Source: Thermosynechococcaceae cyanobacterium MS004 (GTDB taxonomy: Bacteria; Cyanobacteriota; Cyanobacteriia; Thermosynechococcales; Thermosynechococcaceae). From it: a stretch of 64,000 nt of DNA. Shown here in pieces: positions 1 through 64,000 of the stretch (its first letter is position 1; each line of letters opens with the position of its first letter). The stretch is from positions 1 through 64,000 of the forward strand of contig JAKRSB010000115.1 in assembly GCA_022402525.1 (NCBI GenBank). Reading direction: 5' to 3'. The notes beneath the pieces are model-generated. The model did not search any database, had not been told where the DNA came from, and saw only the letters and a program-made list of their open reading frames with translations. A program made the translations under genes and the position numbers.

Positions 1-91
1 CTTTATCGCAAAAGCTATATTCCTCAAGCTTTTGGCCAAAGTGGGATGCTCCCGAACGTTAGAACTTGAGGATGGCTCTAACTCCTCAATA

Positions 92-973
92 TTACGAACA
101 GCTACTGAATCCACACACCAGGCAAGCCCCACCAGAACAACCATTCATCGCCTGAAGTTCCGAGCCACACTCAGGGCAAAGACTCATTCGATGATTGCTG
201 TCTGATAAATTGAGCAGTGAGTGAGATAACAACTCGCTGCCAGACTTTGTTATGGAAGTTCCATTTTGAGAATCGCCCGAAAGCTCCACAGTCTCAACCT
301 TTATGGGTTCCTGTACCGGAACTACTGCCGTTACAGTCTGCGCTACTGTCACCGGAGCAGTAACTACTCCCCCTAACGTCGCCGGAGCCTCCTGCAACAC
401 CTTCCCAATCAAGTCCGCCAGCCCCAACACTCGATGAGGGCCAAGCCCTTCAGAATCCGCCCCGCGAATGCCGCGCAACTGTCGCACAATCTCTGCAACA
501 GGCACCTGATAGGTCAATAACAAATTCGTCAACCGACAGATCGCCTCACATAGTGACTGAATCTCCGTCCCCGACTTGCCCGCCACCAACCACAGCGACG
601 CTAACCCCGCCGCCGAATAGCTCAAGTGCGCCTCAATATTGCCCCAGGTAAACGTAGAAATTGTGCGATTCAGCGAAAGCTCGTACCCAGCGGGCAAACT
701 AGCCCCCACCGTCGGAGCCACAACTGCTTCCACCACGGGTTGCACCTCTGGCTTCGGAGTATCTGCTACCACAACAGGCGTTGCAACAGGTGCCTCTGGG
801 TCAGCAAACGCTTCAGGAAATTCCGTCGCCAAATCCAACAGCGCCTGAATCCGAGCGGCCTCTTGATGTTGGCTTACTTGCGTTGTATTTGCGATCGCCT
901 GCGCCCCCTCTGGGTCATAAAACGCCTCAGGGAAAGAATCTACAAGAGTCAATAAAGCCTGTGTACTTGCCAT
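92..973 (-). CDS. TSCPD plus zinc-ribbon protein, detached NrdJ C-terminus
   Basis: About 293 aa from the ATG at 973; an in-frame TTG at 985 is less likely. Seen: two N-terminal copies of a QALL...SFPEAF/EFPEAF...DPE motif (about residues 5-25 and 43-62), then a V/P/A/T-rich linker, then a region (about 100-205) with the pattern of the TSCPD domain, then a linker, and a C-terminal four-cysteine ribbon CPECGSEL...CLVCGFSSCS. Known: TSCPD and a Cys-rich ribbon form the C-terminus of class II ribonucleotide reductases, where the last Cys pair shuttles electrons to the active site. Inferred: this protein supplies that function in trans to the NrdJ body encoded just upstream on the same strand, which ends without these domains. 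The SFPEAF repeats could be a docking segment. Domain calls come from motif reading only. Confidence 0.75.
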   Translation of the reverse strand: MASTQALLTLVDSFPEAFYDPEGAQAIANTTQVSQHQEAARIQALLDLATEFPEAFADPEAPVATPVVVADTPKPEVQPVVEAVVAPTVGASLPAGYELSLNRTISTFTWGNIEAHLSYSAAGLASLWLVAGKSGTEIQSLCEAICRLTNLLLTYQVPVAEIVRQLRGIRGADSEGLGPHRVLGLADLIGKVLQEAPATLGGVVTAPVTVAQTVTAVVPVQEPIKVETVELSGDSQNGTSITKSGSELLSHSLLNLSDSNHRMSLCPECGSELQAMNGCSGGACLVCGFSSCS

Positions 974-1017
974 CGTTAATACCAATTCTGAACAATTACT
1001 TTACGGATCTGCGCTCT

Positions 1018-1235
1018 CTTTGTAAGGCTGCGGTCTACACACAAGTTTAAAATCTTTCTTCGGCAAGAATTTTGCCACCAACTCATTCATCCATCCCCTC
1101 CTGGGAGGGGTAGGGGTGGGTTAGTCATGGCGCTACTAACTCACCCACCCCGCCCTACGGGCACCCCTCCCAGGAGGGGATTTACCGCGTTTTTGACTTT
1201 TCTTCGACTTGTGTGTACGAGGTAGCTTTGTAAGG
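1018..1235. mobile_element. MITE-like palindromic element between nrdJ and its C-terminal gene
   Basis: A non-coding stretch bounded by a perfect 10-bp direct repeat ctttgtaagg (1018-1027 and 1226-1235). Just inside lie inverted repeats tacacacaagt (1036-1046) and acttgtgtgta (1207-1217). The core (about 1093-1181) is a large imperfect inverted repeat built on cccctcctgggagggg. This architecture fits a short non-autonomous transposable element with a target duplication. No ORF inside it is credible. It fills the gap between nrdJ and the TSCPD gene and could also fold as a strong hairpin that attenuates transcription. Confidence 0.55.
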
Positions 1236-1254
1236 GAGATTTAGAGGGGATCTC

Positions 1255-4200
1255 TTAACTCCCGGATTTTTCTGCATCGCCCACCTTAATCGGCTCCGAC
1301 TCCAGCGTCCCAGAACGGTAAATCGTCACGCCCTTTAAGCCAGCCTTCGCCGCCAAACGGTAAATCTGCTTAATTTCATCCACCGTCGCGTGACTGGGTA
1401 GGTTAATCGTCTTAGAAATAGAAGAGTCAATCCAGTCCTGCCACTTAGACTGCACCAGAATATGCCAGCCTGGGGGCACCTCCCGCGCAATCTTAAACGC
1501 CGCCGTAACTTCAGGATGCTGCTTGGCAAATTCTGTCCCTTTTAGAGAACCCGTGCGCTTCACAATTTCCGCATCTGCTTCCGACAGGTTCAGGTCTTCT
1601 AGGTACGGGTTCAGGATCTGAATCCAGTTCTGCTCATTTTTAGAAGCATCCACAAACACCTGCTTCCAGAGCGTCAACCCAAAGTCCGGCTCAAAGGCCC
1701 AAGAGCAAGCCGCAAGTTGAGCAATACTGCCCGTCGGTGCAATAGAGAGTACCGTAGAGTTACGGCGCGGCACCTGGGTTAAGTCCTGCCGATGGGAGGC
1801 GATCGCCTCTTCACCGTTATACTCATTCCCTTCGCTATCTACCCAGCGCTCAAAGACGTTACCCGTCCGCACCTCCTGGATCTGTGGCCAGACTCCACAG
1901 GCTCCCTTTTCTTGCGCCAATGCTTCCGAAGCACGATAGGCATGGTGAGCAATCCAGCCCCCCCAGCGATCGATTTCGTCGAGGTGCTGTGGCGAGTCGT
2001 AGGCGATGCGCGCTTGCTTCAGGTAATCGGCCCAGCCCATAATGCCCAGCCCCAACTGCCGGAACACATTTCTGACATTGTGTTTTTGGTCAGGAGTAGC
2101 AAATTCCGCCACGCTCAAGACGTTATCGAGAAATCGAGTGGAAATTGCAACGGTTTCGGCTAGATCTTGCCAGTCAATTTCAATTTCGCCCTTAGCATTG
2201 CGATCGATAAACTTCGTCAGCACTAGGGAAGCTAGGTTACAGGCGCTATTGGGCGGCAAGAAGATTTCACCACAGTTGTGAGCGACTAAGCCGTTGGCAT
2301 CAAAGCAGTGTGGCCCAGGCACCGTACAGTCGTAGACCTCTTCAACGCCATCAGGAGTAATCGTCGCCACAGTCACAGAAAATCGCTCTCGGTTAGGTGT
2401 CCGGACATACTGACTCATCAGAGTGGCGAGCTTCTGTGTCTTGGCAGAATCTTGAAATCCAACCACGTCTGCAAATCGTCCTATGTTTTCCCCTGCAATG
2501 ATCAACTCATGCTGCGCCTTGCAGAAATAAGGTGCAAGGCCACCATTTCCATCAGGAAGTAGGCGATCGCCAGCATCCCGCCGATTTTGGTACAGCTTAG
2601 AAGCAATCCCTATCCGCGCCAGCATTCGCTGTACGGCTTCAAGGGTTGACAGATCGCTCTGTGCTAGACGAATGCTAATGCCTTTAGTTTGATGCCCTTG
2701 TACACTGCCATCCGCATCAAATAGACCCCGCAAAAATCCTTGATAAAAGGCAAAGCTGGCCTGCTCAACTTCAGCCGTCACGGTTTTAGAACCCTTACAA
2801 ATCCCAAACCGCTGTGCCAGTTCTGCCAGTCGTGTCGTTGCCACAACACTTTTTGATTGGGCAATGGACTGAGTCCCCGTTACAGCATAAACCCGACCCA
2901 CACTGCTTTTCTTTTCAATCTGATTGAGCAGCCCCACAGCATAGCTCAACATCACAGGGTTATCTTCACCCCAGAAGCCAAGAATGCCTTGCATATCACC
3001 CTGGTTGTTGAGTGCAAAGGTGCCATCTCCCACTAGACTGCCCAGTAACCACCCTTCATCAAAGGTACCTACGCCTTCCCAGCTTTCCAAAACACGATGG
3101 TCGTGGAGCATGACGCGATCGCCAGGGTGAAGATCTTCTGCCGCCACCCATTCGGTGTACTGGCGATATCGAGTCTGCGCCGTCACCTTCAGCACTCGAT
3201 GGTTTCCTGTCAATCTCAGCCGATATCCTTCCTGAGTCTGAAGGCTCAAGACTGGCTTAATACCCGTTGAGAAGAAGCCCTCTGGCGTAGTGCTAAACAG
3301 CTCCCCATTCACGTAAGTGCTGTGCTGTTGACCCACTAAATCCTTGACTTGGCGTGGCCCTTCCCCCGTATGTACCCACGTATCAGCCGTCACGCAAGGG
3401 TTTGTGCAGGTCACAAAATCGCGGATAGGACTGCGGCGCTTGGCGTTGTCAATCAACAGCAAGCCAGGGTCAGCGGTGGCGTGAGCATTGCTGGCAATCT
3501 TGTCCCAGAGTTCATTGGCAAAGTTATCTCCTGCATCCAGTTTCGTGAAAAATTCATCATCAAGCTGCACAGAGATGTTTGCGTTGTGCCAACGGCGATC
3601 GCGCTTGCCTTCTGGACTCAAATGCGTCTCCACCCAGGCCGTCGAAAGCTGTTGGTTAATTTCCTGAAGCTTCTGCTGCTTCTCGGCGAGGGGCAGGTCA
3701 CTCTGCACCAGTTGCGCCATCTGCTCCACCACAGACTTCGTGATGCCCGCATCAATCGTAGATTGCGTCTTCGCCTGAATAAACTCCAAAATGTCGGGAT
3801 GCTTCCAGTCCATCGAAAACAAAAATGCGCCTCTGCGTGCCTTATTCCCCGTCGTGATTTTCTTAGAATTCTCCGACACCATATCCAGCACCGCACAAGG
3901 CCCCAGCGCCCGACCATCCTGAAACGGTGAACCCTTCGGGCGAATGTAGCCCTTCTGCCCCTCAGCCCCAATATTGATGCCCACCCCACCCCTAAACTTA
4001 GTGGTCAGCACCGCATCAGACACCAGCTTCGTAATGTCGTGGATATTGTCCTCTGCCGATAGCACAAAGCAGTTGAGTAGCCCCCGCGTGCCGTGGTCAC
4101 AGTTCGCCAAAATAGAGCCACCCGGCACCAGCTTCATGGGTAGCAAAATCGACAAAAACTTATCCTGCCAGTAATCCCGCAGCTCAGGGGTTTCTTCCGC

Positions 4201-4329
4201 ACTGGCCACAAACCGAGCGACCCGCTCTACCACCTCTTCCCAGGTGTTTTCTCCATTAATAAAATACTTTTGCAGAACCGCTCTTTGGGATTCGCTGAGC
4301 GCTACAGCGGGAGACTGAGATACAACCAT
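1255..4329 (-). CDS. nrdJ: adenosylcobalamin-dependent ribonucleotide reductase with intein
   Basis: Class II ribonucleotide reductase, reducing ribonucleotides to deoxyribonucleotides with a cobalamin-generated thiyl radical. The precursor is 1024 aa from the ATG at 4329 (a TTG at 4338 is in frame); removing a 374-aa intein leaves 650 aa. Seen: the first redox Cys in LLNCFV (N-terminal third), allosteric and substrate-site motifs such as KFRGGVGIN, the N-x-C-x-E catalytic motif rebuilt as NP plus CGEI after splicing, the second redox Cys in NSACNLASL, and APTGSIAQLA. The protein stops shortly after GVTIYRSGT, where many NrdJ proteins continue into TSCPD and a Cys-rich tail. Those parts are encoded separately downstream (92-973). 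No cobalamin riboswitch was recognised upstream. Confidence 0.93.
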   Translation of the reverse strand: MVVSQSPAVALSESQRAVLQKYFINGENTWEEVVERVARFVASAEETPELRDYWQDKFLSILLPMKLVPGGSILANCDHGTRGLLNCFVLSAEDNIHDITKLVSDAVLTTKFRGGVGINIGAEGQKGYIRPKGSPFQDGRALGPCAVLDMVSENSKKITTGNKARRGAFLFSMDWKHPDILEFIQAKTQSTIDAGITKSVVEQMAQLVQSDLPLAEKQQKLQEINQQLSTAWVETHLSPEGKRDRRWHNANISVQLDDEFFTKLDAGDNFANELWDKIASNAHATADPGLLLIDNAKRRSPIRDFVTCTNPCVTADTWVHTGEGPRQVKDLVGQQHSTYVNGELFSTTPEGFFSTGIKPVLSLQTQEGYRLRLTGNHRVLKVTAQTRYRQYTEWVAAEDLHPGDRVMLHDHRVLESWEGVGTFDEGWLLGSLVGDGTFALNNQGDMQGILGFWGEDNPVMLSYAVGLLNQIEKKSSVGRVYAVTGTQSIAQSKSVVATTRLAELAQRFGICKGSKTVTAEVEQASFAFYQGFLRGLFDADGSVQGHQTKGISIRLAQSDLSTLEAVQRMLARIGIASKLYQNRRDAGDRLLPDGNGGLAPYFCKAQHELIIAGENIGRFADVVGFQDSAKTQKLATLMSQYVRTPNRERFSVTVATITPDGVEEVYDCTVPGPHCFDANGLVAHNCGEIFLPPNSACNLASLVLTKFIDRNAKGEIEIDWQDLAETVAISTRFLDNVLSVAEFATPDQKHNVRNVFRQLGLGIMGWADYLKQARIAYDSPQHLDEIDRWGGWIAHHAYRASEALAQEKGACGVWPQIQEVRTGNVFERWVDSEGNEYNGEEAIASHRQDLTQVPRRNSTVLSIAPTGSIAQLAACSWAFEPDFGLTLWKQVFVDASKNEQNWIQILNPYLEDLNLSEADAEIVKRTGSLKGTEFAKQHPEVTAAFKIAREVPPGWHILVQSKWQDWIDSSISKTINLPSHATVDEIKQIYRLAAKAGLKGVTIYRSGTLESEPIKVGDAEKSGS
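2275..3396 (-). other. NrdJ intein with LAGLIDADG homing endonuclease
   Basis: In-frame intervening protein of 374 aa, precursor residues about 312-685. It begins with Cys in CVTADTWVHTGEG (block A), has block B LTGNHRVL, two dodecapeptide endonuclease motifs (LLGSLVGDGTF near residue 430 and FLRGLFDADGS near 530), and ends with block F/G VYDCTVPG...GLVAHN followed by Cys. All splicing residues (Cys1, block-B His, penultimate His, last Asn, +1 Cys) are present, so splicing should work. The endonuclease motifs keep their acidic residues. The +1 Cys is the predicted radical-carrying cysteine of the host enzyme. HIP1 octamers lie inside the intein (near 2563 and 3117), which suggests long residence in this genome. 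Confidence 0.93.
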
Positions 4330-4726
4330 ACTGAACAATCTCTTAGCTAACGTCTAGGACAAGCAGGTCTGGATAGACTTCCACATCTAGCGCTATGGAT
4401 GACTAGAATTGACCAATGCACCCTAAATTTAGTACCGCTCTCTATTTGTGTCAACCTCATTCTCGATAAAATAGCGCAGCCCAGCTCGTGCAGCCCAGCT
4501 CGTGCAGCCCAGCTCGTGCAGCCCAGCGCGATCGCCGACGGAAGAGGCCTTCCCTCTGAAATGTGTCCCCTCTACCTCAAATCTTCCCTCGTCCAGCGCA
4601 AGGTCTTGTGACTCTCGCCACAGTGCGATTTCTTCCTGTAAACAAGAAAAACAGATTCTCGACTGAGCCTCCAAAATTGATTAGAGTGAAGTCTTGGGCG
4701 TTATACCAGAGAGATCGAGACAGCTT
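4330..4726. repeat. divergent nrdJ/avtA intergenic region with 14-bp tandem repeat
   Basis: Gap of about 400 bp between two divergent genes, so it must hold both promoters; I cannot place either with confidence. Its clear feature is a 14-bp tandem repeat cagcccagctcgtg at 4477-4490, 4491-4504 and 4505-4518, with a partial fourth copy to 4528. Short ORFs crossing the repeat on both strands do not look coding. Confidence 0.8.
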
Positions 4727-6043
4727 ATGGAGCCTGCTCTAACCCGAATTGGGACTCAAATGTCTGCATTAACAGGCGTTCGGGCCATTATGAAAGACAT
4801 TATTGAGACGCTGCGGGCAGGCCAAGGCCAGACTTTTATTAACCTAAGTGCCGGAAATCCGGTCATTTTGCCAGAAGTAGAGCAACTCTGGCGGCAAAAT
4901 ACACTGGAACTACTGGACAGCCCTGAATATGGTGAGGTGGTCTGCCGCTATGGCGCAAGTCAGGGGTATGAACCGCTGGTAGATGCGGTGATTGCCGACT
5001 TCAATCAGCGCTATGGCCTCACGCTCAATCGACGGCAGATTCTCATTACTCCTGGCAGCCAGTCGCTTTATTTTTTGGCAGCCAATGCCTTTGGGGGCTA
5101 TGACCATCAAGGTCAACTTAAGCGCGTTGTGCTGCCCCTCAGCCCTGACTATACGGGGTATGGCGGAATTAGCTTAGAGCCTGAGGCGGTCATTTCCTAT
5201 AAGCCTGCCCTTGATATTGATGAGGCAGGTCATCGCTTTAAGTATCGCCCGGACTTTAGCCAACTCCAGATTAATGCACAGACAGGCTGCGTAATATTTT
5301 CCCGTCCCAGTAACCCCACGGGCAATGTGCTCACAGATGAAGAAGTCGAGAAAATTGCGGCCCTGGCGCTTCCCTTTGATGTACCGGTTTTTATTGACTC
5401 TGCCTACGGTCCTCCCTTCCCCAGCCTCAACTTCACAGAGATGAAGCCCTATCTAGGCGAAAATGTGGTGCATTGCATGAGTCTCTCGAAGGCAGGTCTG
5501 CCCGGTGAGCGGATTGGCATCGCCATTGGAGATGAGCGCATTATTCAGGTGCTGGAGGCATTTCAGACCAATGTTTGTATTCACTCTGGCCGCTACGGAC
5601 AGGCGATCGCCGCCCGTGCCATTCGCTCTGGTGCCTTGGCAACCATTTCTGAGTCAATCATTAGACCCTTCTATCAGCAAAAGTTTGTCTGTCTAGAGGC
5701 CGCGCTGACGGAATTTATGCCGGATGAGATTCCTTGGTTTCTCCATCGGGGTGAGGGCGCAATCTTTGGGTGGCTGTGGCTCAGAGATCTGCCGATGAAA
5801 GACTGGGAGTTTTACCAGCATCTCAAGCAGGCTGGGGTCATTGCGGTGCCGGGGAGTTCGTTTTTCCCTGGACTGCGGGAAGACTGGGCCCACAAACATG
5901 AGTGCCTACGCCTCAGCTTGACCGCCACGGATGCAGAACTGACCGAAGGCATGAAGCGCTTGGCGGCAGTGGTGCGCACTGTCTACCAATCTGCCGATCA
6001 ATCTGTACAATCTACACCGCAGCGATCGCTGACTTCCCATTAA
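4727..6043 (+). CDS. avtA: valine-pyruvate aminotransferase
   Basis: PLP-dependent fold-type I aminotransferase of about 438 aa. It matches AvtA-type valine-pyruvate transaminases, which interconvert alanine/pyruvate and valine/2-oxoisovalerate in the cytoplasm. Seen: INLSAGNPVILPEV near the N-terminus, the substrate/cofactor segment SRPSNPTGNVLTDEE, the Asp/Tyr pair in FIDSAYGPPFP, and the Schiff-base Lys in SLSKAGLPGERIG. The ATG at 4727 (MEPALTRIG) is chosen over the TTG at 4694, which would add 11 residues unlike the family. It is transcribed divergently from nrdJ and followed after 46 bp by rimM. Family assignment is firm; the exact amino-acid specificity is inferred. Confidence 0.88.
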   Translation: MEPALTRIGTQMSALTGVRAIMKDIIETLRAGQGQTFINLSAGNPVILPEVEQLWRQNTLELLDSPEYGEVVCRYGASQGYEPLVDAVIADFNQRYGLTLNRRQILITPGSQSLYFLAANAFGGYDHQGQLKRVVLPLSPDYTGYGGISLEPEAVISYKPALDIDEAGHRFKYRPDFSQLQINAQTGCVIFSRPSNPTGNVLTDEEVEKIAALALPFDVPVFIDSAYGPPFPSLNFTEMKPYLGENVVHCMSLSKAGLPGERIGIAIGDERIIQVLEAFQTNVCIHSGRYGQAIAARAIRSGALATISESIIRPFYQQKFVCLEAALTEFMPDEIPWFLHRGEGAIFGWLWLRDLPMKDWEFYQHLKQAGVIAVPGSSFFPGLREDWAHKHECLRLSLTATDAELTEGMKRLAAVVRTVYQSADQSVQSTPQRSLTSH

Positions 6044-6089
6044 ATTCCCCCATTCAATCCCCCACTAGATAGCCCTGTAAGGAGCCATT

Positions 6090-6731
6090 GTGCAATCGAC
6101 GACTGGTTCAAATGTTGGTTCAAATGTTGGTTCAAATGTTGGCCGGAAAGGCACACTACCCAACCTGCCTAAAAATCCAACCGTTGACTTGAGTGACTGG
6201 ATAGAGATTGGCAAGTTTGTGGGCGTTCAGGGACTTCAGGGAGAGGTGCGGGTCTACCCAGATTCAGATTTCCCTCAGCGTTTTTTAGAGCCCGGAGAGC
6301 GATGGATTTTGCGTCCCCAGGCAGCACAGCTTGAGTCTATTTACCTTGAAAAAGGACGCTATTTAGACGGCAAGGGGCTGTACGTTCTCTCCCTGCGCGG
6401 TGTGGAAAATCGAGAGCAGGCAGACTCCCTGCGCGGCGCAAAGCTGATGGTACCCATTGGCGATCGCCCTCCCCTAGAAGACGGTGAATTTCACGTATTA
6501 GACCTGGTAGGGCTAACCGTGATCAATGGCTATACCCAGGAAACGATTGGCACCGTCATTGGCATTGCCAGTGCAGGGCATGACCTCCTAGAAATTGAAA
6601 CCCAGCCAAAAACCCAAGATACCCCGCGCAAAACGATCCTAGTTCCCTTGGTCAAAGAGTTTGTGAAGCCCATTGACTTAAAGCAAAAACAGATCGAGCT
6701 GCTGCCCATTCCAGGCTTAATCACCGAGTAA
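6090..6731 (+). CDS. rimM: ribosome maturation factor RimM
   Basis: Factor that binds S19 and helps mature the 3' domain of 16S rRNA in the 30S subunit. Seen: the N-terminal barrel beginning at WIEIGKFVGVQGLQGEVRV (about residue 34) and the PRC-barrel-like C-terminal half with DLVGLTVI and LVPLVKEFVKPID. The GTG start at 6090 is set by an upstream aaggag five bases away. The first 30 residues are extra for the family and include three SNVG units encoded by a perfect 12-bp tandem repeat ggttcaaatgtt (6105-6140). This looks like a recent expansion that the protein tolerates. Confidence 0.93.
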   Translation: MQSTTGSNVGSNVGSNVGRKGTLPNLPKNPTVDLSDWIEIGKFVGVQGLQGEVRVYPDSDFPQRFLEPGERWILRPQAAQLESIYLEKGRYLDGKGLYVLSLRGVENREQADSLRGAKLMVPIGDRPPLEDGEFHVLDLVGLTVINGYTQETIGTVIGIASAGHDLLEIETQPKTQDTPRKTILVPLVKEFVKPIDLKQKQIELLPIPGLITE

Positions 6732-6764
6732 AACATCAAGAACTGCCGTCTAAAATGACTCTGC

Positions 6765-6912
6765 TATCGGCATGAAGATATCGGCATGAATTGAATATAT
6801 CGGCATGAATTGAATATATCGGCATGAAGACCGCCAGACAGCCTTAGGCTGGCGCTACCCTAGAAGAAGCTAGGTCTAAGTGGGTAAAGGTCTAAGTGGG
6901 TAAAGGTCTAAG
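6765..6912. repeat. two short tandem repeat arrays upstream of the GTPase gene
   Basis: The gap between rimM and the GTPase gene holds four copies of tatcggcatgaa (starting at 6765, 6779, 6798 and 6817; spacing 14, 19 and 19 bp). It then holds a 16-bp repeat ggtctaagtgggtaaa at 6873-6888 and 6889-6904 with a partial third copy that abuts the ATG at 6916. The second array occupies the ribosome-binding region, and no canonical Shine-Dalgarno is visible. Confidence 0.8.
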
Positions 6913-6915
6913 ACC

Positions 6916-8553
6916 ATGACAGAACGCCTCAATCAACAAGCCTCTACGCCCGATGAGTGGCAGGTTTGGGATGAGTGGGTGGAGCTATCTATGCCCCATG
7001 ATTCATCGAGAACTGGGTTGATTGCTGAATCGATTGCTGAATCGATCGCTGATCCGTCAGCCCCAGAGACATTTAATGCGATCGCTGCGGAATTTGACCA
7101 CACCATTCAAGGGCTTGAGGATATCCAGGCAGACCTCAGCTACCAGAGCGCCCAGGCTTCGCTCAGCAGCCTTGTGGAGCGTTTAGACTTAACCCCCAAA
7201 GAGCGAGTCGGTCTAGAAACCGAAATTCAGCAGCTCCAGACCATGCTGGAGAAACTAGAGCAGCAGGTGGTTCATATTGCAGTGTTTGGCATGGTGAGTC
7301 GAGGAAAATCTTCCTTGCTCAATGCGCTACTGGGTCAAACCGTCTTTGAGACTGGCCCACTCCACGGCGTGACGCGTACCCAGCAGCAGGTCAGCTGGTG
7401 CGCCACAGAATCAGACCCAGAATTAGGCCCAGAATCAGACCCAAAATTAGGCCCAGAATTAGACCCAGAATCAGGCCAGCCCGATCCAGCCCTAGCCAAT
7501 GTCCTGCGGATTTCCCTCGCAGGGGCGGGGCGATCGCGCATTGAGCTGATCGATACCCCCGGCATTGATGAAATTGATGGACAGGCGCGAGAAGTCATGG
7601 CGCGGGAGGTGGCAAAACAGGCCGACCTGATTTTATTTGTGGTGGCGGGGGACATCACCCGTGTAGAGTATGACGCCCTAGCCGAACTGCGCAAAGCCAG
7701 TAAACCCATGCTGCTGGTCTTTAATAAAGTGGATCAGTACCCAGAAGCGGATCGACAGACCATCTATGCCAAAATTCGGGACGATCGCGTGCGGGAGCTA
7801 CTCTCCCCCGACGAAATTGTGATGGCGGCGGCGGCACCCTTGGTCGCCAAACCCGTCCAGCAGCCCGACGGCACCTGGAGTGCGGAACTGGTGGCAGGTG
7901 CTCCGCAGGTGCAGGACCTCAAGCTAAAAATTCTGGATATTCTGGCGCGGGAGGGGAAGGCCTTAATTGCCCTCAATACGCTGCTCTATGCGGATGATAT
8001 TAACGAGCAGGTGCTGGCGCGGAAGCTCACCCTCCGAGACGAGCAGGCCAACCGCATTATTTGGCAGAGTGTCACCACCAAAGCCCTGGCGATCGCCCTC
8101 AACCCCATCACCTTCGTAGATCTCGTCAGCAGCGCCACCATTGATGTCGCAATGATTTTGACCCTTTCTCGGCTATACGGCATCCCTATGACCCCTAAAG
8201 ATGCCGTGGGTCTGCTCCAAAAAATTGCCTTTGCCCTGGGCGGCATTAGCGCGGGAGAGCTGGTCACAACCCTAGGACTCAGCTCCCTCAAAGGTGCCCT
8301 CGGCCTTGCGGCTCCCGCAACAGGCGGCGGCTCCTTGGTGCCCTATCTGTCCGTGGCGATCGCTCAGGCAGCGATCGCGGGTGGGGCATCCTACGGCATT
8401 GGCTTGGTCGCTAAACAGTACCTCGCTAGGGGGGCATCCTGGGGCGACAATAGCCCCAAAACCGTGGTTAAGGAGATCCTCAGTTCTATGGATCAGTCCT
8501 CTATCCTGAGCCGCATTAAGCAGGAGCTGATGGAGAAATTAAAGCCTGCATAG
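6916..8553 (+). CDS. DUF697-type GTP-binding protein, Era/dynamin-like
   Basis: A 545-aa GTPase with a likely membrane-associated C-terminus. Seen: an acidic N-terminal region with helices (1-115), the P-loop GMVSRGKSS near 123-131, the G3 motif DTPGIDE near 216, G4 NKVD near 276, and a C-terminal helical domain with NPITFVDLVSSATIDVAMI followed by LSRLYGIP, the pattern of DUF697, with hydrophobic Gly/Ala-rich segments. Family members are GTPases of poorly defined role. Odd: between the P-loop and G3 the protein carries a low-complexity acidic insert of DPELGPES-type units, encoded by a 12-bp DNA repeat. No operon partner is evident; SDR downstream is on the other strand. Confidence 0.8.
   Translation: MTERLNQQASTPDEWQVWDEWVELSMPHDSSRTGLIAESIAESIADPSAPETFNAIAAEFDHTIQGLEDIQADLSYQSAQASLSSLVERLDLTPKERVGLETEIQQLQTMLEKLEQQVVHIAVFGMVSRGKSSLLNALLGQTVFETGPLHGVTRTQQQVSWCATESDPELGPESDPKLGPELDPESGQPDPALANVLRISLAGAGRSRIELIDTPGIDEIDGQAREVMAREVAKQADLILFVVAGDITRVEYDALAELRKASKPMLLVFNKVDQYPEADRQTIYAKIRDDRVRELLSPDEIVMAAAAPLVAKPVQQPDGTWSAELVAGAPQVQDLKLKILDILAREGKALIALNTLLYADDINEQVLARKLTLRDEQANRIIWQSVTTKALAIALNPITFVDLVSSATIDVAMILTLSRLYGIPMTPKDAVGLLQKIAFALGGISAGELVTTLGLSSLKGALGLAAPATGGGSLVPYLSVAIAQAAIAGGASYGIGLVAKQYLARGASWGDNSPKTVVKEILSSMDQSSILSRIKQELMEKLKPA
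7407..7478. repeat. 12-bp coding minisatellite in the GTPase gene
   Basis: Six 12-bp units of the form agaatcagaccc / agaattaggccc with few substitutions, in frame, so each unit adds four residues (SDPE / LGPE). It sits inside the G domain between the P-loop and the DTPG motif. Confidence 0.9.
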
Positions 8554-8622
8554 TCGCATCGTCAGGGTTGAGTCAGGGCTTGATATCCACGCCTGGGAGG
8601 TGCAATTCTGGGACGCGCAATT

Positions 8623-9396
8623 CTAGGACGTGCGATGAACTAGGGTTGCGCCAGACTGCGCCGTGGGCAGCAGCAATACCTCGCTGAGATTCACATGGGC
8701 GGGGCGGGTTGCACAAAACAAGATCACTTCAGCCACGTCGGCGGCACTTAAAACCGTGGTGTCCCGATACACCGCCGCAGCGCGATCGCGGTCTCCATGA
8801 AAACGCACCTGACTAAACTCCGTTTCCACTAGGCCAGGGTCTACGGAAGAGACTCGCACGGCGGTGCCGAGTAAATCCTGTTTTAAGCCTTCGGAAATGG
8901 CGCGGACAGCAGCCTTGGTGGCGCAATAGACGTTGCCCTTGGGGTAGGTTTCGTGACCCGCAATCGATCCTAAATTAATCACATGGCCATGACCGCGCTC
9001 CACCATTCCTGGCACAATCGCGCGGGTCATGTAGAGCAGCCCCTTCACGTTGGTGTCGATCATTTCTTCCCAGTCTTGAATGCTGCCCTCCTGAAGCTTC
9101 GCTAGTCCACGACTCAGGCCAGCATTGTTGATTAAGACATCAATGCTTTGCCAGTCTAGGGGCAGGCTTTCTAGGGCGGCTGTGACCGCAGCGCGATCGC
9201 TGACATCAAAGATCAGTAGCAAAACCTTAGCCTGAAACTGCTGCTCTAGCTGGGTTTTAAGCGCTTCTAGACGCTGCGATCGCCGTGCGGTCAAAATCAG
9301 GCGTGCCCCAGCTTCCGCAAAGGCAAAGGCGCAAGCTTCCCCAATGCCGCTACTGGCTCCGGTAATTAGAACGGTGCGATCGCTGAACGTTGACAT
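8623..9396 (-). CDS. SDR family NAD(P)-dependent oxidoreductase
   Basis: Classical short-chain dehydrogenase of 257 aa in the YdfG-like group. Seen: the cofactor motif TGASSGIGEA near residue 12, NNAG near 90, and the active-site Tyr/Lys in VYCATKAA near 155, with Ser in LGSIAGHE. An Arg pair after beta-2 (TARRSQR) suggests NADP(H) preference. The substrate cannot be read from sequence. It is the last gene of a reverse-strand group (methyltransferase, acyltransferase, epimerase, SDR), 70 bp after the epimerase gene. The gap contains a 16-bp direct duplication tagtttatgggcaagc at 9423 and 9442. Confidence 0.88.
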   Translation of the reverse strand: MSTFSDRTVLITGASSGIGEACAFAFAEAGARLILTARRSQRLEALKTQLEQQFQAKVLLLIFDVSDRAAVTAALESLPLDWQSIDVLINNAGLSRGLAKLQEGSIQDWEEMIDTNVKGLLYMTRAIVPGMVERGHGHVINLGSIAGHETYPKGNVYCATKAAVRAISEGLKQDLLGTAVRVSSVDPGLVETEFSQVRFHGDRDRAAAVYRDTTVLSAADVAEVILFCATRPAHVNLSEVLLLPTAQSGATLVHRTS

Positions 9397-9466
9397 CGGT
9401 TAAACCCTAGTGTGTGAGTTCCTAGTTTATGGGCAAGCCTATAGTTTATGGGCAAGCTCATAGCGC

Positions 9467-10441
9467 TTAATCCGTGAGCTGGACGGGTTTTGGCACGAGA
9501 TCTTGGAGTGTTTCTGCCACAGAGCGGGGTGTCCAGCCCAGGGCGGTACGTGCCTTGGCCGCATCCACGCGGACACAGCGATCATAGATGTAGTGAACGC
9601 GCTCCTGACTCAAGGGTGGCTGCCAGCGAAAGAGGCGGCCAATGGGGTCAAGAATCGTTCCGAGAAGCCGAACCAACGGCTTGGGCGCTTCGCGGGGGAC
9701 GGGAATCCCTGTGGCTTCGCTAAAGTGCTGAAACATTTCACGGGTGGTCATCTCTCCCGCTGAAATAATGTAGTGCTCTCCGCGCTGACCTCGCTCTGTA
9801 GCTAAGATCATCGCCTCTACCAAATCATCTACATGAACAATGCCCGTAATGCGATCGCCCCCAGCCCAGACCTTGAGTTTTCCCTTTAAAAAAAGCTGCA
9901 CCACGGGGCCAAAGTGGGGGTCATCCGCGCCAAAGATCCCAGAAGGCAGCACACTCACCACATCAAAGCCTTTCTGAGCTGCGGAATCGACCGCCCGTTG
10001 GGCAAGATACTTTGTGCGATCGTAGGTTGATGAGAAACCCGCCTGAGTGCGCTGAAAAGTTTCGTCGATCACCTGTCCTTGGGTATCCCCAAAAATCCCA
10101 ATCGTGCTGCAGTGCACCATTTTAGAGACCCCCGCCGCCTGTGCTGCCGCCAGCACCGCCTGGGTGCCGCGAATATTCACCCGCTCCATTTTTGCATCAT
10201 CCACCAGCCCCAATTCCACATAGGCTGCGGTATGAAACACCGTATCCACATTTTTCATAGCAGCCGTCAGCGCCGCCTGATCGGTAATATCGCCGTAAGC
10301 GTAGTCAATGGGGAGATCTGCCAGGAAGTCGAGGTGGCTCGTGGGGCGCACGTAGGCCACCACTGCTGCGCCGCGCCGCACCAGCGCCTTTACCAAATGG
10401 GAACCCGTAAAGCCATTGGCTCCTGTTACTAACGCCTTCAT
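9467..10441 (-). CDS. NAD-dependent epimerase/reductase, HpnA/3beta-HSD-like
   Basis: Extended SDR of 324 aa. Seen: the Rossmann motif TGANGFTGSH at residues 7-16, catalytic YDRTK near 140, and IVHVDDLVEA, as in dihydroflavonol-reductase-like and HpnA-type proteins. Its start codon overlaps the stop of the upstream acyltransferase gene (ATGA, 10438-10441), so the two are probably translationally coupled and act together. Related extended SDRs reduce keto groups on lipid or steroid-like substrates, including a reductase in the Caulobacter ceramide pathway. Whether this one does so is speculation from context. The exact substrate is unknown. Confidence 0.82.
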   Translation of the reverse strand: MKALVTGANGFTGSHLVKALVRRGAAVVAYVRPTSHLDFLADLPIDYAYGDITDQAALTAAMKNVDTVFHTAAYVELGLVDDAKMERVNIRGTQAVLAAAQAAGVSKMVHCSTIGIFGDTQGQVIDETFQRTQAGFSSTYDRTKYLAQRAVDSAAQKGFDVVSVLPSGIFGADDPHFGPVVQLFLKGKLKVWAGGDRITGIVHVDDLVEAMILATERGQRGEHYIISAGEMTTREMFQHFSEATGIPVPREAPKPLVRLLGTILDPIGRLFRWQPPLSQERVHYIYDRCVRVDAAKARTALGWTPRSVAETLQDLVPKPVQLTD

Positions 10442-11568
10442 AGCAATTTTTCATAAATCCGGTATGTCTTGTAAATCTTACCGCCTGCGGCTTCAATCAG
10501 CTTGCGGGACGGATAGTTATCCTCAAAGACCCAGGAGAGTTCTGCCCGACGGTAGGGTTTCCCTTTCTTGATGCCACCCTGCATCCCTAGATAAATGAGA
10601 CCCGGTGCCACCATCTTGCGACGATATTCTGGTAGCGCACAAATGGCAATAATCCGGCCTTGATCAATTTGGCGACGGTACCACAAAAATTTCAACAGGC
10701 CGAGCCAGTTGAGCTTGCCGCCCACATGCTTGAGGGCAATGTTGTAGTCAGGTAGCCCCATCCAAAAGCCAATCATTTTGCCATTGTGCTCAGCGACGGG
10801 GAAAACATCGGGATCGACCAGGGACTGGAGACTCTTGGCCTCTTCTAAAAATTCCTCAAGGCTGCGCGGGGTAGAACTCCAGTTTTGGCTAAAGGCTTCG
10901 TTAAAGAGCTGGTAGAGTTTTTTGCAGTCTTCGATAAAGTCTTGTCCTTTGGTATGGAGTGGCCGAAAGGTGACGCCCGACTCACAGGCAATGCGATACC
11001 CCTTTTCAAACTGCTGCGCCAGGTCATGGTCAAGCCTGAAGTCGTAGGCGTAGGCATCTTTGGCCTTCTGCCAGCCCAGGGTATCCATCAGCTGAGGATA
11101 GTAGGGCGGGTTGTAGGGCATCATCATGACGGGTGGGCTATCAAACCCATCCACCAGAAAGAGGCAGCTATTGTGGGTGGATAGGTTAATCGGCCCGCGA
11201 ACTTGCTGTATTCCCTGTTCCCGCAGCCACTGCTCTGCTGCTTCAAAGAGGGCTTGGGCGATCGCAGAATCGTCGATACATTCAAAATAGCCAAATAGCC
11301 CGATGGACTGGCCTTCGCGCTCAATGAGGCGCTGATTCACCGCAGCTACAATCCGGCCTACAGGCTGTCCGTGATCGAAGGCCAGAAAGGCTTGGAAGGT
11401 GCCGTAGGTTAAAAAGGGCGTGTCAGCACCAAGCTGAGAGGCGATCGCGCTTCTGATGGGGGGCACCCAGTTGGGATCATTCCGATAGACACGCTGCGGC
11501 ACGTCTAGAAACCGCTCTAGGTCTTCGGGACTTCTGACAGGCTGAATTGTGACAGCGTTAACGACCAT
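10438..11568 (-). CDS. GNAT-like acyltransferase family protein
   Basis: About 376 aa from the ATG at 11568; an upstream TTG start would add 25 basic residues unlike the rest. Seen: an N-terminal half with QPVRSPEDLERFLDVPQ, YRNDPNWVPP and VGRIVAAVNQ, then RGPINLSTHNSCLFLVDGF, MMPYNPPYY and a C-terminal half ending in KLIEAAGGKIYKTYRIYEK, which fits two GNAT-like folds. Proteins of this shape are usually annotated as GNAT acetyltransferases of unknown substrate; from memory, bacterial ceramide synthase is of similar length and fold. The 4-base overlap with the downstream reductase gene argues for a shared pathway. Preceded by a 15-16-bp direct duplication (around 11566-11600) and no visible Shine-Dalgarno. 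Confidence 0.65.
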   Translation of the reverse strand: MVVNAVTIQPVRSPEDLERFLDVPQRVYRNDPNWVPPIRSAIASQLGADTPFLTYGTFQAFLAFDHGQPVGRIVAAVNQRLIEREGQSIGLFGYFECIDDSAIAQALFEAAEQWLREQGIQQVRGPINLSTHNSCLFLVDGFDSPPVMMMPYNPPYYPQLMDTLGWQKAKDAYAYDFRLDHDLAQQFEKGYRIACESGVTFRPLHTKGQDFIEDCKKLYQLFNEAFSQNWSSTPRSLEEFLEEAKSLQSLVDPDVFPVAEHNGKMIGFWMGLPDYNIALKHVGGKLNWLGLLKFLWYRRQIDQGRIIAICALPEYRRKMVAPGLIYLGMQGGIKKGKPYRRAELSWVFEDNYPSRKLIEAAGGKIYKTYRIYEKLL

Positions 11569-11653
11569 AGTCGATGTTTTAGATAGTCGATGTTTTAAAC
11601 TGAGCTTCTTTTTACAGCTCATCTTGCCGCTAAAGCGACCCATTCTTCAAGAC

Positions 11654-12880
11654 CTAGAAAGCTGCGCCGCTCACGGTAAATCCTTTGAAGGGATATTCCC
11701 TCAGAGATGAGACGGTACTTTTACCCTGAAGCAGTACCCCAAATCCACCCAGCCCCAGGGGATTCATCAGCCCATGCAGCGCATCCCTTCTGCGAAGGCT
11801 TTGGACAAGATCTGATGCTGTGGTGTTGGCAGATGTATTGGCATAGATGCGATCGCCCAAACCCAGCGCCATCAAAAATAAGCCCTGCTGCGTGAAGGCA
11901 ATATTTTCGAGTCCGCAGCGTGTTCCCTGCTGCTCTAGCGCCGTGAAGTTGACGTGAGCCGTGAGGTCTTGATGGCCAATATTCCAGTAGGGGTCATTGT
12001 GATGAGACTGCTGGTAGTAACACTGCAAGGTTCCGCGATCGCGCTGGGGGCTATAGTATTGGGCGGCGGTATGGCCATAATCAATCGTTAAGACATAGCC
12101 CCGCGAAAGCTTTTGCGCCACGGTCTTGAGCCAGTCCAGGGCCGCTAGCCCAACTTCACTTCGGTAGCCATTGGGGTAGGTTGTGAGGTCAATGCCGAGG
12201 GCGCTTAAATACACCTCCAGCTTCGGCGATGAAGGCATATCCAACACCTCCTTAAAGGGCGGCAGGGACGAATCAGCCTCGATGGTCACATAGACTTCAT
12301 GGAGTTGCCCCGCCTGCACCTCAACCAAATGCACCGGAAACGCATCTACCAGCTCGTTAGAAAAGCAGCAGCCCACAATACTTTCTGCTGGAATATCTGA
12401 CCACTGTTTCCAGGTCACTTTGTCTGCTGCAAACGCCTTCAGCAAAAACTGCTGCTCTTGAACCAGAGGCGCTGCTTTTTCAACAATGATGTACTGGAGC
12501 GCCTGCCAAAAGGCCGCATACTCTGCTGAGGTTTTGGCGCGATCGCTGAGGTAGTGCAGCACATCCTTGGCAATGAGTCCTTGCCCCGCACCCATTTCAA
12601 GCAGATGGAATAGCGCAGGCCGATCCAGCGATCGCCAAAAATCGAGAAACTGCTCAGCCAGTAGCTCTCCAAAATCTGCACCCAAATGGGGCGAAGTGAC
12701 AAAATCTCCCCCGGCTCCAATTTTTTGACGATGGGCTGCATAGTAGCCCAGTTCAGGTTCATAGAGCGCCCAGTCCATAAACACGGCAAAGGGAACGCGC
12801 TGATTGGGCGATGCGGCAATGCGGGTCGCAATCAACGTTGTTAAATCAGAAAATTTTATATCAGAAGATTGAGAACTCAT
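11654..12880 (-). CDS. SAM-dependent methyltransferase, MidA/NDUFAF7 family
   Basis: 408-aa class I methyltransferase. Seen: the family N-terminus with FMDWALYEPELGYYA, GAGGDFVTSPHLGADFGELLA, the SAM-binding motif LLEMGAGQGLIAKDVL near residue 90, the GCCFSNELVDAFPVHLV segment, and VLTIDYGHTA later. Mitochondrial NDUFAF7 methylates an arginine in a complex I subunit; a cyanobacterial member might act on NDH-1, but that is inference. It is the first gene of the reverse-strand group and lies 85 bp before the acyltransferase gene. The ATG at 12880 is the only sensible start. Confidence 0.85.
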   Translation of the reverse strand: MSSQSSDIKFSDLTTLIATRIAASPNQRVPFAVFMDWALYEPELGYYAAHRQKIGAGGDFVTSPHLGADFGELLAEQFLDFWRSLDRPALFHLLEMGAGQGLIAKDVLHYLSDRAKTSAEYAAFWQALQYIIVEKAAPLVQEQQFLLKAFAADKVTWKQWSDIPAESIVGCCFSNELVDAFPVHLVEVQAGQLHEVYVTIEADSSLPPFKEVLDMPSSPKLEVYLSALGIDLTTYPNGYRSEVGLAALDWLKTVAQKLSRGYVLTIDYGHTAAQYYSPQRDRGTLQCYYQQSHHNDPYWNIGHQDLTAHVNFTALEQQGTRCGLENIAFTQQGLFLMALGLGDRIYANTSANTTASDLVQSLRRRDALHGLMNPLGLGGFGVLLQGKSTVSSLREYPFKGFTVSGAAF

Positions 12881-13287
12881 TCACTCGATTTGTTACGCCA
12901 GAGAACCACAATAGCGCACTCTTTCCCTGACTGTCTTTTTCTGTTTTTAGGCTGGAGGGACATTTCGGAAATCGAATGATTTGCTTAAAAATTTTCTCAA
13001 AACTTTATCAACTTAAGCACGGCTATTAAGATCGAGATGAACAATATTTTAATATTTGCAGGTATATTCAAAAACCTAAAATGCAAATTAAATAAGATAT
13101 TTAAAAAATAATTTATCTTAAAATTTTTTCTTGCGAATCATTGAATCAAAATAATGCAACAAATAATCCAATATTTTTAATTGCTTTAAACGTAAAAAAT
13201 AAGTGACGATTTTGAAATTTTGCATTGCAATTTTATTGGAAAAATAATCTTAAATTATTATTTCTTGTTGTGAATATTACTGTCGAT
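12881..13287. other. AT-rich intergenic region upstream of pstS
   Basis: About 400 bp that is strikingly AT-rich compared with its surroundings, between the divergent methyltransferase and pstS genes. No ORF or RNA gene is recognised. It probably carries promoter and regulatory DNA for both sides. Confidence 0.6.
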
Positions 13288-13351
13288 TTTAACCTAAAGT
13301 TATCTTTCCCTTTAAGAAAGAATAATCTTACCTTAACCTTTTTTCTATATG
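13288..13351 (+). promoter_or_regulatory. Pho-box-like array and -10 of the pst operon
   Basis: Two octamers matching the cyanobacterial Pho box, TTTAACCT (13288-13295) and CTTAACCT (13332-13339), lie exactly 44 bp apart, four times the 11-bp period of Pho-box arrays. The intervening positions in the same register (13299, 13310, 13321) are degenerate versions (4 or 5 of 8 matches). A -10-like TATATG follows at 13346. Known: the SphS-SphR system binds tandem octamers with 3-bp spacers ahead of pst genes. Binding here is inferred. Confidence 0.6.
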
Positions 13352-13410
13352 ACTAGATGGGGTATCCAAACGAACATTTTATTAAATTAACTAGATAATG
13401 GGAGCATCAA

Positions 13411-14460
13411 ATGGGTCTTAACGCTACGGTTTTACGTCGCACCGTGACAGCATCCGTCGTTTCTGTTGCTGTCACGATTACTCCTTTCTTTGCGGCGATC
13501 GCCCAAACCGTCGTTCTCAACGGTGCTGGTGCTACCTTCCCAGCGCCACTTTACGAGCGCTACATCCGTGAATTTCAGAAGGCGAATCCTGGCATTAGAA
13601 TAAACTACCAGGCCATTGGGAGTGGCGGTGGTATCCGGCAGATTCAGGCAGGCTCTGTAGACTTTGGCGGCAGTGACTCTGCGATGACTGATGATCAGAT
13701 GGCTAATGCACACCAAGGTCGTGGTGCCCTCTTGATTCCCACAGCGGGGGGAGCCGTTGCTATTACCTACAACGTTCCTGGGGTGCCCTCTGGCCTGAAG
13801 TTATCTCAGGCAGCTTCTAGCGGAATCTTTTCAGGTAGAATCACCCGATGGAATGATCCTGCTATCGCGAGTACCAATGCTGGCGTGAACCTGCCCAACC
13901 AGCCCATTCGCACCGTGGTTCGAGCCGACTCCAGCGGTACAACCTTCATTTTCACCAATGCCCTCAGTGCCCAAAACGCCGGCTTTAGATCACGGGTAGG
14001 CCCAAGTTCTGCGCCGAAGTGGCCCGGTAAGCCTCTCCAAGGTCGAGGAAATGCTGGTGTTGCAGCGACGGTTAAGCAAACCCCCAACTCGGTTGGCTAT
14101 GTGGAGGCTTCCTTTGCCAAGAGCAATAACCTGCCCGTTGCAGCTCTTCAAAACCGTAAGAATCAGTTTTTGCTGCCAACCTTGGCAAATGCCGATAATG
14201 CGCTGGATAATATCAGATTTCCGGCTAACTTCCGGGTCTTTGAAGGCAATCCGGCGGATGGGTATCCCATTGTGGGGTTGACCTGGATGTTGCTTTATAA
14301 AAGGTACGACGCCCAGAAGTTGCCAGCAATTCAGCGTTGGATGGAGTGGGTTCTGACCAGGGGACAAAGCATTAATGCTTCCCTAGAGTATTCAAGAATT
14401 CCGCCTAGCGTTGCCCAGCGGGCGCTTCAGGTTGTCAAAACGCAGATAAGGAGACGCTAA
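13411..14460 (+). CDS. pstS: phosphate-binding protein PstS
   Basis: Periplasmic phosphate receptor of the PstSCAB ABC transporter, 349 aa. Seen: an N-terminal signal peptide ending near FFAAIAQT (about residue 32), then the mature start LNGAGATFPAPLYERY, the phosphate-contact segments GSGGGIRQIQ and DFGGSDSAM, and VVRADSSGTTFIF in the second domain. The ATG at 13411 has gggag eight bases upstream. It is first in pstS-pstC-pstA-pstB, behind the Pho-box-like array, so phosphate starvation should induce it. Length and motifs match the family. Confidence 0.95.
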   Translation: MGLNATVLRRTVTASVVSVAVTITPFFAAIAQTVVLNGAGATFPAPLYERYIREFQKANPGIRINYQAIGSGGGIRQIQAGSVDFGGSDSAMTDDQMANAHQGRGALLIPTAGGAVAITYNVPGVPSGLKLSQAASSGIFSGRITRWNDPAIASTNAGVNLPNQPIRTVVRADSSGTTFIFTNALSAQNAGFRSRVGPSSAPKWPGKPLQGRGNAGVAATVKQTPNSVGYVEASFAKSNNLPVAALQNRKNQFLLPTLANADNALDNIRFPANFRVFEGNPADGYPIVGLTWMLLYKRYDAQKLPAIQRWMEWVLTRGQSINASLEYSRIPPSVAQRALQVVKTQIRRR

Positions 14461-14618
14461 CTCAGTCTCTTTCCTTGATGTACTGTGCCGGATAATTTTG
14501 TCCCTATTTTTTGGCTCTAGGTCTTAGGTTGACTTTGTTTCAAGCATTCAGCCTAAGAACCTGAGCCTTATTCAGTCTTTTTCTCTCAGTTCTCTGCATG
14601 GGCACTTTGAGTTAATTC

Positions 14619-15623
14619 GTGGGTTTTGCTGTGGCACCTTCTACCGAGTCTTCCTCTTTATTGACTTCCTCATCCACGGATGATTCTTTAGAAAATGCGG
14701 GTAAGCTCCCATTTCTAAGAACATTGTTGGGCGATGGTGGCTTCAAGAGCCTAACGTTTGTCGCAGCGCTCATTGCTGGGGCCGTTCCATTTTTTGTGGT
14801 AGCGCTGATCTCACGGGATGCATGGCCAGCGATCGCTAAATTCGGTCTGCCCTTCCTCTGGGAGCAGGACTGGAATATTGATGAGTCTATCTATGGGGCT
14901 TTGCCCTATCTGTTTGGTTCACTGGTCAGCGCTTTTATTGCGCTGGTGCTGGCGCTGCCCATTGGCGTGGCGATCGCTATTGTCACCAGTGAGCGTGTCT
15001 TACCCCCCTGGGTGCAAATCCCCATCGCGTTCTTGGTAGAGCTAATTGCCGCGATCCCTAGCGTGATTATTGGTCTGTGGGGTGTGTTTGTATTCACCCC
15101 AGCCATTAATCCATTTCAGGAATTTCTGTATGCGCGCTTTGGCTGGCTACCTATCTTTAATACCCAGCCCTTTGGGTCTAGCATGCTGGTGGCAGGGATC
15201 ATTCTAGCGATTATGATCTTGCCTACCATCGCCGCCATCAGCCGAGAAGCATTTTTGGCAATTTCTGCTGACCTGCGGAATGGTGCCTTTGCCCTTGGGG
15301 CAACCCAATGGGAAACGATTATCTTTGTGACGATGCCTGCGGCAATATCCGGTATTTTGGGGGGTGCTACCCTTGGACTAGGGAGAGCGCTCGGTGAAAC
15401 GATGGCTGTGACGATGGTGATTGGAAATGTTGCAGGCATTGACTTTTCACTCTTGAGTCCCGGCAGCACGATTCCCTCCATCCTTGCCAATCAATTTTCT
15501 GAGGCCCTTGACCCCCTCCATATTGGTGCCCTCATGTATCTTGCTCTGGTACTCTTTTTGATTACCCTAGGGGTGAACTCCCTAGCCATCTTCATGATTC
15601 GCTTTTTATCGCGGAATGCCTAG
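14619..15623 (+). CDS. pstC: phosphate ABC transporter permease PstC
   Basis: Inner-membrane permease subunit, about 334 aa from a GTG at 14619; an in-frame GTG at 14631 is also possible. Seen: a Ser-rich cytosolic N-terminus of about 45 residues, then six hydrophobic segments, and the ABC-contact (EAA) loop AFALGATQWETI followed by LGLGRALGETMAV. It pairs with PstA to form the channel and with PstB for energy. The gap of about 160 bp after pstS could allow differential expression of the abundant binding protein. Confidence 0.95.
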   Translation: MGFAVAPSTESSSLLTSSSTDDSLENAGKLPFLRTLLGDGGFKSLTFVAALIAGAVPFFVVALISRDAWPAIAKFGLPFLWEQDWNIDESIYGALPYLFGSLVSAFIALVLALPIGVAIAIVTSERVLPPWVQIPIAFLVELIAAIPSVIIGLWGVFVFTPAINPFQEFLYARFGWLPIFNTQPFGSSMLVAGIILAIMILPTIAAISREAFLAISADLRNGAFALGATQWETIIFVTMPAAISGILGGATLGLGRALGETMAVTMVIGNVAGIDFSLLSPGSTIPSILANQFSEALDPLHIGALMYLALVLFLITLGVNSLAIFMIRFLSRNA

Positions 15624-15642
15624 TGTTTACGCTCAATGAAGT

Positions 15643-16530
15643 TTGCAGTCTCCATACTCGTTCAAGGTTGATGCCGTGAGAGATGCCTTTGCTCCCCTTG
15701 CCCCGTCCAAAAAGCTCTTCAACTGGAGCATGGGCACCCTTGGCTTTTTTCTGAGTGTTGTGGCGCTGATTCCGCTGGTTGCAATCTTCTGGTCAATTGT
15801 AAGCAAAGGTCTACCCCATCTTTCCCTAGATACCCTCACCCAACTCCCCGCCCCCGCAGGACTAACGGATGTACCCAACGGCTTTGCCAATGCCATTATT
15901 GGGACGGTGGCGATGGTGGCGATCGCCGCTATGATTAGTCTTCCTCTAGGCATCTTGACTGCCATTTACCTGTCAGAATTTGGTAAGCAGTCAGCCTTTG
16001 CGAGCTGGGTGCGCTTTATGGTCACCATTCTCAGCGCCGCCCCTTCCATTGTGATTGGGGTGTTTGCTTATGCTGTCATTGTTTTACCGTTTCAAAGCTT
16101 TTCTGCCATAGCGGGTGGATTTGCGCTGTCTATTTTGATGCTGCCCCTGGTGGCGCTGGCTACGGAAGAGTCCCTAAAATCAGTGCCCAATAGTCAGCGC
16201 ATGGCTTCTGCGGCATTGGGTGCTGGATATGCACGCACCACCCTTCGGATTGTGATTGCCCGTGCCCTGCCTGGGATTATCACCAGTGGTTTGCTGGCGA
16301 TCGCCCGTGCTTCTGGCGAAACCGCACCGCTTATTTTCACTGCGCTCTTCAGCCAAGGTTGGCTAGAAAGCTTTTTCGGCCCCAGTGCTTCTCTTTCGGT
16401 CTTAATTTACAACTACGCAAGCTCCCCATTCTCTGAGCAGAACGACCTCGCCTGGGCAGCAGCTTTGATGCTGCTCATTATTGTGTTGATCACTAACTTG
16501 CTCTCTCGATGGGTTGCCAGTAAACGTTAA
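15643..16530 (+). CDS. pstA: phosphate ABC transporter permease PstA
   Basis: Second permease of the Pst transporter. Length is 295 aa from a TTG at 15643, or 284 aa from the GTG at 15676 (reading RDAFAPL); the sequence does not decide. Seen: six hydrophobic segments, the EAA loop ASAALGAGYARTT, and IARASGETAPLIFTA, which is typical of PstA. It starts 19 bp after pstC and is followed closely by pstB. Confidence 0.94.
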   Translation: MQSPYSFKVDAVRDAFAPLAPSKKLFNWSMGTLGFFLSVVALIPLVAIFWSIVSKGLPHLSLDTLTQLPAPAGLTDVPNGFANAIIGTVAMVAIAAMISLPLGILTAIYLSEFGKQSAFASWVRFMVTILSAAPSIVIGVFAYAVIVLPFQSFSAIAGGFALSILMLPLVALATEESLKSVPNSQRMASAALGAGYARTTLRIVIARALPGIITSGLLAIARASGETAPLIFTALFSQGWLESFFGPSASLSVLIYNYASSPFSEQNDLAWAAALMLLIIVLITNLLSRWVASKR

Positions 16531-16557
16531 TCGCGCCTGATAGTCGCTATAAAACCA

Positions 16558-17403
16558 ATGTTGCCTTCTCCCCACTCCTCCTCCAGTAGTTCCGAGGAAA
16601 AGCTAGCCACAATGGAGCCGCAAAGCCCATCGACACTTCCAGTGTTTCATATCGAGAATGTGAGCTGCTTTTATGGTCGCCATAAAGCCCTTGAAGGGGT
16701 TTATATGGATATTTATGAGGGGAAAGTGACTGCCATTATTGGGCCGTCGGGGTGCGGTAAATCAACATTTCTCAAAATCCTCAACCGAATTGGCGAGATG
16801 GAGAGTAACGTTCGGGTTGACGGTAAAGTCCAGCTTTTAGGTAAAAACATTTTTGCGCGGGATATCAACCTAAATCTGCTGCGCCGTCAGGTAGGAATGA
16901 TCTTTCAGCATCCCAACCCCTTTGCCATGAGCATCTATGACAACGTTGCCTACGGCATTCGCACCTTTCATCGCCTCAGCCGCCCTGCACTAGACGAAGC
17001 GGTAGAGTCCGCCCTTCGCAGCGCTGCCCTTTGGGATGAGGTCAAAGATAGCCTGCATCAGTCAGGCTTGGCGCTATCTGGCGGGCAACAGCAGCGGCTT
17101 TGTATTGCCCGTGCTTTAGCTGTTAAGCCTAAGGTATTGCTCATGGATGAACCCTGTTCTGCCCTTGACCCGATCGCGACCCTCAAAATTGAGGAATTGA
17201 TTCAAGGCTTGAAACAGCAGCTCACGATTGTGATTGTGACCCACAATATGCAGCAGGCCGCGCGGGTCTCTGAGTACACGGCCTTTTTTAGCACCGATGA
17301 ACGGCGCATTGGTCAACTGGTTGAGTTTGACCTCACGCAGAAAATTTTTACCGAGGCAGAACAGCCCAGCACCAGGGACTACGTGGCTGGGCGCTTTGGT
17401 TAA
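16558..17403 (+). CDS. pstB: phosphate ABC transporter ATPase PstB
   Basis: ATP-hydrolysing subunit of the Pst importer, 281 aa. Seen: Walker [10 protein letters not shown] (about residue 65), Q-loop [10 protein letters not shown], signature LSGGQQQRL, Walker [14 protein letters not shown] and the switch His in VTHNMQQA. The C-terminus has the PstB pattern [17 protein letters not shown]. The Ser-rich first 18 residues are dispensable for the fold, and the ATG at 16612 (MEPQSPST) is an alternative start. It ends the operon, directly abutting a repeated element at 17402. Confidence 0.95.
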
Positions 17404-17556
17404 CGTGAGTCGATGATGCACTTGAAGCCCCTTACCCCAAACCCCTCTCCCAAAGGCGAGGGGCTTAAGAAGCTTGATTTTTATTGCCCCTCCTTCTCCC
17501 TAGGGAGAAGGAGGATGGGAGGATGAGGGGCGGTTGTTTCTGGTCGAACTCAGGTT
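17402..17556. repeat. TIR-bounded dispersed repeat, copy 1
   Basis: Non-coding element that begins acgtgagtcgatga and ends gtcgaactcaggtt, so its ends are imperfect inverted repeats. It contains the cyanobacterial repeat core accccaaacccctctccc and agggg-cttaagaag. A second copy with the same ends and core is at 58389-58483 in this window. Copy 1 is longer because of an extra palindromic segment (ccttctccctagggagaagg) in its right half. It directly follows the pstB stop and may also act as terminator. Confidence 0.65.
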
Positions 17557-17649
17557 TTCTAAGGACTTCATTTTATCACCTGACCCCAATCTCAAGCCCT
17601 AACGTCTAACGATAGAATACAGACACAGCCTCTTTTGTTGGTACCTTCT

Positions 17650-18372
17650 ATGGTCAATACGCTCCCGGCTCAGACCGTCACTGACGAACCGGATGGCTGG
17701 GTTGCACCGCCGACGGATCTCATTTTTGACGACGGCGTACCTTTGGAAACCAATCAACATCGCGTGGCGATGAATGTGCTGATTCGCTCCTATCAGCAGT
17801 ACCGCGCTGGACAAACGGACTACTATGTGGGCGGCAATATGTTTGTTTATTACAGCAGCGCCCAAGTCAAAAATCGAGATTTTAGAGGGCCAGATTTTTT
17901 TGTGGTCTTAGACGTAGAGGGGACGCACAGTCGTCAAGGCTGGGTCGTCTGGGATGAAGGCGGGCGCTATCCGGATGTCATTATTGAGCTAATGTCTCCG
18001 AGTACGGCCAAGGTGGATTTAGGCTTTAAAAAGCAGCTCTATGACAAAACCTTCAAGACTCAAGACTACTTTGTCTATAACCCGTTTGATGCAAACTCAC
18101 TCCAGGGCTGGCACCGCAACAGTGCCTATCAAGAAATTACACCCAATGAACGGGGCTGGCTGTGGTGTGAAACGCTAGGGCTATGGTTAGGAACCTGGAC
18201 AGGCACCATTGATCGCGAAACAGAAAGCTGGCTGCGATTTTATGACACGGAAGGCAAAATTGTGCCGTTACCGGAAGAGGCGGCACAGCAGCGCGCAGAT
18301 GCAGCGCAACAGCGGGCAGACCGATTGGCCGCTCGGCTACGAGAGCTGGGTGAAGACCCCGACCAGATCTAG
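17650..18372 (+). CDS. Uma2 family (DUF820) putative endonuclease
   Basis: About 240 aa. It belongs to the very expanded cyanobacterial Uma2/DUF820 group with a PD-(D/E)XK-like nuclease fold. Seen: YVGGNMFVYY, GPDFFVVLDVEG, PDVIIELMSPSTAKVDLGFKKQLYD split over the usual D...E-x-K positions, YFVYNPFDANSLQGW, and a C-terminal repeat of AAQQRADxxAQQRAD helices. The ATG at 17650 is preferred over the TTG at 17635. The function of the family in cyanobacteria is not settled. It stands alone between two repeat elements. Confidence 0.85.
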   Translation: MVNTLPAQTVTDEPDGWVAPPTDLIFDDGVPLETNQHRVAMNVLIRSYQQYRAGQTDYYVGGNMFVYYSSAQVKNRDFRGPDFFVVLDVEGTHSRQGWVVWDEGGRYPDVIIELMSPSTAKVDLGFKKQLYDKTFKTQDYFVYNPFDANSLQGWHRNSAYQEITPNERGWLWCETLGLWLGTWTGTIDRETESWLRFYDTEGKIVPLPEEAAQQRADAAQQRADRLAARLRELGEDPDQI

Positions 18373-18534
18373 GGGTAAAGCCAATACTGTTCGGTTAAAG
18401 TTCAGCATCATTGCACTTGCCCCCCAGCCCCCCAACTTTGGGGGACTCTGAACTCAAAGTCCCCCAAAATTGGGGGATTTAGGGGGCGAGTGCAAAGTCG
18501 ATTTCTCTTATCCGACCAGATCTAGGGGTAAAGC
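18359..18534. repeat. palindromic repeat flanked by 23-bp direct repeats
   Basis: A perfect 23-bp direct repeat (containing gaccagatctaggggtaaag) occurs at 18359-18381, spanning the Uma2 stop codon, and at 18512-18534. Between them is an imperfect inverted repeat (about 18413-18496) with gcacttgccccc at one end, gggggcgagtgc at the other, and inner arms ccccaactttgggggac / gtcccccaaaattgggg. Such palindromes are a common cyanobacterial repeat class. Confidence 0.75.
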
Positions 18535-18713
18535 GATCGCACGCCTGAGCAAATATCCATGAATCTGCTTGATTGTCGCCGTCTGTTTTGGGGGCGATCG
18601 CAGCATTGCAGCAGACTGAATGCGAACCCCGTTCTTTTGGGGACTGAGTAGACATGAAGCCATGCTGGAATGAATTCAGTAAAACTTTAAATGATGGATT
18701 ATTCATCACCCAA

Positions 18714-18751
18714 AGCAAAAGCGCTTGAGAATTAACTCAAGCGCTTTTGCT
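18714..18751 (-). terminator. hairpin terminator of the porin gene
   Basis: Perfect 16-bp inverted repeat agcaaaagcgcttgag / ctcaagcgcttttgct with a 6-base loop, 28 bp beyond the porin stop. The downstream U-run on the reverse strand is weak (ttt), so strength is inferred from the stem. Confidence 0.7.
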
Positions 18752-18779
18752 AATTTAGAAACTCGCTAAACAGTACAGC

Positions 18780-20387
18780 TTAGAACGAGAAGGTTGCGCG
18801 AAGGACACCTTGGATGATGGTGTCGGTGTTGGCGTTACCAACATCAGTGATCAGCATCACAGCAGGAGTGATGGTGATGTTGTCGTTGATGGGGAAGCGG
18901 TAGAACGCTTCGTAGTTGGTTTGCTCAGGCCCAGCTTGACCAAACACAAGGTAGGGCTGACCGACGGCTGCTGCAAGCAAGGAACCAGGGATAACTAGAT
19001 CCTTGACACCAACGCCTGCCTGCCAGGTCAGAATACCGTTGGTATTTCCGCCGGCCAAGATGACATCAGCGTAATCAACGTCTGGACCAATTACACCAAA
19101 CTTAGGATTGATTGAGTAGCCAACGCGACCAAAGGCACCGAACCGACCAAATGTTGCTTCACCATTTAAGCCAACAACATCCTGGTGAACGTTGAAGCTA
19201 GAAGAACGAGTGTACTGAGCACGAACTGCAACATTGCTCTTCTTCTCGGCACCAAAAGAACGGGCATATTCAAGCTCAGCAGTGGCTTGATAGGGGTCTC
19301 CAAAGAGACCACCACCGAACACGGGGTTGGCAACAGAATTGGTTGGGCTAGCCGCAACGTAGGTTGCACGAGCCGTGAAAGGGCCACCGCCAAAGTTCCA
19401 GTCAATCGCAGCACCAGCACCACCAGCAGTATCAACGACATTGTTGATGATCAGAGGGTTGTTGATGAATACACCAGAGCTAAAGTCTTGTGCGGAGTTG
19501 TTGGCGTAGCTGTTGAAGTCAACAAAATCGCTAGGGAACAAGCGAGGACCAATGGTGACCGTTACATTCTTGGCGGGCTTAAAGGAATAAGCCAAGCGAC
19601 GAAGGGTAACGTTAGGGTTAGTGCCTGAATAGTCAATGGCACCTAAGTCATACTGAGCACCACCAGAAACAGCTTGACCAGAACCGAGAACAAACGGCAG
19701 AGAACCAGCAGCGTTGCTGATCAAATCATTGCCACCATTGCCAACTTCAAGCTGGGTCTGTAGCAAGTCGCTTCCAGTGAAGCTGGTGTTGAAGTTCAAG
19801 CGAACTCGTGCTAGTGCTGTTGCGCGAGAGTCGCTAGGAACAAAGTTACCGCCAGCAACGTTGGGGTTTGCGTTGATGGTGTCACCGTACTGAACGGCCA
19901 TGACCACTTCACCGACGAGCTTGGTGGTGGTGGAGAACTGCTGGGCTTCGAGGGTGGCGGTTCTGGCTTCCAGACCATCAACCCGACCCTTGAGGGTGGC
20001 GAGTTCTGCCTTGAATTCTTCTTGGAGTGCTTTGACGGCTTCTAAATCTTCTTTAGTAGCAAAGCGATCGCTGATTTGGTCTAAGCAAGCGTTGAGGGCT
20101 GCGGCCAATTCATAACGAGTCGCGGCGCGGTTGCCTCGGAAGGTTCCGTCGGGATAACCTGCGATACAGCCGTAGCGCTCAACCAAGGACTGAAGCGCTT
20201 GGAATGCCCAGTCGGTGGGCTGAACATCAGAAAGTTGGGAAACAGAAGTAACCTGACCAATGGCTGTACTCTTGGTTGACTTCATCAAGTCAGCCACAGA
20301 GGTGCTTTGATCAGCTAGGGCAGAACCCGCTTGAGAGGCAAAGCCGATCAAGCCAAGGCTTCCGGCAAGCAAAAATGCACGTTTCAT
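18780..20387 (-). CDS. SLH-domain OprB-type outer-membrane porin
   Basis: Cyanobacterial Som-like porin of about 535 aa. Seen: signal peptide MKRAFLLAGSLGLIG...SALA, an SLH domain (about residues 55-105) with DVQPTDWAFQALQSLVERYG and GTFRGNRAATRYELAAAL, a coiled coil (about 115-155, KALQEEFKAELATLKGRVD), then a beta-barrel of alternating residues that ends in ATFSF, with a terminal Phe typical for barrel insertion. The SLH part anchors to peptidoglycan and the barrel lets small solutes or iron pass. The ATG at 20387 has aggag 8-9 bases upstream. Isolated gene with its own terminator. Confidence 0.92.
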   Translation of the reverse strand: MKRAFLLAGSLGLIGFASQAGSALADQSTSVADLMKSTKSTAIGQVTSVSQLSDVQPTDWAFQALQSLVERYGCIAGYPDGTFRGNRAATRYELAAALNACLDQISDRFATKEDLEAVKALQEEFKAELATLKGRVDGLEARTATLEAQQFSTTTKLVGEVVMAVQYGDTINANPNVAGGNFVPSDSRATALARVRLNFNTSFTGSDLLQTQLEVGNGGNDLISNAAGSLPFVLGSGQAVSGGAQYDLGAIDYSGTNPNVTLRRLAYSFKPAKNVTVTIGPRLFPSDFVDFNSYANNSAQDFSSGVFINNPLIINNVVDTAGGAGAAIDWNFGGGPFTARATYVAASPTNSVANPVFGGGLFGDPYQATAELEYARSFGAEKKSNVAVRAQYTRSSSFNVHQDVVGLNGEATFGRFGAFGRVGYSINPKFGVIGPDVDYADVILAGGNTNGILTWQAGVGVKDLVIPGSLLAAAVGQPYLVFGQAGPEQTNYEAFYRFPINDNITITPAVMLITDVGNANTDTIIQGVLRATFSF

Positions 20388-20778
20388 AGATAATCTCCTC
20401 ACTCTCACAATTTATTTCAGAACACAATGCTCAGAACACTACTCTGAACCAGTCCCATAGAGCCAATTAGCTTTTAGACTGATATAGCTCGATATTTGAT
20501 TTTTTGTCTGTCTTAAGAAGCTAACGTACTACAGGAAATGCAGATGATTTTGCTCTTATGTACCTAACTCTACAACATTTCAAAATCTACGCCAACTCTC
20601 TGTGCCAAATTTTAAACCGTCCTCTCTCCGAAGCTGGACATGCATAAATTCTACGCCTTCAAATCTATCTGAAGGCAGAAACATAGTGACAATAAAACAT
20701 CCAGCGCCCCACTAATTTTTTGCGGCCAAGTTTTTATGACAAAGTGCAACTAGTAACGTTATGGGTTACATTTAGCCA
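20388..20778. other. intergenic region between porin and higBA
   Basis: About 390 bp between divergent transcription units. It must hold the porin promoter (reverse strand) and the higBA promoter. A small inverted repeat gtaac-7-gttac (20753-20769) lies just ahead of higB and could be an antitoxin operator. No ORF is seen. Confidence 0.4.
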
Positions 20779-21057
20779 ATGATAGCTAGTTTTAAGCATC
20801 GAGGGCTACAACAGTTCTTTGAGTCAGGAACCACGCGGGGGATTCAAGCAAGTCACGCTAAACGAATTCGCCTGATTCTGGCTCGCCTCAATGCTGCTAC
20901 TTCACCGCAAGATATGAATCTGCCTGGATTGGGCCTTCATGAGCTGGTCGGTCAGCGCCAAGGAACTTGGTCAGTGCGAGTATCTGGAAACTGGCGAATC
21001 ACGTTTACCTTTGATGGTGTTGACGCTTGTAATGTCGATCTTGAGGACTACCACTGA
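20779..21057 (+). CDS. higB: HigB-like toxin, RelE/ParE superfamily
   Basis: 92-aa protein with the HigB pattern: [17 protein letters not shown] at the start, [15 protein letters not shown], a central [28 protein letters not shown] split over two strands, and ITFTF...VDLEDYH at the end. HigB toxins are ribosome-dependent mRNA interferases. The gene precedes its antitoxin, the typical order of higBA, and overlaps it by one base (TGATG). The candidate catalytic basic residues and the final Asp-Tyr-His are present, so it should be active. Confidence 0.9.
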
Positions 21058-21344
21058 TGAAAATGCATAATCCACCCCATCCTGGCGAAGTTCTTAAGGA
21101 ACTCTGTATCGAGCCGTTGAATTTAACGGTGACTGAGGCTGCTAAAGCCTTGGGTGTCAGCCGAAAAACCCTATCGGCTATCTTGAACGGCAGGGCAGGC
21201 ATTAGCCCCGAAATGGCCATTCGTCTGGGGAAAGCGTTTGATACATCTGCTGAAAGTTGGCTCAATCAGCAAATGCAGTACGATTTGTGGCAAGCCGAGC
21301 AGGTGGTTGGCAACATAGAGGTCAAACGTTTATCCGCTGCCTAG
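21057..21344 (+). CDS. higA: HigA-like antitoxin, XRE family
   Basis: 95-aa helix-turn-helix antitoxin. Seen: [18 protein letters not shown], the [23 protein letters not shown] and [18 protein letters not shown], then [18 protein letters not shown]. HigA neutralises HigB and represses the shared promoter. Translational coupling through the one-base overlap with higB is clear. Confidence 0.92.
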
Positions 21345-21374
21345 CCAGGTTTTGCCGTGGATGACCTTAGCATT

Positions 21375-21435
21375 TGCGCTGTTAAATCTGCGCTGTTAAA
21401 TCTGCGCTGTTAAATTTGCGGGACAGCGCAAATTT
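21375..21435 (+). terminator. 14-bp tandem repeat leading into a hairpin after higBA
   Basis: Three tandem 14-bp units tgcgctgttaaatc (21375-21416) run into the inverted repeat aaatttgcg-ggacag-cgcaaattt (21412-21435). The hairpin could end the higBA transcript or that of gloA coming the other way. Confidence 0.55.
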
Positions 21436-21459
21436 GCATCATCCCTGAAAATCAAGGCA

Positions 21460-21891
21460 TTAGGCCACTTCAACCGTCGCAACTTGATCGGTCTGGGTTT
21501 CAGGTTGGGAGGCCGTCTGGATTAGCTCAATTTTGTAGCCGTCTGGGTCGGTGACAAAGGCAATGACGGTTTTGCCGTGCTTCATGGGGCCAGGGGCGCG
21601 GGTGACGGTGCCGCCTTTGGCTACAATTTCTGCACAGGCGGCATAGATATCTTCCACGCCAAGGGCAATATGTCCGTAGGCGTCGCCTAGGTCATATTCC
21701 TCGACGCCCCAGTTGTGGGTTAGCTCTAGGACGGTATGGTCAGATTCATCGCCGTAGCCCACAAAGGCTAGGGTAAATTTGCCGTCTGGATAGTCCTTTT
21801 GGCGCAGCAGCTTCATCCCCAGCACGTCACAGTAAAACTGAAGCGATCGCTCTAAATTGCCCACCCGCAGCATCGTGTGTAAGAAACGCAT
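21460..21891 (-). CDS. gloA: lactoylglutathione lyase (glyoxalase I)
   Basis: About 143 aa from the ATG at 21891 ([10 protein letters not shown]), preceded by gagagg; upstream in-frame codons would add 28 unrelated residues. Seen: two beta-alpha-beta-beta-beta modules with the metal ligands His in RFLHTM, Glu in [10 protein letters not shown], His in YGHIALGV and Glu in YKIELIQ. It converts the hemithioacetal of methylglyoxal and glutathione to lactoylglutathione. The tail after IELIQ ([15 protein letters not shown]) is variable in the family. Confidence 0.93.
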
Positions 21892-21987
21892 GACACAAAA
21901 CCTCTCAATGAACCGTAAATCGTCTTTCCTGATTTCATTAATAGCGCGATCGCCCCTAGGATGGTTTGTGCACACCGTTCAGTTCAG

Positions 21988-22014
21988 TTCAATTTGTTCA
22001 TTTCAATTTGTTCA
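21988..22014. repeat. short tandem duplication upstream of eno
   Basis: ttcaatttgttca at 21988-22000 and 22002-22014, a 14-bp period, about 40 bp before the eno start. Confidence 0.8.
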
Positions 22015-22052
22015 GTGCAATTGCTATACCGAGTTCAGGAATAGGGAAATAG

Positions 22053-23339
<1,287 letters not shown>

Positions 23340-23373
23340 GCGGCGACCTATCTATCCCGTGACGGCACAGAGA

Positions 23374-23420
23374 GGAAGCGTTGTAAGAGAGGAAGTTTCT
23401 TACGACGCTTCTTTTTCTTT
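23374..23420 (+). terminator. Rho-independent terminator of eno
   Basis: Inverted repeat gaagcgttgtaaga / tcttacgacgcttc (23374-23387 and 23398-23411, one G-U pair) followed by tttttcttt, 35 bp after the eno stop. Confidence 0.85.
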
Positions 23421-23575
23421 ACGACGTTCTCTAGAGCGGTGATCTCTACCTTTGAGAGCTGAGACTCCTGTAAGAGATTGCTTAAGATAGGAAAAGAGGC
23501 GGGTTCTCCCGTATCTCTAAGCTCTTAATTCTCTGAGCTCGTCAAACGTTAGTAATCCGCCTGAGAGGACTTTGC

Positions 23576-24814
23576 ATGCAAGGGCGTACCCGTTCGGGAT
23601 GGCAAGTGGGATCAATTTTCGGCATTCCCCTGTTCATCGATTCTTCCTGGTTATTCATTGTCGGGTTGGTCACGCTCGCCAATGGGCTAGACTGGCAAGC
23701 CCTTTATCCAGCCTGGGAAACTTGGCAGGCTTGGGGCGCTGGTTTTGCGATGGCGCTCTTGCTGTTTGGCTCGGTGCTGCTCCACGAGCTAGGCCATAGC
23801 CTAGTGGCAAAGTCTCAGGGGACGAAGGTGAATTCCATTACGCTGTTTTTGTTTGGGGGCATTGCGGCCATTGAAGAAGAGGCCCGCACCCCAGGCAAGG
23901 CGTTTCAGGTGGCGATCGCGGGGCCTGCGGTTAGCCTAAGTCTGTTTGCAATTTTGACGGTACTCAGTCAGTTCACTGAGGCACAGAGTATTGCCCAGGT
24001 GCTCACGAGCGACTTAGCACGGATGAACCTGGTGCTGGCGCTCTTTAACTTAATTCCAGGACTGCCCCTTGATGGTGGACAGGTGCTCAAAGCCGCCGTC
24101 TGGAAAGCGACCGGAAGCCGCTTTCAGGGGGTACATTGGGCCGCGCGCGTTGGGCAAGCCCTGGGCTGGGTAGCGGTGGCCTTGGGCTTGTTTACCGCTA
24201 TTCTGGGCGGCAATGCAGGCGGTTTCTGGATTGCGCTGTTGGGCTGGTTTGGCCTGCGCAATGCGACCCGCTATGACCGCATGACTGACCTCCAGGAAAT
24301 TATGCTGGCGCTCCAGGCTCAGGACGCCATGACCCGCGACTTCCGCGTGGTGGATGCGGAGCAGACGGTACAAACCTTTGCCAATCAATACGTGATCGAA
24401 ACCGTCCACCCCTCTGCCTACTTTGCCGCCTCTGACGGTCGGTATCGCGGACTGGTGAAGGTGGATGATCTCAATACTTTAGAGCGCAGCGAATGGAGCT
24501 ACAAGCGAGTACAGGATATTTCTCACCCGCTGGCGGATATTGCGACGGTGCGGGAAGGAACGCCGCTGCCTGAGGTGATTCAGCGTCTAGAAGAAGAGCA
24601 GCTTCCCTTTATTACGGTTCTTTCTCCAGCGGATGCGGTGGCTGGAGTACTTGATCGCGGCGATATTGTCCGTGCAGTGGGAGGTAAGCTCAAAATCCAG
24701 ATTCCGCCAGAGGATATCCGCCGGATTAAGGAAGATGGCGCATTCCCAGCGTCCTTTCAGCTTCAGGCGATCGCAAAGGCCGTCTTGCCAGACCTGAGCA
24801 CAAAATCATCTTGA
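23576..24814 (+). CDS. site-2 protease family metalloprotease with CBS pair
   Basis: 412-aa intramembrane M50 peptidase of the SpoIVFB-like group. Seen: several membrane segments in the first 225 residues, the zinc motif HELGH near residue 66, the second ligand motif GLPLDGGQ near 163, and a cytosolic C-terminal half with a tandem CBS-like domain (QDAMTRDFRVV, VAGVLDRGDIVRAVG) ending near 385. CBS domains in such proteases bind nucleotides and gate activity. The ATG at 23576 follows a gagagga. The substrate is unknown; candidates would be anti-sigma factors or other membrane-bound regulators. Confidence 0.88.
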   Translation: MQGRTRSGWQVGSIFGIPLFIDSSWLFIVGLVTLANGLDWQALYPAWETWQAWGAGFAMALLLFGSVLLHELGHSLVAKSQGTKVNSITLFLFGGIAAIEEEARTPGKAFQVAIAGPAVSLSLFAILTVLSQFTEAQSIAQVLTSDLARMNLVLALFNLIPGLPLDGGQVLKAAVWKATGSRFQGVHWAARVGQALGWVAVALGLFTAILGGNAGGFWIALLGWFGLRNATRYDRMTDLQEIMLALQAQDAMTRDFRVVDAEQTVQTFANQYVIETVHPSAYFAASDGRYRGLVKVDDLNTLERSEWSYKRVQDISHPLADIATVREGTPLPEVIQRLEEEQLPFITVLSPADAVAGVLDRGDIVRAVGGKLKIQIPPEDIRRIKEDGAFPASFQLQAIAKAVLPDLSTKSS

Positions 24815-24967
24815 TTGATTTGTACTGATTGATTGATATTAATGATCTTTGACCTATGGTGAAATGGCACACCAGGCCGAGCAATCACAGAAAGAGGGCG
24901 TGCCCCTGTCATTTAGAGAACGCCCACCATCATTCTCTATGATGGAGAAAGTTAGCCTGAGGGATCT
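24815..24967. other. short hairpins between the protease gene and pyrC
   Basis: Two small inverted repeats, gggcgt...acgccc (about 24897-24925) and ccatcat-tctct-atgatgg (24927-24945), lie just before the pyrC start. They could be a weak terminator of the protease gene or a leader structure of pyrC. Confidence 0.35.
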
Positions 24968-26377
24968 ATGCCTGCGTCTCCTGACCATACGCTCCTGATT
25001 CGCGGTGCGACAGTACTTTTGCCGGATGGTCGCCTACAGCAAACCCAGGTGCTGCTGCGGGGCGATCGCATTGAGCACGTGGGTGAGCAAGTTGGGGAAG
25101 ATCTAGCAGCGATCGCCGATCCAGTGGTCGATGAGGTGATTGAAGCTCAGGGTCTTACCCTGCTGCCTGGGGTGATTGATCCGCAAGTCCACTTCCGCGA
25201 GCCAGGGCTAGAGCATAAAGAAGATCTTTCAACCGCGAGTCGTGCCTGTGCCCGTGGTGGGGTTACTTCTTTTCTGGAGATGCCCAACACCAATCCGCTG
25301 ACTACCACCCAGGAAGCGCTCAACGACAAGCTGGCGCGTGCCGCTCAGAAGTCAGTGGTCAACTACGGCTTTTTTATTGGAGCCACTGCTGAAAACCTGC
25401 CCGATCTGCGTGAGGCAAACCCCACCTGTGGCATCAAAATCTTCATGGGCTCGATGCATGGCGATTTGTTGGTAGACCAAGAAGCCATTCTCGATCAGCT
25501 TTTTGCGACGGGCACGCGCCTCATTGCGGTTCACGCTGAAGACCAAGCTCGAATTGCCCAGCGTCGTCAGGAATTTGCAGGCATCACAGACCCCGCTATT
25601 CATTCGGTGATTCAAGATAATCAGGCGGCGGTCAATGCCACTCAGCTGGCGCTTAAGCTCTCTAAAAAATATCAGCGGCGACTCCATATTCTGCACCTTT
25701 CCACTGCGGAAGAAGCTGAATTACTGCGCCACGATAAGCCAACATGGGTGACGGCAGAAGTCACCCCTCAACATTTGTTGCTCAATACAGGCTTTTACGA
25801 AAAGCTAGGTTCGCTGATTCAGATGAACCCGCCCATTCGCAGTACCCACGACAATGAGGTACTTTGGCAAGCGCTAAAAGATGGCGTGATTGATTTTATC
25901 GCCACAGATCACGCTCCACACACCCTGGCAGAAAAGGGTCGGGCGAACACAATCCACCAAACTAAGGAAAATGAGTCTTCTCCAACCGTTTTCCTAGAGC
26001 CTGCCAAGGTGCCGTCAGGAATGCCAGGGGTCGAAACCTCTCTGCCGCTGATGCTGACCCAGGCTATGCAGGGACGCTGTACGATCGCCCAGGTGGCCAA
26101 CTGGATGTCTACGGCAGTGGCAAAGGGTTACGGGATTGAAAATAAAGGAGCGATCGCGCCGGGATACGATGCAGATTTAGTGCTGGTTGACCTTCAGAAC
26201 TACCATCCCGTGCTGCGAGAAGAATTACAGACCAAATGCGGATGGAGTCCCTTTGAGGGATGGTCATTGACGGGTTGGCCGATAGTGACAATTGTAGGGG
26301 GGCAGGTCGTCTTTGATCGAGGGAAATTTAACACCGCCGTTCGCGGACAGGCCCTCAAATTTAGCGCTCCTACTTAG
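24968..26377 (+). CDS. pyrC: dihydroorotase
   Basis: 469-aa amidohydrolase of pyrimidine synthesis that cyclises carbamoyl-aspartate to dihydroorotate. Seen: the N-terminal metal site DPQVHFREPGLEHKE, EMPNTNPLTT, GIKIFMGSM, VHAEDQ, HILHLSTAEEAELL, TAEVTPQHLLL and the catalytic Asp in FIATDHAPH. Odd: the usual H-x-H metal motif reads Q-V-H. A similar Q-V-H occurs, from memory, in Bacteroidetes-type PyrC, so it is likely a subfamily trait and not a dead enzyme. A paralogous or allantoinase-like role cannot be excluded. The ATG at 24968 is clear. Confidence 0.85.
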   Translation: MPASPDHTLLIRGATVLLPDGRLQQTQVLLRGDRIEHVGEQVGEDLAAIADPVVDEVIEAQGLTLLPGVIDPQVHFREPGLEHKEDLSTASRACARGGVTSFLEMPNTNPLTTTQEALNDKLARAAQKSVVNYGFFIGATAENLPDLREANPTCGIKIFMGSMHGDLLVDQEAILDQLFATGTRLIAVHAEDQARIAQRRQEFAGITDPAIHSVIQDNQAAVNATQLALKLSKKYQRRLHILHLSTAEEAELLRHDKPTWVTAEVTPQHLLLNTGFYEKLGSLIQMNPPIRSTHDNEVLWQALKDGVIDFIATDHAPHTLAEKGRANTIHQTKENESSPTVFLEPAKVPSGMPGVETSLPLMLTQAMQGRCTIAQVANWMSTAVAKGYGIENKGAIAPGYDADLVLVDLQNYHPVLREELQTKCGWSPFEGWSLTGWPIVTIVGGQVVFDRGKFNTAVRGQALKFSAPT

Positions 26378-26395
26378 CGCTCCTGCTGCCTAGAT

Positions 26396-26770
26396 TTAAG
26401 TCACCAGCTGTTGTCCATAGCTCAGCAGCCAGCTCACCGCAGTTGCGCGTCGAGTGCGGTTGGGCGTCAGCTCATCCACGGTATAGCCCTTAAAGCCGAG
26501 CTGCTCTTTGAGCAACTGCTTATGCTCCGCAGGAATAGAGCGCGTCAGCTTGACCGTCGCAGGGCGGCTACCAATGAAGTCCGGTGGCTCTGGATATTGC
26601 GCTATCCAGTCTGTCTCCACGGCACTTCCATCCCACGACCCATCTTCACGCTCCCGATAGCCTAAACAGTGCCAAAGGAGACGATTGACCTGTTCATCGG
26701 TCATATCACCATTGAGGATCGCCCAAAAAGTTTCTTCCGTGAGGGGCGGTTGCGCGTCTAAACTTGTCAT
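26396..26770 (-). CDS. DUF1823 family protein
   Basis: 124-aa conserved cyanobacterial protein of unknown function. Seen: FWAILNGDMTDEQVNRLLWH, LGYRE, YPEPPDFIGSRPATVKLTRS split around a WIAQ, KQLLKEQLGFKGY and RRATAVSWLLSY; these match my memory of DUF1823. No signal peptide or membrane segment. The start region is duplicated: acttgtcatccttg at 26762-26775 and 26776-26789, giving a second upstream ATG that opens a five-codon ORF ending at the real start. Confidence 0.75.
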   Translation of the reverse strand: MTSLDAQPPLTEETFWAILNGDMTDEQVNRLLWHCLGYREREDGSWDGSAVETDWIAQYPEPPDFIGSRPATVKLTRSIPAEHKQLLKEQLGFKGYTVDELTPNRTRRATAVSWLLSYGQQLVT

Positions 26771-26812
26771 CCTTGACTTGTCATCCTTGTCTAGCCTTCT
26801 TATCTAGCCTCC

Positions 26813-27448
26813 TTAGCGATCGCTGCCGTCCGGCCCAGGCCGCTGCATAAAGGTCTGCTGGAGCAGCCATAGCGAACAGGAAATGCCAATAAATAGCCCC
26901 GTAATGCCGTGAATACAAGACAAAATCACCAAGAGATCGCTGGGCTGAATAAAGCGGCTAGGGTCAATATTAATAAAAGATCCTACGCCCTGGGAAAGTG
27001 CCTTCCCAAACAAAACACCTCCAATACTCTCCCCACCAATCACCATTAGGAGCATCCCAATGAGGTCAGTAATCAGCGCAAGCTTCAGGGTGCGACTGGT
27101 TTCGGTCTTGGACGGCTGCATTTTGGGCGTAGGCACCACAAAACGACGGCCCAATCGCGTAAAATTCCAGCTCCAGAAGACGCTAATGGCAAGGCAGACA
27201 ACCCCACCAATCAAAAAGGGAATCCCAATGCCGATGCTGACTGCTGGTGTCGAAACCTGTCCGGGAATGGCAGCTCGATTGTTAGCAGTGGCTGTGGCAA
27301 ATAGCACAATCACTAAAGTTACGATCGCCAGCACCAGCTTTAGCCAAAAACTCAGCCAGCCAATCAGCCGAAACTGATAGCCCAAGCCACGGAGCGCGGG
27401 ATAGAACGGGGGTGCGTCTAGTTGAGTTTTGTAGTCAGGTTGAGTCAT
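26813..27448 (-). CDS. DUF3611 family membrane protein
   Basis: 211-aa protein with four hydrophobic segments: about residues 28-50, 72-92, 125-145 and 175-198. The N-terminal LRGLGYQFRLIGWLSFWLK is typical of DUF3611, a family shared by cyanobacteria and plastids with no known function. An earlier loop holds FTRLGRRFVVPTPK. It lies upstream of the DUF1823 gene on the same strand (42 bp apart), possibly one operon. Confidence 0.78.
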   Translation of the reverse strand: MTQPDYKTQLDAPPFYPALRGLGYQFRLIGWLSFWLKLVLAIVTLVIVLFATATANNRAAIPGQVSTPAVSIGIGIPFLIGGVVCLAISVFWSWNFTRLGRRFVVPTPKMQPSKTETSRTLKLALITDLIGMLLMVIGGESIGGVLFGKALSQGVGSFINIDPSRFIQPSDLLVILSCIHGITGLFIGISCSLWLLQQTFMQRPGPDGSDR

Positions 27449-27490
27449 AGTCTCAGCAGGCGACCGAGCAAGGGAAAAGGTCGAGTGGGT

Positions 27491-27538
27491 CAGTCTAATC
27501 AGGAAGCAGTCTAGCCAGAAAGCAGTCTAATCAGGAAG
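27491..27538. repeat. 16-bp tandem repeat at the bciB stop
   Basis: Three units of cagtctaatcaggaag (27491, 27507 with three changes, and 27523). The third unit contains the bciB stop codon, so the array arose from the end of that gene. Confidence 0.9.
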
Positions 27539-28717
27539 CTTATACTGACCCACAATCCGCTTGGCATATTCTGGGACATGAGCCTCTAGTTTATCGGGAT
27601 AGTTGCGCTTGACGTAGAGATAGTTGCGCGCAAAGTGGGAGTCAATCGAAAAGCGGGCATATTCCAGCCCTTTGGGGCCAATTTTTTCAATAAACACACC
27701 CATCAACTTAGCCGCCCACATGGGCAGGGTTACGGCTTTGTCATAGGCCGGAATGCTCTGCTGCACCGCATTCTTGCGATCGCCCTGGGAGGAGACAGGC
27801 TGCGTCTCTAGCTGATTCTGCACCAGATCCAGCATGGCTTGTCCCGTCTCGTTGCGCACCACAATCCACTGCCAGCCAAAGGGTGCTCCCATGTAGCCCA
27901 CCACCAGATCGGCCAAGGAATTCACATAGTCAAAACAGCTCATACAGGAGGGTGCAAACACATCCTTTAGCTGATTGGTTTTCAGGCCAAAAAAGGGCAC
28001 TGTCTCCGTAGAGCCATCCTCATGCTTAAAGTGCACTTTAAAGTCCTGCATAAATTCGTAGTAGACCACTGTTTCTGGCGATCGGCTGGTGGTGTCTAGG
28101 AATTTTTGTAGTCCGGCGCGGGTGACGTTATCTACGCAGGGGGTGCCCAGCACGTAGAGCTTTTCGAGTCCCAACTGTTTTTCAACGCTGCGCAGCGCCT
28201 GGATTTGACAGCCCACGCCAATGACCAGTAAGCGTTTGAGGCCAGACTGCTCAATTTGCTCCAGCACCGAAAGATTTGGGGAGAGGGTTGGCTTATTGAC
28301 CCGCGCCGCCAAAATTTCGGCTGGGGTACGGGCAATGATGGGCATGGGCTGAAAGCGGTCTTCAGCGGTGTTTTGGACGCACACAACCCCTTCTACGAGG
28401 CCACGATTTAGCATTTCAATGGCGATCGAGCTGACGATGCCCGTCCATTGCGCCCCTTCAATGGGTTCCGTCTTGCGGGCCGCTGTCATGGACTGATGCA
28501 CCCCAAAGTAGAGATCGTCAGGATCTTCTAAATTGCGGCTGCGCCCATGAGTCTGTACTTCTAAGGGCGCAACCTGCTGATTAATAAAGGCGCAGGCTTC
28601 TTTGACGTAATGCACATAGTAGGTATCGCAGAGGCCGCACTCACTACAGAGTTCTTTTGCAGGGCGACGACTGGACGCCTTGAGCGCCTTTGCTTTTTTA
28701 TGGGGCTGCACCATCAT
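27527..28717 (-). CDS. bciB: ferredoxin-dependent 8-vinyl reductase BciB
   Basis: About 396 aa from the ATG at 28717. It belongs to the F420-hydrogenase beta-subunit family, and its composition and length match cyanobacterial BciB (Synechocystis Slr1923 type), which reduces the 8-vinyl group of divinyl chlorophyllide with ferredoxin. Seen: the N-terminal iron-sulfur Cys cluster ELCSECGLCDTYY, GVGCQIQALR, LGTPCVDNVTR and APSCMSCFDY, which supply further Cys ligands. The plant homologue is hydroxymethyl chlorophyll a reductase, a related possible activity. It acts on the thylakoid or in the stroma-like cytosol. The gene is transcribed alone on the reverse strand. Confidence 0.88.
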   Translation of the reverse strand: MMVQPHKKAKALKASSRRPAKELCSECGLCDTYYVHYVKEACAFINQQVAPLEVQTHGRSRNLEDPDDLYFGVHQSMTAARKTEPIEGAQWTGIVSSIAIEMLNRGLVEGVVCVQNTAEDRFQPMPIIARTPAEILAARVNKPTLSPNLSVLEQIEQSGLKRLLVIGVGCQIQALRSVEKQLGLEKLYVLGTPCVDNVTRAGLQKFLDTTSRSPETVVYYEFMQDFKVHFKHEDGSTETVPFFGLKTNQLKDVFAPSCMSCFDYVNSLADLVVGYMGAPFGWQWIVVRNETGQAMLDLVQNQLETQPVSSQGDRKNAVQQSIPAYDKAVTLPMWAAKLMGVFIEKIGPKGLEYARFSIDSHFARNYLYVKRNYPDKLEAHVPEYAKRIVGQYKLPD

Positions 28718-28879
28718 GGGCGTCAAAGACAAAAAGAGTTCACTGTGATCACCATACCGTAAGGCTTGTGCTTCTTAGAGATCCTCAACAGTTTGTGATA
28801 CGAGTTGGGATACGAGCTAGCTTTGGCGGCAGCCAGAAATTCATAGGCCACAATTCCAGTCCACAATCCCAGGCCACAA

Positions 28880-28926
28880 TCCCAGAGCGATCGCAGGGTC
28901 TTTTCTCCAAGGCGATCGCTCTGGGA
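28880..28926 (-). terminator. hairpin with HIP1 sites after the Bax-inhibitor gene
   Basis: Perfect 15-bp inverted repeat tcccagagcgatcgc / gcgatcgctctggga (28880-28894 and 28912-28926) whose arms each contain most or all of a HIP1 octamer. It lies just past the stop of the gene at 28937. No clear U-run, so it may be a structural 3' end instead of a classical terminator. Confidence 0.5.
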
Positions 28927-28936
28927 CGTGATTCAA

Positions 28937-29662
28937 TTAGCGTCTATTGAGCGCGATCAGGAGGCGCAAGATAAACACAAACAGATTGACGTAGGTCAAG
29001 TACATCGAAAGAGCCGCAGGTAGGTACTGGTCATCTTTGTAGGTGCGGGGCAGCACAAAGAAATCGACGACCGCACAGCCCACAAACAGCAAGACCCCAA
29101 TGCCAGAAATCGAAACTTCAAGCCAGCTCGGCGTATAAATGTTGAAAAATGAGAGTCCCAACTGCGCCAGCAAAACCACAAATAGCGCAATGACCCCTAG
29201 CTGAATGGTTTTGGCTAAGGCAAACCCATCCTGCTCCGAAAGGTTAGACCCCACAGAACGCGCCACCACAAAGGTGACGCCGCAGCTTAGCGCTGCAATG
29301 CCTAACCCTGCTAATCCCACGCCCTGGGTGCGAAGCGCAAGATTGAGCAGCATGGCTAAGGTGTAGCCGGAAAGCAAGCTATAGGCCGCCAATAACGGGA
29401 GCGCCACTTGATTATTGCCGCGAGCTGCTACACCCCGCGCTATAAAAAAGAGTGCAATTTCGGCAATGAAGGCCACGATGAAGGTGGGCATAAACAGCCC
29501 TGGATTGGTCCGTAAAACATTCAGTCCGCCAAAAGCACCGACCGCCGTTAGAACGAGTCCACCCCCCACAAAAGGCAGGGCATTTTGAATTACGTTGGGG
29601 CCGACCAGCGCACTTTGCTTGGCCTGCTGAATGGCTTGTCTAAAATTACTGGTATTGCTCAC
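28937..29662 (-). CDS. Bax inhibitor-1/YccA family membrane protein
   Basis: 241-aa protein with seven hydrophobic segments spread from about residue 28 to 238. The C-terminal part TPSWLEVSISGIGVLLFVG, then DDQYLPAALSMYLTYVNLF and ILRLLIALNRR is diagnostic of the BI-1 family, which in bacteria includes pH-sensitive calcium leak channels. The GTG start at 29662 is supported by aagagga upstream. The true role in cyanobacteria is not established. Confidence 0.85.
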   Translation of the reverse strand: MSNTSNFRQAIQQAKQSALVGPNVIQNALPFVGGGLVLTAVGAFGGLNVLRTNPGLFMPTFIVAFIAEIALFFIARGVAARGNNQVALPLLAAYSLLSGYTLAMLLNLALRTQGVGLAGLGIAALSCGVTFVVARSVGSNLSEQDGFALAKTIQLGVIALFVVLLAQLGLSFFNIYTPSWLEVSISGIGVLLFVGCAVVDFFVLPRTYKDDQYLPAALSMYLTYVNLFVFILRLLIALNRR

Positions 29663-29690
29663 GATTATCCTCTTGGGGGTTACGTTAGGG

Positions 29691-29732
29691 GCTAGCTCTT
29701 GGGTGCTAGCTCTTGGGTGTTAATTCTTGGGT
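29691..29732. repeat. 14-bp tandem repeat upstream of the Bax-inhibitor gene
   Basis: Units gctagctcttgggt at 29691-29704 and 29705-29718 and a diverged gttaattcttgggt at 29719-29732, in the promoter-proximal leader. Confidence 0.9.
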
Positions 29733-29887
29733 ATTAATCCTATTGTGTCTGTATTTTGAAAAGGCTAGCAATCAATGTTGCCGCCGCACGAGCCACCGCA
29801 CGATAAGTTTACAGAAACTTAGCATTGGCGATCGCTAGCCGATGCTTTGGGTTATCTCTAAAGAAACGAAACCCTAGCGGAACACAA

Positions 29888-29959
29888 AGCCCCTTAGCAG
29901 ACTTGAACTGCTGACTTCCTCATTACGAGTGAGGCGCTCTACCACTGAGCTAAAGGGGC
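29888..29959 (-). tRNA. trnT-CGU: tRNA-Thr (anticodon CGU)
   Basis: Full cloverleaf on the reverse strand: acceptor gcccctt/aaggggc, D arm gctc-agtggta-gagc, anticodon stem cctca/tgagg with loop ctcgtaa (anticodon CGT), and T arm agcag-ttcaagt-ctgct. The 3' CCA is not encoded. The CGU anticodon reads ACG, threonine. Confidence 0.95.
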
Positions 29960-30090
29960 GTGAAAATAAGGAAAACCCAAGCTTTCGAGTAAAAGCTCAG
30001 GATGAAATTGTATCATCTCGCCCCTTGAATCGTGAACCCATTGAGTTAAGAGTTTCAGCCAGAGTTCCCGCCAGAGTTTCAGCCAAACAT

Positions 30091-30128
30091 GAGCAAAGCT
30101 TTCTGAATTTCTTCAGAAAGCTTTGCTC
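30091..30128 (-). terminator. terminator hairpin of the atp operon
   Basis: Perfect 16-bp inverted repeat gagcaaagctttctga / tcagaaagctttgctc with a 6-base loop, 51 bp past the last atp gene. The U-rich tail is short (atgttt). Confidence 0.75.
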
Positions 30129-30178
30129 ACAACCTCTAGGGGTTGAATGAATCGACTGGAGGAAACCGATGGGGAAAC

Positions 30179-31126
30179 CTACTTGAGCGCTTCAGCACCA
30201 CCCACCACTTCAAGCAGCTCTTGAGTAATAGCCGCTTGACGAGCCTTGTTATAGGACAGCGTGAGGGCTGTAATCAGTTGGCTGGCATTATCGCTGGCGT
30301 TGTTCATGGCCGTCATTCGTGCGGCAAGTTCACTTGCTGCGGACTCTTGCAAAGAACGCAGAAGCTGGTTGTTTAGGTACAGCGGCAGCAGGGCATCCAG
30401 GATGCTCAATGGGTTTTGCTCAAACAGCATATCCTGTGGCAATGCCTGGACTTGGGATGCGACTTTCTCGCGCTCGACCTGGAACTGGCCTCCCCGCGTT
30501 GTCAAGCGAAAAATTTCGTCGTCCGGCACTTCTAGACCTTGAGGATCAAGGGGAAGCAAGGTTTGCACCACGGGGCGTGAAGACACCAGGGACACAAACT
30601 TGGTGTAGATCAGCTCGACGCGATCAACAGCTTCAGAGACAAACAGCGACAGCAGCTCGTCTGCCACCTTAGAAGCTTCCGCTGCCGTGGGCACCTGCTC
30701 CAGGTTAGTGTAGGTTTCTGAAATCGGCTGCTCCCGTCGCTGGAAATATTGAATCGCTTTACGACCCACCAGGACAAGGGTGTAGTCTAGCCCTTCTTGC
30801 TTCAGCTCACGGATTCGCTCTTCAGCACGGCGGATGATATTGCTGTTGTAGCCACCACAGAGACCGCGATCGCCCGTTACCACCAGCAGCGCCACCTTGC
30901 CGACCTGCCGTTTCTTGAGGAGCGGCAAATCTGCCTCCTCAAACTTGAGTCGAGCCTGAAGTCCGTAGAGCACTTGGGCAAGCCGATCCGCAAAGGGACG
31001 AGTGGCCGTGACCTGCTCCTGGGCGCGTCGCACCTTGGCCGCCGCCACGAGTCGCATGGCTTCCGTGATTTTTTTGGTATTTTTCACGGACTGAATGCGA
31101 TCGCGGATGAATTTTAGATTAGCCAT
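30179..31126 (-). CDS. atpC: ATP synthase gamma subunit
   Basis: Central rotor shaft of F1, 315 aa (called atpC in cyanobacteria, atpG elsewhere). Seen: the conserved N-terminal helix [33 protein letters not shown], and the C-terminal helix [17 protein letters not shown]. An inserted region around residues 195-240 ([20 protein letters not shown]) matches the redox/regulatory insertion of photosynthetic gammas but lacks the chloroplast cysteine pair, as is normal for cyanobacteria. It ends the atp operon, 12 bp after atpA. Confidence 0.96.
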
Positions 31127-31138
31127 CCTTAAATTCTC

Positions 31139-32656
31139 CTAGGCGGCTGCCAAAAAGGTCTTCTTAAATTCGCCAATGGCAGACTTCAGAAGCTCTTCTG
31201 CTTCAGGCGTGAGGGCTTTGGCTGCACGCACGGCTTCGCCATACTTGGGCTGGCTGTTGGACAGATAGGTTCTGAGGCCCACAACAAAGGACACCACCTG
31301 ATCCACTTCAATTTCATCAAGGTAGCCGTTGGTTCCTGCATAGATCACTGCCACCTGTTCTTCCACCGGAATGGGAGAATACTGAGCCTGCTTGAGAAGT
31401 TCCCGCAGACGCTGACCCCGCGCAAGCTGGTTTTGGGTTGCTTTATCAAGGTCAGAGGCAAATTGGGCAAAGGCTTCTAGTTCAGCAAACTGCGCCAAGT
31501 CTAGCTTCAGCTTCCCTGCCACCTGCTTCATGGCCTTAATCTGAGCGGCAGAACCCACCCGTGACACGGAGATCCCCGCGTTGATCGCAGGCCGTAGACC
31601 CGCGTTAAAGAGGTCTGAGGACAGGAAGATTTGACCGTCCGTAATCGAAATTACGTTGGTGGGAATATAGGCGGAGACGTCACCTGCCTGGGTTTCAACG
31701 ATGGGCAGTGCGGTCATGCTGCCTTCTCCCAGTTCAGGGCTGAGTTTTGCCGCACGCTCTAGCAAACGAGAGTGTAGGTAGAAGACGTCGCCAGGATAGG
31801 CTTCACGACCGGGTGGACGGCGGAGCAGCAGAGACATTTGGCGATAGGCCTGAGCCTGCTTAGATAAATCGTCGTAAATCACAAGGGTGTGCTTGCCAGT
31901 GTACATAAAGTACTCGGCGATCGTTGCGCCCGTATAGGGGGCAAGGTACTGCAGGGTTGCAGGGTCGTTGGCGTTTGCTGCTACAACGGTGGTGTACTCT
32001 AGAGCACCACGTTCACGAAGCACGTTCACAATATTGGCTACGGTGGAAGCCTTTTGGCCAATCGCCACGTAGACGCACTTCACGTCCTGGCCTTTTTGGT
32101 TGAGGATCGTGTCGATCGCCACGGAGGTTTTACCGGTCTGGCGATCGCCGATAATCAGCTCCCGCTGACCCCGACCAATAGGCACCATGGCGTCGATAGC
32201 CGTGATTCCGGTCTGCATCGGTTCATACACAGACTTTCGCTCAATAATGCCGGGAGCTGCCGACTCAATCAGCCGAAACTCGGTGGACTGAATTTCACCT
32301 TTGCCGTCCAAAGGTCGGGCAAGGGCGTCTACCACGCGACCGATGAGAGCGTCACCCACGGGAATTTGAGCAATTTTGCCGGTTGTTTTAACCGCACTGC
32401 CTTCTTGGAGCTCGCGACCGTCACCCATAAGCACTGCGCCCACGTTATCTTCTTCTAGGTTGAGGGCAATTCCAACGGTGCCGTCTTCAAATTCAAGAAG
32501 TTCCCCCGACATGGCTCTTTCTAGGCCATAAATGCGGGCAATGCCGTCACCCACCGAGAGAATCGTACCAACGTTGTCGACTTTGACTTCTTGGCTGTAC
32601 TGCTCAATCTGCTGGCGGATAATGGTGCTAATTTCGTCAGGTCTGATACTTACCAT
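31139..32656 (-). CDS. atpA: ATP synthase alpha subunit
   Basis: 505-aa non-catalytic nucleotide-binding subunit of F1. Seen: the N-terminal crown with [14 protein letters not shown], Walker [12 protein letters not shown] near 170, [13 protein letters not shown], the signature segment [17 protein letters not shown] near 365, and a C-terminus KKTFLAAA. Length is standard. The ATG at 32656 is clear. Part of the reverse-strand atp operon, with a gap of about 135 bp after atpH. The beta and epsilon genes are not in this window, as expected for cyanobacteria. Confidence 0.97.
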
Positions 32657-32792
32657 GGGCTTGCTCTAAATCCGAACTCTGTATTAGGACAAATCAAGAC
32701 TCAATTTTTTGAGAATGCCCCTGAGAGGATTGCCCCAGAGGTCTTTGAACCGATAATAAATATTCCTGAAAATATGCCTGAAATCGGTACTT

Positions 32793-33350
32793 TTAGGCGG
32801 GGTTTAGCAGGGACACTCCAATCCGCCGAAGCTGACCCCGAATACTGGCGTCCAGCACCTGAGAACCAACTTTGATGATGACCCCACCAATCAGTTCTGG
32901 CTCAATCTTGGTGTCTAGCTCAACTTCGGCAGCTTGCGATAGCTCTTTCACCTTTTGAATTACGCCAGCCCGCTGAGCTTCGCTTAATTCAATGGTGGAA
33001 GTCACTTCAGCCAAGACCGTGTTTCTGAGCTTCCGCAGTAGGACACGATACTGCTGACAGATCCCTGAGAGCAGAAATATTCGACGGCGGTCTACCAGGA
33101 GCAGCAGAAAATTCAAGAAGTAAGGATGCACCTCGGATTCAAAAAGCTGACGCACAACGGCTTTTTTAGACTCACCTTTTGTAAAAGGATTCTCAAAAAA
33201 GGCGCTCAGGTCTGGAGAGGCAGTTAGGGTTTGTAGGATGGCGTTTGCATTCTCCCCAAACTGATCCGTCAGGCTTTGAGACTCCGCGAGAGACATCAGT
33301 GCCTCAGCGTAGGGTTCAATCACGCCAGCACTCGCAGCATTCTGCTTCAT
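32793..33350 (-). CDS. atpH: ATP synthase delta subunit
   Basis: 185-aa peripheral-stalk subunit linking F1 to b/b'. Seen: AGVIEPYAEALMSLAESQ, FLLLLVDRRRIFLL, and the C-terminal beta domain KIEPELIGGVIIKVGSQVLD. The start overlaps the stop of atpF by 4 bases, implying coupled translation of two stalk subunits. Confidence 0.95.
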   Translation of the reverse strand: MKQNAASAGVIEPYAEALMSLAESQSLTDQFGENANAILQTLTASPDLSAFFENPFTKGESKKAVVRQLFESEVHPYFLNFLLLLVDRRRIFLLSGICQQYRVLLRKLRNTVLAEVTSTIELSEAQRAGVIQKVKELSQAAEVELDTKIEPELIGGVIIKVGSQVLDASIRGQLRRIGVSLLNPA

Positions 33351-33919
33351 GAGGGGCCTCCCAATAGGGCAATACTACGATCAATTAATTGACGCTGAGC
33401 GTCTTCGTTATTGGCCAACTGGCTCTGCAGTTCTTGCTCAACTTTCTTGAGCGAGAGTTCTACAACGCGCTGACGCAGCTCGGCGATCGCCCGTTCTTGA
33501 CTAGAGCTAGTATCTTGAGAAGCACTCTCTTCCAGTCGCTGAATTTCGGCAACGGCCTGGGCCAGAATCTGCTCCGTCACGGAACTAGCGCTGGCCTGCG
33601 CTTGGGCTAAGATCCGTTCGGCCTCAGCTTCGGCCTGAGCCAATTTTTGCTCCTCCGCCTTCTGCGCCTCAATTGCGGCCTGCTTGCGTGCTTCGGACTC
33701 TTTTATGTCAGCTTCAATGGCGGCGCGTCTTTCAGAAAGAATTTTTCCGAGAAAGCCCTTTCCAAAGTAGACAACCACGCTAATCACGATCGCGAGGTTA
33801 ATGAGGTTCGCTTCAAAAATATCGGTGTTGATCCCGAATCCGTGGGCTTCAGCCGACTCTGAAAGCTCAGCAACGCTAGACTCTACGGCTAGCCAATAAA
33901 ACATCATCCCCATGATCAT
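33347..33919 (-). CDS. atpF: ATP synthase subunit b
   Basis: 190-aa peripheral stalk subunit. Seen: one membrane helix (LINLAIVISVVVYFGKGFLG, about residues 35-55) and a long charged coiled coil rich in Ala, Glu and Gln up to the C-terminus. The first 30 residues are the N-terminal extension typical of cyanobacterial and plastid b subunits. The ATG at 33919 is used; an in-frame ATG lies two codons later. Coupled by overlap to atpH. Confidence 0.94.
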   Translation of the reverse strand: MIMGMMFYWLAVESSVAELSESAEAHGFGINTDIFEANLINLAIVISVVVYFGKGFLGKILSERRAAIEADIKESEARKQAAIEAQKAEEQKLAQAEAEAERILAQAQASASSVTEQILAQAVAEIQRLEESASQDTSSSQERAIAELRQRVVELSLKKVEQELQSQLANNEDAQRQLIDRSIALLGGPS

Positions 33920-33954
33920 TTCCGGTAACTGCGGTGTGGGTGATTATGAACGGG

Positions 33955-34386
33955 TCAACGCGCCAGCTCAGGGCCGAGAAGCTTTTTGAGAAGCTGTTGG
34001 CTGAGGGTGTCGACCTCTTTTTCTAGGGCGCTAAAAGCAGCCTGTTTTTGCTGCTCTAGCTCTAGCTGAATGCTTGTGGCCTGCTCCTGGAGCTTGCGTT
34101 GGGCTTCAGCAACTTGAGCAGAGGACTGCTTTTGAGCAGCGGTCTGGGCATCTGTAATGATGGTTTGAGACTGACGACGCGAAGACGAAAGCTTTTCGCT
34201 GTAGTCCTGGGCCAGACGCTTTGCCTTATCTTGCCGTTCACGGGCTTCTGTGTTGTTGCTGCTCACATAGTCTTGGCGATCGCTCAAGACCTTAGACAGG
34301 GGCTTAAAGAAGACCGCATTCAAAACCACGACCAGCAGCAAAAACTGAATGGCCACCAGCGGCAATGTTGCATCGAAATCAAACAT
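33955..34386 (-). CDS. atpG: ATP synthase subunit b'
   Basis: The second, photosynthesis-type b subunit, about 143 aa from the ATG at 34386 ([10 protein letters not shown]). Seen: a single N-terminal membrane helix [18 protein letters not shown] and a coiled coil thereafter. Upstream codons back to 34443 are not family-like. Having both b and b' in the same operon marks photosynthetic bacteria. Confidence 0.94.
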
Positions 34387-34468
34387 TTTTCTCTTCCTCT
34401 GGGTGCAGTTTAGGTGAGTGAGACAAGAGACTGTTTCAAACATCAGCCGCTTGTCTCAGCCCTAGAGT

Positions 34469-34777
<309 letters not shown>

Positions 34778-34872
34778 TTAAACGGCAAGACGCACTAGCC
34801 CACAAGAACCCATCAATGAACTCATTCATTAGCATTAAAGATAAGAAATGAATTCAGGTATGGATCAATGCG

Positions 34873-35643
34873 TTAATGAGCCTCGCCTTCCTCGCCATGA
34901 CCTTCCAGGGCTTCATGAATGTACGCTGCAGCAAGGGTTGCAAAAACCAGCGCTTGAATTGCGCTTGTAAATAGACCCAGCAGCATGACAGGCAGGGGCA
35001 CAAAGAGCGGCACCAGCAAGACCAAAACTCCGACCACGAGTTCATCCGCCAAAATGTTTCCGAAAAGCCGGAAACTCAGCGAAAGCGGCTTGGTAAAGTC
35101 TTCTAAGATCGCGATCGGCAGCAAAACGGGAGTGGGCTGAACATACTTCGCAAAGTAGCCAAGCCCCTTTTTCTTGAAGCCTGCATAGAAGTAGGCCAAG
35201 GAAACCAGCAGCGCTAGCGCAACCGTTGTGTTGATGTCGTTGGTGGGTGCAGCAAGCTCACCCTCTGGCAACCTGAGTAGTTTCCAGGGCACGAGTGCAC
35301 CCGACCAGTTCGCGACAAAGATAAACAAAAAAAGCGTTCCCACAAAGGGAACCCAAGGGCGATACTCTTTTTCGCCGATTTGATTTTTGGTCAAATCCCG
35401 TACAAATTCCAGCGCGTACTCCATGAGATTCTGAATACCGCTGGGAATTCTCTGAACATTCCGGGTGGCAGCAAAGGACGCAATCAGCAGCAGCCCAATC
35501 ACGATCCAGGAAGTTATAAAAACCTGGCCGTGCAGGTGAAGGCCGCCGAGTTGCCAATATAGATGATGCCCGACCTCTAGCTTGGCGCTTGGAAGCAGGT
35601 GTTGGAGTTCAAAAGAATTGAGCAGAAGGCTGCCAAAGTGCAT
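34873..35643 (-). CDS. atpB: ATP synthase subunit a
   Basis: 256-aa membrane subunit carrying the proton half-channels. Seen: [57 protein letters not shown], the essential Arg in [17 protein letters not shown], and a last helix with [20 protein letters not shown]. The ATG at 35643 (MHFGSLLL) is preferred over the GTG three codons earlier. Second gene of the atp operon. Confidence 0.96.
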
Positions 35644-35712
35644 AAGCTGCACAACCTCATTGGAACTGCGTACAAATAATTCAGCTCAGACATAGTATTC
35701 ACTTCAGGCTTG

Positions 35713-36171
35713 TTAGCCTTTAGGAACTGACTGAGGGGCAATCACAGTCTTGAGCGTGTAAACCAGAATGGCTGCTTTATAGGTTAGAAATCCTAAAAAC
35801 ACAGGCAAAACCTCTAGCTGCTTCCATTGGGTAGCAAAAATCATGACGCCCACAAAAACCGCTAGTTGACTCTTGCCTACGCTGGTTTTTCCAGTCCCAA
35901 GCCGCTCTACGTTTCGCGCCAACAATTTCAAGTAAATCACACCTGTGAACGCCCCAACTAAATAGTTGAGGGCAATTTTAAGGGAGTAATACCACCACAC
36001 TGGCCCAAAGGCGATCGCCATTAAAATGAGGGTCGTTGCCAACAGTTCCTGGCGGAGCTGATAGAACTCGCCCATGGAGCGATCTGAACTTTGCTCTGGT
36101 TCATGAGAGTCGATAATCGAACTCTCCGGGTGGGGAGAGGGCGGCTGAATCGAGGGGTCTTGTGAATCCAC
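35713..36171 (-). CDS. atpI: ATP synthase protein I
   Basis: Assembly-related membrane protein, first gene of the atp operon. Either 152 aa from a GTG at 36171 with an acidic, Ser/Pro-rich extension, or 120 aa from the ATG at 36075 (MGEFYQLRQELL). Seen: four hydrophobic segments, including LILMAIAFGPVWWYYSLKIA and NYLVGAFTGVIYLKLLARN. AtpI helps assemble the c-ring. An AT-rich -10-like TATTAT on the reverse strand at 36214-36219 may mark the operon promoter if the ATG start is used. Confidence 0.88.
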   Translation of the reverse strand: MDSQDPSIQPPSPHPESSIIDSHEPEQSSDRSMGEFYQLRQELLATTLILMAIAFGPVWWYYSLKIALNYLVGAFTGVIYLKLLARNVERLGTGKTSVGKSQLAVFVGVMIFATQWKQLEVLPVFLGFLTYKAAILVYTLKTVIAPQSVPKG

Positions 36172-36290
36172 AGGGCAGGGGCGCTTGAGTTGCTGAACCG
36201 TGAGCCACTGCCAATAATATCACGCAGGGGTAACAATACTTAACGGGAAAATTAATTGAAATTTTAGGTTTCGTGAGGGTTTGATGGGGG

Positions 36291-37487
36291 TCAAGCGCCC
36301 GGAGAGAGTAGGAGGATCTGCTGGACAAGGAGCGATCGCACCTGCTCTAGGGAAAATTCAACCTGATTTAAAAGCTGGCCGATGCTGCGGGTTTCTGGAG
36401 AATCCACCGCCTCCAAAAAGGCCACGTCGGCTGCGCTCAGATTCACGATTTGATAGTCCGCGTTAAATAGACAGTTGCTGGGCCACCCATTGATGCAGGG
36501 GTTGAGGGATGGAATTGCGGCCAGTAGGGCATCATCTTGAGACCAGTCGGCACGCGGCAGCGGCGGTCGGCCTAGAAAAAATTCGTAGTGGGCGATGGAT
36601 TCCGGGTCCAGGAGTTCAATGAGGCGATAGCGCTCCCATTCGTCGAGGTGAGCGGCGCGGTGCAGGAGATCTGGGTTGGAGCCAACAAGGCGGTCGAGCT
36701 GCCAGACACTAGGGTTAGAGAAGCCTAGAAACGATAGTCCAGAAGCCTCAATGAGTGTCTTGAGGGTGGGGATGCTGTAGTCAATTTCCTGGGGGTGGAC
36801 GTACATATCGGCAAAGCACTCATCCCGATGGTTTTCGAGAGACCATCGTTCCTGCTCACGCTTTTTGAGTCGGTTGTGGTCTGGGAGCGCTGCAAAGATT
36901 TGCCGACCGACCTGAACCCCGTCGGTATAGTCACCGCGCTTATCCCCTTGGAGTAGGCTGATCGCCTGCTGCATGAGCTGGATTTCCCAGCGACCCAGTT
37001 CCCCGTAGACAAAAATATGGAAGATTCCGCCAGGGGCGAGTTTTTTGGCAAGGGCCTGAATGCCCTGAATCGGGTCAGCGGTATGGTGCAGGACACCGAC
37101 GCAGTTGATGAGGTCAAATTCCCCCTCTAGCTGGTCGGCATCAAATAAACTGAGTTGTTGAAACTGGACGCGGTTTGCCCCTTGGGTGCGATCGCAGCGT
37201 TCTTTCGCCACGGCTAGGGTGCCAGCGCTCAGGTCAATGCCGATGACCTCTGCCTGGGGGTTGAGGTAAGCCAAATACTCTGTACTTACCCCAGACCCGC
37301 AGCCTGCGTCCAGAATCCGCACGGCCTGACGCGATGGCTTTTGGCCTGTGCAGAAGCTGTAGGCCGTATTCCAGTTCCAGCGCCAGTTATAGCCAGGAGG
37401 CGGATTGTCTGAGAGCGGATCGGGCGGGAAGGGATAGGTATCGTAGAGTTTGGCAACGGCGGTGCTAACGTCTTGGGGCGATCGCAT
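36291..37487 (-). CDS. class I SAM-dependent methyltransferase
   Basis: 398-aa protein. Seen: SAM-binding motif I ILDAGCGSGVSTEYLA near residue 60, the acidic residue after beta-2 in VIGIDLSAGTLA, motif IV-like FDLINCVGVLHHTADP and GGIFHIFVYGELGRWE, followed by a C-terminal region of about 200 residues with no recognised domain (WSLENHRDECFADMYVHPQE, RPPLPRADW). The substrate is unknown. It lies 119 bp upstream of atpI on the same strand, and may or may not be cotranscribed. Confidence 0.85.
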   Translation of the reverse strand: MRSPQDVSTAVAKLYDTYPFPPDPLSDNPPPGYNWRWNWNTAYSFCTGQKPSRQAVRILDAGCGSGVSTEYLAYLNPQAEVIGIDLSAGTLAVAKERCDRTQGANRVQFQQLSLFDADQLEGEFDLINCVGVLHHTADPIQGIQALAKKLAPGGIFHIFVYGELGRWEIQLMQQAISLLQGDKRGDYTDGVQVGRQIFAALPDHNRLKKREQERWSLENHRDECFADMYVHPQEIDYSIPTLKTLIEASGLSFLGFSNPSVWQLDRLVGSNPDLLHRAAHLDEWERYRLIELLDPESIAHYEFFLGRPPLPRADWSQDDALLAAIPSLNPCINGWPSNCLFNADYQIVNLSAADVAFLEAVDSPETRSIGQLLNQVEFSLEQVRSLLVQQILLLSPGA

Positions 37488-37856
37488 GGGTCAGAGTATT
37501 GAAAGGGTTTAGGTGGAAGGGCTTAGGGAGATGATCGGGGGAGAAGAATCTTGTGACTTCTGTTGTCCCACCATCGTCTCATGGGATTGGGTTGCTGCAG
37601 GTTGGTTTTGTCTGAAGATAGTTTTGCCTGAAGTTTTGCCTGAAATAGTCTGCCTCTGTCCTCACCTGAAAAAGCCTTGCGACAGTCTTGGTGCAGCCTC
37701 CAGAAGCGTGAATCCAGAAATATCTCGCTCCAATGTGGGTACAACTGGATTAGCGGATGAGTGTCTTATTTAGTTGGGTTAGCGCGTCCGAAGAAATACT
37801 TTAGGTTTCTAATTCTCCCTACTCCGAACCTCCAGACTCTTAAACTTTCAGGCTGT

Positions 37857-38498
37857 ATGTCTTCACCTCAATCCCACTACGAAGAACTGCTGGCGTCTTT
37901 CAGTGATCAGCGGCGAGCTGCTGAACTCCTGAAGCACCATCGCCCCTATTTTGAAAAAATTCCCAGTATTCGGCGTGCAGACGAGAGCATCATTACCATC
38001 CCGTTACCCATCATCAAGGTCAAACAGCGACTCTTTCAGCCGCCAAAAGTCGGCCACGACATTCCCTACGAACTCATTACCATTCCCTGTGACCTTGCGC
38101 TACTGATGTGCGATCCAGAATGGCAAATTAAGACCGATATTGAAGTGTTTGTTTTCATTCATCGCTTTGGCGAAGAACTCTCGGACTTGCTGAGTCGTTG
38201 GCGAGAAACCCAGGTTTTGCTGAGTCGCGGCTATAGCTGGGAAATGCCGCTGCACTATCAGCACATTTTTAGTGAAGGGGCCGAGAAAGCCTATCCCCTT
38301 TTTGTGCTAGCTCCCCAAACCTCTAGTCGTATCCACCAGGGACTAAAGGGTGCAGCTCTTCCCGCCGTGACGATCGCTGCACCAATGCCAGACCCATCAG
38401 CAGACCTCGCTGATTTTTCGAGCCGTCTGGATGAGGACATCGTGGAAGCGTCAGCGTCCCTCGGCGAAGAGGCTTCTAGGATACAGCCCCTGGAGTAA
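37857..38498 (+). CDS. hypothetical protein
   Basis: About 213 aa from the ATG at 37857 (MSSPQSHYEELLASFSDQ). I do not recognise a family. It is soluble, with a basic N-terminal half (RRAAELLKHHRPYFEKIPSIRR), the segment ELITIPCDLALLMCDPEWQ, a helical part HRFGEELSDLLSRWRETQVL and an acidic, low-complexity tail (about 180-213). Amino-acid composition and codon use look like those of neighbours, so it is probably real. It stands alone between two reverse-strand genes. A region ahead of it (about 37610-37640) has the short duplication ttttgcctgaa. Confidence 0.6.
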   Translation: MSSPQSHYEELLASFSDQRRAAELLKHHRPYFEKIPSIRRADESIITIPLPIIKVKQRLFQPPKVGHDIPYELITIPCDLALLMCDPEWQIKTDIEVFVFIHRFGEELSDLLSRWRETQVLLSRGYSWEMPLHYQHIFSEGAEKAYPLFVLAPQTSSRIHQGLKGAALPAVTIAAPMPDPSADLADFSSRLDEDIVEASASLGEEASRIQPLE

Positions 38499-38600
38499 TG
38501 GCTAAAGGACGGGCACTAAATGCGCGATCGCAAGCCAGCATCACGACAAACCAGCATCTCTATAGGCTTCACTGGCGATCAATCCATCTACAGGCCGGAT

Positions 38601-40115
38601 CTACAGGCCAATCCCTAGCCGCCCCGCCAAACTGGGCGTGAGGGGAATTAAAACTGCAACCATCAAAAAGAGCGCCACCAATGCCAGCGCTGCACGGGCG
38701 TCATTCGGCTCGGTTAACTCGTTCAGGCTAGGGCGCTCTAGATCCCGCTGCAGAATTAAAATAATAGCGGCCCAGTAAAGCGCTAGGGGGTTCACCAAGG
38801 ACGCAATGCCCAGGAAAATCAGCGTAACAAACGTGGTGCGGCCCGCGACCTTGCGACCATAGACAGCCTGCACAATCCGTCCTCCATCCAACTGACCGGC
38901 TGGCATCAAGTTGATGGCCGAAATAACGAGCCCCACCCAGCCCACAACCACCAATGGGCTGATGCTGACTAAGTCCTGATGGAGAGCATCCCCTAACACG
39001 ACGCGGGCGAGGGTGCCGACCAAAATGGAGCCTTGGAAAAACAAGGCTGGAATCTTGAACAGGCTGTTAGCAGAAGAGACAACTAACCCCACAATCAGGA
39101 TTGCCAGGGAAAATAGTCCACCAGCGGCAGGCCCCGCAAAGGCAACATCAAAAAGCACCTTACGGTTAGGAAAGTGTGACTCAAAACGATTCAGCGCACC
39201 AAAGGAGCCAATTTGTAAAGCAGGCAGAAAAAACGGCCAGCTAAACTTTACGTTGTGCCGCTTTGCCATAACCTGGTGTCCCACTTCATGCACCAATAAG
39301 ACGCTGAATAACCCCAACCCCATGGGGAGAGTTTCCACCCATCGCTCTAGGTGACTGAAGAGGTCAAACTGTAACAGCAGTCCTGCGGTGGTGCAGCAGC
39401 TTAACAAGGTCGCAACCATGAGCACGACCGCTAGAATTCGTTGAGAAGCCGTACTGGGCTTAGGGCCGTTACTGCTGGGCAGAATGATGACCACCGGACG
39501 CTCGTCAGGGTTCTGCACGAGAAAGAGACGATAGCGATCGCCCAGAACATCCTCTAGCTTTTGGGTGAGCTGTGCCCAAACCTCTTCTGGTTCTCCCCGC
39601 AGGTTTCCCTTAAAAATCACCCCGTCTTGGTAGGGAATGGTCTCGGTTGCAAAAAAGGTATCAATGCCAAATAGCCCCTGCATGCGCTTCAGTTCCTCGG
39701 CGGGGATAGGCGGCACTTCTGGTGCGGACTCTGGCGTCGTGCTTTGGGGGGATTCTGGGGAGGCGATCGCCTGAGAAGTCTCTGAACCGAGGGGACTGGC
39801 TGGCCCATTGGCATCCAGGGGCGGTGCCGTAAATTTAGATTTGGGTGCAGGATTTTGGCTTGCCAAAGCCCGCAGCCGTTTTCCTAAATAAATGTAGAGC
39901 ACCACAGAGCCCACCAGCAAAAACAAAATGCTGACCAAATTAACGGCAATTCCCAACCCCATCAGCCCAAAGAGAACAAGCCAGGGACTCATGAGAACAG
40001 CCGATTGCGACCAAGCTAAAATCCCCAGTTTTCCCATAGGACGGGCACGGTAAAATCCCCAGCCTAAAAAGCCAATGGTAGCTAATAGCAGTAGTTCAGT
40101 AGTGATATCGGTCAT
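38601..40115 (-). CDS. EGY-like site-2 protease family protein
   Basis: 504-aa intramembrane M50 metalloprotease. Seen: two N-terminal membrane helices (1-75), a Pro/Ser-rich linker (about 90-140), a soluble domain with RMQGLFGIDTFFATETIPYQ, then a membrane core with the zinc motif HEVGH near residue 278 and NLMPAGQLDGGRIVQAVYG near 405, and more helices. The layout matches plant chloroplast EGY proteins and their cyanobacterial relatives, which cleave unknown membrane substrates. It is a second site-2 protease in this window but without CBS domains. Confidence 0.9.
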   Translation of the reverse strand: MTDITTELLLLATIGFLGWGFYRARPMGKLGILAWSQSAVLMSPWLVLFGLMGLGIAVNLVSILFLLVGSVVLYIYLGKRLRALASQNPAPKSKFTAPPLDANGPASPLGSETSQAIASPESPQSTTPESAPEVPPIPAEELKRMQGLFGIDTFFATETIPYQDGVIFKGNLRGEPEEVWAQLTQKLEDVLGDRYRLFLVQNPDERPVVIILPSSNGPKPSTASQRILAVVLMVATLLSCCTTAGLLLQFDLFSHLERWVETLPMGLGLFSVLLVHEVGHQVMAKRHNVKFSWPFFLPALQIGSFGALNRFESHFPNRKVLFDVAFAGPAAGGLFSLAILIVGLVVSSANSLFKIPALFFQGSILVGTLARVVLGDALHQDLVSISPLVVVGWVGLVISAINLMPAGQLDGGRIVQAVYGRKVAGRTTFVTLIFLGIASLVNPLALYWAAIILILQRDLERPSLNELTEPNDARAALALVALFLMVAVLIPLTPSLAGRLGIGL

Positions 40116-40346
40116 GGTTTACTTGGCAAGTAATGAGGGCAATTGATGGCGGCAATTGATAGAGACAAGTAACGAGATGAAAAAGCAATTGAGACTCAGT
40201 CCATAGGAACTGCCTATGCAGCGAGCTTCCGGTGAGCGCTTAGCGTGAGCTGTTAGATAGCCTTTCAGTAATAGTCTTGCACTAAAGCCAGCACCAAAGT
40301 AGAGATCTCAGACGAATTAGACCTTTAGCAGATTAGAGGCAATCCC
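40116..40346. other. intergenic region upstream of the ribosomal cluster
   Basis: Non-coding, with a short duplication gcaattgat near 40140-40165. No ORF or RNA gene recognised; it separates the protease gene (reverse) from the ribosomal promoter. Confidence 0.5.
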
Positions 40347-40375
40347 TAGACAGAAGTATTTTTTTATCTTATGAT
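40347..40375 (+). promoter_or_regulatory. sigma-70-type promoter of the rplC operon
   Basis: TAGACA (40347-40352, 5 of 6 to TTGACA), an exact 17-bp spacer, and TATGAT (40370-40375, 5 of 6 to TATAAT). Predicted transcription start near 40382, leaving a leader of about 285 nt before rplC. Confidence 0.65.
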
Positions 40376-40381
40376 GTTTAA

Positions 40382-40666
40382 TTGCTGCCAAAATCGGATA
40401 CTGAGTGGGTATCAGCCCTCAAGTCCCGGCACACATTAGGTCTAAGTTCAGAGCCTAGCGAAAGCTTTTTTCTAGATACTTCGTGCAGTAGATCAGCCTA
40501 ATAGCAGACGATCATTTCTGTCCTTCTTGGTGCTCAGAGCTTATCTGGTGTCAAGAAATTAATGCTCTCGTCTGATTTGTGCAAATCCCAAGGCGAGTCG
40601 AAATAGAGCTTGTGGACAAAAAGCTCATCGGCTCCCCGATACCTTCGTGAAGGGAGACTAGTTACA
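40382..40666 (+). other. long 5' leader of the rplC operon
   Basis: Predicted untranslated leader. It holds several small hairpins, for example gatac...gtatc near 40399, gagct...agctc near 40606-40625, and atcgg-ctcc-ccgat (about 40627-40640) next to the rplC ribosome-binding site aagggag (40650-40656). Long leaders before ribosomal operons often bind a product for feedback; that is inference here. Confidence 0.4.
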
Positions 40667-41305
40667 GTGTCAGTTGGAATTTTAGGAACAAAGCTGGGGA
40701 TGACCCAGATCTTTGATGAGGCAGGACGTTCTGTCCCTGTTACGGTGGTGCAGGCAGGCCCTTGCCCCATTACGCAAATCAAAACCAAAAAGACGGATGG
40801 CTATAGCGCCATTCAGGTTGCCTACGGCGAAACAACGGAAAAAGCGCTGAGCCGTCCGGAGCTAGGACATCTTAAAAAGTCTGATGCTGAGCCTTTACGC
40901 CACCTGCGCGAATATCGCTTAGACGACGTGACCAGCTATGAGCTAGGTCAGGTTCTTTCGGTCGATCAGTTTGAGGCCGGACAGGTGGTTGACGTAACCG
41001 GAACCAGTATTGGTCGAGGGTTTGCTGGCTACCAAAAGCGGCACAACTTTAAGCGCGGGCCAATGGCTCATGGTTCCAAAAATCATCGTCTGCCTGGTTC
41101 TACAGGGGCAGGTACAACACCGGGTCGCGTTTTCCCTGGAAAGCGGATGGCGGGTCGCCTTGGAGGCAAGACCGTAACGCTACGAAAGCTGACCGTGGTC
41201 AAGATCGACACCGAGCGCAATCTTTTGCTGATTAAGGGTGCTGTTCCTGGGAAGCCCGGAGCTTTTCTAAACATTCGTCCTGCAACAATTGTTGGTCGCA
41301 GCTAA
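40667..41305 (+). CDS. rplC: 50S ribosomal protein L3
   Basis: About 212 aa, one of the first-binding 23S rRNA proteins near the peptidyl-transferase centre. Seen: [39 protein letters not shown] and [16 protein letters not shown]. The GTG at 40667 is set by aagggag ten bases upstream; the longer frame from 40610 is untypical. First gene of the S10-type cluster, with rpsJ absent in front of it, as in other cyanobacteria. Confidence 0.97.
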
Positions 41306-41414
41306 GAATTGGGTGTAGATGGGCTAGCCAGCTGCGCTTTTAGATTGTTTGTCAAAAAATGTGCGCTGAGATTGTGCATTTCCGTAAGTAGAACAAGTCT
41401 CCAGAGAAACGAGA

Positions 41415-42053
41415 ATGGTTAACTGTGTAATTCATGACTGGCAGGGACAAGAGGCAGGCCAAGCCTCCCTTGACCTGAAGACGGCAAAAGAAGAAAATGC
41501 CGCCCACATTGTGCATCGCGCTTTGGTGCGTCAGCAGGCGAATGAGCGTCAAGGAACGGCTTCGACCAAGACTCGTGCAGAGGTGCGCGGTGGGGGTCGT
41601 AAGCCTTGGCGTCAAAAGGGAACAGGCCGTGCCCGCGCAGGGTCTATTCGCTCTCCCCTGTGGAGAGGGGGCGGGGTATCCTTTGGGCCGAAGCCTAGAG
41701 ACTATTCCATTAAGATGAATCGAAAAGAGCGCCGTCTAGCGCTCACAACTGCTTTCACGAGTCGTGTGGATGACATGATTGTGGTGGCAGAATTTGGCGA
41801 TAAGCTGCCTCAGCCCAAGACCAAGGAACTGTTGGCCGCTCTCAGTCGCTGGGGCATTGATGCGTCTGCCAAGGTCTTGCTGATTGTGGGCGAAAAGCAT
41901 GAAACGGTCTATCGTTCCGCCCGCAACATTGCCAAGGTTAAGCTAATTTTGGCTTCTAACCTGAACCTGTTCGATATTCTGACGGCAGACAAAATTGTGG
42001 CAACCGAGTCTGCGATCGCAAAAATTCAGGAGGTTTTCGGTGAGCAAGCTTAA
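41415..42053 (+). CDS. rplD: 50S ribosomal protein L4
   Basis: 212 aa. It binds 23S rRNA and its loop lines the exit tunnel. Seen: [16 protein letters not shown] at the start, the tunnel loop [20 protein letters not shown] and [16 protein letters not shown]4 is the autoregulator of S10 operons in enteric bacteria; whether it controls this one is unknown. Its last codons overlap the rplW start by 14 bases. Confidence 0.97.
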
Positions 42054-42348
42054 CTCTAACGCGATTTCTCTGCCGGATATCATCCGTCGCCCCCTTGTGA
42101 CCGAAAAGGCCACACTGCTGCTAGAGAATAATCAGTACACCTTTGAAGTTGATCCTCGCGCCGACAAGCCTCAAATTAAGGCCGCGATTGAGTCTTTGTT
42201 TGACGTGAAAGTCACAGGCATCAGCACCCAAAACCCACCCCGCAAAAAGCATCGCGTCGGCAAGTTTGCTGGTTTTCGGTCTCGGTACAAAAGAGCTGTT
42301 GTCACCCTAGCTCCTGGCGACACCATCACGCTATTTCCTGACGTGTAG
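42040..42348 (+). CDS. rplW: 50S ribosomal protein L23
   Basis: About 102 aa at the tunnel exit, a docking site for trigger factor and SRP. Seen: [39 protein letters not shown] and [12 protein letters not shown]. The GTG at 42040 follows aggagg directly and overlaps the end of rplD, so translation is coupled. Confidence 0.95.
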
Positions 42349-42459
42349 CGCTACGGAAAGCTGAGCCAGCTAAGTCCGACCGGACGACATCGACCTGACG
42401 ATACCGAATTGACAACACCGCAACAAATTGCAGTATTAGCAGACTAGAGCATCTTAGCC

Positions 42460-43323
42460 ATGGGCATTCGTTCCTATAGACCCCTTACCCCAGGCACCCG
42501 CCAGAAAACCTCATCGGACTTCGCTGAGATCACGACGGATACGCCTGAAAAGTCCTTAGTGTTTTCAAAACACCGTCATAAAGGGCGCAACAATCGCGGC
42601 GTCATTACCAGCCGTCGTCGTGGCGGTGGACATAAGCGCCTCTATCGCCTGATTGATTTTTATCGCGACAAGCGCGGCATCCCTGGCAAAATTGTCACCG
42701 TTGAGTACGACCCAAACCGCAACGCTCGGATTTCCCTGGTGCATTATCAGGATGGGGACAAGCGCTATATCCTTCATCCGCGCAACTTGCCCGTTGGCAC
42801 CGTCATTATTGCTGGACCAGATGCACCCTTCGAAGTGGGAAATGCACTCCCGCTGGAAAAGATTCCCTTGGGGACAGACGTTCACAATGTTGAACTAACG
42901 CCGGGGCGCGGGGGGCAAATTGTCCGCGCAGCGGGAGCAATGGCTCAAGTGGTTGCCAAAGAAGGCGACATGGTGACGCTGAAGCTCCCCTCTGGTGAAG
43001 TTCGTTTGTTCCGTAAGGAATGCTACGCAACCCTGGGCCAAGTCGGCAACGTTGAGGCCAACAATGTCAATATTGGCAAAGCGGGCCGTAACCGCTGGAA
43101 AGCGCGCCGTCCTAAGGTTAGAGGATCGGTCATGAACCCTGTGGATCATCCGCATGGTGGAGGTGAAGGGCGCGCACCAATCGGACGCAGCGGCCCTGTA
43201 ACGCCTTGGGGTAAGCCGACCCTCGGCTACAAGACCCGGAAGAAGAAGAAACAAAGCAATGCCTTAATTGTGCGTCGTCGCCGGAAGTCTTCAAAACGCG
43301 GACGGGGCGGACGTTCTTCCTAG
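42460..43323 (+). CDS. rplB: 50S ribosomal protein L2
   Basis: 287 aa, required for subunit joining and peptidyl-transferase activity. Seen: [39 protein letters not shown], the conserved [19 protein letters not shown] with its key His, and a basic C-terminus. ATG at 42460. Length is normal. It follows rplW after a gap of 111 bp. Confidence 0.98.
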
Positions 43324-43427
43324 ATCTGCTTGGCTGGCGTATCTTAATCTGCCAGTAACAGCAGCCAGCTTTATTCTCTGCATTGCTTTGAGCATCATTT
43401 GACCATCAGTTGTTTCATTTACAGATT

Positions 43428-43706
43428 ATGGGTCGCTCGCTAAAGAAAGGTCCGTTTGTTGCGGATCACCTCCTGAAAAAAGTTGAGACTCTCAATTCTA
43501 GGGGTGACAAGCAAGTCATCAAGACTTGGTCTCGCGCTTCTACGATCATCCCTCAGATGATTGGTCATACGATCGCCGTTCATAACGGCCGTCAGCATGT
43601 ACCAGTCTTTGTGTCCGAGCAAATGGTTGGACACAAGCTGGGCGAATTTGCGCCGACGCGCACGTTTAGAAGTCACTCCAAAAGCGATAAAAAGGCGCGG
43701 ATGTAG
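43428..43706 (+). CDS. rpsS: 30S ribosomal protein S19
   Basis: About 92 aa in the head of the small subunit, partner of S13 and of RimM during assembly. Seen: [38 protein letters not shown] and [20 protein letters not shown]. The ATG at 43428 matches homologues; six codons upstream from 43410 are in frame but unlike the family. Confidence 0.97.
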
Positions 43707-43711
43707 GGACT

Positions 43712-44086
43712 ATGAAGACAAAGAACTTACAGGAACTGGATGGCGCTTTCGCCACTGCTAAATACGTCCGCATGTCACCGCGCAAGGTGCGTCGTGTTCT
43801 CGATCAAATTCGAGGCCGTAGCTACCGGGACGCGCTGATTTTGCTGGAATTTATGCCCTATCGCTCCTGCGACCCCATCCTAAAGGTGTTGCGCTCGGCG
43901 GTTGCCAATGCTGAGCATAACTTGGGCATGGATAAGAGCGGTCTCATCGTGAGTCTGGCCTATGCCGACCAAGGGCCAAGCCTGCGTCGCTTCCGCGCTC
44001 GCTCTCAGGGGCGTGCGTTTCAAATCCGCAAGCCCACCTGCCACATCACTATTGGCGTTAGCCCTACCGAGGCTGAAGAAGAATAA
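43712..44086 (+). CDS. rplV: 50S ribosomal protein L22
   Basis: 124 aa, with a loop extending into the exit tunnel. Seen: [35 protein letters not shown] and the basic hairpin [20 protein letters not shown], then a short acidic tail. It starts 5 bp after rpsS. Confidence 0.97.
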
Positions 44087-44200
44087 GGCTATGGCAGATA
44101 CTGCGACGACGCTTGGTTCACAAGCCTCCAATCGTTTACAAACATTAAGCTTACAAACCCTTGGGCTAACAACAGCCCGCTATCTGTAGAGGACGCACTT

Positions 44201-44929
44201 GTGGGACAGAAAATTCACCCAACTGGGTTTCGCCTGGGTATTACCCAAGAGCACCGCTCTCGCTGGTATGCGGATGGTGCACGCTATCCTGAGCTGCTAC
44301 AAGAAGACTTTAAAATTCGGCAGTATGTTCAGAAAAATCTCAATAGCGCTGGCATTGCCGGTATCCGCATTGAGCGTAAGGCAGACCAAATTGATCTAGA
44401 GCTAAGAACCGCACGACCAGGCGTCGTTGTGGGTCGAGGCGGCAGCGGCATTGACCAGCTGCGCGTAGGGCTGCAAAAGAGCCTCGGTGGCGATCGCCCC
44501 ATTCGGATCAACGTTGTGGAAGTGACCCGCGTGGACGCTGAAGCCAACCTGATTGCCGAGTATATTGCCCAGCAGCTAGAGCGTCGGGTTTCTTTCCGCC
44601 GCGTGGTTCGTCAGACGATTCAGCGGGCGCAACGGGCCGGAATTGAAGGCATCAAAATTCAGGTTGCTGGACGCCTCAACGGGGCTGAAATTGCCCGCAG
44701 CGAGTCGGCGCTAGAAGGGAGCATGCCGCTCCATACCCTGCGAGCTGATATTGACTATGCCTACTACACCGCCAGTACCGTTTACGGCATTTTGGGCGTG
44801 AAGGTTTGGGTTTTCAAAGGGGAAGTTATTCCTGGCTCCACCGCCGAACCTGAGCCCAGCCGTGAGGCTCAGCCCAAGCGTCGTCAGCAGCAGAAGCGTC
44901 GCCAGCAGTTTGAAGATCGCTCCGAATAG
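44201..44929 (+). CDS. rpsC: 30S ribosomal protein S3
   Basis: 242 aa at the mRNA entry site of the 30S head. Seen: [20 protein letters not shown] at the start, KH domain segment [37 protein letters not shown] and [20 protein letters not shown], then a Gln/Arg-rich tail. The GTG at 44201 follows agagg. The 114-bp gap before it holds a 32-codon open frame of doubtful reality. Confidence 0.97.
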
Positions 44930-45023
44930 TGATGCTGCAGGCTGAACGGCCAGTCCTTGGCTCCATTGCTGCGTCGTTTAACCCTCATCCTTTAATTTCA
45001 GTCCACATCCACAGTTGCGGATC

Positions 45024-45467
45024 ATGTTAAGTCCAAAAAGAACTAAATTTCGGAAGCAGCAGCGGGGCCGCATGAAAGGCAAGGCCAGTCGCGGCAACAA
45101 ACTCAACTTTGGGGAGTTTGGCCTTCAGGCTCAAGAGCCATCCTGGATTACCTCTCGCCAAATTGAATCGGGTCGTCGTGCCATGACCCGCTACATCAAG
45201 CGGGGCGGCAATATCTGGATTCGTATCTTCCCCGATAAACCCATCACCATGCGACCTGCCGAAACCCGGATGGGTTCTGGGAAAGGTGCCCCTGAGTACT
45301 GGGTGGCCGTGGTGAAGCCCGGTCGCATCCTGTATGAGATTGGGGGCGTTTCTGAAGAAATTGCGCGGGAGGCGATGCGCCTTGCGGCTTTCAAGCTACC
45401 CATCAAAACAAAGTTTATTACCCGTGAAGTCGAGGAAGTAGCAAATGGCACTCTCAAAGATGAGTGA
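45024..45467 (+). CDS. rplP: 50S ribosomal protein L16
   Basis: 147 aa near the A-site tRNA elbow. Seen: [39 protein letters not shown] and [19 protein letters not shown]. The ATG at 45024 is preferred over the in-frame TTG at 45015. Its end overlaps the rpmC start by 23 bases. Confidence 0.97.
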
Positions 45468-45654
45468 TCTGAGGGCGTTGAGTTCCGAGGAAGTCGAAAC
45501 TCAAATTCAAGATCTTAAGCGTCAGCTTTTTGATCTGCGTTTTCAAAAGGCCACTCGACAAACTGTCCAGCCTCACCAGTTCAAGCATGCTCGGCACAAG
45601 CTGGCCCAGCTTCTGACTCTGAAGCAAGAGCGTCAGACTCAGGCAAATGCCTAG
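45445..45654 (+). CDS. rpmC: 50S ribosomal protein L29
   Basis: 69 aa, at the tunnel exit next to L23. Seen: [31 protein letters not shown] and [17 protein letters not shown]. The ATG at 45445 lies inside rplP with gaggaag before it; an ATG at 45460 is also in frame. Confidence 0.95.
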
Positions 45655-45714
45655 TTTATCTCGCTCTAGTTTATCTAGTTATTTAACCGATCCCAGTAGA
45701 GGAGTCCTTCGCCA

Positions 45715-45966
45715 ATGGCGGTCAAAGAAAGAGTGGGCGTAGTTGTCAGCGACAAGATGGATAAAACCGTCGTTGTTGCCGTCGAAAACAGAGCCCCCCA
45801 TCCCAAGTACGGCAAAATTGTCGTGAAAACGCGGCGGTATAAAGCTCATGATGAAGAGAATTCTTGTAATGAGGGCGATCGCGTCCGCATTCGGGAGACT
45901 CGACCCCTGAGCCGCACCAAGCGCTGGATCGTTGCCGAAATTCTCTCAAGCGCTACGAAAGCCTAG
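45715..45966 (+). CDS. rpsQ: 30S ribosomal protein S17
   Basis: 83 aa, early 16S rRNA binder with an OB fold. Seen: [39 protein letters not shown] and [18 protein letters not shown]. The gap ahead of it contains a short duplication ctagtttatct near 45650-45680. Confidence 0.97.
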
Positions 45967-45977
45967 GTATTACGGTC

Positions 45978-46346
45978 ATGATTCAACAAGAAACCTATCT
46001 CAATGTTGCCGACAATAGCGGCGCTAAAAAGCTTCTCTGCATCCGTGTTCTGGGTGGCGGAAATCGTCGCTATGGCGGTGTGGGTGACGTCATTATTGCC
46101 ACCGTCAAAGACGCAACGCCCAACATGCCGGTCAAAAAGTCTGACGTGGTGCGAGCCGTAATTGTGCGGACACGCAAGGCCATTCGCCGAGACAGCGGTA
46201 TGACCATTCGCTTTGACGACAATGCCGCCGTTTTAATTAACGCAGACGGCAATCCTAGAGGCACCCGTGTGTTTGGCCCTGTGGCGCGGGAGTTGCGGGA
46301 TAAGAGCTACACCAAAATCGTCTCCTTGGCACCAGAGGTACTCTAA
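45978..46346 (+). CDS. rplN: 50S ribosomal protein L14
   Basis: 122 aa, at the interface with the small subunit and binding site of RsfS. Seen: [39 protein letters not shown] and [20 protein letters not shown]. Starts 11 bp after rpsQ and is directly followed by rplX. Confidence 0.98.
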
Positions 46347-46691
46347 ATGACGAAGACTAAAACTCCCGTGCGGTATCGACTGCACGTCAAAACAGGCGAT
46401 ACCGTTCAGGTTATTTCCGGCAAAGATAAAGCAAAAGTAGGCGAAGTCCTCAGGGTTCTTCCCCAGAAAAGTCAGGTTGTGGTGAAGGGCGTCAACATCA
46501 AGACCAAGCACATCAAACCCCAGCAAGAGGGTGAGTCTGGTCAGGTACAAACCTACGAATTTCCGATCCACAGCTCCAACGTCATGCTCTATTCCACGAA
46601 ACAAAACGTGGCGAGCCGGGTTGGCTATACCTACGACGACAAGGGTCGTAAGGTTCGGCAACTGAAGAAGACGGGCGAAATTATCGATTAA
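46347..46691 (+). CDS. rplX: 50S ribosomal protein L24
   Basis: 114 aa, an assembly initiator of the 50S subunit. Seen: the KOW motif [37 protein letters not shown], and [12 protein letters not shown]. Its ATG follows the rplN stop without a gap. Confidence 0.97.
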
Positions 46692-46824
46692 CAAATGATC
46701 GATTAACTGTCCGGCGACCAAGTTTTGGCTCATCGTGAAAGTTGTTTGTCAATCTCTCATTGAGCCAAGTGACTGCCCCTATAGATTACCCCTGACCAAG
46801 ACCAGGGACTGAAGGAGAACCCCC

Positions 46825-47370
46825 ATGACCATGCGCATCAAGCAGCTCTATGCCGAAACCGTTGTTCCTAAGCTGCAGGAGCAGTTTAACTACCAGAACG
46901 TTCATCAAGTCCCAAAGGTTTTAAAAATCACGGTAAACCGAGGTTTGGGGGAAGCAGCTCAAAATGCTAAGGCGCTTGAGAATTCTCTCAATGAGATTGC
47001 CATCATTACGGGTCAGCGTCCCGTTGTGACGCGCGCCAAGAAGGCGATCGCCGGATTCAAAATTCGTCAAGGAATGCCCGTGGGCATCATGGTTACGCTG
47101 CGGCGCGATCGAATGCATTCCTTTTTAGATCGGCTCATTAACCTATCCCTGCCCCGCATTCGAGATTTTCGTGGGGTTAGCCCCAAAAGCTTTGATGGTC
47201 GCGGGAACTATACCCTAGGCATCAGAGAACAGCTCATCTTTCCTGAAGTGAGCTATGACAGCATTGACCAGATCCGAGGGATGGATATTTCCATCATCAC
47301 CTCAGCAAACACGGACGAAGAAGGGCGCGCTTTGCTGAAGGCTTTAGGAATGCCATTCCGTGAAAGTTAG
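46825..47370 (+). CDS. rplE: 50S ribosomal protein L5
   Basis: 181 aa, binds 5S rRNA in the central protuberance. Seen: [39 protein letters not shown] and [20 protein letters not shown]. Start ATG at 46825 (another at 46831), preceded by gaaggaga. The 133-bp gap before it is non-coding. rpsN, which follows rplE in many bacteria, is absent here. Confidence 0.97.
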
Positions 47371-47408
47371 GGCGTATTTCCTCGGAGGCGATTCATTAAG
47401 GAGTAACT

Positions 47409-47813
47409 ATGGCGGCAAATGACACAATTGGAGATATGCTGACGCGCATTCGCAACGCGAACATGGCTCGGCATCAACGAACAGAAGTCCCTTCGACGAA
47501 AATGACTCGGAGCGTTGCGACGGTTCTGAAGTCGGAAGGCTACATCACAGACTTTGAAGAGGCTGAACCAGATGGGGTTAAGCGAAGCCTGGTCATCACC
47601 CTGAAGTATCGCGGCAGAAATCGCCAGCCCATCATCAATACCCTCAAGCGCGTGAGTAAGCCGGGTCTGCGTGTTTACTCCAATCGCCAGGACTTGCCCC
47701 GCGTCCTTGGCGGCATCGGGATTGCCATCATCTCAACTTCCAGCGGCATCATGACGGATCGCGAAGCGCGCCGCACAGGTGTAGGTGGCGAAGTCCTTTG
47801 CTACGTTTGGTAA
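47409..47813 (+). CDS. rpsH: 30S ribosomal protein S8
   Basis: 134 aa, central-domain 16S rRNA binder; S8 is the translational repressor of spc operons in enterics. Seen: [38 protein letters not shown] and [19 protein letters not shown]. The start is set by aaggag six bases upstream. Confidence 0.98.
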
Positions 47814-47847
47814 GCCCCCCCTTCATGAGTTGACACGGAGTATTGAG

Positions 47848-48390
47848 ATGTCTCGAATCGGTAAACGCCCCATCCCCCTTCCAGATAAGGTATCCATTAC
47901 GATTGCAGGCCAAACTGTAAGCGTTAAAGGCCCCAAAGGGGAACTGTCTAGGTCTTTAGTCCCTGAAGTTACGATTGAACAAGAAGAAAGCGGGACGCTG
48001 TTGGTTAAGCGCCGGGATGAGTCCCGTGTCGCCCGCCAGCGTCATGGTCTGTCCCGCACCCTAGTTGCCAACATGGTTGAAGGCGTGTCCCAAGGGTTCC
48101 AAACTCGCCTTGAAATTCAAGGGGTTGGTTATCGTGCCCAAATGCAGGGTACAAAGCTTGTTCTGAGCATGGGCTTTAGCCATCCCGTCACTATTGAGCC
48201 GCCCCAAGGTATTCAAATCGCAGTGGAAAACAACACCAATGTGATTGTCAGCGGCATTGATAAGGAAATTGTCGGGAATATTGCGGCCAGCATTCGCGCT
48301 GTGCGTCCTCCCGAACCTTACAAGGGCAAGGGGATTCGATATTCTGGCGAATTTGTTCGCCGCAAGGTGGGTAAGGCAGGTAAGAAATAA
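47848..48390 (+). CDS. rplF: 50S ribosomal protein L6
   Basis: 180 aa with two related domains, near the factor-binding site. Seen: [57 protein letters not shown] and the C-terminal [23 protein letters not shown] at 47848, chosen over in-frame codons from 47785, and its stop overlaps the rplR start by one base. Confidence 0.98.
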
Positions 48391-48752
48391 TGGCAACAAC
48401 AAGAAAACAGGGGACACAGTCCCGACATCGACGGGTACGCCGCAAAGTAAGCGGTACTGCAGAACGCCCCCGTCTGGCGGTTTTTCGCTCCAATCAGCAT
48501 ATTTATGCTCAGCTCATTGACGACGTGGCTCAGGCAACTCTGGCTGCAGCTTCCACGGTGGATGCAGAAGTCAAGGAAAAACTTGCCTCCGGAGCCACCC
48601 GTGAGGCCTCTGGCGAAGTTGGTAAGCTCATTGCCCAGCGCGCCCTCGGCAAAGGAATCAGCAGCGTTGTGTTTGATCGCGGCGGCAATCTGTATCATGG
48701 CCGAGTTCAGGCTCTGGCTGATGCAGCACGCGAAGCAGGACTAGAGTTTTAA
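48390..48752 (+). CDS. rplR: 50S ribosomal protein L18
   Basis: 120 aa, 5S rRNA binding. Seen: a basic N-terminus with [34 protein letters not shown] and the C-terminal [20 protein letters not shown]. Overlaps rplF by one base (TAATG). Confidence 0.98.
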
Positions 48753-48765
48753 TCTGAGAATAACC

Positions 48766-49287
48766 ATGGCAAATCGTCGTAAAAATAACCGAGAGCGTGA
48801 GAAAGAAAGCAACTGGCAGGAGCGAGTTGTCCAAATTCGTCGGGTGTCTAAGGTCGTCAAGGGTGGTAAAAAGCTCAGCTTTCGGGCGATCGTAATTGTC
48901 GGAAATGAGCGCGGTCAAGTGGGCGTGGGCGTGGGCAAGGCCAGTGACGTCATCGGCGCGGTCAAAAAGGGCGTCGCCGATGGTAAAAAGCAGCTTGTGG
49001 ATGTGCCCATCACTAAGTCCAGCTCTATTCCACACCCCATCGAAGGGCGCGGAGGCGCGGCAAAGGTGATGCTCAGACCCGCTGCACCAGGGACGGGCGT
49101 GATTGCTGGGGGTGCCGTGCGGACGGTGCTAGAGCTGGCAGGCGTGAAAAATGTTTTAGCGAAGCAGCTCGGCTCTGATAACCCGCTCAACAATGCAAGG
49201 GCTGCGGTTAATGCCCTGGATCTTCTCCGCACCTTTGCAGAAGTAGCTGAAGAGCGCGGCCTTTCCCTAGAGCAGGTTTACGGCTAG
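48766..49287 (+). CDS. rpsE: 30S ribosomal protein S5
   Basis: 173 aa, involved in decoding accuracy and mRNA helicase activity. Seen: [40 protein letters not shown], and [20 protein letters not shown]. Starts 13 bp after rplR. No rpmD (L30) lies between this gene and rplO, the usual cyanobacterial condition. Confidence 0.98.
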
Positions 49288-49333
49288 GTGCCTTTCTATT
49301 TGTCCTCCATTCCTAACTTGGGAAACAACTATC

Positions 49334-49780
49334 ATGAGATTAGACGATATTCAGCCCAAAGAAGGCTCCCAACACCGCCCTCGTCGCGTAGGTCGCGGAA
49401 TTGCAGCGGGCCAAGGCGCAAGCTGCGGGTTTGGGATGCGGGGGCAAAAGTCCCGTTCGGGTCGGCCCACGCGCCCTGGTTTTGAAGGGGGGCAAAATCC
49501 CCTTTACCGTCGAGTGCCAAAGCTGAAGCACTTTACGCTGGTTAATCACAAGCAGTACACCATCTTAAACGTGGAAGATCTTGCCGATTTAGCCCCAAAG
49601 TCTGTGGTAACGCTTGATTCTCTCCTTGAAGCCGGAATCCTGACCGCCCAGAAAGGCCCTCTCAAAATCTTGGGAGATGGGGAGCTTAAAGTTGCACTTC
49701 AGGTGCGGGCCGCAGCAGCTACGAAGTCTGCGATCGCCAAAATTGAAGCAGCAGGCGGCAGTTTTGAAATTGCGGATTAG
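49334..49780 (+). CDS. rplO: 50S ribosomal protein L15
   Basis: 148 aa, a late-assembly protein. Seen: [40 protein letters not shown], and the C-terminal domain [20 protein letters not shown]. Directly precedes secY, as in spc operons. Confidence 0.98.
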
Positions 49781-49889
49781 TCGGCGCAGCTCGTGGAATG
49801 CTGATATTCAAGCGCTGGTATTCAAAAAATGCTGGTAGTTGAGAGTTCTGGCAAACGCTGTTGTTATCAACGAAGAGGGAAGCCCAATC

Positions 49890-51203
49890 ATGGTCGTTAG
49901 TCGAGATAAAACACCATCCGCCCAGGAAACCTTTACCCAGATGGCTCAGGCCGCTGGGTTACGCAGTCGGGTGCTGGTCACGATTGGGCTACTGGTGCTG
50001 GTGCGGCTAGGAATTTATTTGCCAATCCCCGGCATCAACCGTGCAGCTTTTTCTCAGATTGTCCAAAACAACCAGTTTTTTAGTTTCCTCGACTATTTCT
50101 CTGGGAATGGGTTTTCTGCCCTGGGCATTTTTGCGCTGGGCATTTTGCCCTTTATCAACGCTTCGATTATTATGCAGCTTCTCACGGCTGCTCTCCCTTC
50201 CCTGGAGCGTCTCCAAAAGGACGAAGGGGAAGCAGGTCGCCGTAAAATTTCTCAGATCACTCGCTATGTTGCCCTTGGCTGGGCCATTTTACAGAGTACA
50301 GGGTTTGCCCTCTTTGTGAATTCTGCACCCAATGTGGCCTTCAATCCTGGCCCAGTCTTTATTGCCCAAATGATTTTGGCACTGACGGCTGGCTCGATGT
50401 TTGTCATGTGGGTGAGCGAACTGATTACAGAGCGTGGCATTGGTAACGGTGCTTCACTGCTGATCTTTTTAAGCATTGTCTCCGTGCTGCCTGACTCCTT
50501 AAGCAAAACCATTGATTTTGCCCAAGGGGGCGGCAGCTTAGGCGGCGTTATTTTGCTGGTGGCCGTCTTTTTGCTGATGATTGTGGGCATTGTGGTGGTG
50601 CAGGAGGGTAGCCGTCGGATTCCCATTGTGTATGCCCGTCGCCAAGTGGGACGCCGGATGTATCGTGAGCAGACCAGCTATCTGCCATTGCGCCTGAATC
50701 AAGGTGGCGTGATGCCCATCATCTTTGCCTCTTCCGTGCTGATCTTGCCGGGGGCGATCGCCACCAATTTTGCTCAAAATGAGACGGTGGTTCGGCTGGC
50801 TGGATATCTGTCCCCCTCAGGACCAACGCCTTGGGCCTACGTGACGTTTCAGCTTGTTCTGATCGTATTCTTCAGCTATTTTTACTCGTCTCTGGTGCTT
50901 AACCCTGTGGATCTGTCCCAGAACCTGAAAAAGATGGGGTCGAGCATTCCTGGAATTCGTCCTGGAAAAGCTACGACCGAATATATTGAGCGCATTCTGA
51001 ATCGGCTTACGCTCTTGGGCGCAGTTTTCCTGGGTGCCATTTCGGTGATCCCTACGGCGGTTGAGAGCGCCACAAAAGTCACCACCTTCCAGGGGTTAGG
51101 GGCAACTTCTCTTTTAATTCTGGTTGGGGTTGCGATCGATACGGCCAAGCAGATTCAGACCTACGTCATCTCGCAGCGGTATGAAGGCATGGTGAAAGAG
51201 TAA
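49890..51203 (+). CDS. secY: protein translocase subunit SecY
   Basis: About 437 aa from the ATG at 49890 (MVVSRDKTPSAQETF); 17 codons further upstream from 49839 are in frame but untypical. Channel of the Sec translocon in plasma and thylakoid membranes. Seen: ten hydrophobic segments, the early signature RLGIYLPIPGINRAAF, GIFALGILPFINASIIMQLL, the cytosolic loop with RRIPIVYARRQVGRRMYREQ, and GGVMPIIFASSVLILPG. Its stop overlaps the adk start by one base. Confidence 0.97.
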   Translation: MVVSRDKTPSAQETFTQMAQAAGLRSRVLVTIGLLVLVRLGIYLPIPGINRAAFSQIVQNNQFFSFLDYFSGNGFSALGIFALGILPFINASIIMQLLTAALPSLERLQKDEGEAGRRKISQITRYVALGWAILQSTGFALFVNSAPNVAFNPGPVFIAQMILALTAGSMFVMWVSELITERGIGNGASLLIFLSIVSVLPDSLSKTIDFAQGGGSLGGVILLVAVFLLMIVGIVVVQEGSRRIPIVYARRQVGRRMYREQTSYLPLRLNQGGVMPIIFASSVLILPGAIATNFAQNETVVRLAGYLSPSGPTPWAYVTFQLVLIVFFSYFYSSLVLNPVDLSQNLKKMGSSIPGIRPGKATTEYIERILNRLTLLGAVFLGAISVIPTAVESATKVTTFQGLGATSLLILVGVAIDTAKQIQTYVISQRYEGMVKE

Positions 51204-51766
51204 TGGCGTGCTTTATCTTGTTTGGGCCCCCTGGGGCGGGTAAAGGAACCCAGGCGGCACTGCTCTCAGGTCTGCTCTCCGTTCCCCACATTTCAACCGG
51301 AGATCTGTTTCGAGCGGCTGTCTCTGAAAAGTCTCCGCTAGGGGTTAAGGCCCAAGGCTACTTGGATCGGGGGGAGCTGGTGCCGGATGAGGTTGTGATC
51401 GACATGATTCACGTACGCCTTGCCCAAGAAGATGCTCAAAAGGGCTGGCTGCTGGATGGGTTTCCCCGGACGGTGCCTCAGGCTCATGCCCTAGATGCTC
51501 TGCTGACCTCGATTGATCAGACCATTGACGTGGTTCTCAACCTTTCGGTTTCGGATGAGTTTTTGCTGGATCGGCTGCTGGGGCGAGGTCGCAAAGATGA
51601 TACGGAAGATGTGATTCGTCGTCGCCTCCAGGTTTATCACGAGCAGACCGCACCGCTGATTCAGTTTTACCGCGATCGCAACCAGCTTACGGACGTGGAC
51701 GGCAGCAGCCCTGTTGAAGTCGTCACGGCATCTATTGAGGAAGCGGTTAAGCCGCTTTTAGCCTGA
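51203..51766 (+). CDS. adk: adenylate kinase
   Basis: 187 aa, the short form lacking the zinc-type LID insertion. It equilibrates ATP, AMP and ADP. Seen: the P-loop GPPGAGKGTQAALLS at residues 7-21, STGDLFRAAV, GWLLDGFPRTVPQA, and RKDDTEDVIRRRLQVYHEQT. The TAATG overlap with secY couples their translation, as in many bacteria. Confidence 0.97.
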   Translation: MACFILFGPPGAGKGTQAALLSGLLSVPHISTGDLFRAAVSEKSPLGVKAQGYLDRGELVPDEVVIDMIHVRLAQEDAQKGWLLDGFPRTVPQAHALDALLTSIDQTIDVVLNLSVSDEFLLDRLLGRGRKDDTEDVIRRRLQVYHEQTAPLIQFYRDRNQLTDVDGSSPVEVVTASIEEAVKPLLA

Positions 51767-51808
51767 TGCTCCGTAAGTGTTTAACGTCCGTCCAGGAGGA
51801 TTTTACCT

Positions 51809-52033
51809 TTGTCTAAAGCCGACGCCATTGAAATGGAGGGAACCGTCACCGAGTCACTGCCCAACGCAATGTTCCGCGTGGACTTAGATAACGGGTTTAA
51901 TGTTCTCGCCCACATCTCCGGCAAAATTCGCCGGAACTACATCAAAATTTTGCCAGGCGATCGCGTCAAAGTAGAGCTTACGCCCTACGACTTGACCAAG
52001 GGACGCATTACCTATCGGCTCCGCAAAAAGTAG
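51809..52033 (+). CDS. infA: translation initiation factor IF-1
   Basis: 74 aa with an OB fold that binds the 30S A site. Seen: [40 protein letters not shown] and [18 protein letters not shown]. The start is a TTG at 51809, supported by aggagga eight bases upstream and by the exact match of the N-terminus to cyanobacterial IF-1. Confidence 0.96.
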
Positions 52034-52098
52034 CTTATTTTGCTATTTTGAGAAGCGCTAAAAAAGATGGTAAAATAAAGAGTTTGGAGTTGTAATTT

Positions 52099-52212
52099 AT
52101 GAAAGTTCGTGCATCCGTCCGTAAAATTTGCGATAAGTGCCGCGTGATTCGGCGGCGCGGTCGCGTCATGGTCATTTGCGAAAACCCGAAGCATAAGCAG
52201 CGTCAAGGATAG
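52099..52212 (+). CDS. rpmJ: 50S ribosomal protein L36
   Basis: 37-aa zinc-ribbon protein: [20 protein letters not shown] followed by [17 protein letters not shown]. The two CxxC/CxxxxH ligand sets (C11, C14, C27, H32) are intact. It lies between infA and rpsM, the standard position. Confidence 0.97.
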
Positions 52213-52302
52213 TTTCGCAAGGCTAGCCACTGCCCTCTGCCGGGTAAGCTAGCGCATCACATTCAGCGCATTACAAAGTATTCAGTAGGGAGAAAGACAG
52301 GC

Positions 52303-52680
52303 GTGGCACGTATTGCCGGAGTTGACCTTCCACGCGACAAGCGTGTTGAAATTGGTCTGACCTATATTTTTGGAATTGGACTGACGCGATCGCATGCGAT
52401 TCTCGCAAAAACTGGCGTCAATCCAGATATACGCGTTAAAGACCTCAGTGACGCAGACATAGCGCTGCTTCGCGGTGCCGTCGAGGAGTATGAAGTCGAG
52501 GGTGACCTACGGCGTCTAGAGTCCATGAACATTAAGCGATTAATGGACATTGGCACCTACCGTGGCCGTCGGCATCGTCTGGGTCTTCCCGTGCGAGGCC
52601 AGCGCACCCGCACCAATGCCAGAACCCGTCGTGGCGGTCGTCGCACCGTTGCAGGCAAGAAAAAAGTAGCGAAGAAGTAA
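52303..52680 (+). CDS. rpsM: 30S ribosomal protein S13
   Basis: 125 aa in the 30S head, contacts P-site tRNA and the large subunit. Seen: [37 protein letters not shown] and [21 protein letters not shown] start at 52303 behind agggaga. Confidence 0.98.
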
Positions 52681-52823
52681 GCCATTCTCAGATGTCAGCC
52701 CTTCCCAGAAGCCACCCCACGGCTGCTTTTCGGCTGATATTTGATTTGGTTTTTTCCAGTTTGCTTCTCTCAGTTTGATGTAGTAAAAATCCGGCGTAGA
52801 CTGCCTCGTTAAAAGTTACCGAT

Positions 52824-53216
52824 ATGGCTCAACCCTCAAAACGATCCTCAAGCCGCAAGCAAAAGCGCAACGTCCCCAATGGCGTAGCTCACATTCAGTC
52901 CACCTTTAACAACACCATCGTCACCATCACCGACGCCAATGGCGAAGTCATCTCCTGGGCATCCGCTGGCTCTAGCGGATTTAAAGGCGCGAAAAAAGGC
53001 ACTCCCTTTGCTGCGCAAACCGCTTCAGAAAATGCAGCGCGTCGCGCCACCGATCAGGGAATGCGCCAGATTGAGGTCATGGTGAGCGGCCCTGGTGCAG
53101 GTCGAGAAACCGCTATCCGTGCTCTGCAGGGTGCAGGACTTGAAATTACCCTCATCCGAGATGTTACACCCATTCCTCACAACGGTTGCCGACCTCCCAA
53201 ACGGAGACGGGTCTAG
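52824..53216 (+). CDS. rpsK: 30S ribosomal protein S11
   Basis: 130 aa in the platform. Seen: [39 protein letters not shown] and the C-terminal [18 protein letters not shown]. 143 bp after rpsM; the gap is non-coding. Confidence 0.98.
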
Positions 53217-53351
53217 TCGTAAACGGGTCGATTTTGAGCCAGGTAATTTTTACTGGGTCTGCTTACTGGGGTCTGCCCAAGCAGAGAGAAATTACAAGGC
53301 TCATGATCGTTTTGGGGGCGTACCGAGGCAAGCAGAAAGGGAGAGATTTAA

Positions 53352-54299
53352 GTGGCGCAATTTCAAGTTGAATGTGTTGAATCCAGTGTTGAGGATGATT
53401 TTAGCCAGTACGGCAAGTTTGTCATCGAACCCCTAGATCGGGGTCAGGGCACGACGGTTGGGAATGCGCTTCGGCGGACGTTATTGTCTAACCTGTCCGG
53501 TACGGCGGTAACGGCGGTACGTATCGCAGGCGTTAGTCATGAGTTCTCTGCCATCCCTGGTGTACGGGAAGACGTTCTAGACGTTTTGCTCAGCATGAAG
53601 CAGGTTGTCTTGAAGAGCCATGTGCCTGAGCCGCAGATTGGTCGACTCTTTGTGAAGGGGCCTGCAACCGTCACGTCTGGAGATTTTGAACTCTCTCCAG
53701 ACGTTGAGCTCATTAACCCGAACCACTACGTGGCCTCTCTAGCCGATGATGCCATTCTAGAGCTGGAGTTTCGGATTGAGCAGGGCATGGGGTATCGCCC
53801 TGTAGAGAAAAACCGCGACGAGTCGCCTGCCCTTGATTTTCTTCAGGTGGATGCGATTTTCATGCCCGTGCGAAAGGTCAACTACACCGTTGAAGATGCC
53901 CATGTGGGTAGTGCGGTTGAGACAGATCGCCTGATTCTGGACATCTGGACTGACGGAAGCTTGACCCCGCAAGAAGCGCTGAGCGAGGCTGCTGCTTTGC
54001 TGGTGGATCTGTTTAATCCGCTCAAGGATGTGACCTACCGCCCTGCGGAAGAAGTCGATATTCCTGAAGGGGATGAAACCAATCAAATCCCAATTGAGGG
54101 ATTGAATCTGTCGGTACGGGCCTACAACTGCCTCAAGCGTGCCCAAATCAATAGCGTGGCCGATCTGCTGGATTATTCCCAGGAAGACCTCCTAGAGATT
54201 AAAAACTTTGGAGCCAAGTCAGCGGAAGAAGTGATTGAAGCGCTTCAAATTCACCTCGGCATTACGCTTCCGGTGGATAAGGCGTCTAAAAATTCCTAG
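53352..54299 (+). CDS. rpoA: RNA polymerase alpha subunit
   Basis: 315 aa. Seen: N-terminal dimerisation domain with FVIEPLDRGQGTTVGNALRR and TAVRIAGVSHEFSAIPGV, a linker near 235, and the C-terminal domain PIEGLNLSVRAYNCLKRAQI followed by NFGAKSAEEVIEAL, which binds UP elements and activators. GTG start at 53352 behind gggagag. Standard position between rpsK and rplQ. Confidence 0.98.
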   Translation: MAQFQVECVESSVEDDFSQYGKFVIEPLDRGQGTTVGNALRRTLLSNLSGTAVTAVRIAGVSHEFSAIPGVREDVLDVLLSMKQVVLKSHVPEPQIGRLFVKGPATVTSGDFELSPDVELINPNHYVASLADDAILELEFRIEQGMGYRPVEKNRDESPALDFLQVDAIFMPVRKVNYTVEDAHVGSAVETDRLILDIWTDGSLTPQEALSEAAALLVDLFNPLKDVTYRPAEEVDIPEGDETNQIPIEGLNLSVRAYNCLKRAQINSVADLLDYSQEDLLEIKNFGAKSAEEVIEALQIHLGITLPVDKASKNS

Positions 54300-54380
54300 C
54301 GCGTATTTTTTTGTCAGAACTCATTTTCGTCAGAATTCATTTTTGTAAGACAGTCACTGTAACTGGGGTAAGAGGAAGGT

Positions 54381-54731
54381 ATGCGTCATCGTTGTCGCGT
54401 TCATATGTTAGGGAAGCCAGCGGATCAGCGCAAAGCGCTGCTGCGAGCTTTGACCACCGAGCTGATTCGTCATGGTCGTATTACAACGACTAAGGCGCGG
54501 GCACGGGCGGTTCGCTCCGAAGCGGATCGGATGATTACGCTAGCCAAGGAGGGTACGCTTGCAGCGCGCCGTCAGGCGCTAGGCTACATCTACGACAAGC
54601 AGTTGGTTCATGCTTTGTTTGAGAATGCGCCTGAGCGCTATGGCAGCCGTCAGGGTGGATATACCCGCATTATCCGCACGGTGCCTCGTCGGGGTGACAG
54701 TGCGGAAATGTCGATTATTGAGCTGACCTAA
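54381..54731 (+). CDS. rplQ: 50S ribosomal protein L17
   Basis: 116 aa. Seen: [40 protein letters not shown] and a C-terminal [19 protein letters not shown]. Preceded by aggaagg. Confidence 0.98.
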
Positions 54732-54793
54732 AGGTTTCGCAGCCTTTTCCGTTTGGCCGCTGCCGCACTATTTCTTCCCGCTTCTAACGCTCT

Positions 54794-55693
54794 ATGTCAA
54801 GCACGCTTCCTCCTCTTCAACGGGTTGCCCTGGTGATTCAATACCTGGGAACTCGTTTTCATGGATGGCAGCGACAGCCCCATGACCGGAGCGTTCAGGC
54901 GGAAATTGAAGATGCGATCGCCGCTGTTGTGGGATATCCCGTGACCCTGCACGGTGCGGGGCGCACCGATACGGGGGTGCATGCGGCGGCTCAGGTGGCT
55001 CACTTCGAAGTAGCCTCTCAGATCCCGCCCCATCGCTGGGCGAACGTCTTAAATGCGCGGATCTCGGAGGATATTCTGATTCGAGGCTCGGCGGCGGTTG
55101 GGGCAAGCTGGCACGCGCGATTCTCGGCACTATGGCGGCGCTATCGCTACCTGCTGTATACCGACGCCCGTCCGAACCTCTTTTTGGCTCCCTACACCTG
55201 GCACTACTACCAGCATCCCCTGGATGTGGAGCGAATGCAGGCAGCCCTTGCTCCCTTAAAGGGGCGGCATCACCTGTCTGCTTTTCATCGAGCGGGTTCT
55301 CGCCGGCCTCACTCCTGGGTGGATGTGCAAGAGGTAAGCTGCACTCAATCTGATATTGATCGCTCCGGATCGCTCCTGAAGATTGAGGTGCAGGCCAGCG
55401 GGTTTCTGTATGGGATGATGCGCCTGCTGGTGGGTCAGCTCGTCCAGGTCGGAGCCGGACTGCGATCGCCAGAAGCTTTCACCCAGATCTGGCAAACTGA
55501 ACAGCGGCAAGAAGTGAAACACTCCGCACCTGCCAAGGGCTTGTGTTTATTAAGAGTGGGCTATCCAGACTTCCCCTTTCCTCCAGAAGTCTGGTTTGAT
55601 ACCTTTCCGCACTTTTGGCTGGCAGACCCTACCGCCAGTGCCTGCGCCGCCAGTGCCTATGCCCCCAGTATCTATGCAGAATCGGCCCCCTAG
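54794..55693 (+). CDS. truA: tRNA pseudouridine synthase A
   Basis: 299 aa, modifies positions 38-40 of tRNA anticodon arms. Seen: ALVIQYLGTRFHGWQRQPHD, the catalytic Asp in GAGRTDTGVHAAAQVAHFE, YRYLLYTDARPN and GFLYGMMRLLVGQLVQVG. The last 25 residues are an Ala/Ser/Tyr-rich tail (ASACAASAYAPSIYAES) coded by a short degenerate repeat, beyond the usual family end. Confidence 0.95.
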   Translation: MSSTLPPLQRVALVIQYLGTRFHGWQRQPHDRSVQAEIEDAIAAVVGYPVTLHGAGRTDTGVHAAAQVAHFEVASQIPPHRWANVLNARISEDILIRGSAAVGASWHARFSALWRRYRYLLYTDARPNLFLAPYTWHYYQHPLDVERMQAALAPLKGRHHLSAFHRAGSRRPHSWVDVQEVSCTQSDIDRSGSLLKIEVQASGFLYGMMRLLVGQLVQVGAGLRSPEAFTQIWQTEQRQEVKHSAPAKGLCLLRVGYPDFPFPPEVWFDTFPHFWLADPTASACAASAYAPSIYAESAP

Positions 55694-55740
55694 CCCAACT
55701 GCTTATCTAAATGTTTTAAAGCCTGAATTGAGAACGACTG

Positions 55741-56205
55741 ATGGAAAAAACCTACCTCCCCCCCGTAAATCACGCCGACCAGAAATGGTACGTCGTTGAC
55801 GCTGCCGATCAGCGTCTTGGCCGTTTAGCCACCCAGATTGCCACGATTTTGCGCGGTAAAAATAAGCCCCAGTACACCCCCTTTATGGATACTGGAGACT
55901 TTGTGATTGTGATTAATGCTGAAAAAGTAGACGTAACGGGCAAGAAACGTCAGCAGAAGCTCTACCGTCGACACTCCGGCCGTCCCGGTGGGATGAAGGT
56001 GGAAACCTTTGAAAACCTGCAAAACAGGATTCCTGAGCGCATTATTGAAAAAGCTGTCAAGGGAATGCTGCCCAAGAATTCTCTCGGTCGCCAGCTTTTC
56101 ACCAAGCTCAAGGTCTATCCGGGTGCTGAGCATCCCCACCAATCTCAGCAGCCCGAAGTTTTAACCATTCAAACGATTCCAGGAGCCACCCATGCCAGCC
56201 ACTGA
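55741..56205 (+). CDS. rplM: 50S ribosomal protein L13
   Basis: 154 aa, an early 50S assembly protein. Seen: [40 protein letters not shown] and [20 protein letters not shown]. Its last 14 bases overlap rpsI. Confidence 0.98.
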
Positions 56206-56605
56206 GTCTTCTAACCGCGTTGCCTATGCGGGTACCGGTCGCCGTAAATGTTCTGTTGTGCGGGTGCGTTTGGTGCCCGGCAGCGGCAAGCTGATTATCA
56301 ATGGTGGAGATGGCGATCTCTACCTTCAGTTCAACCCCAACTATATTTCTGCTGCGAAGGCTCCCCTAGAAACCCTTGGCTTGGAAGGGGAGTATGATAT
56401 CCTCGCCAACGCTCACGGCGGTGGCTTGACGGGTCAGGCGGAAGCGATTCGGCTGGGTGTCGCCCGTGCGCTGTGTCAGCTTGATCCTGAAAATCGCAAG
56501 CCTTTAAAAATTGAAGGCTATCTGACTCGCGATCCCCGCGCCAAAGAGCGAAGAAAGTACGGTCTGCGGAAAGCTCGTAAAGCACCTCAGTACTCGAAGC
56601 GTTAA
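56192..56605 (+). CDS. rpsI: 30S ribosomal protein S9
   Basis: 137 aa whose C-terminal tail touches P-site tRNA. Seen: [40 protein letters not shown] and the tail [16 protein letters not shown]. Start ATG at 56192 inside rplM with aggag seven bases upstream. Confidence 0.98.
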
Positions 56606-56676
56606 GCTTTTGTCTCGGCCCTATTTCGTTCTTGAATGTTTTAGTTTTTTGTTCTTTAGCTTTAAGGAGATCTCCC

Positions 56677-56901
56677 ATGGCAAAGCCTGGAATTCATCCA
56701 GAGTGGTACCCAGAGGCCCAGGTGAAGTGTAACGGTGAAGTTGTGATGACCGTTGGCTCAACAAGACCTGAGCTGAATGTAGATATTTGGTCTGGCAACC
56801 ATCCGTTTTATACGGGTACGCAGAAGATTATTGACACCGAAGGGCGTGTTGAGCGGTTCTTGCGGAAGTACGGCATGACCGATACCAGCGCTCAGTCCTA
56901 A
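56677..56901 (+). CDS. rpmE: 50S ribosomal protein L31
   Basis: 74 aa, intersubunit bridge protein. Seen: MAKPGIHPEWYPEAQVKCNG, VGSTRPELNVDIWSGNHPFY and GRVERFLRKYGM. It carries a single Cys and no CxxC zinc set, so it is the zinc-free form. The ATG at 56677 has aaggaga eight bases ahead. Last gene before the cluster terminator. Confidence 0.96.
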   Translation: MAKPGIHPEWYPEAQVKCNGEVVMTVGSTRPELNVDIWSGNHPFYTGTQKIIDTEGRVERFLRKYGMTDTSAQS

Positions 56902-56963
56902 GGCGTTCTGTCCGGGGTTTAGCTCAAGCGTTCAGCCCAAATTAGCCCCGTTGTGTCTTGTGA

Positions 56964-57000
56964 ATCGGGTGTTCTGGTAATCCAGAACACCCGATTTGTT
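56964..57000 (+). terminator. Rho-independent terminator of the ribosomal cluster
   Basis: Perfect 14-bp stem atcgggtgttctgg / ccagaacacccgat with a taat loop, then ttgtttt. It lies about 60 bp past rpmE. Confidence 0.92.
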
Positions 57001-57002
57001 TT

Positions 57003-57215
57003 AGATGCCTGATGTTTCCAGTGTGATGTTTTTCATTTCGATGTTTTCCAGTGCGACGTTTGGCTAAAGGGGCGATGAGCTAATCTCTGAATGAGCCATC
57101 GGTTTTCAGTTAAACTTGAGGAGAGCTAGGGGTTTGAGGCGATCGCGTTTCTATCCTCCCCTTCCCATTGTTGGGCGTTCAAATTTTTGAGACTAGACTT
57201 TTACAGTAAATTGCT
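57003..57215. other. intergenic region upstream of prfA
   Basis: Holds a degenerate duplication of gatgttttccagtgcga (about 57007-57061) and presumably the prfA promoter. Nothing else recognised. Confidence 0.4.
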
Positions 57216-58316
57216 ATGGCTGAAGCCTATCTGCTTGCAAAACTAAGATCCGTTGAGGAAACCTTCCATGAGCTGACCCGCCGCCTAGGAGATCCAGAGG
57301 TTGCGGTCAATTCGGGCGAGATTCAGCGAATTGCAACGGCTAGAGCTTCCCTAGAAGAAACCGTCACAACCTTTGAGAACTGGAAAGCAGCACAGCAGCA
57401 GCTTACAGAAGCGCAGCAAATCCTAAAAGAGTCTGGCAGTGACCCAGAACTGCGGGAAATGGCGGCAGTAGAGGTGTCTGAGCTGACCGGGCAGATCGAT
57501 GGTCTAGAGCGCCAGCTCAAGGTGCTGCTGCTGCCCCGCGACCCTAACGATGACAAGAACATCATGCTTGAAATTCGAGCGGGGACTGGGGGAGATGAAG
57601 CCAGTATTTGGGCGGGGGACTTGGTGCGGCTGTACTCAAAATATGCAGAAAGCCAGCACTGGCGCGTCAAACTATTGAGTGAGTCCTTGGGGGAAATGGG
57701 TGGCTTTAAGGAAGCGATTTTAGAAATTCAGGGTGAGCGAGTCTATAGCAAGCTGAAGTATGAGGCGGGGGTGCATCGGGTGCAGCGGGTGCCTGCCACG
57801 GAGTCTCAAGGTCGCGTCCATACCTCGACGGCAACGGTAGCCATTATGCCGGAGGTGGATGAGGTTGAAATTAAGATTGATCCTAAGGATATTGAGCTAT
57901 CCACCGCACGGTCTGGCGGCGCGGGCGGGCAAAACGTCAACAAGGTGGAGACGGCGGTAGACTTGATCCATAAGCCGACGGGGATTCGGATTTTTTGTAC
58001 TGAGGAGCGATCGCAGCTTCAAAACCGGGAGCGAGCCTTTCAGATTTTGCGCGCCAAGCTCTACGAAATTAAGCTTCGTGAACAGCAAGAAGCCGTCTCA
58101 GATTTAAGGCGATCGCAGGTGGGGACGGGTTCGCGATCGGAGAAAATCCGCACCTATAACTACAAAGACAATCGCGCCAGCGACCATCGCCTGAACCAAA
58201 ACTTTCCCTTAGAGCAGGTCTTAGAGGGCGATATCGACCCCATTATTCAGGCCTGTACTTCTCAAGATCAGCAGCAACAGCTTGCAGAACTAGCTGCTTC
58301 TGCCAGCCAAGCTTAA
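57216..58316 (+). CDS. prfA: peptide chain release factor 1
   Basis: 366 aa, recognises UAA and UAG and triggers peptide release. Seen: the N-terminal helical domain, the PAT anticodon-like tripeptide in [14 protein letters not shown] near residue 191, and the GGQ motif in [17 protein letters not shown] near 236, whose Gln is normally methylated. The C-terminal [17 protein letters not shown] is family-typical. It lies downstream of the ribosomal cluster but after a terminator, so it probably has its own promoter. Confidence 0.97.
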
Positions 58317-58388
58317 CGGCTTAAAGATTGGGTTTTCTTGACGATCCTGAGTCTAAGAGAGCAGTCTGAGCTTAGAAAAGCTCCATAG

Positions 58389-58483
58389 ACGTGAGTTCGA
58401 TGAAGCCCTTGAAGCCCCTCACCCCAAACCCCTCTCCCAAAGACGAGGGGCTTAAGAAGGTTGTTTTTTTGTCGAACTTACGT
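58389..58483. repeat. TIR-bounded dispersed repeat, copy 2
   Basis: 95-bp element with ends acgtgagttcga and tcgaacttacgt (inverted, one mismatch) around accccaaacccctctccc and agacgaggggcttaagaag. It is the compact form of the element at 17402-17556. Located between prfA and a convergent gene, so it may act as a two-way terminator. Confidence 0.65.
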
Positions 58484-58494
58484 TCCACAGCATT

Positions 58495-59514
58495 TCAAAC
58501 CGTTGCTTCTTCCAAAATAATGCGCGTGGATTGCAGACTTTGAATGAGACGACTGGCCTCCCAGTCTTCCAACAGGAGTGCCTGAATTAAGTTCGCGGCG
58601 CGTTTCCCGGCCGGGTCTTCTCGCAGCCCAAGGTAAAAGCTGGCGCTGTGGTGAGAGTCTGTGCCAATAATTTGGCGGAGATTGTCGGCCTGCTCTAGAA
58701 AATTGCGGGTTTGGGTTTGCAGATTATTCCAGAGGTTGATGTTGCGCAGGTTGCTGAAGTTTTCGGCCACGAGATCTTGACGGTGCTGGAGCAAGATGGC
58801 TCGGTGTCGCACGGGCAAGGGTAAATCCTCAAACATAATGGCGGGGCCATAGCCAATGAGCCGCAGCGGCTGTACCCACTTGGGATAGTTTCCAAAAAAT
58901 GCCTGCACAATATGCAGCGCCAGAGCCGCAATAATGAGGCCCTGGCTGTGGGCCACCACAAAGACCTCTGCCCCTGCGCGAATGGCGTTTACCAACTCGT
59001 AGGCCAACCTGAGGGTTGGTCGAGGGGCACCCGTCGGATAGGCTCCGTAGAGGGAAGTTTCTAGATCTTCCCAGGCAAGGCTCGGAATAGTTTGGAGGCG
59101 TCGCAATAGGTCAAGGCTAAAGGGCAGTTTCTCCGCAGACTGGCAAAACCCTAAAATATCGGCCTCTGGCGGAATGGGCTGAATCGATGAGTTACAGAGC
59201 GATCGCAAGAGGTCGGCATAGCCCTGAAGTCGCTTGCGACTAGCGCTGGTGCTCTGTTCTGGCCAAAGACGATATAGCTCAGCCTTGCCCAGTAAGCTTT
59301 CGGTTAAGTCTGCCTGTAGCCCTTGGGTACTGTTGTGGATGCCAACCACATCAAAGGGCTGCTCCAGGGTTAACCACACCAGTGCTTCTATGTCACGAAG
59401 CTGGGTCGCAACATCACTAGCCACTCCGTTGATGTGCAGGATGCGCTTCTTTTTATTCATAAGGGGGGCTGGACCGTAGCTCACCAGTCGCCCATCTTGT
59501 TCCTGTTCGGTCAT
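58495..59514 (-). CDS. alpha/beta-hydrolase-like hypothetical protein
   Basis: 339-aa protein I cannot place in a named family. Seen: the beta strand RILHINGVASD, then FDVVGIHNST, and a nucleophile-elbow-like VFVVAHSQGLIIAALALHIV near residue 190 (pattern H-S-Q-G), which suggests a serine hydrolase or lipase-like fold. A downstream LRLIGYGPAIMFEDLPLP resembles a following core strand. No signal peptide or clear membrane helix. The acid and His of a triad are not obvious; HRQDLVAENF or SHHSAS may hold them. Single gene, convergent with prfA. Confidence 0.6.
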   Translation of the reverse strand: MTEQEQDGRLVSYGPAPLMNKKKRILHINGVASDVATQLRDIEALVWLTLEQPFDVVGIHNSTQGLQADLTESLLGKAELYRLWPEQSTSASRKRLQGYADLLRSLCNSSIQPIPPEADILGFCQSAEKLPFSLDLLRRLQTIPSLAWEDLETSLYGAYPTGAPRPTLRLAYELVNAIRAGAEVFVVAHSQGLIIAALALHIVQAFFGNYPKWVQPLRLIGYGPAIMFEDLPLPVRHRAILLQHRQDLVAENFSNLRNINLWNNLQTQTRNFLEQADNLRQIIGTDSHHSASFYLGLREDPAGKRAANLIQALLLEDWEASRLIQSLQSTRIILEEATV

Positions 59515-59724
59515 GGGTTTCTAGATTAAGTCGGAGATGATTAAGTCGGGATGATCATAGGGAGGGGATGGAGCCGGGGAAATCTTCAGTGGTGGCTTGA
59601 AGGCAGCGCAGATTGGGCATCGCAGCCGATTTGCAGTGTAATGAGTGTTCTGCTCTGTGCGCAAACTCACAACAATGGAGTGATATCCATCACGAGGGAA
59701 CAAGGCTGCGCTTGTCATACTGTG

Positions 59725-59798
59725 AGTGACTCAAGAACTGAGTTATCAATGGGGAACACACAACTCGCCGGCAAACCTTTGGGTTTGTCGGTTTTTTT
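59725..59798 (+). ncRNA. structured small RNA candidate, copy 1 (Yfr2-like)
   Basis: About 74 nt: 5' hairpin gactca-agaac-tgagtt (59728-59744), an unpaired conserved stretch atcaatggggaacacacaac, then hairpin ccggcaaacc/gggtttgtcgg (59768-59791) and a run of seven T. A -10-like catact is at 59716-59721. A second copy lies about 255 bp downstream with compensating changes in both stems. The layout (short hairpin, conserved loop with GGAACA, terminator) recalls the cyanobacterial Yfr2/Cyano-1 family; that name is from memory and not verified. Confidence 0.65.
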
Positions 59799-59799
59799 A

Positions 59800-59841
59800 T
59801 GGGTTAGCACGTATGGGTTAGCACGTATGGGTTAGTACGCT
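59800..59841. repeat. 14-bp tandem repeat after small RNA copy 1
   Basis: tgggttagcacgta at 59800-59813 and 59814-59827 and a diverged third unit to 59841. Confidence 0.9.
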
Positions 59842-59980
59842 TAGGACTGGGCTGGGCTTTTGGCCTTTAACGTCTTTAGTCTAGCGATTTCGGGTTAGCA
59901 GGCCTTGAGTCTTAGGAAAGATCACAGTGGCTTGGTGATATTAGTCATCTGGGTGCCTAGCCAATCTTGGGATAGTACAG

Positions 59981-60055
59981 AGGACTCAGATAGCTGGGTC
60001 ATCAATGGGGAACACACAACTCGCCGACAGACCTTCGGGTTTGTCGGTTTTTTTT
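59981..60055 (+). ncRNA. structured small RNA candidate, copy 2 (Yfr2-like)
   Basis: About 75 nt: 5' hairpin gactcag-atag-ctgggtc (59983-60000), the same unpaired stretch atcaatggggaacacacaac, terminator hairpin ccgacagacc/ggtttgtcgg (60024-60047) and eight T. Compared with copy 1 the stems differ by changes that keep pairing (A-U versus G-U), while the loop region is identical. A -10-like tagtac sits at 59973-59978. No ORF fits. Confidence 0.68.
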
Positions 60056-60123
60056 GCTGCCTTTAATTTGCTGCTTTTAAATAGATACTTTGGGCTAGAT
60101 GTTTTGGATTGTTCCATGCTTCC

Positions 60124-60720
60124 CTAGCGCATGATGCCCATTGTGTGTTTCCAGGACAGCTCCTTACGCAGGATCTCTAAAGCTCTGCGATCGCTCCCTT
60201 CAAATAGTGGACTGACCTGAGCCAACACCTGCTCCACCAACTCCGAGGCAAACATTCCCGAAGACCGCATGAGGTGCGAATAATAGCAAAACTGACTCTG
60301 CTGGTCTAGGTTGCGATGGAAGGCATAAATCTCCGCCGCTGTCATGCAGGACACAGGCGTATTAGCAGGCACCACGACCGCCGGAATGCCCTGGCAGCCG
60401 TAGGTTACATCCTTGAGCTGCTCCAGGGTTCCAATTAAGACCGTCCACAATAGCGTGCGCGTCTCACGGATTAGATCTGGGGTAAAAAAAGGGTCAGGCT
60501 CACTGACGAGGCGCGGGCCAGAACTCAGAAAAGCGGGGTTGAAAAGCTGAGAGTTATAGATTAGCCCTACTGCCCAGTGGCGTTCCGCTGTTTCTAGTTT
60601 CACAAACGACCCAAACCCGTAGTCATCGGGTAAGGGTGGACTGGAAACCTCCATGCTGTCATCTACCTGCACAATGTAGTCACAGTGCGAATTTGACTTT
60701 ACAACTCGTCCTAATTTCAT
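60124..60720 (-). CDS. HAS-barrel-like protein
   Basis: 198-aa protein. Seen: an N-terminal barrel-like region MKLGRVVKSNSHCDYIVQVD, then LPDDYGFGSFVKLE and AVGLIYNSQLFNP, which resembles the HAS barrel at the start of HerA-type ATPases, and a helical C-terminal half (about 80-198) with MTAAEIYAFHRNLDQQ and FASELVEQVLAQVSPLFEG. There is no Walker motif, so it is not itself a HerA ATPase. Function unknown; it may pair with a partner ATPase elsewhere. Genes around it do not help. Confidence 0.55.
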   Translation of the reverse strand: MKLGRVVKSNSHCDYIVQVDDSMEVSSPPLPDDYGFGSFVKLETAERHWAVGLIYNSQLFNPAFLSSGPRLVSEPDPFFTPDLIRETRTLLWTVLIGTLEQLKDVTYGCQGIPAVVVPANTPVSCMTAAEIYAFHRNLDQQSQFCYYSHLMRSSGMFASELVEQVLAQVSPLFEGSDRRALEILRKELSWKHTMGIMR

Positions 60721-60747
60721 TGGCCTAGTTTCATTGAATGTGTAGCG

Positions 60748-61105
60748 TGTGCCAGCTAGCCTATGCCAGTTAGTGTATGCCAGTTAGCCTATGCCAGTTT
60801 TATAACAGGCTCATTACAACGAGCGTAAAAATAAAAAGCACCGCTTTAGGGCTATGGAGCAATAGGCATAATTCTTTAGATAGAGAAGGAGATATTTCGG
60901 AGGGCAGAGCGTAGACAAATCTCAAGATGTCATATTCAGAGGTGAATCTTAACCAAGCATTGCATCTTGATGCATCTTAGAGCTTTAAGGCCCTGAAGCT
61001 GAGATCAGAACACTTGCGATTAATTATCCAGCAGAATCTGTTATTCAGACAGGTCAACGATTTCTTCAGCCTCACCCCTCATCCCTCCACGGAGCATAAA
61101 GCAAA
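60748..61105. repeat. 14-bp tandem repeat and amylase upstream region
   Basis: Four 14-bp units around tatgccagttagcc (60748, 60762, 60776, 60790; ends diverged) directly upstream of the reverse-strand gene. The rest, to 61105, is non-coding and must hold the alpha-amylase promoter. A direct duplication of ttgcatcttgatgcatctt type occurs near 60959-60978. Confidence 0.8.
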
Positions 61106-62584
61106 ATGTCTGAGCCAAATGGCGTAATGATGCAGTATTTCCAATGGTATCTTCCGGAAGACGGAAGCCTCTGGAACCAGCTTGCAAAGGATGCGGAAGA
61201 ACTTGCCAAGGCAGGTATCACGTCTTTGTGGCTCCCACCAGCCTATAAGGGCATCGGTGGGGGCTATGACGTTGGGTATGGCGTTTATGACCTGTTTGAC
61301 TTAGGCGAATTTGACCAGAAAGGCTCTGTACGCACTAAGTACGGCACAAAGGATGAATATTTGGCGGCCATTAAAGCAGCCAAAGCGGCCGGAATCCGAA
61401 TCTATGCGGATGTGGTCTTTAACCACAAAATGGGTGCCGATGCGGCGGAGGAGGTAGAGGCCACTCCCTTCAACCCCGAAAACCGGAATGAGGCGATCGG
61501 CGAGTACCAAAAGATTAAAGCCTGGACACACTTTACTTTTCCAGGGCGCGCCAAAAAGTACTCTAGCCTGGAGTGGCACTGGTGGCACTTTGATGCGATC
61601 GACTACAACGCCTACAACGAAGGTGAGGATGCGGTTTATCTTCTTAAGGGCAAAAAATTCGATAACAACGTAGATCTCGAAAAAGGGAATTTTGCCTACC
61701 TTATGGGCTGTGACCTCGACATGGAAAACCCGGAGGTGAAGGGCGAACTCAACTACTGGGGCGAGTGGTATGTAGACACCACGGATGTAGATGGCTTCCG
61801 ATTTGATGCGGTCAAGCATGTCTCCGCCGAGTTTTTTCAGGAATGGCTGGAACATGTCCGGAACTACGCTCAAAAAGACCTCTTTGCCGTGGGTGAATAC
61901 TGGTCTTATGAAGTAGAAGCCCTTCACCACTTCATTGACTCAACCGATGGAAAGGTCACGCTGTTTGATGCGCCGCTGCACTATAACTTCCACGAAGCGA
62001 GCTTGGCGGGCAACCAGTACGACATGCGTCAGATTTTTGACAATACCCTGGTCAAAGATCAGCCTGCCCTTGCCGTGACGCTGACGGAAAATCATGACTC
62101 CCAGCCTCTCCAGTCCTTGGAGTCTGTCGTAGAGCCTTGGTTTAAGCCTTTGGCCTATGCGCTTATCCTGCTGCGGCGTGAAGGGTACCCCTGTATTTTT
62201 TATGGCGACTACTATGGCGCGCACTATAAAGACAAGGGGCCGGACGGCAATGAATACGAAATTTGGATGGATAGCCATAAGTGGCTGATCGATAAGTTCT
62301 TGGAGGCGCGTCAAGCTTACTGCTATGGCGATCAGTACGATTATTTTGACCACCCCAACACCCTCGGCTGGACTCGCCTAGGGGATGAAGCACATCCTGG
62401 CGCAATGGCAGTTGTCCTCAGTAATGGGGACGCTGGCACAAAATGGATGGAGGTTGGCTTGCCCAACCAAACCTTTATCGACCTGACGGATCACATCAAC
62501 GAACCGATTACCACCAATGATGAGGGGTGGGCTGAGTTTAGATGTGAGGGTGGATCGGTGTCGGTCTGGGCTCCCCAACCCTAG
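61106..62584 (+). CDS. cytoplasmic alpha-amylase, GH13 family
   Basis: 492-aa glycoside hydrolase of the bacterial liquefying/cytoplasmic amylase type (subfamily 5 by likeness), cutting alpha-1,4-glucans such as glycogen-derived maltodextrins. Seen: MMQYFQWYLPEDGSLWNQL at the start, YADVVFNHKMGADAAEE (region I), catalytic Asp in DVDGFRFDAVKHVS, catalytic Glu in LFAVGEYWSYE, and transition-state Asp in TLTENHDSQPLQ, plus a C-terminal beta domain. There is no signal peptide, so it acts inside the cell, on storage glucan. Own terminator downstream. Confidence 0.93.
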   Translation: MSEPNGVMMQYFQWYLPEDGSLWNQLAKDAEELAKAGITSLWLPPAYKGIGGGYDVGYGVYDLFDLGEFDQKGSVRTKYGTKDEYLAAIKAAKAAGIRIYADVVFNHKMGADAAEEVEATPFNPENRNEAIGEYQKIKAWTHFTFPGRAKKYSSLEWHWWHFDAIDYNAYNEGEDAVYLLKGKKFDNNVDLEKGNFAYLMGCDLDMENPEVKGELNYWGEWYVDTTDVDGFRFDAVKHVSAEFFQEWLEHVRNYAQKDLFAVGEYWSYEVEALHHFIDSTDGKVTLFDAPLHYNFHEASLAGNQYDMRQIFDNTLVKDQPALAVTLTENHDSQPLQSLESVVEPWFKPLAYALILLRREGYPCIFYGDYYGAHYKDKGPDGNEYEIWMDSHKWLIDKFLEARQAYCYGDQYDYFDHPNTLGWTRLGDEAHPGAMAVVLSNGDAGTKWMEVGLPNQTFIDLTDHINEPITTNDEGWAEFRCEGGSVSVWAPQP

Positions 62585-62625
62585 CGAGTAGCGAGTTAGC
62601 TTTATCTCAAAAGCTCCATAGATGG

Positions 62626-62659
62626 AAAGCACCAGAAGACTCATCTTCTGGTGCTTTTT
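62626..62659 (+). terminator. terminator of the alpha-amylase gene
   Basis: Perfect 14-bp stem aaagcaccagaaga / tcttctggtgcttt with loop ctca and a trailing T-run; A-rich on the left, so it can also end transcription from the right (the DUF4079 gene). Confidence 0.9.
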
Positions 62660-62710
62660 ACGACCCCAAATGAGCAAAATTAAGGGGTATCCGAATCGGT
62701 TGAGGAAACG

Positions 62711-63175
62711 CTATGCGTTGCTTAACAGCTTTTGCACAATTTGCAGCCCCGTGACGGCCTGCCAGCCAAACAGCCCCACCAGCACAATGTTGAGACTAAT
62801 GTGGGCATATCGGGCAATATCGTTACCCTTCTGCATGAGGGGTGTTAGGCTGGCCGTGACTGCGACGATCGCCGTCATGCCAAGACCTGCCAGTAAGTGT
62901 GGCCCCACAAACAGCTTCTGGTTCACTAGATAGGTAGAGGCCATCCCGCCAATGCTGCCCAGCACCATCAGCGCCAAAACAATGGAGCTGATCTGATGGT
63001 GCCTCACGTTAAACTTCTTTTGAATGAGCGCTTTTTTCTCGTCTCCAACCGCAGAGCGCGTCTGGCGGATTTTGAAGCCTAGATACATGGAATAGAGGGT
63101 AAGCGCCAGCAAGACCCACATGGTTACGGGATGGGCAAAATTGACGAGAGGCTCAAGGGCAGAAGGAATCGTCAT
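62711..63175 (-). CDS. DUF4079 family membrane protein
   Basis: 154-aa membrane protein with four hydrophobic segments (about residues 13-32, 60-80, 92-112 and 123-145). Conserved His in FAHPVTMW, NVRHHQISSI, GPHLLAG and RYAHISLN could bind heme, and the family is cytochrome b561-like in layout. No function is established. It starts at the ATG at 63175 and lies downstream of an SbcC-like gene on the same strand. Confidence 0.8.
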   Translation of the reverse strand: MTIPSALEPLVNFAHPVTMWVLLALTLYSMYLGFKIRQTRSAVGDEKKALIQKKFNVRHHQISSIVLALMVLGSIGGMASTYLVNQKLFVGPHLLAGLGMTAIVAVTASLTPLMQKGNDIARYAHISLNIVLVGLFGWQAVTGLQIVQKLLSNA

Positions 63176-63283
63176 GGGTTCGAGGGTTCAATAGGGCTAA
63201 TCTTTATAAAACTTATCATAATACGAAGTTATCATAGGCCACTGCCTGCGGTTTGGGGTAGCGGATTATTGCCTGGGGCAGGT

Positions 63284-64000
63284 CTACCGCTCAATCCGAA
63301 TCACGTGCTCCGTGACGTTTTCAAAGGTGTCGTCATGACTAATCACGATGAGCTGCCGGAAGGCCTTGAGGTTGCTGATGGCCTCGGCGAGCTGCTGGCG
63401 ACGCACCTGATCCATGTTGGTGGTGGGCTCGTCAAAGAAGGCGATGTCCACATCTGCCAGGACGCGCAACAGGGCAAGACGCACGGCTAGGGCGGCACAC
63501 ATTTGCTCACCCCCCGATAGGCTTTTAAAGCTGCGCCAGTAGCCGCGTTCTTGCACCTGAATTTCGTAATCTTCTGTCCATCTGAGGGTGACCTCGTCTC
63601 GGTTAAGCAGTTCTCTAAAGAGCTTTTCAGCTTCGTGGGAGACTTCTGCTAAGTAGTAGCCAGTAATGCGTGGCCCGCTCTGGCTAAAGATGCTCCGTGC
63701 ATCTCCAATAAACTGCAGCACCTGCTGCTTTTGCACCAGCGCGAGTCGATCCTGCGCCTGCTGCTGGGCGATCGCCTCTCTTTGGGCTAAGCGCTGCTCT
63801 AGGTCTTTGAGCTGAGCCTGTTTAGGCTGGAGGCCACCCTGGAGCTGATCTCTGCGCTGCTGAAGCTGGGCGAGGGTCTGCTGAAGGAGGGGAAGCTGAT
63901 GCAGCTCAGCGGATTGCTGAGCCTGATGGAGCTGCAGCTTAGCCTGCTCAACGTCTGCCTGGAGCGTTTCTAATTCAGCGGCGGTGGCCTTGCGCTCTGG
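63284..64000 (-). CDS. SbcC/Rad50-like ATPase, 3' part (runs off window)
   Basis: C-terminal 238 residues or so of a longer protein whose frame stays open to the window edge. Seen: a Gln/Leu-rich coiled coil up to about 63740, then LQFIGDARSIFSQSGPRIT, ABC signature SLSGGEQMCAALAVRLA, Walker B DIAFFDEPTTNMDQ and the switch His in IVISHDD. These are the C-terminal ATPase half of SMC/Rad50/SbcC proteins, which process DNA ends with an SbcD/Mre11 partner. The N-terminal Walker A half lies outside. Which subfamily it is cannot be settled from this part. Confidence 0.8.
   Translation of the reverse strand, partial: PERKATAAELETLQADVEQAKLQLHQAQQSAELHQLPLLQQTLAQLQQRRDQLQGGLQPKQAQLKDLEQRLAQREAIAQQQAQDRLALVQKQQVLQFIGDARSIFSQSGPRITGYYLAEVSHEAEKLFRELLNRDEVTLRWTEDYEIQVQERGYWRSFKSLSGGEQMCAALAVRLALLRVLADVDIAFFDEPTTNMDQVRRQQLAEAISNLKAFRQLIVISHDDTFENVTEHVIRIER

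Follow-up and report, generated by a model that had tools for sequence, protein, structure and literature searches.

In E. coli and its relatives, the small RNA (sRNA) CyaR is activated by cAMP-CRP and passes the cAMP signal on to mRNAs; the RNA described here is likened to it by its mode of working only, a sequence relation not being expected. Among the cyanobacterial sRNAs, Yfr1 (PMC2190773, PMC4734099) is similar in layout (a short stem, an invariant unpaired core and a terminator) and in its very wide spread among cyanobacteria. The Yfr1 core is CACUCCUCACACC (PMC4734099), whereas the core found here is AYRGGGAACACAC, and an unpaired CACUCCUCACACC between two hairpins is absent from both units of the present locus. 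Yfr2/Cyano-1 (RF01701; PMC2662882), another cyanobacterial RNA, is likewise multicopy, with several homologues per strain, and displays a conserved single-stranded motif; the units described here, in contrast, fail its covariance model. NsrR1 of Nostoc (PMC6166021) is a cyanobacterial sRNA directly controlled by a regulator of the CRP/FNR family, as is predicted here. It is ~110 nt long and repressed by NtcA through GTR-N8-TAC over the -10 (PMC6166021), whereas the present RNA is ~72 nt long, its CRP boxes occupy activator positions, and the NtcA motif is not enriched. The cyanobacterial CRP regulons, as laid out in the methods of PMC2633013, were predicted by scanning the upstream regions of predicted protein transcription units; they share with the present promoters the consensus TGTGA-N6-TCACA and a TAN3T -10 about 22 bp downstream, but the sRNA family is not mentioned in the parts consulted.

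The window, i.e., the whole stretch of 64,000 nucleotides analysed from Thermosynechococcaceae cyanobacterium MS004 (contig JAKRSB010000115.1), harbors at 59716-60055 what is quite likely a tandem duplication of a stand-alone, intergenic sRNA gene of ~72 nt, whose family is spread through Cyanobacteriia (Table 1). The first-pass annotation had described two tandem units with an identical unpaired stretch, and this description holds: the 4.93-Mb genome as a whole contains the 20-mer ATCAATGGGGAACACACAAC at just two places, on the same strand and 256 bp apart, within two units of ~72 nt each. Both fold as a stem, an unpaired stretch and a terminator, with z = -3.8 and -4.5 against shuffles, none of which reached equal energy. 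The terminator scan returned 59767-59792 for copy 1 and 60023-60048 for copy 2, each with 11 pairs and a T-run, and 26 identical bases running from the loop into the terminator are common to the two copies. The stem changes between them, e.g., G-U to A-U and A-U to G-U in the terminator or G-U to G-C and U-A to U-G in the 5' stem, are all one-sided and proceed via G-U wobble, without a single double compensatory change; hence, the term “covarying”, which had been applied to the units, is too strong for the pair itself. Both units are intergenic, possess their own promoter elements and terminator, and do not appear to act as leaders, as expected of an intrinsically terminated sRNA. Short repeats occur nearby, i.e., three head-to-tail copies of TATGGGTTAGCACG at 59798-59839, immediately 3' of the copy 1 terminator, and two copies of TTTGCTGCCTTTAA at 60053-60080, after that of copy 2.

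Table 1. Features of the tandem sRNA locus and its neighbour genes (positions in the window).
Feature	Position	Strand	Basis or remark
Divergent neighbour gene, 339 aa, no Pfam match	58495..59514	-	syntenic within the window's family
Distal CRP box of copy 1, TGTGCGCAAACTCACA	59656..59671 (centre 59663.5)	.	1 mismatch of 10; family-wide box at the same offset
Proximal CRP box of copy 1, AGTGATATCCATCACG	59679..59694 (centre 59686.5)	.	2 mismatches; -41.5 from predicted start 59728
-10 box of copy 1, CATACT, without -35 hexamer	59716..59721	+	no -35/-10 pair in the sigma-70 scan
5' hairpin of copy 1, GTGACTCA/TGAGTTAT	59726..59746	+	fold
sRNA copy 1	59728..59798	+	start predicted from alignment and the spacing to the -10, end set by the T-run; E 4.7e-14 to family model
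Conserved unpaired stretch of copy 1, putative site of target pairing	59745..59764	+	exact repeat, fold, alignment
Intrinsic terminator of copy 1	59767..59798	+	fold, terminator scan
Decayed distal CRP site of copy 2, CTTAGGAAAGATCACA	59911..59926	.	4 mismatches, none in the right half
Proximal CRP box of copy 2, GGTGATATTAGTCATC	59934..59949 (centre 59941.5)	.	3 mismatches; -41.5 from predicted start 59983
-10 box of copy 2, GATAGT	59971..59976	+	
sRNA copy 2	59983..60055	+	start inferred; E 8.0e-14 to family model
5' hairpin of copy 2, GACTCAG/CTGGGTC	59983-60000	+	fold
Conserved unpaired stretch of copy 2, same sequence as in copy 1	60001..60020	+	exact repeat, fold
Intrinsic terminator of copy 2	60023..60055	+	fold, terminator scan
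Convergent gene downstream, 198 aa, without Pfam match	60124..60720	-	adjoins the sRNA in many families

A BLAST search with one unit revealed matches in members of the window's own family, many of them with genomes of 2.1-2.8 Mb. The covariance model, built from 23 sequences of relatives, returned matches in 188 of the 390 Cyanobacteriia genomes searched at the cut-off of E<=0.01, most of them falling between 1e-8 and 1e-18; conserved copies in related genomes, whose absence would have spoken against the first-pass proposal, are clearly there. Among 386 genomes sampled from the phylum, 48 had a match, all of them members of the class Cyanobacteriia, and a degenerate pattern search of another collection yielded 92 contig stretches with organism names. 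The named carriers comprise Thermosynechococcus, Acaryochloris, Leptolyngbya, Stenomitos, Phormidesmis, Myxacorys, Coleofasciculus and others. Judging from the printed match counts of the covariance model, 33 of the 188 genomes carry at least two copies, and some feature close tandem arrays of 2-5 copies, e.g., Stenomitos frigidus (3), Pantanalinema (5) and Pegethrix (3).

The constraint acting on these sequences is of the RNA type. GGGAACA together with a few flanking bases is invariant across the 106 aligned sequences, and the hairpin loop is conserved in most families. In the same alignment, 87.4% of the cells in the proposed helices are paired vs. 22-41% for slid partners, and two-sided pair changes affect 10 of the 15 pairs vs. 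4.9 expected after shuffling, so at the level of the family (though not of the two copies) the notion of covariation stands. Nine of these ten pairs are located in the terminator and one in the 5' stem; the sequence of the latter is conserved and its covariation is scarce, which counts against the explanation favored below. Overall, conservation across the class lends good support to the earlier view of the units as small RNAs with a conserved unpaired loop, a candidate for pairing with mRNA.

The -10-like hexamer that had been noted before each first stem is indeed present in both copies, and CRP boxes at fixed promoter positions, absent from the first-pass annotation, are newly described here. 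Within 115 nt upstream, 151 of 156 non-redundant copies bear a sequence with at most two mismatches to TGTGA-N6-TCACA, as compared with 10/156 in shuffled sequences, 4 in a second shuffle and 4/152 in the stretch downstream. When 152 promoters were aligned on their -10 boxes, mean mismatches dropped sharply at only two offsets from the box, -51.5 (4.14) and -29.5 (4.55), and were about 6.3-8.9 elsewhere. If transcription is taken to start 12 nt downstream of the first -10 base, these offsets correspond to about -63.5 and -41.5 from the predicted start; the two positions are 22 bp, i.e., two helical turns, apart and, reckoned from the predicted starts, are class I- and class II-like activator positions. 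The sigma-70 scan of the window region found no -35/-10 pair. Thus, TGTGA-N6-TCACA at a fixed activating position (3 mismatches in copy 2) is combined with a -10 and no -35, as is characteristic of CRP-activated promoters. Copy 1 possesses both boxes, and copy 2 only one weaker box with 3 mismatches, which counts against the favored explanation. The NtcA motif showed no enrichment in the promoters of the family, and control by NtcA was rejected on this ground. The promoter region of the divergent gene could share the CRP boxes; its 339-aa product (58495-59514, -) features an AHSQG motif.

The genome encodes one protein, the CRP orthologue, that unites the cNMP-contact motif GE...PRST with the recognition helix RETVTR, both of which are known from E. 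coli CRP, along with three class III adenylate/guanylate-cyclase-type domains. With the CRP orthologue called at E <= 1e-60 over 390 genomes, the sRNA was found together with it in 176 genomes and without it in 12, nine of the latter in assemblies of <90% completeness. Among good assemblies, those with both, the sRNA only, CRP only and neither numbered 147, 3, 94 and 92, respectively (Fisher p 9e-26, a value inflated by relatedness). The safer count by family was 19, 0, 17 and 7 (p 0.012), the seven CRP-less families being taken from the rows listed and families with weak or no matches being counted as lacking CRP. A 99% complete genome of the window's own family (G003) has neither the sRNA nor CRP. 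The frequent presence of CRP without the sRNA, as in 94 good genomes, counts against the favored explanation; it implies that the dependence is one-way, i.e., CRP does not need the sRNA. The nearly complete genome G288 (family f32, locus L195) carries the sRNA and the boxes but matches CRP only weakly (E about 1e-35), which likewise counts against the favored explanation; there, either CRP has diverged or another regulator took over.

Taken together, the gene, its structure and conservation, the boxes and the co-occurrence with CRP, all of which were computed, make it likely that the locus encodes a trans-acting sRNA activated by cAMP-CRP, with the exposed GGGAACACAC pairing with mRNAs; the tandem sRNA is probably used by the cell to pass the cAMP signal on to mRNAs. 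According to this proposal, a rise in cAMP would allow the cAMP-bound CRP dimer to bind at -41.5 (class II) and, where the box is present, at -63.5 (class I), so that RNA polymerase would be recruited to a promoter having a -10 but no -35; such activation of the sRNA promoter is strongly suggested by the position of the boxes. The RNA's own terminator would then release a short transcript with the 5' hairpin and the terminator folded and AUCAAYRGGGAACACAC exposed. Anatomy and conservation of the core suggest that it may be antisense to several mRNAs, and the outcome would presumably be repression (activation seems less likely), so the CRP signal would be converted to post-transcriptional control. 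Since the tandem copies have a common core and differ in their stems and promoter strength, they probably raise the dose or widen the response, leaving the specificity as it is.

Several readings of the units deny them the status of a new independent gene. The proposal, made in the first-pass annotation, that they resemble Yfr2/Cyano-1 drew on real similarities, for they are cyanobacterial, short and tandem, and expose a conserved single-stranded purine-rich motif; the covariance-model check did not bear it out. In the Rfam search of 609 bases, Cyano-1 matched the locus neither at the gathering score of 41 bits nor at E<=10, and the matches in the region were chance ones only. Three Cyano-1 matches, two of them above the gathering score, reside on other contigs of the same genome (C150:110263-110336, C146:48406-48491 and C13:66643-66713), none being found on the contig of the window (C20). 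They carry another motif, GAAACACGG, inside a hairpin, and are the real Yfr2-type candidates of this genome. Membership of the pair in Yfr2/Cyano-1 is therefore rejected as scarcely credible. Any other Rfam family was rejected as well, for the window units and also for 13 homologous loci, where no Rfam sRNA family matched at the sRNA position; the sole Rfam match at the gathering threshold within the window is a tRNA gene (29888-29959, -). The strong terminators that end both units would also suit transcribed leaders or attenuators of downstream genes, or 3'-UTR remnants. Yet the gene downstream runs toward the units, both in the window and at nearly all homologous loci where it was found, on which ground the leader or attenuator function was rejected, and both units are preceded by a -10 and CRP boxes of their own, placed at a fixed distance. 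In addition, the retention of both neighbours, the convergent 198-aa gene and the divergent one, favors orthology and disfavors a leader function; this possibility is very improbable. The 3' end of the 198-aa gene reads GGAAACACACAATGGG, which resembles the sRNA core when read in the same sense, a likeness that may be fortuitous. Finally, an ATG within the core of the window copies could start a small peptide (ATGGGGAACACACAACTCGCC...), but CAATGGGG occurs in only 9 of the 106 aligned homologues, with CAACAGGG, TAATAGGG or TCTACAGGG in most of them, and a start codon followed by 10 sense codons is missing from 83 of the 106, so that peptide coding was rejected and deserves next to no credence.

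Other readings accept the sRNA and alter its regulator or its mode of action. The boxes might serve another CRP/FNR-family regulator or function as repressor sites, in which case the sRNA would not be cAMP-induced: further Crp-type HTH proteins are also encoded in the genome, and occupancy of the boxes here is predicted only. Against this, NtcA and two other such proteins possess TRVTVTR recognition helices, unlike RETVTR, the promoters show no NtcA enrichment, -41.5 and -63.5 without a -35 are the positions of an activator, and the presence of the sRNA tracks the CRP orthologue; we regard this option as decidedly unlikely. Alternatively, a CRP-controlled RNA could bind and titrate a protein instead of pairing with mRNA. 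One short invariant core (GGGAACA) and the hairpin loop conserved in most families would fit a protein-binding site, as would the lack of signal in the target scan, where the best energies across 2.4 Mb (93%) of one Thermosynechococcus-type genome were within the range of 12 shuffled loops; this outcome also counts against the favored explanation. A hit upstream of a cpcG-like linker gene was dropped, as it lies in the apparent coding end of the preceding gene. Still, titrating RNAs usually bear repeated hairpin sites, and base-pairing sRNAs are usually laid out as here, with a single exposed segment of 15-20 nt flanked by a hairpin and a terminator; hence, titration appears unlikely, and a CRP-activated sRNA pairing with mRNAs is preferred.

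The family is absent from Rfam 15, the literature text search for the core sequence gave no relevant paper, and no open-access paper naming the family was found, although supplementary sRNA tables (e.g., for Nostoc PCC 7120, PMC4734099) may list a homologue under a TSS number. With respect to Rfam 15 and the open-access papers searched, an annotation gap is thus filled, and laboratory strains such as Thermosynechococcus or Leptolyngbya make the sRNA testable. In the broadest interpretation, whose chances we consider even, it would represent an ancient riboregulator that had so far gone without a name and that serves as the RNA arm of cAMP-CRP signalling in roughly half of Cyanobacteriia; its tandem CRP boxes, spaced by 22 bp, would be conserved along with the seed, and tandem amplification would have occurred repeatedly. 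The known or predicted cAMP-CRP targets differ between cyanobacterial lineages, and the regulons were concluded to be lineage-specific (PMC2633013). If the proposal is true, this widespread sRNA, with its conserved CRP promoter, would constitute a target common to the lineages, and it would explain how CRP could repress genes lacking a CRP box.
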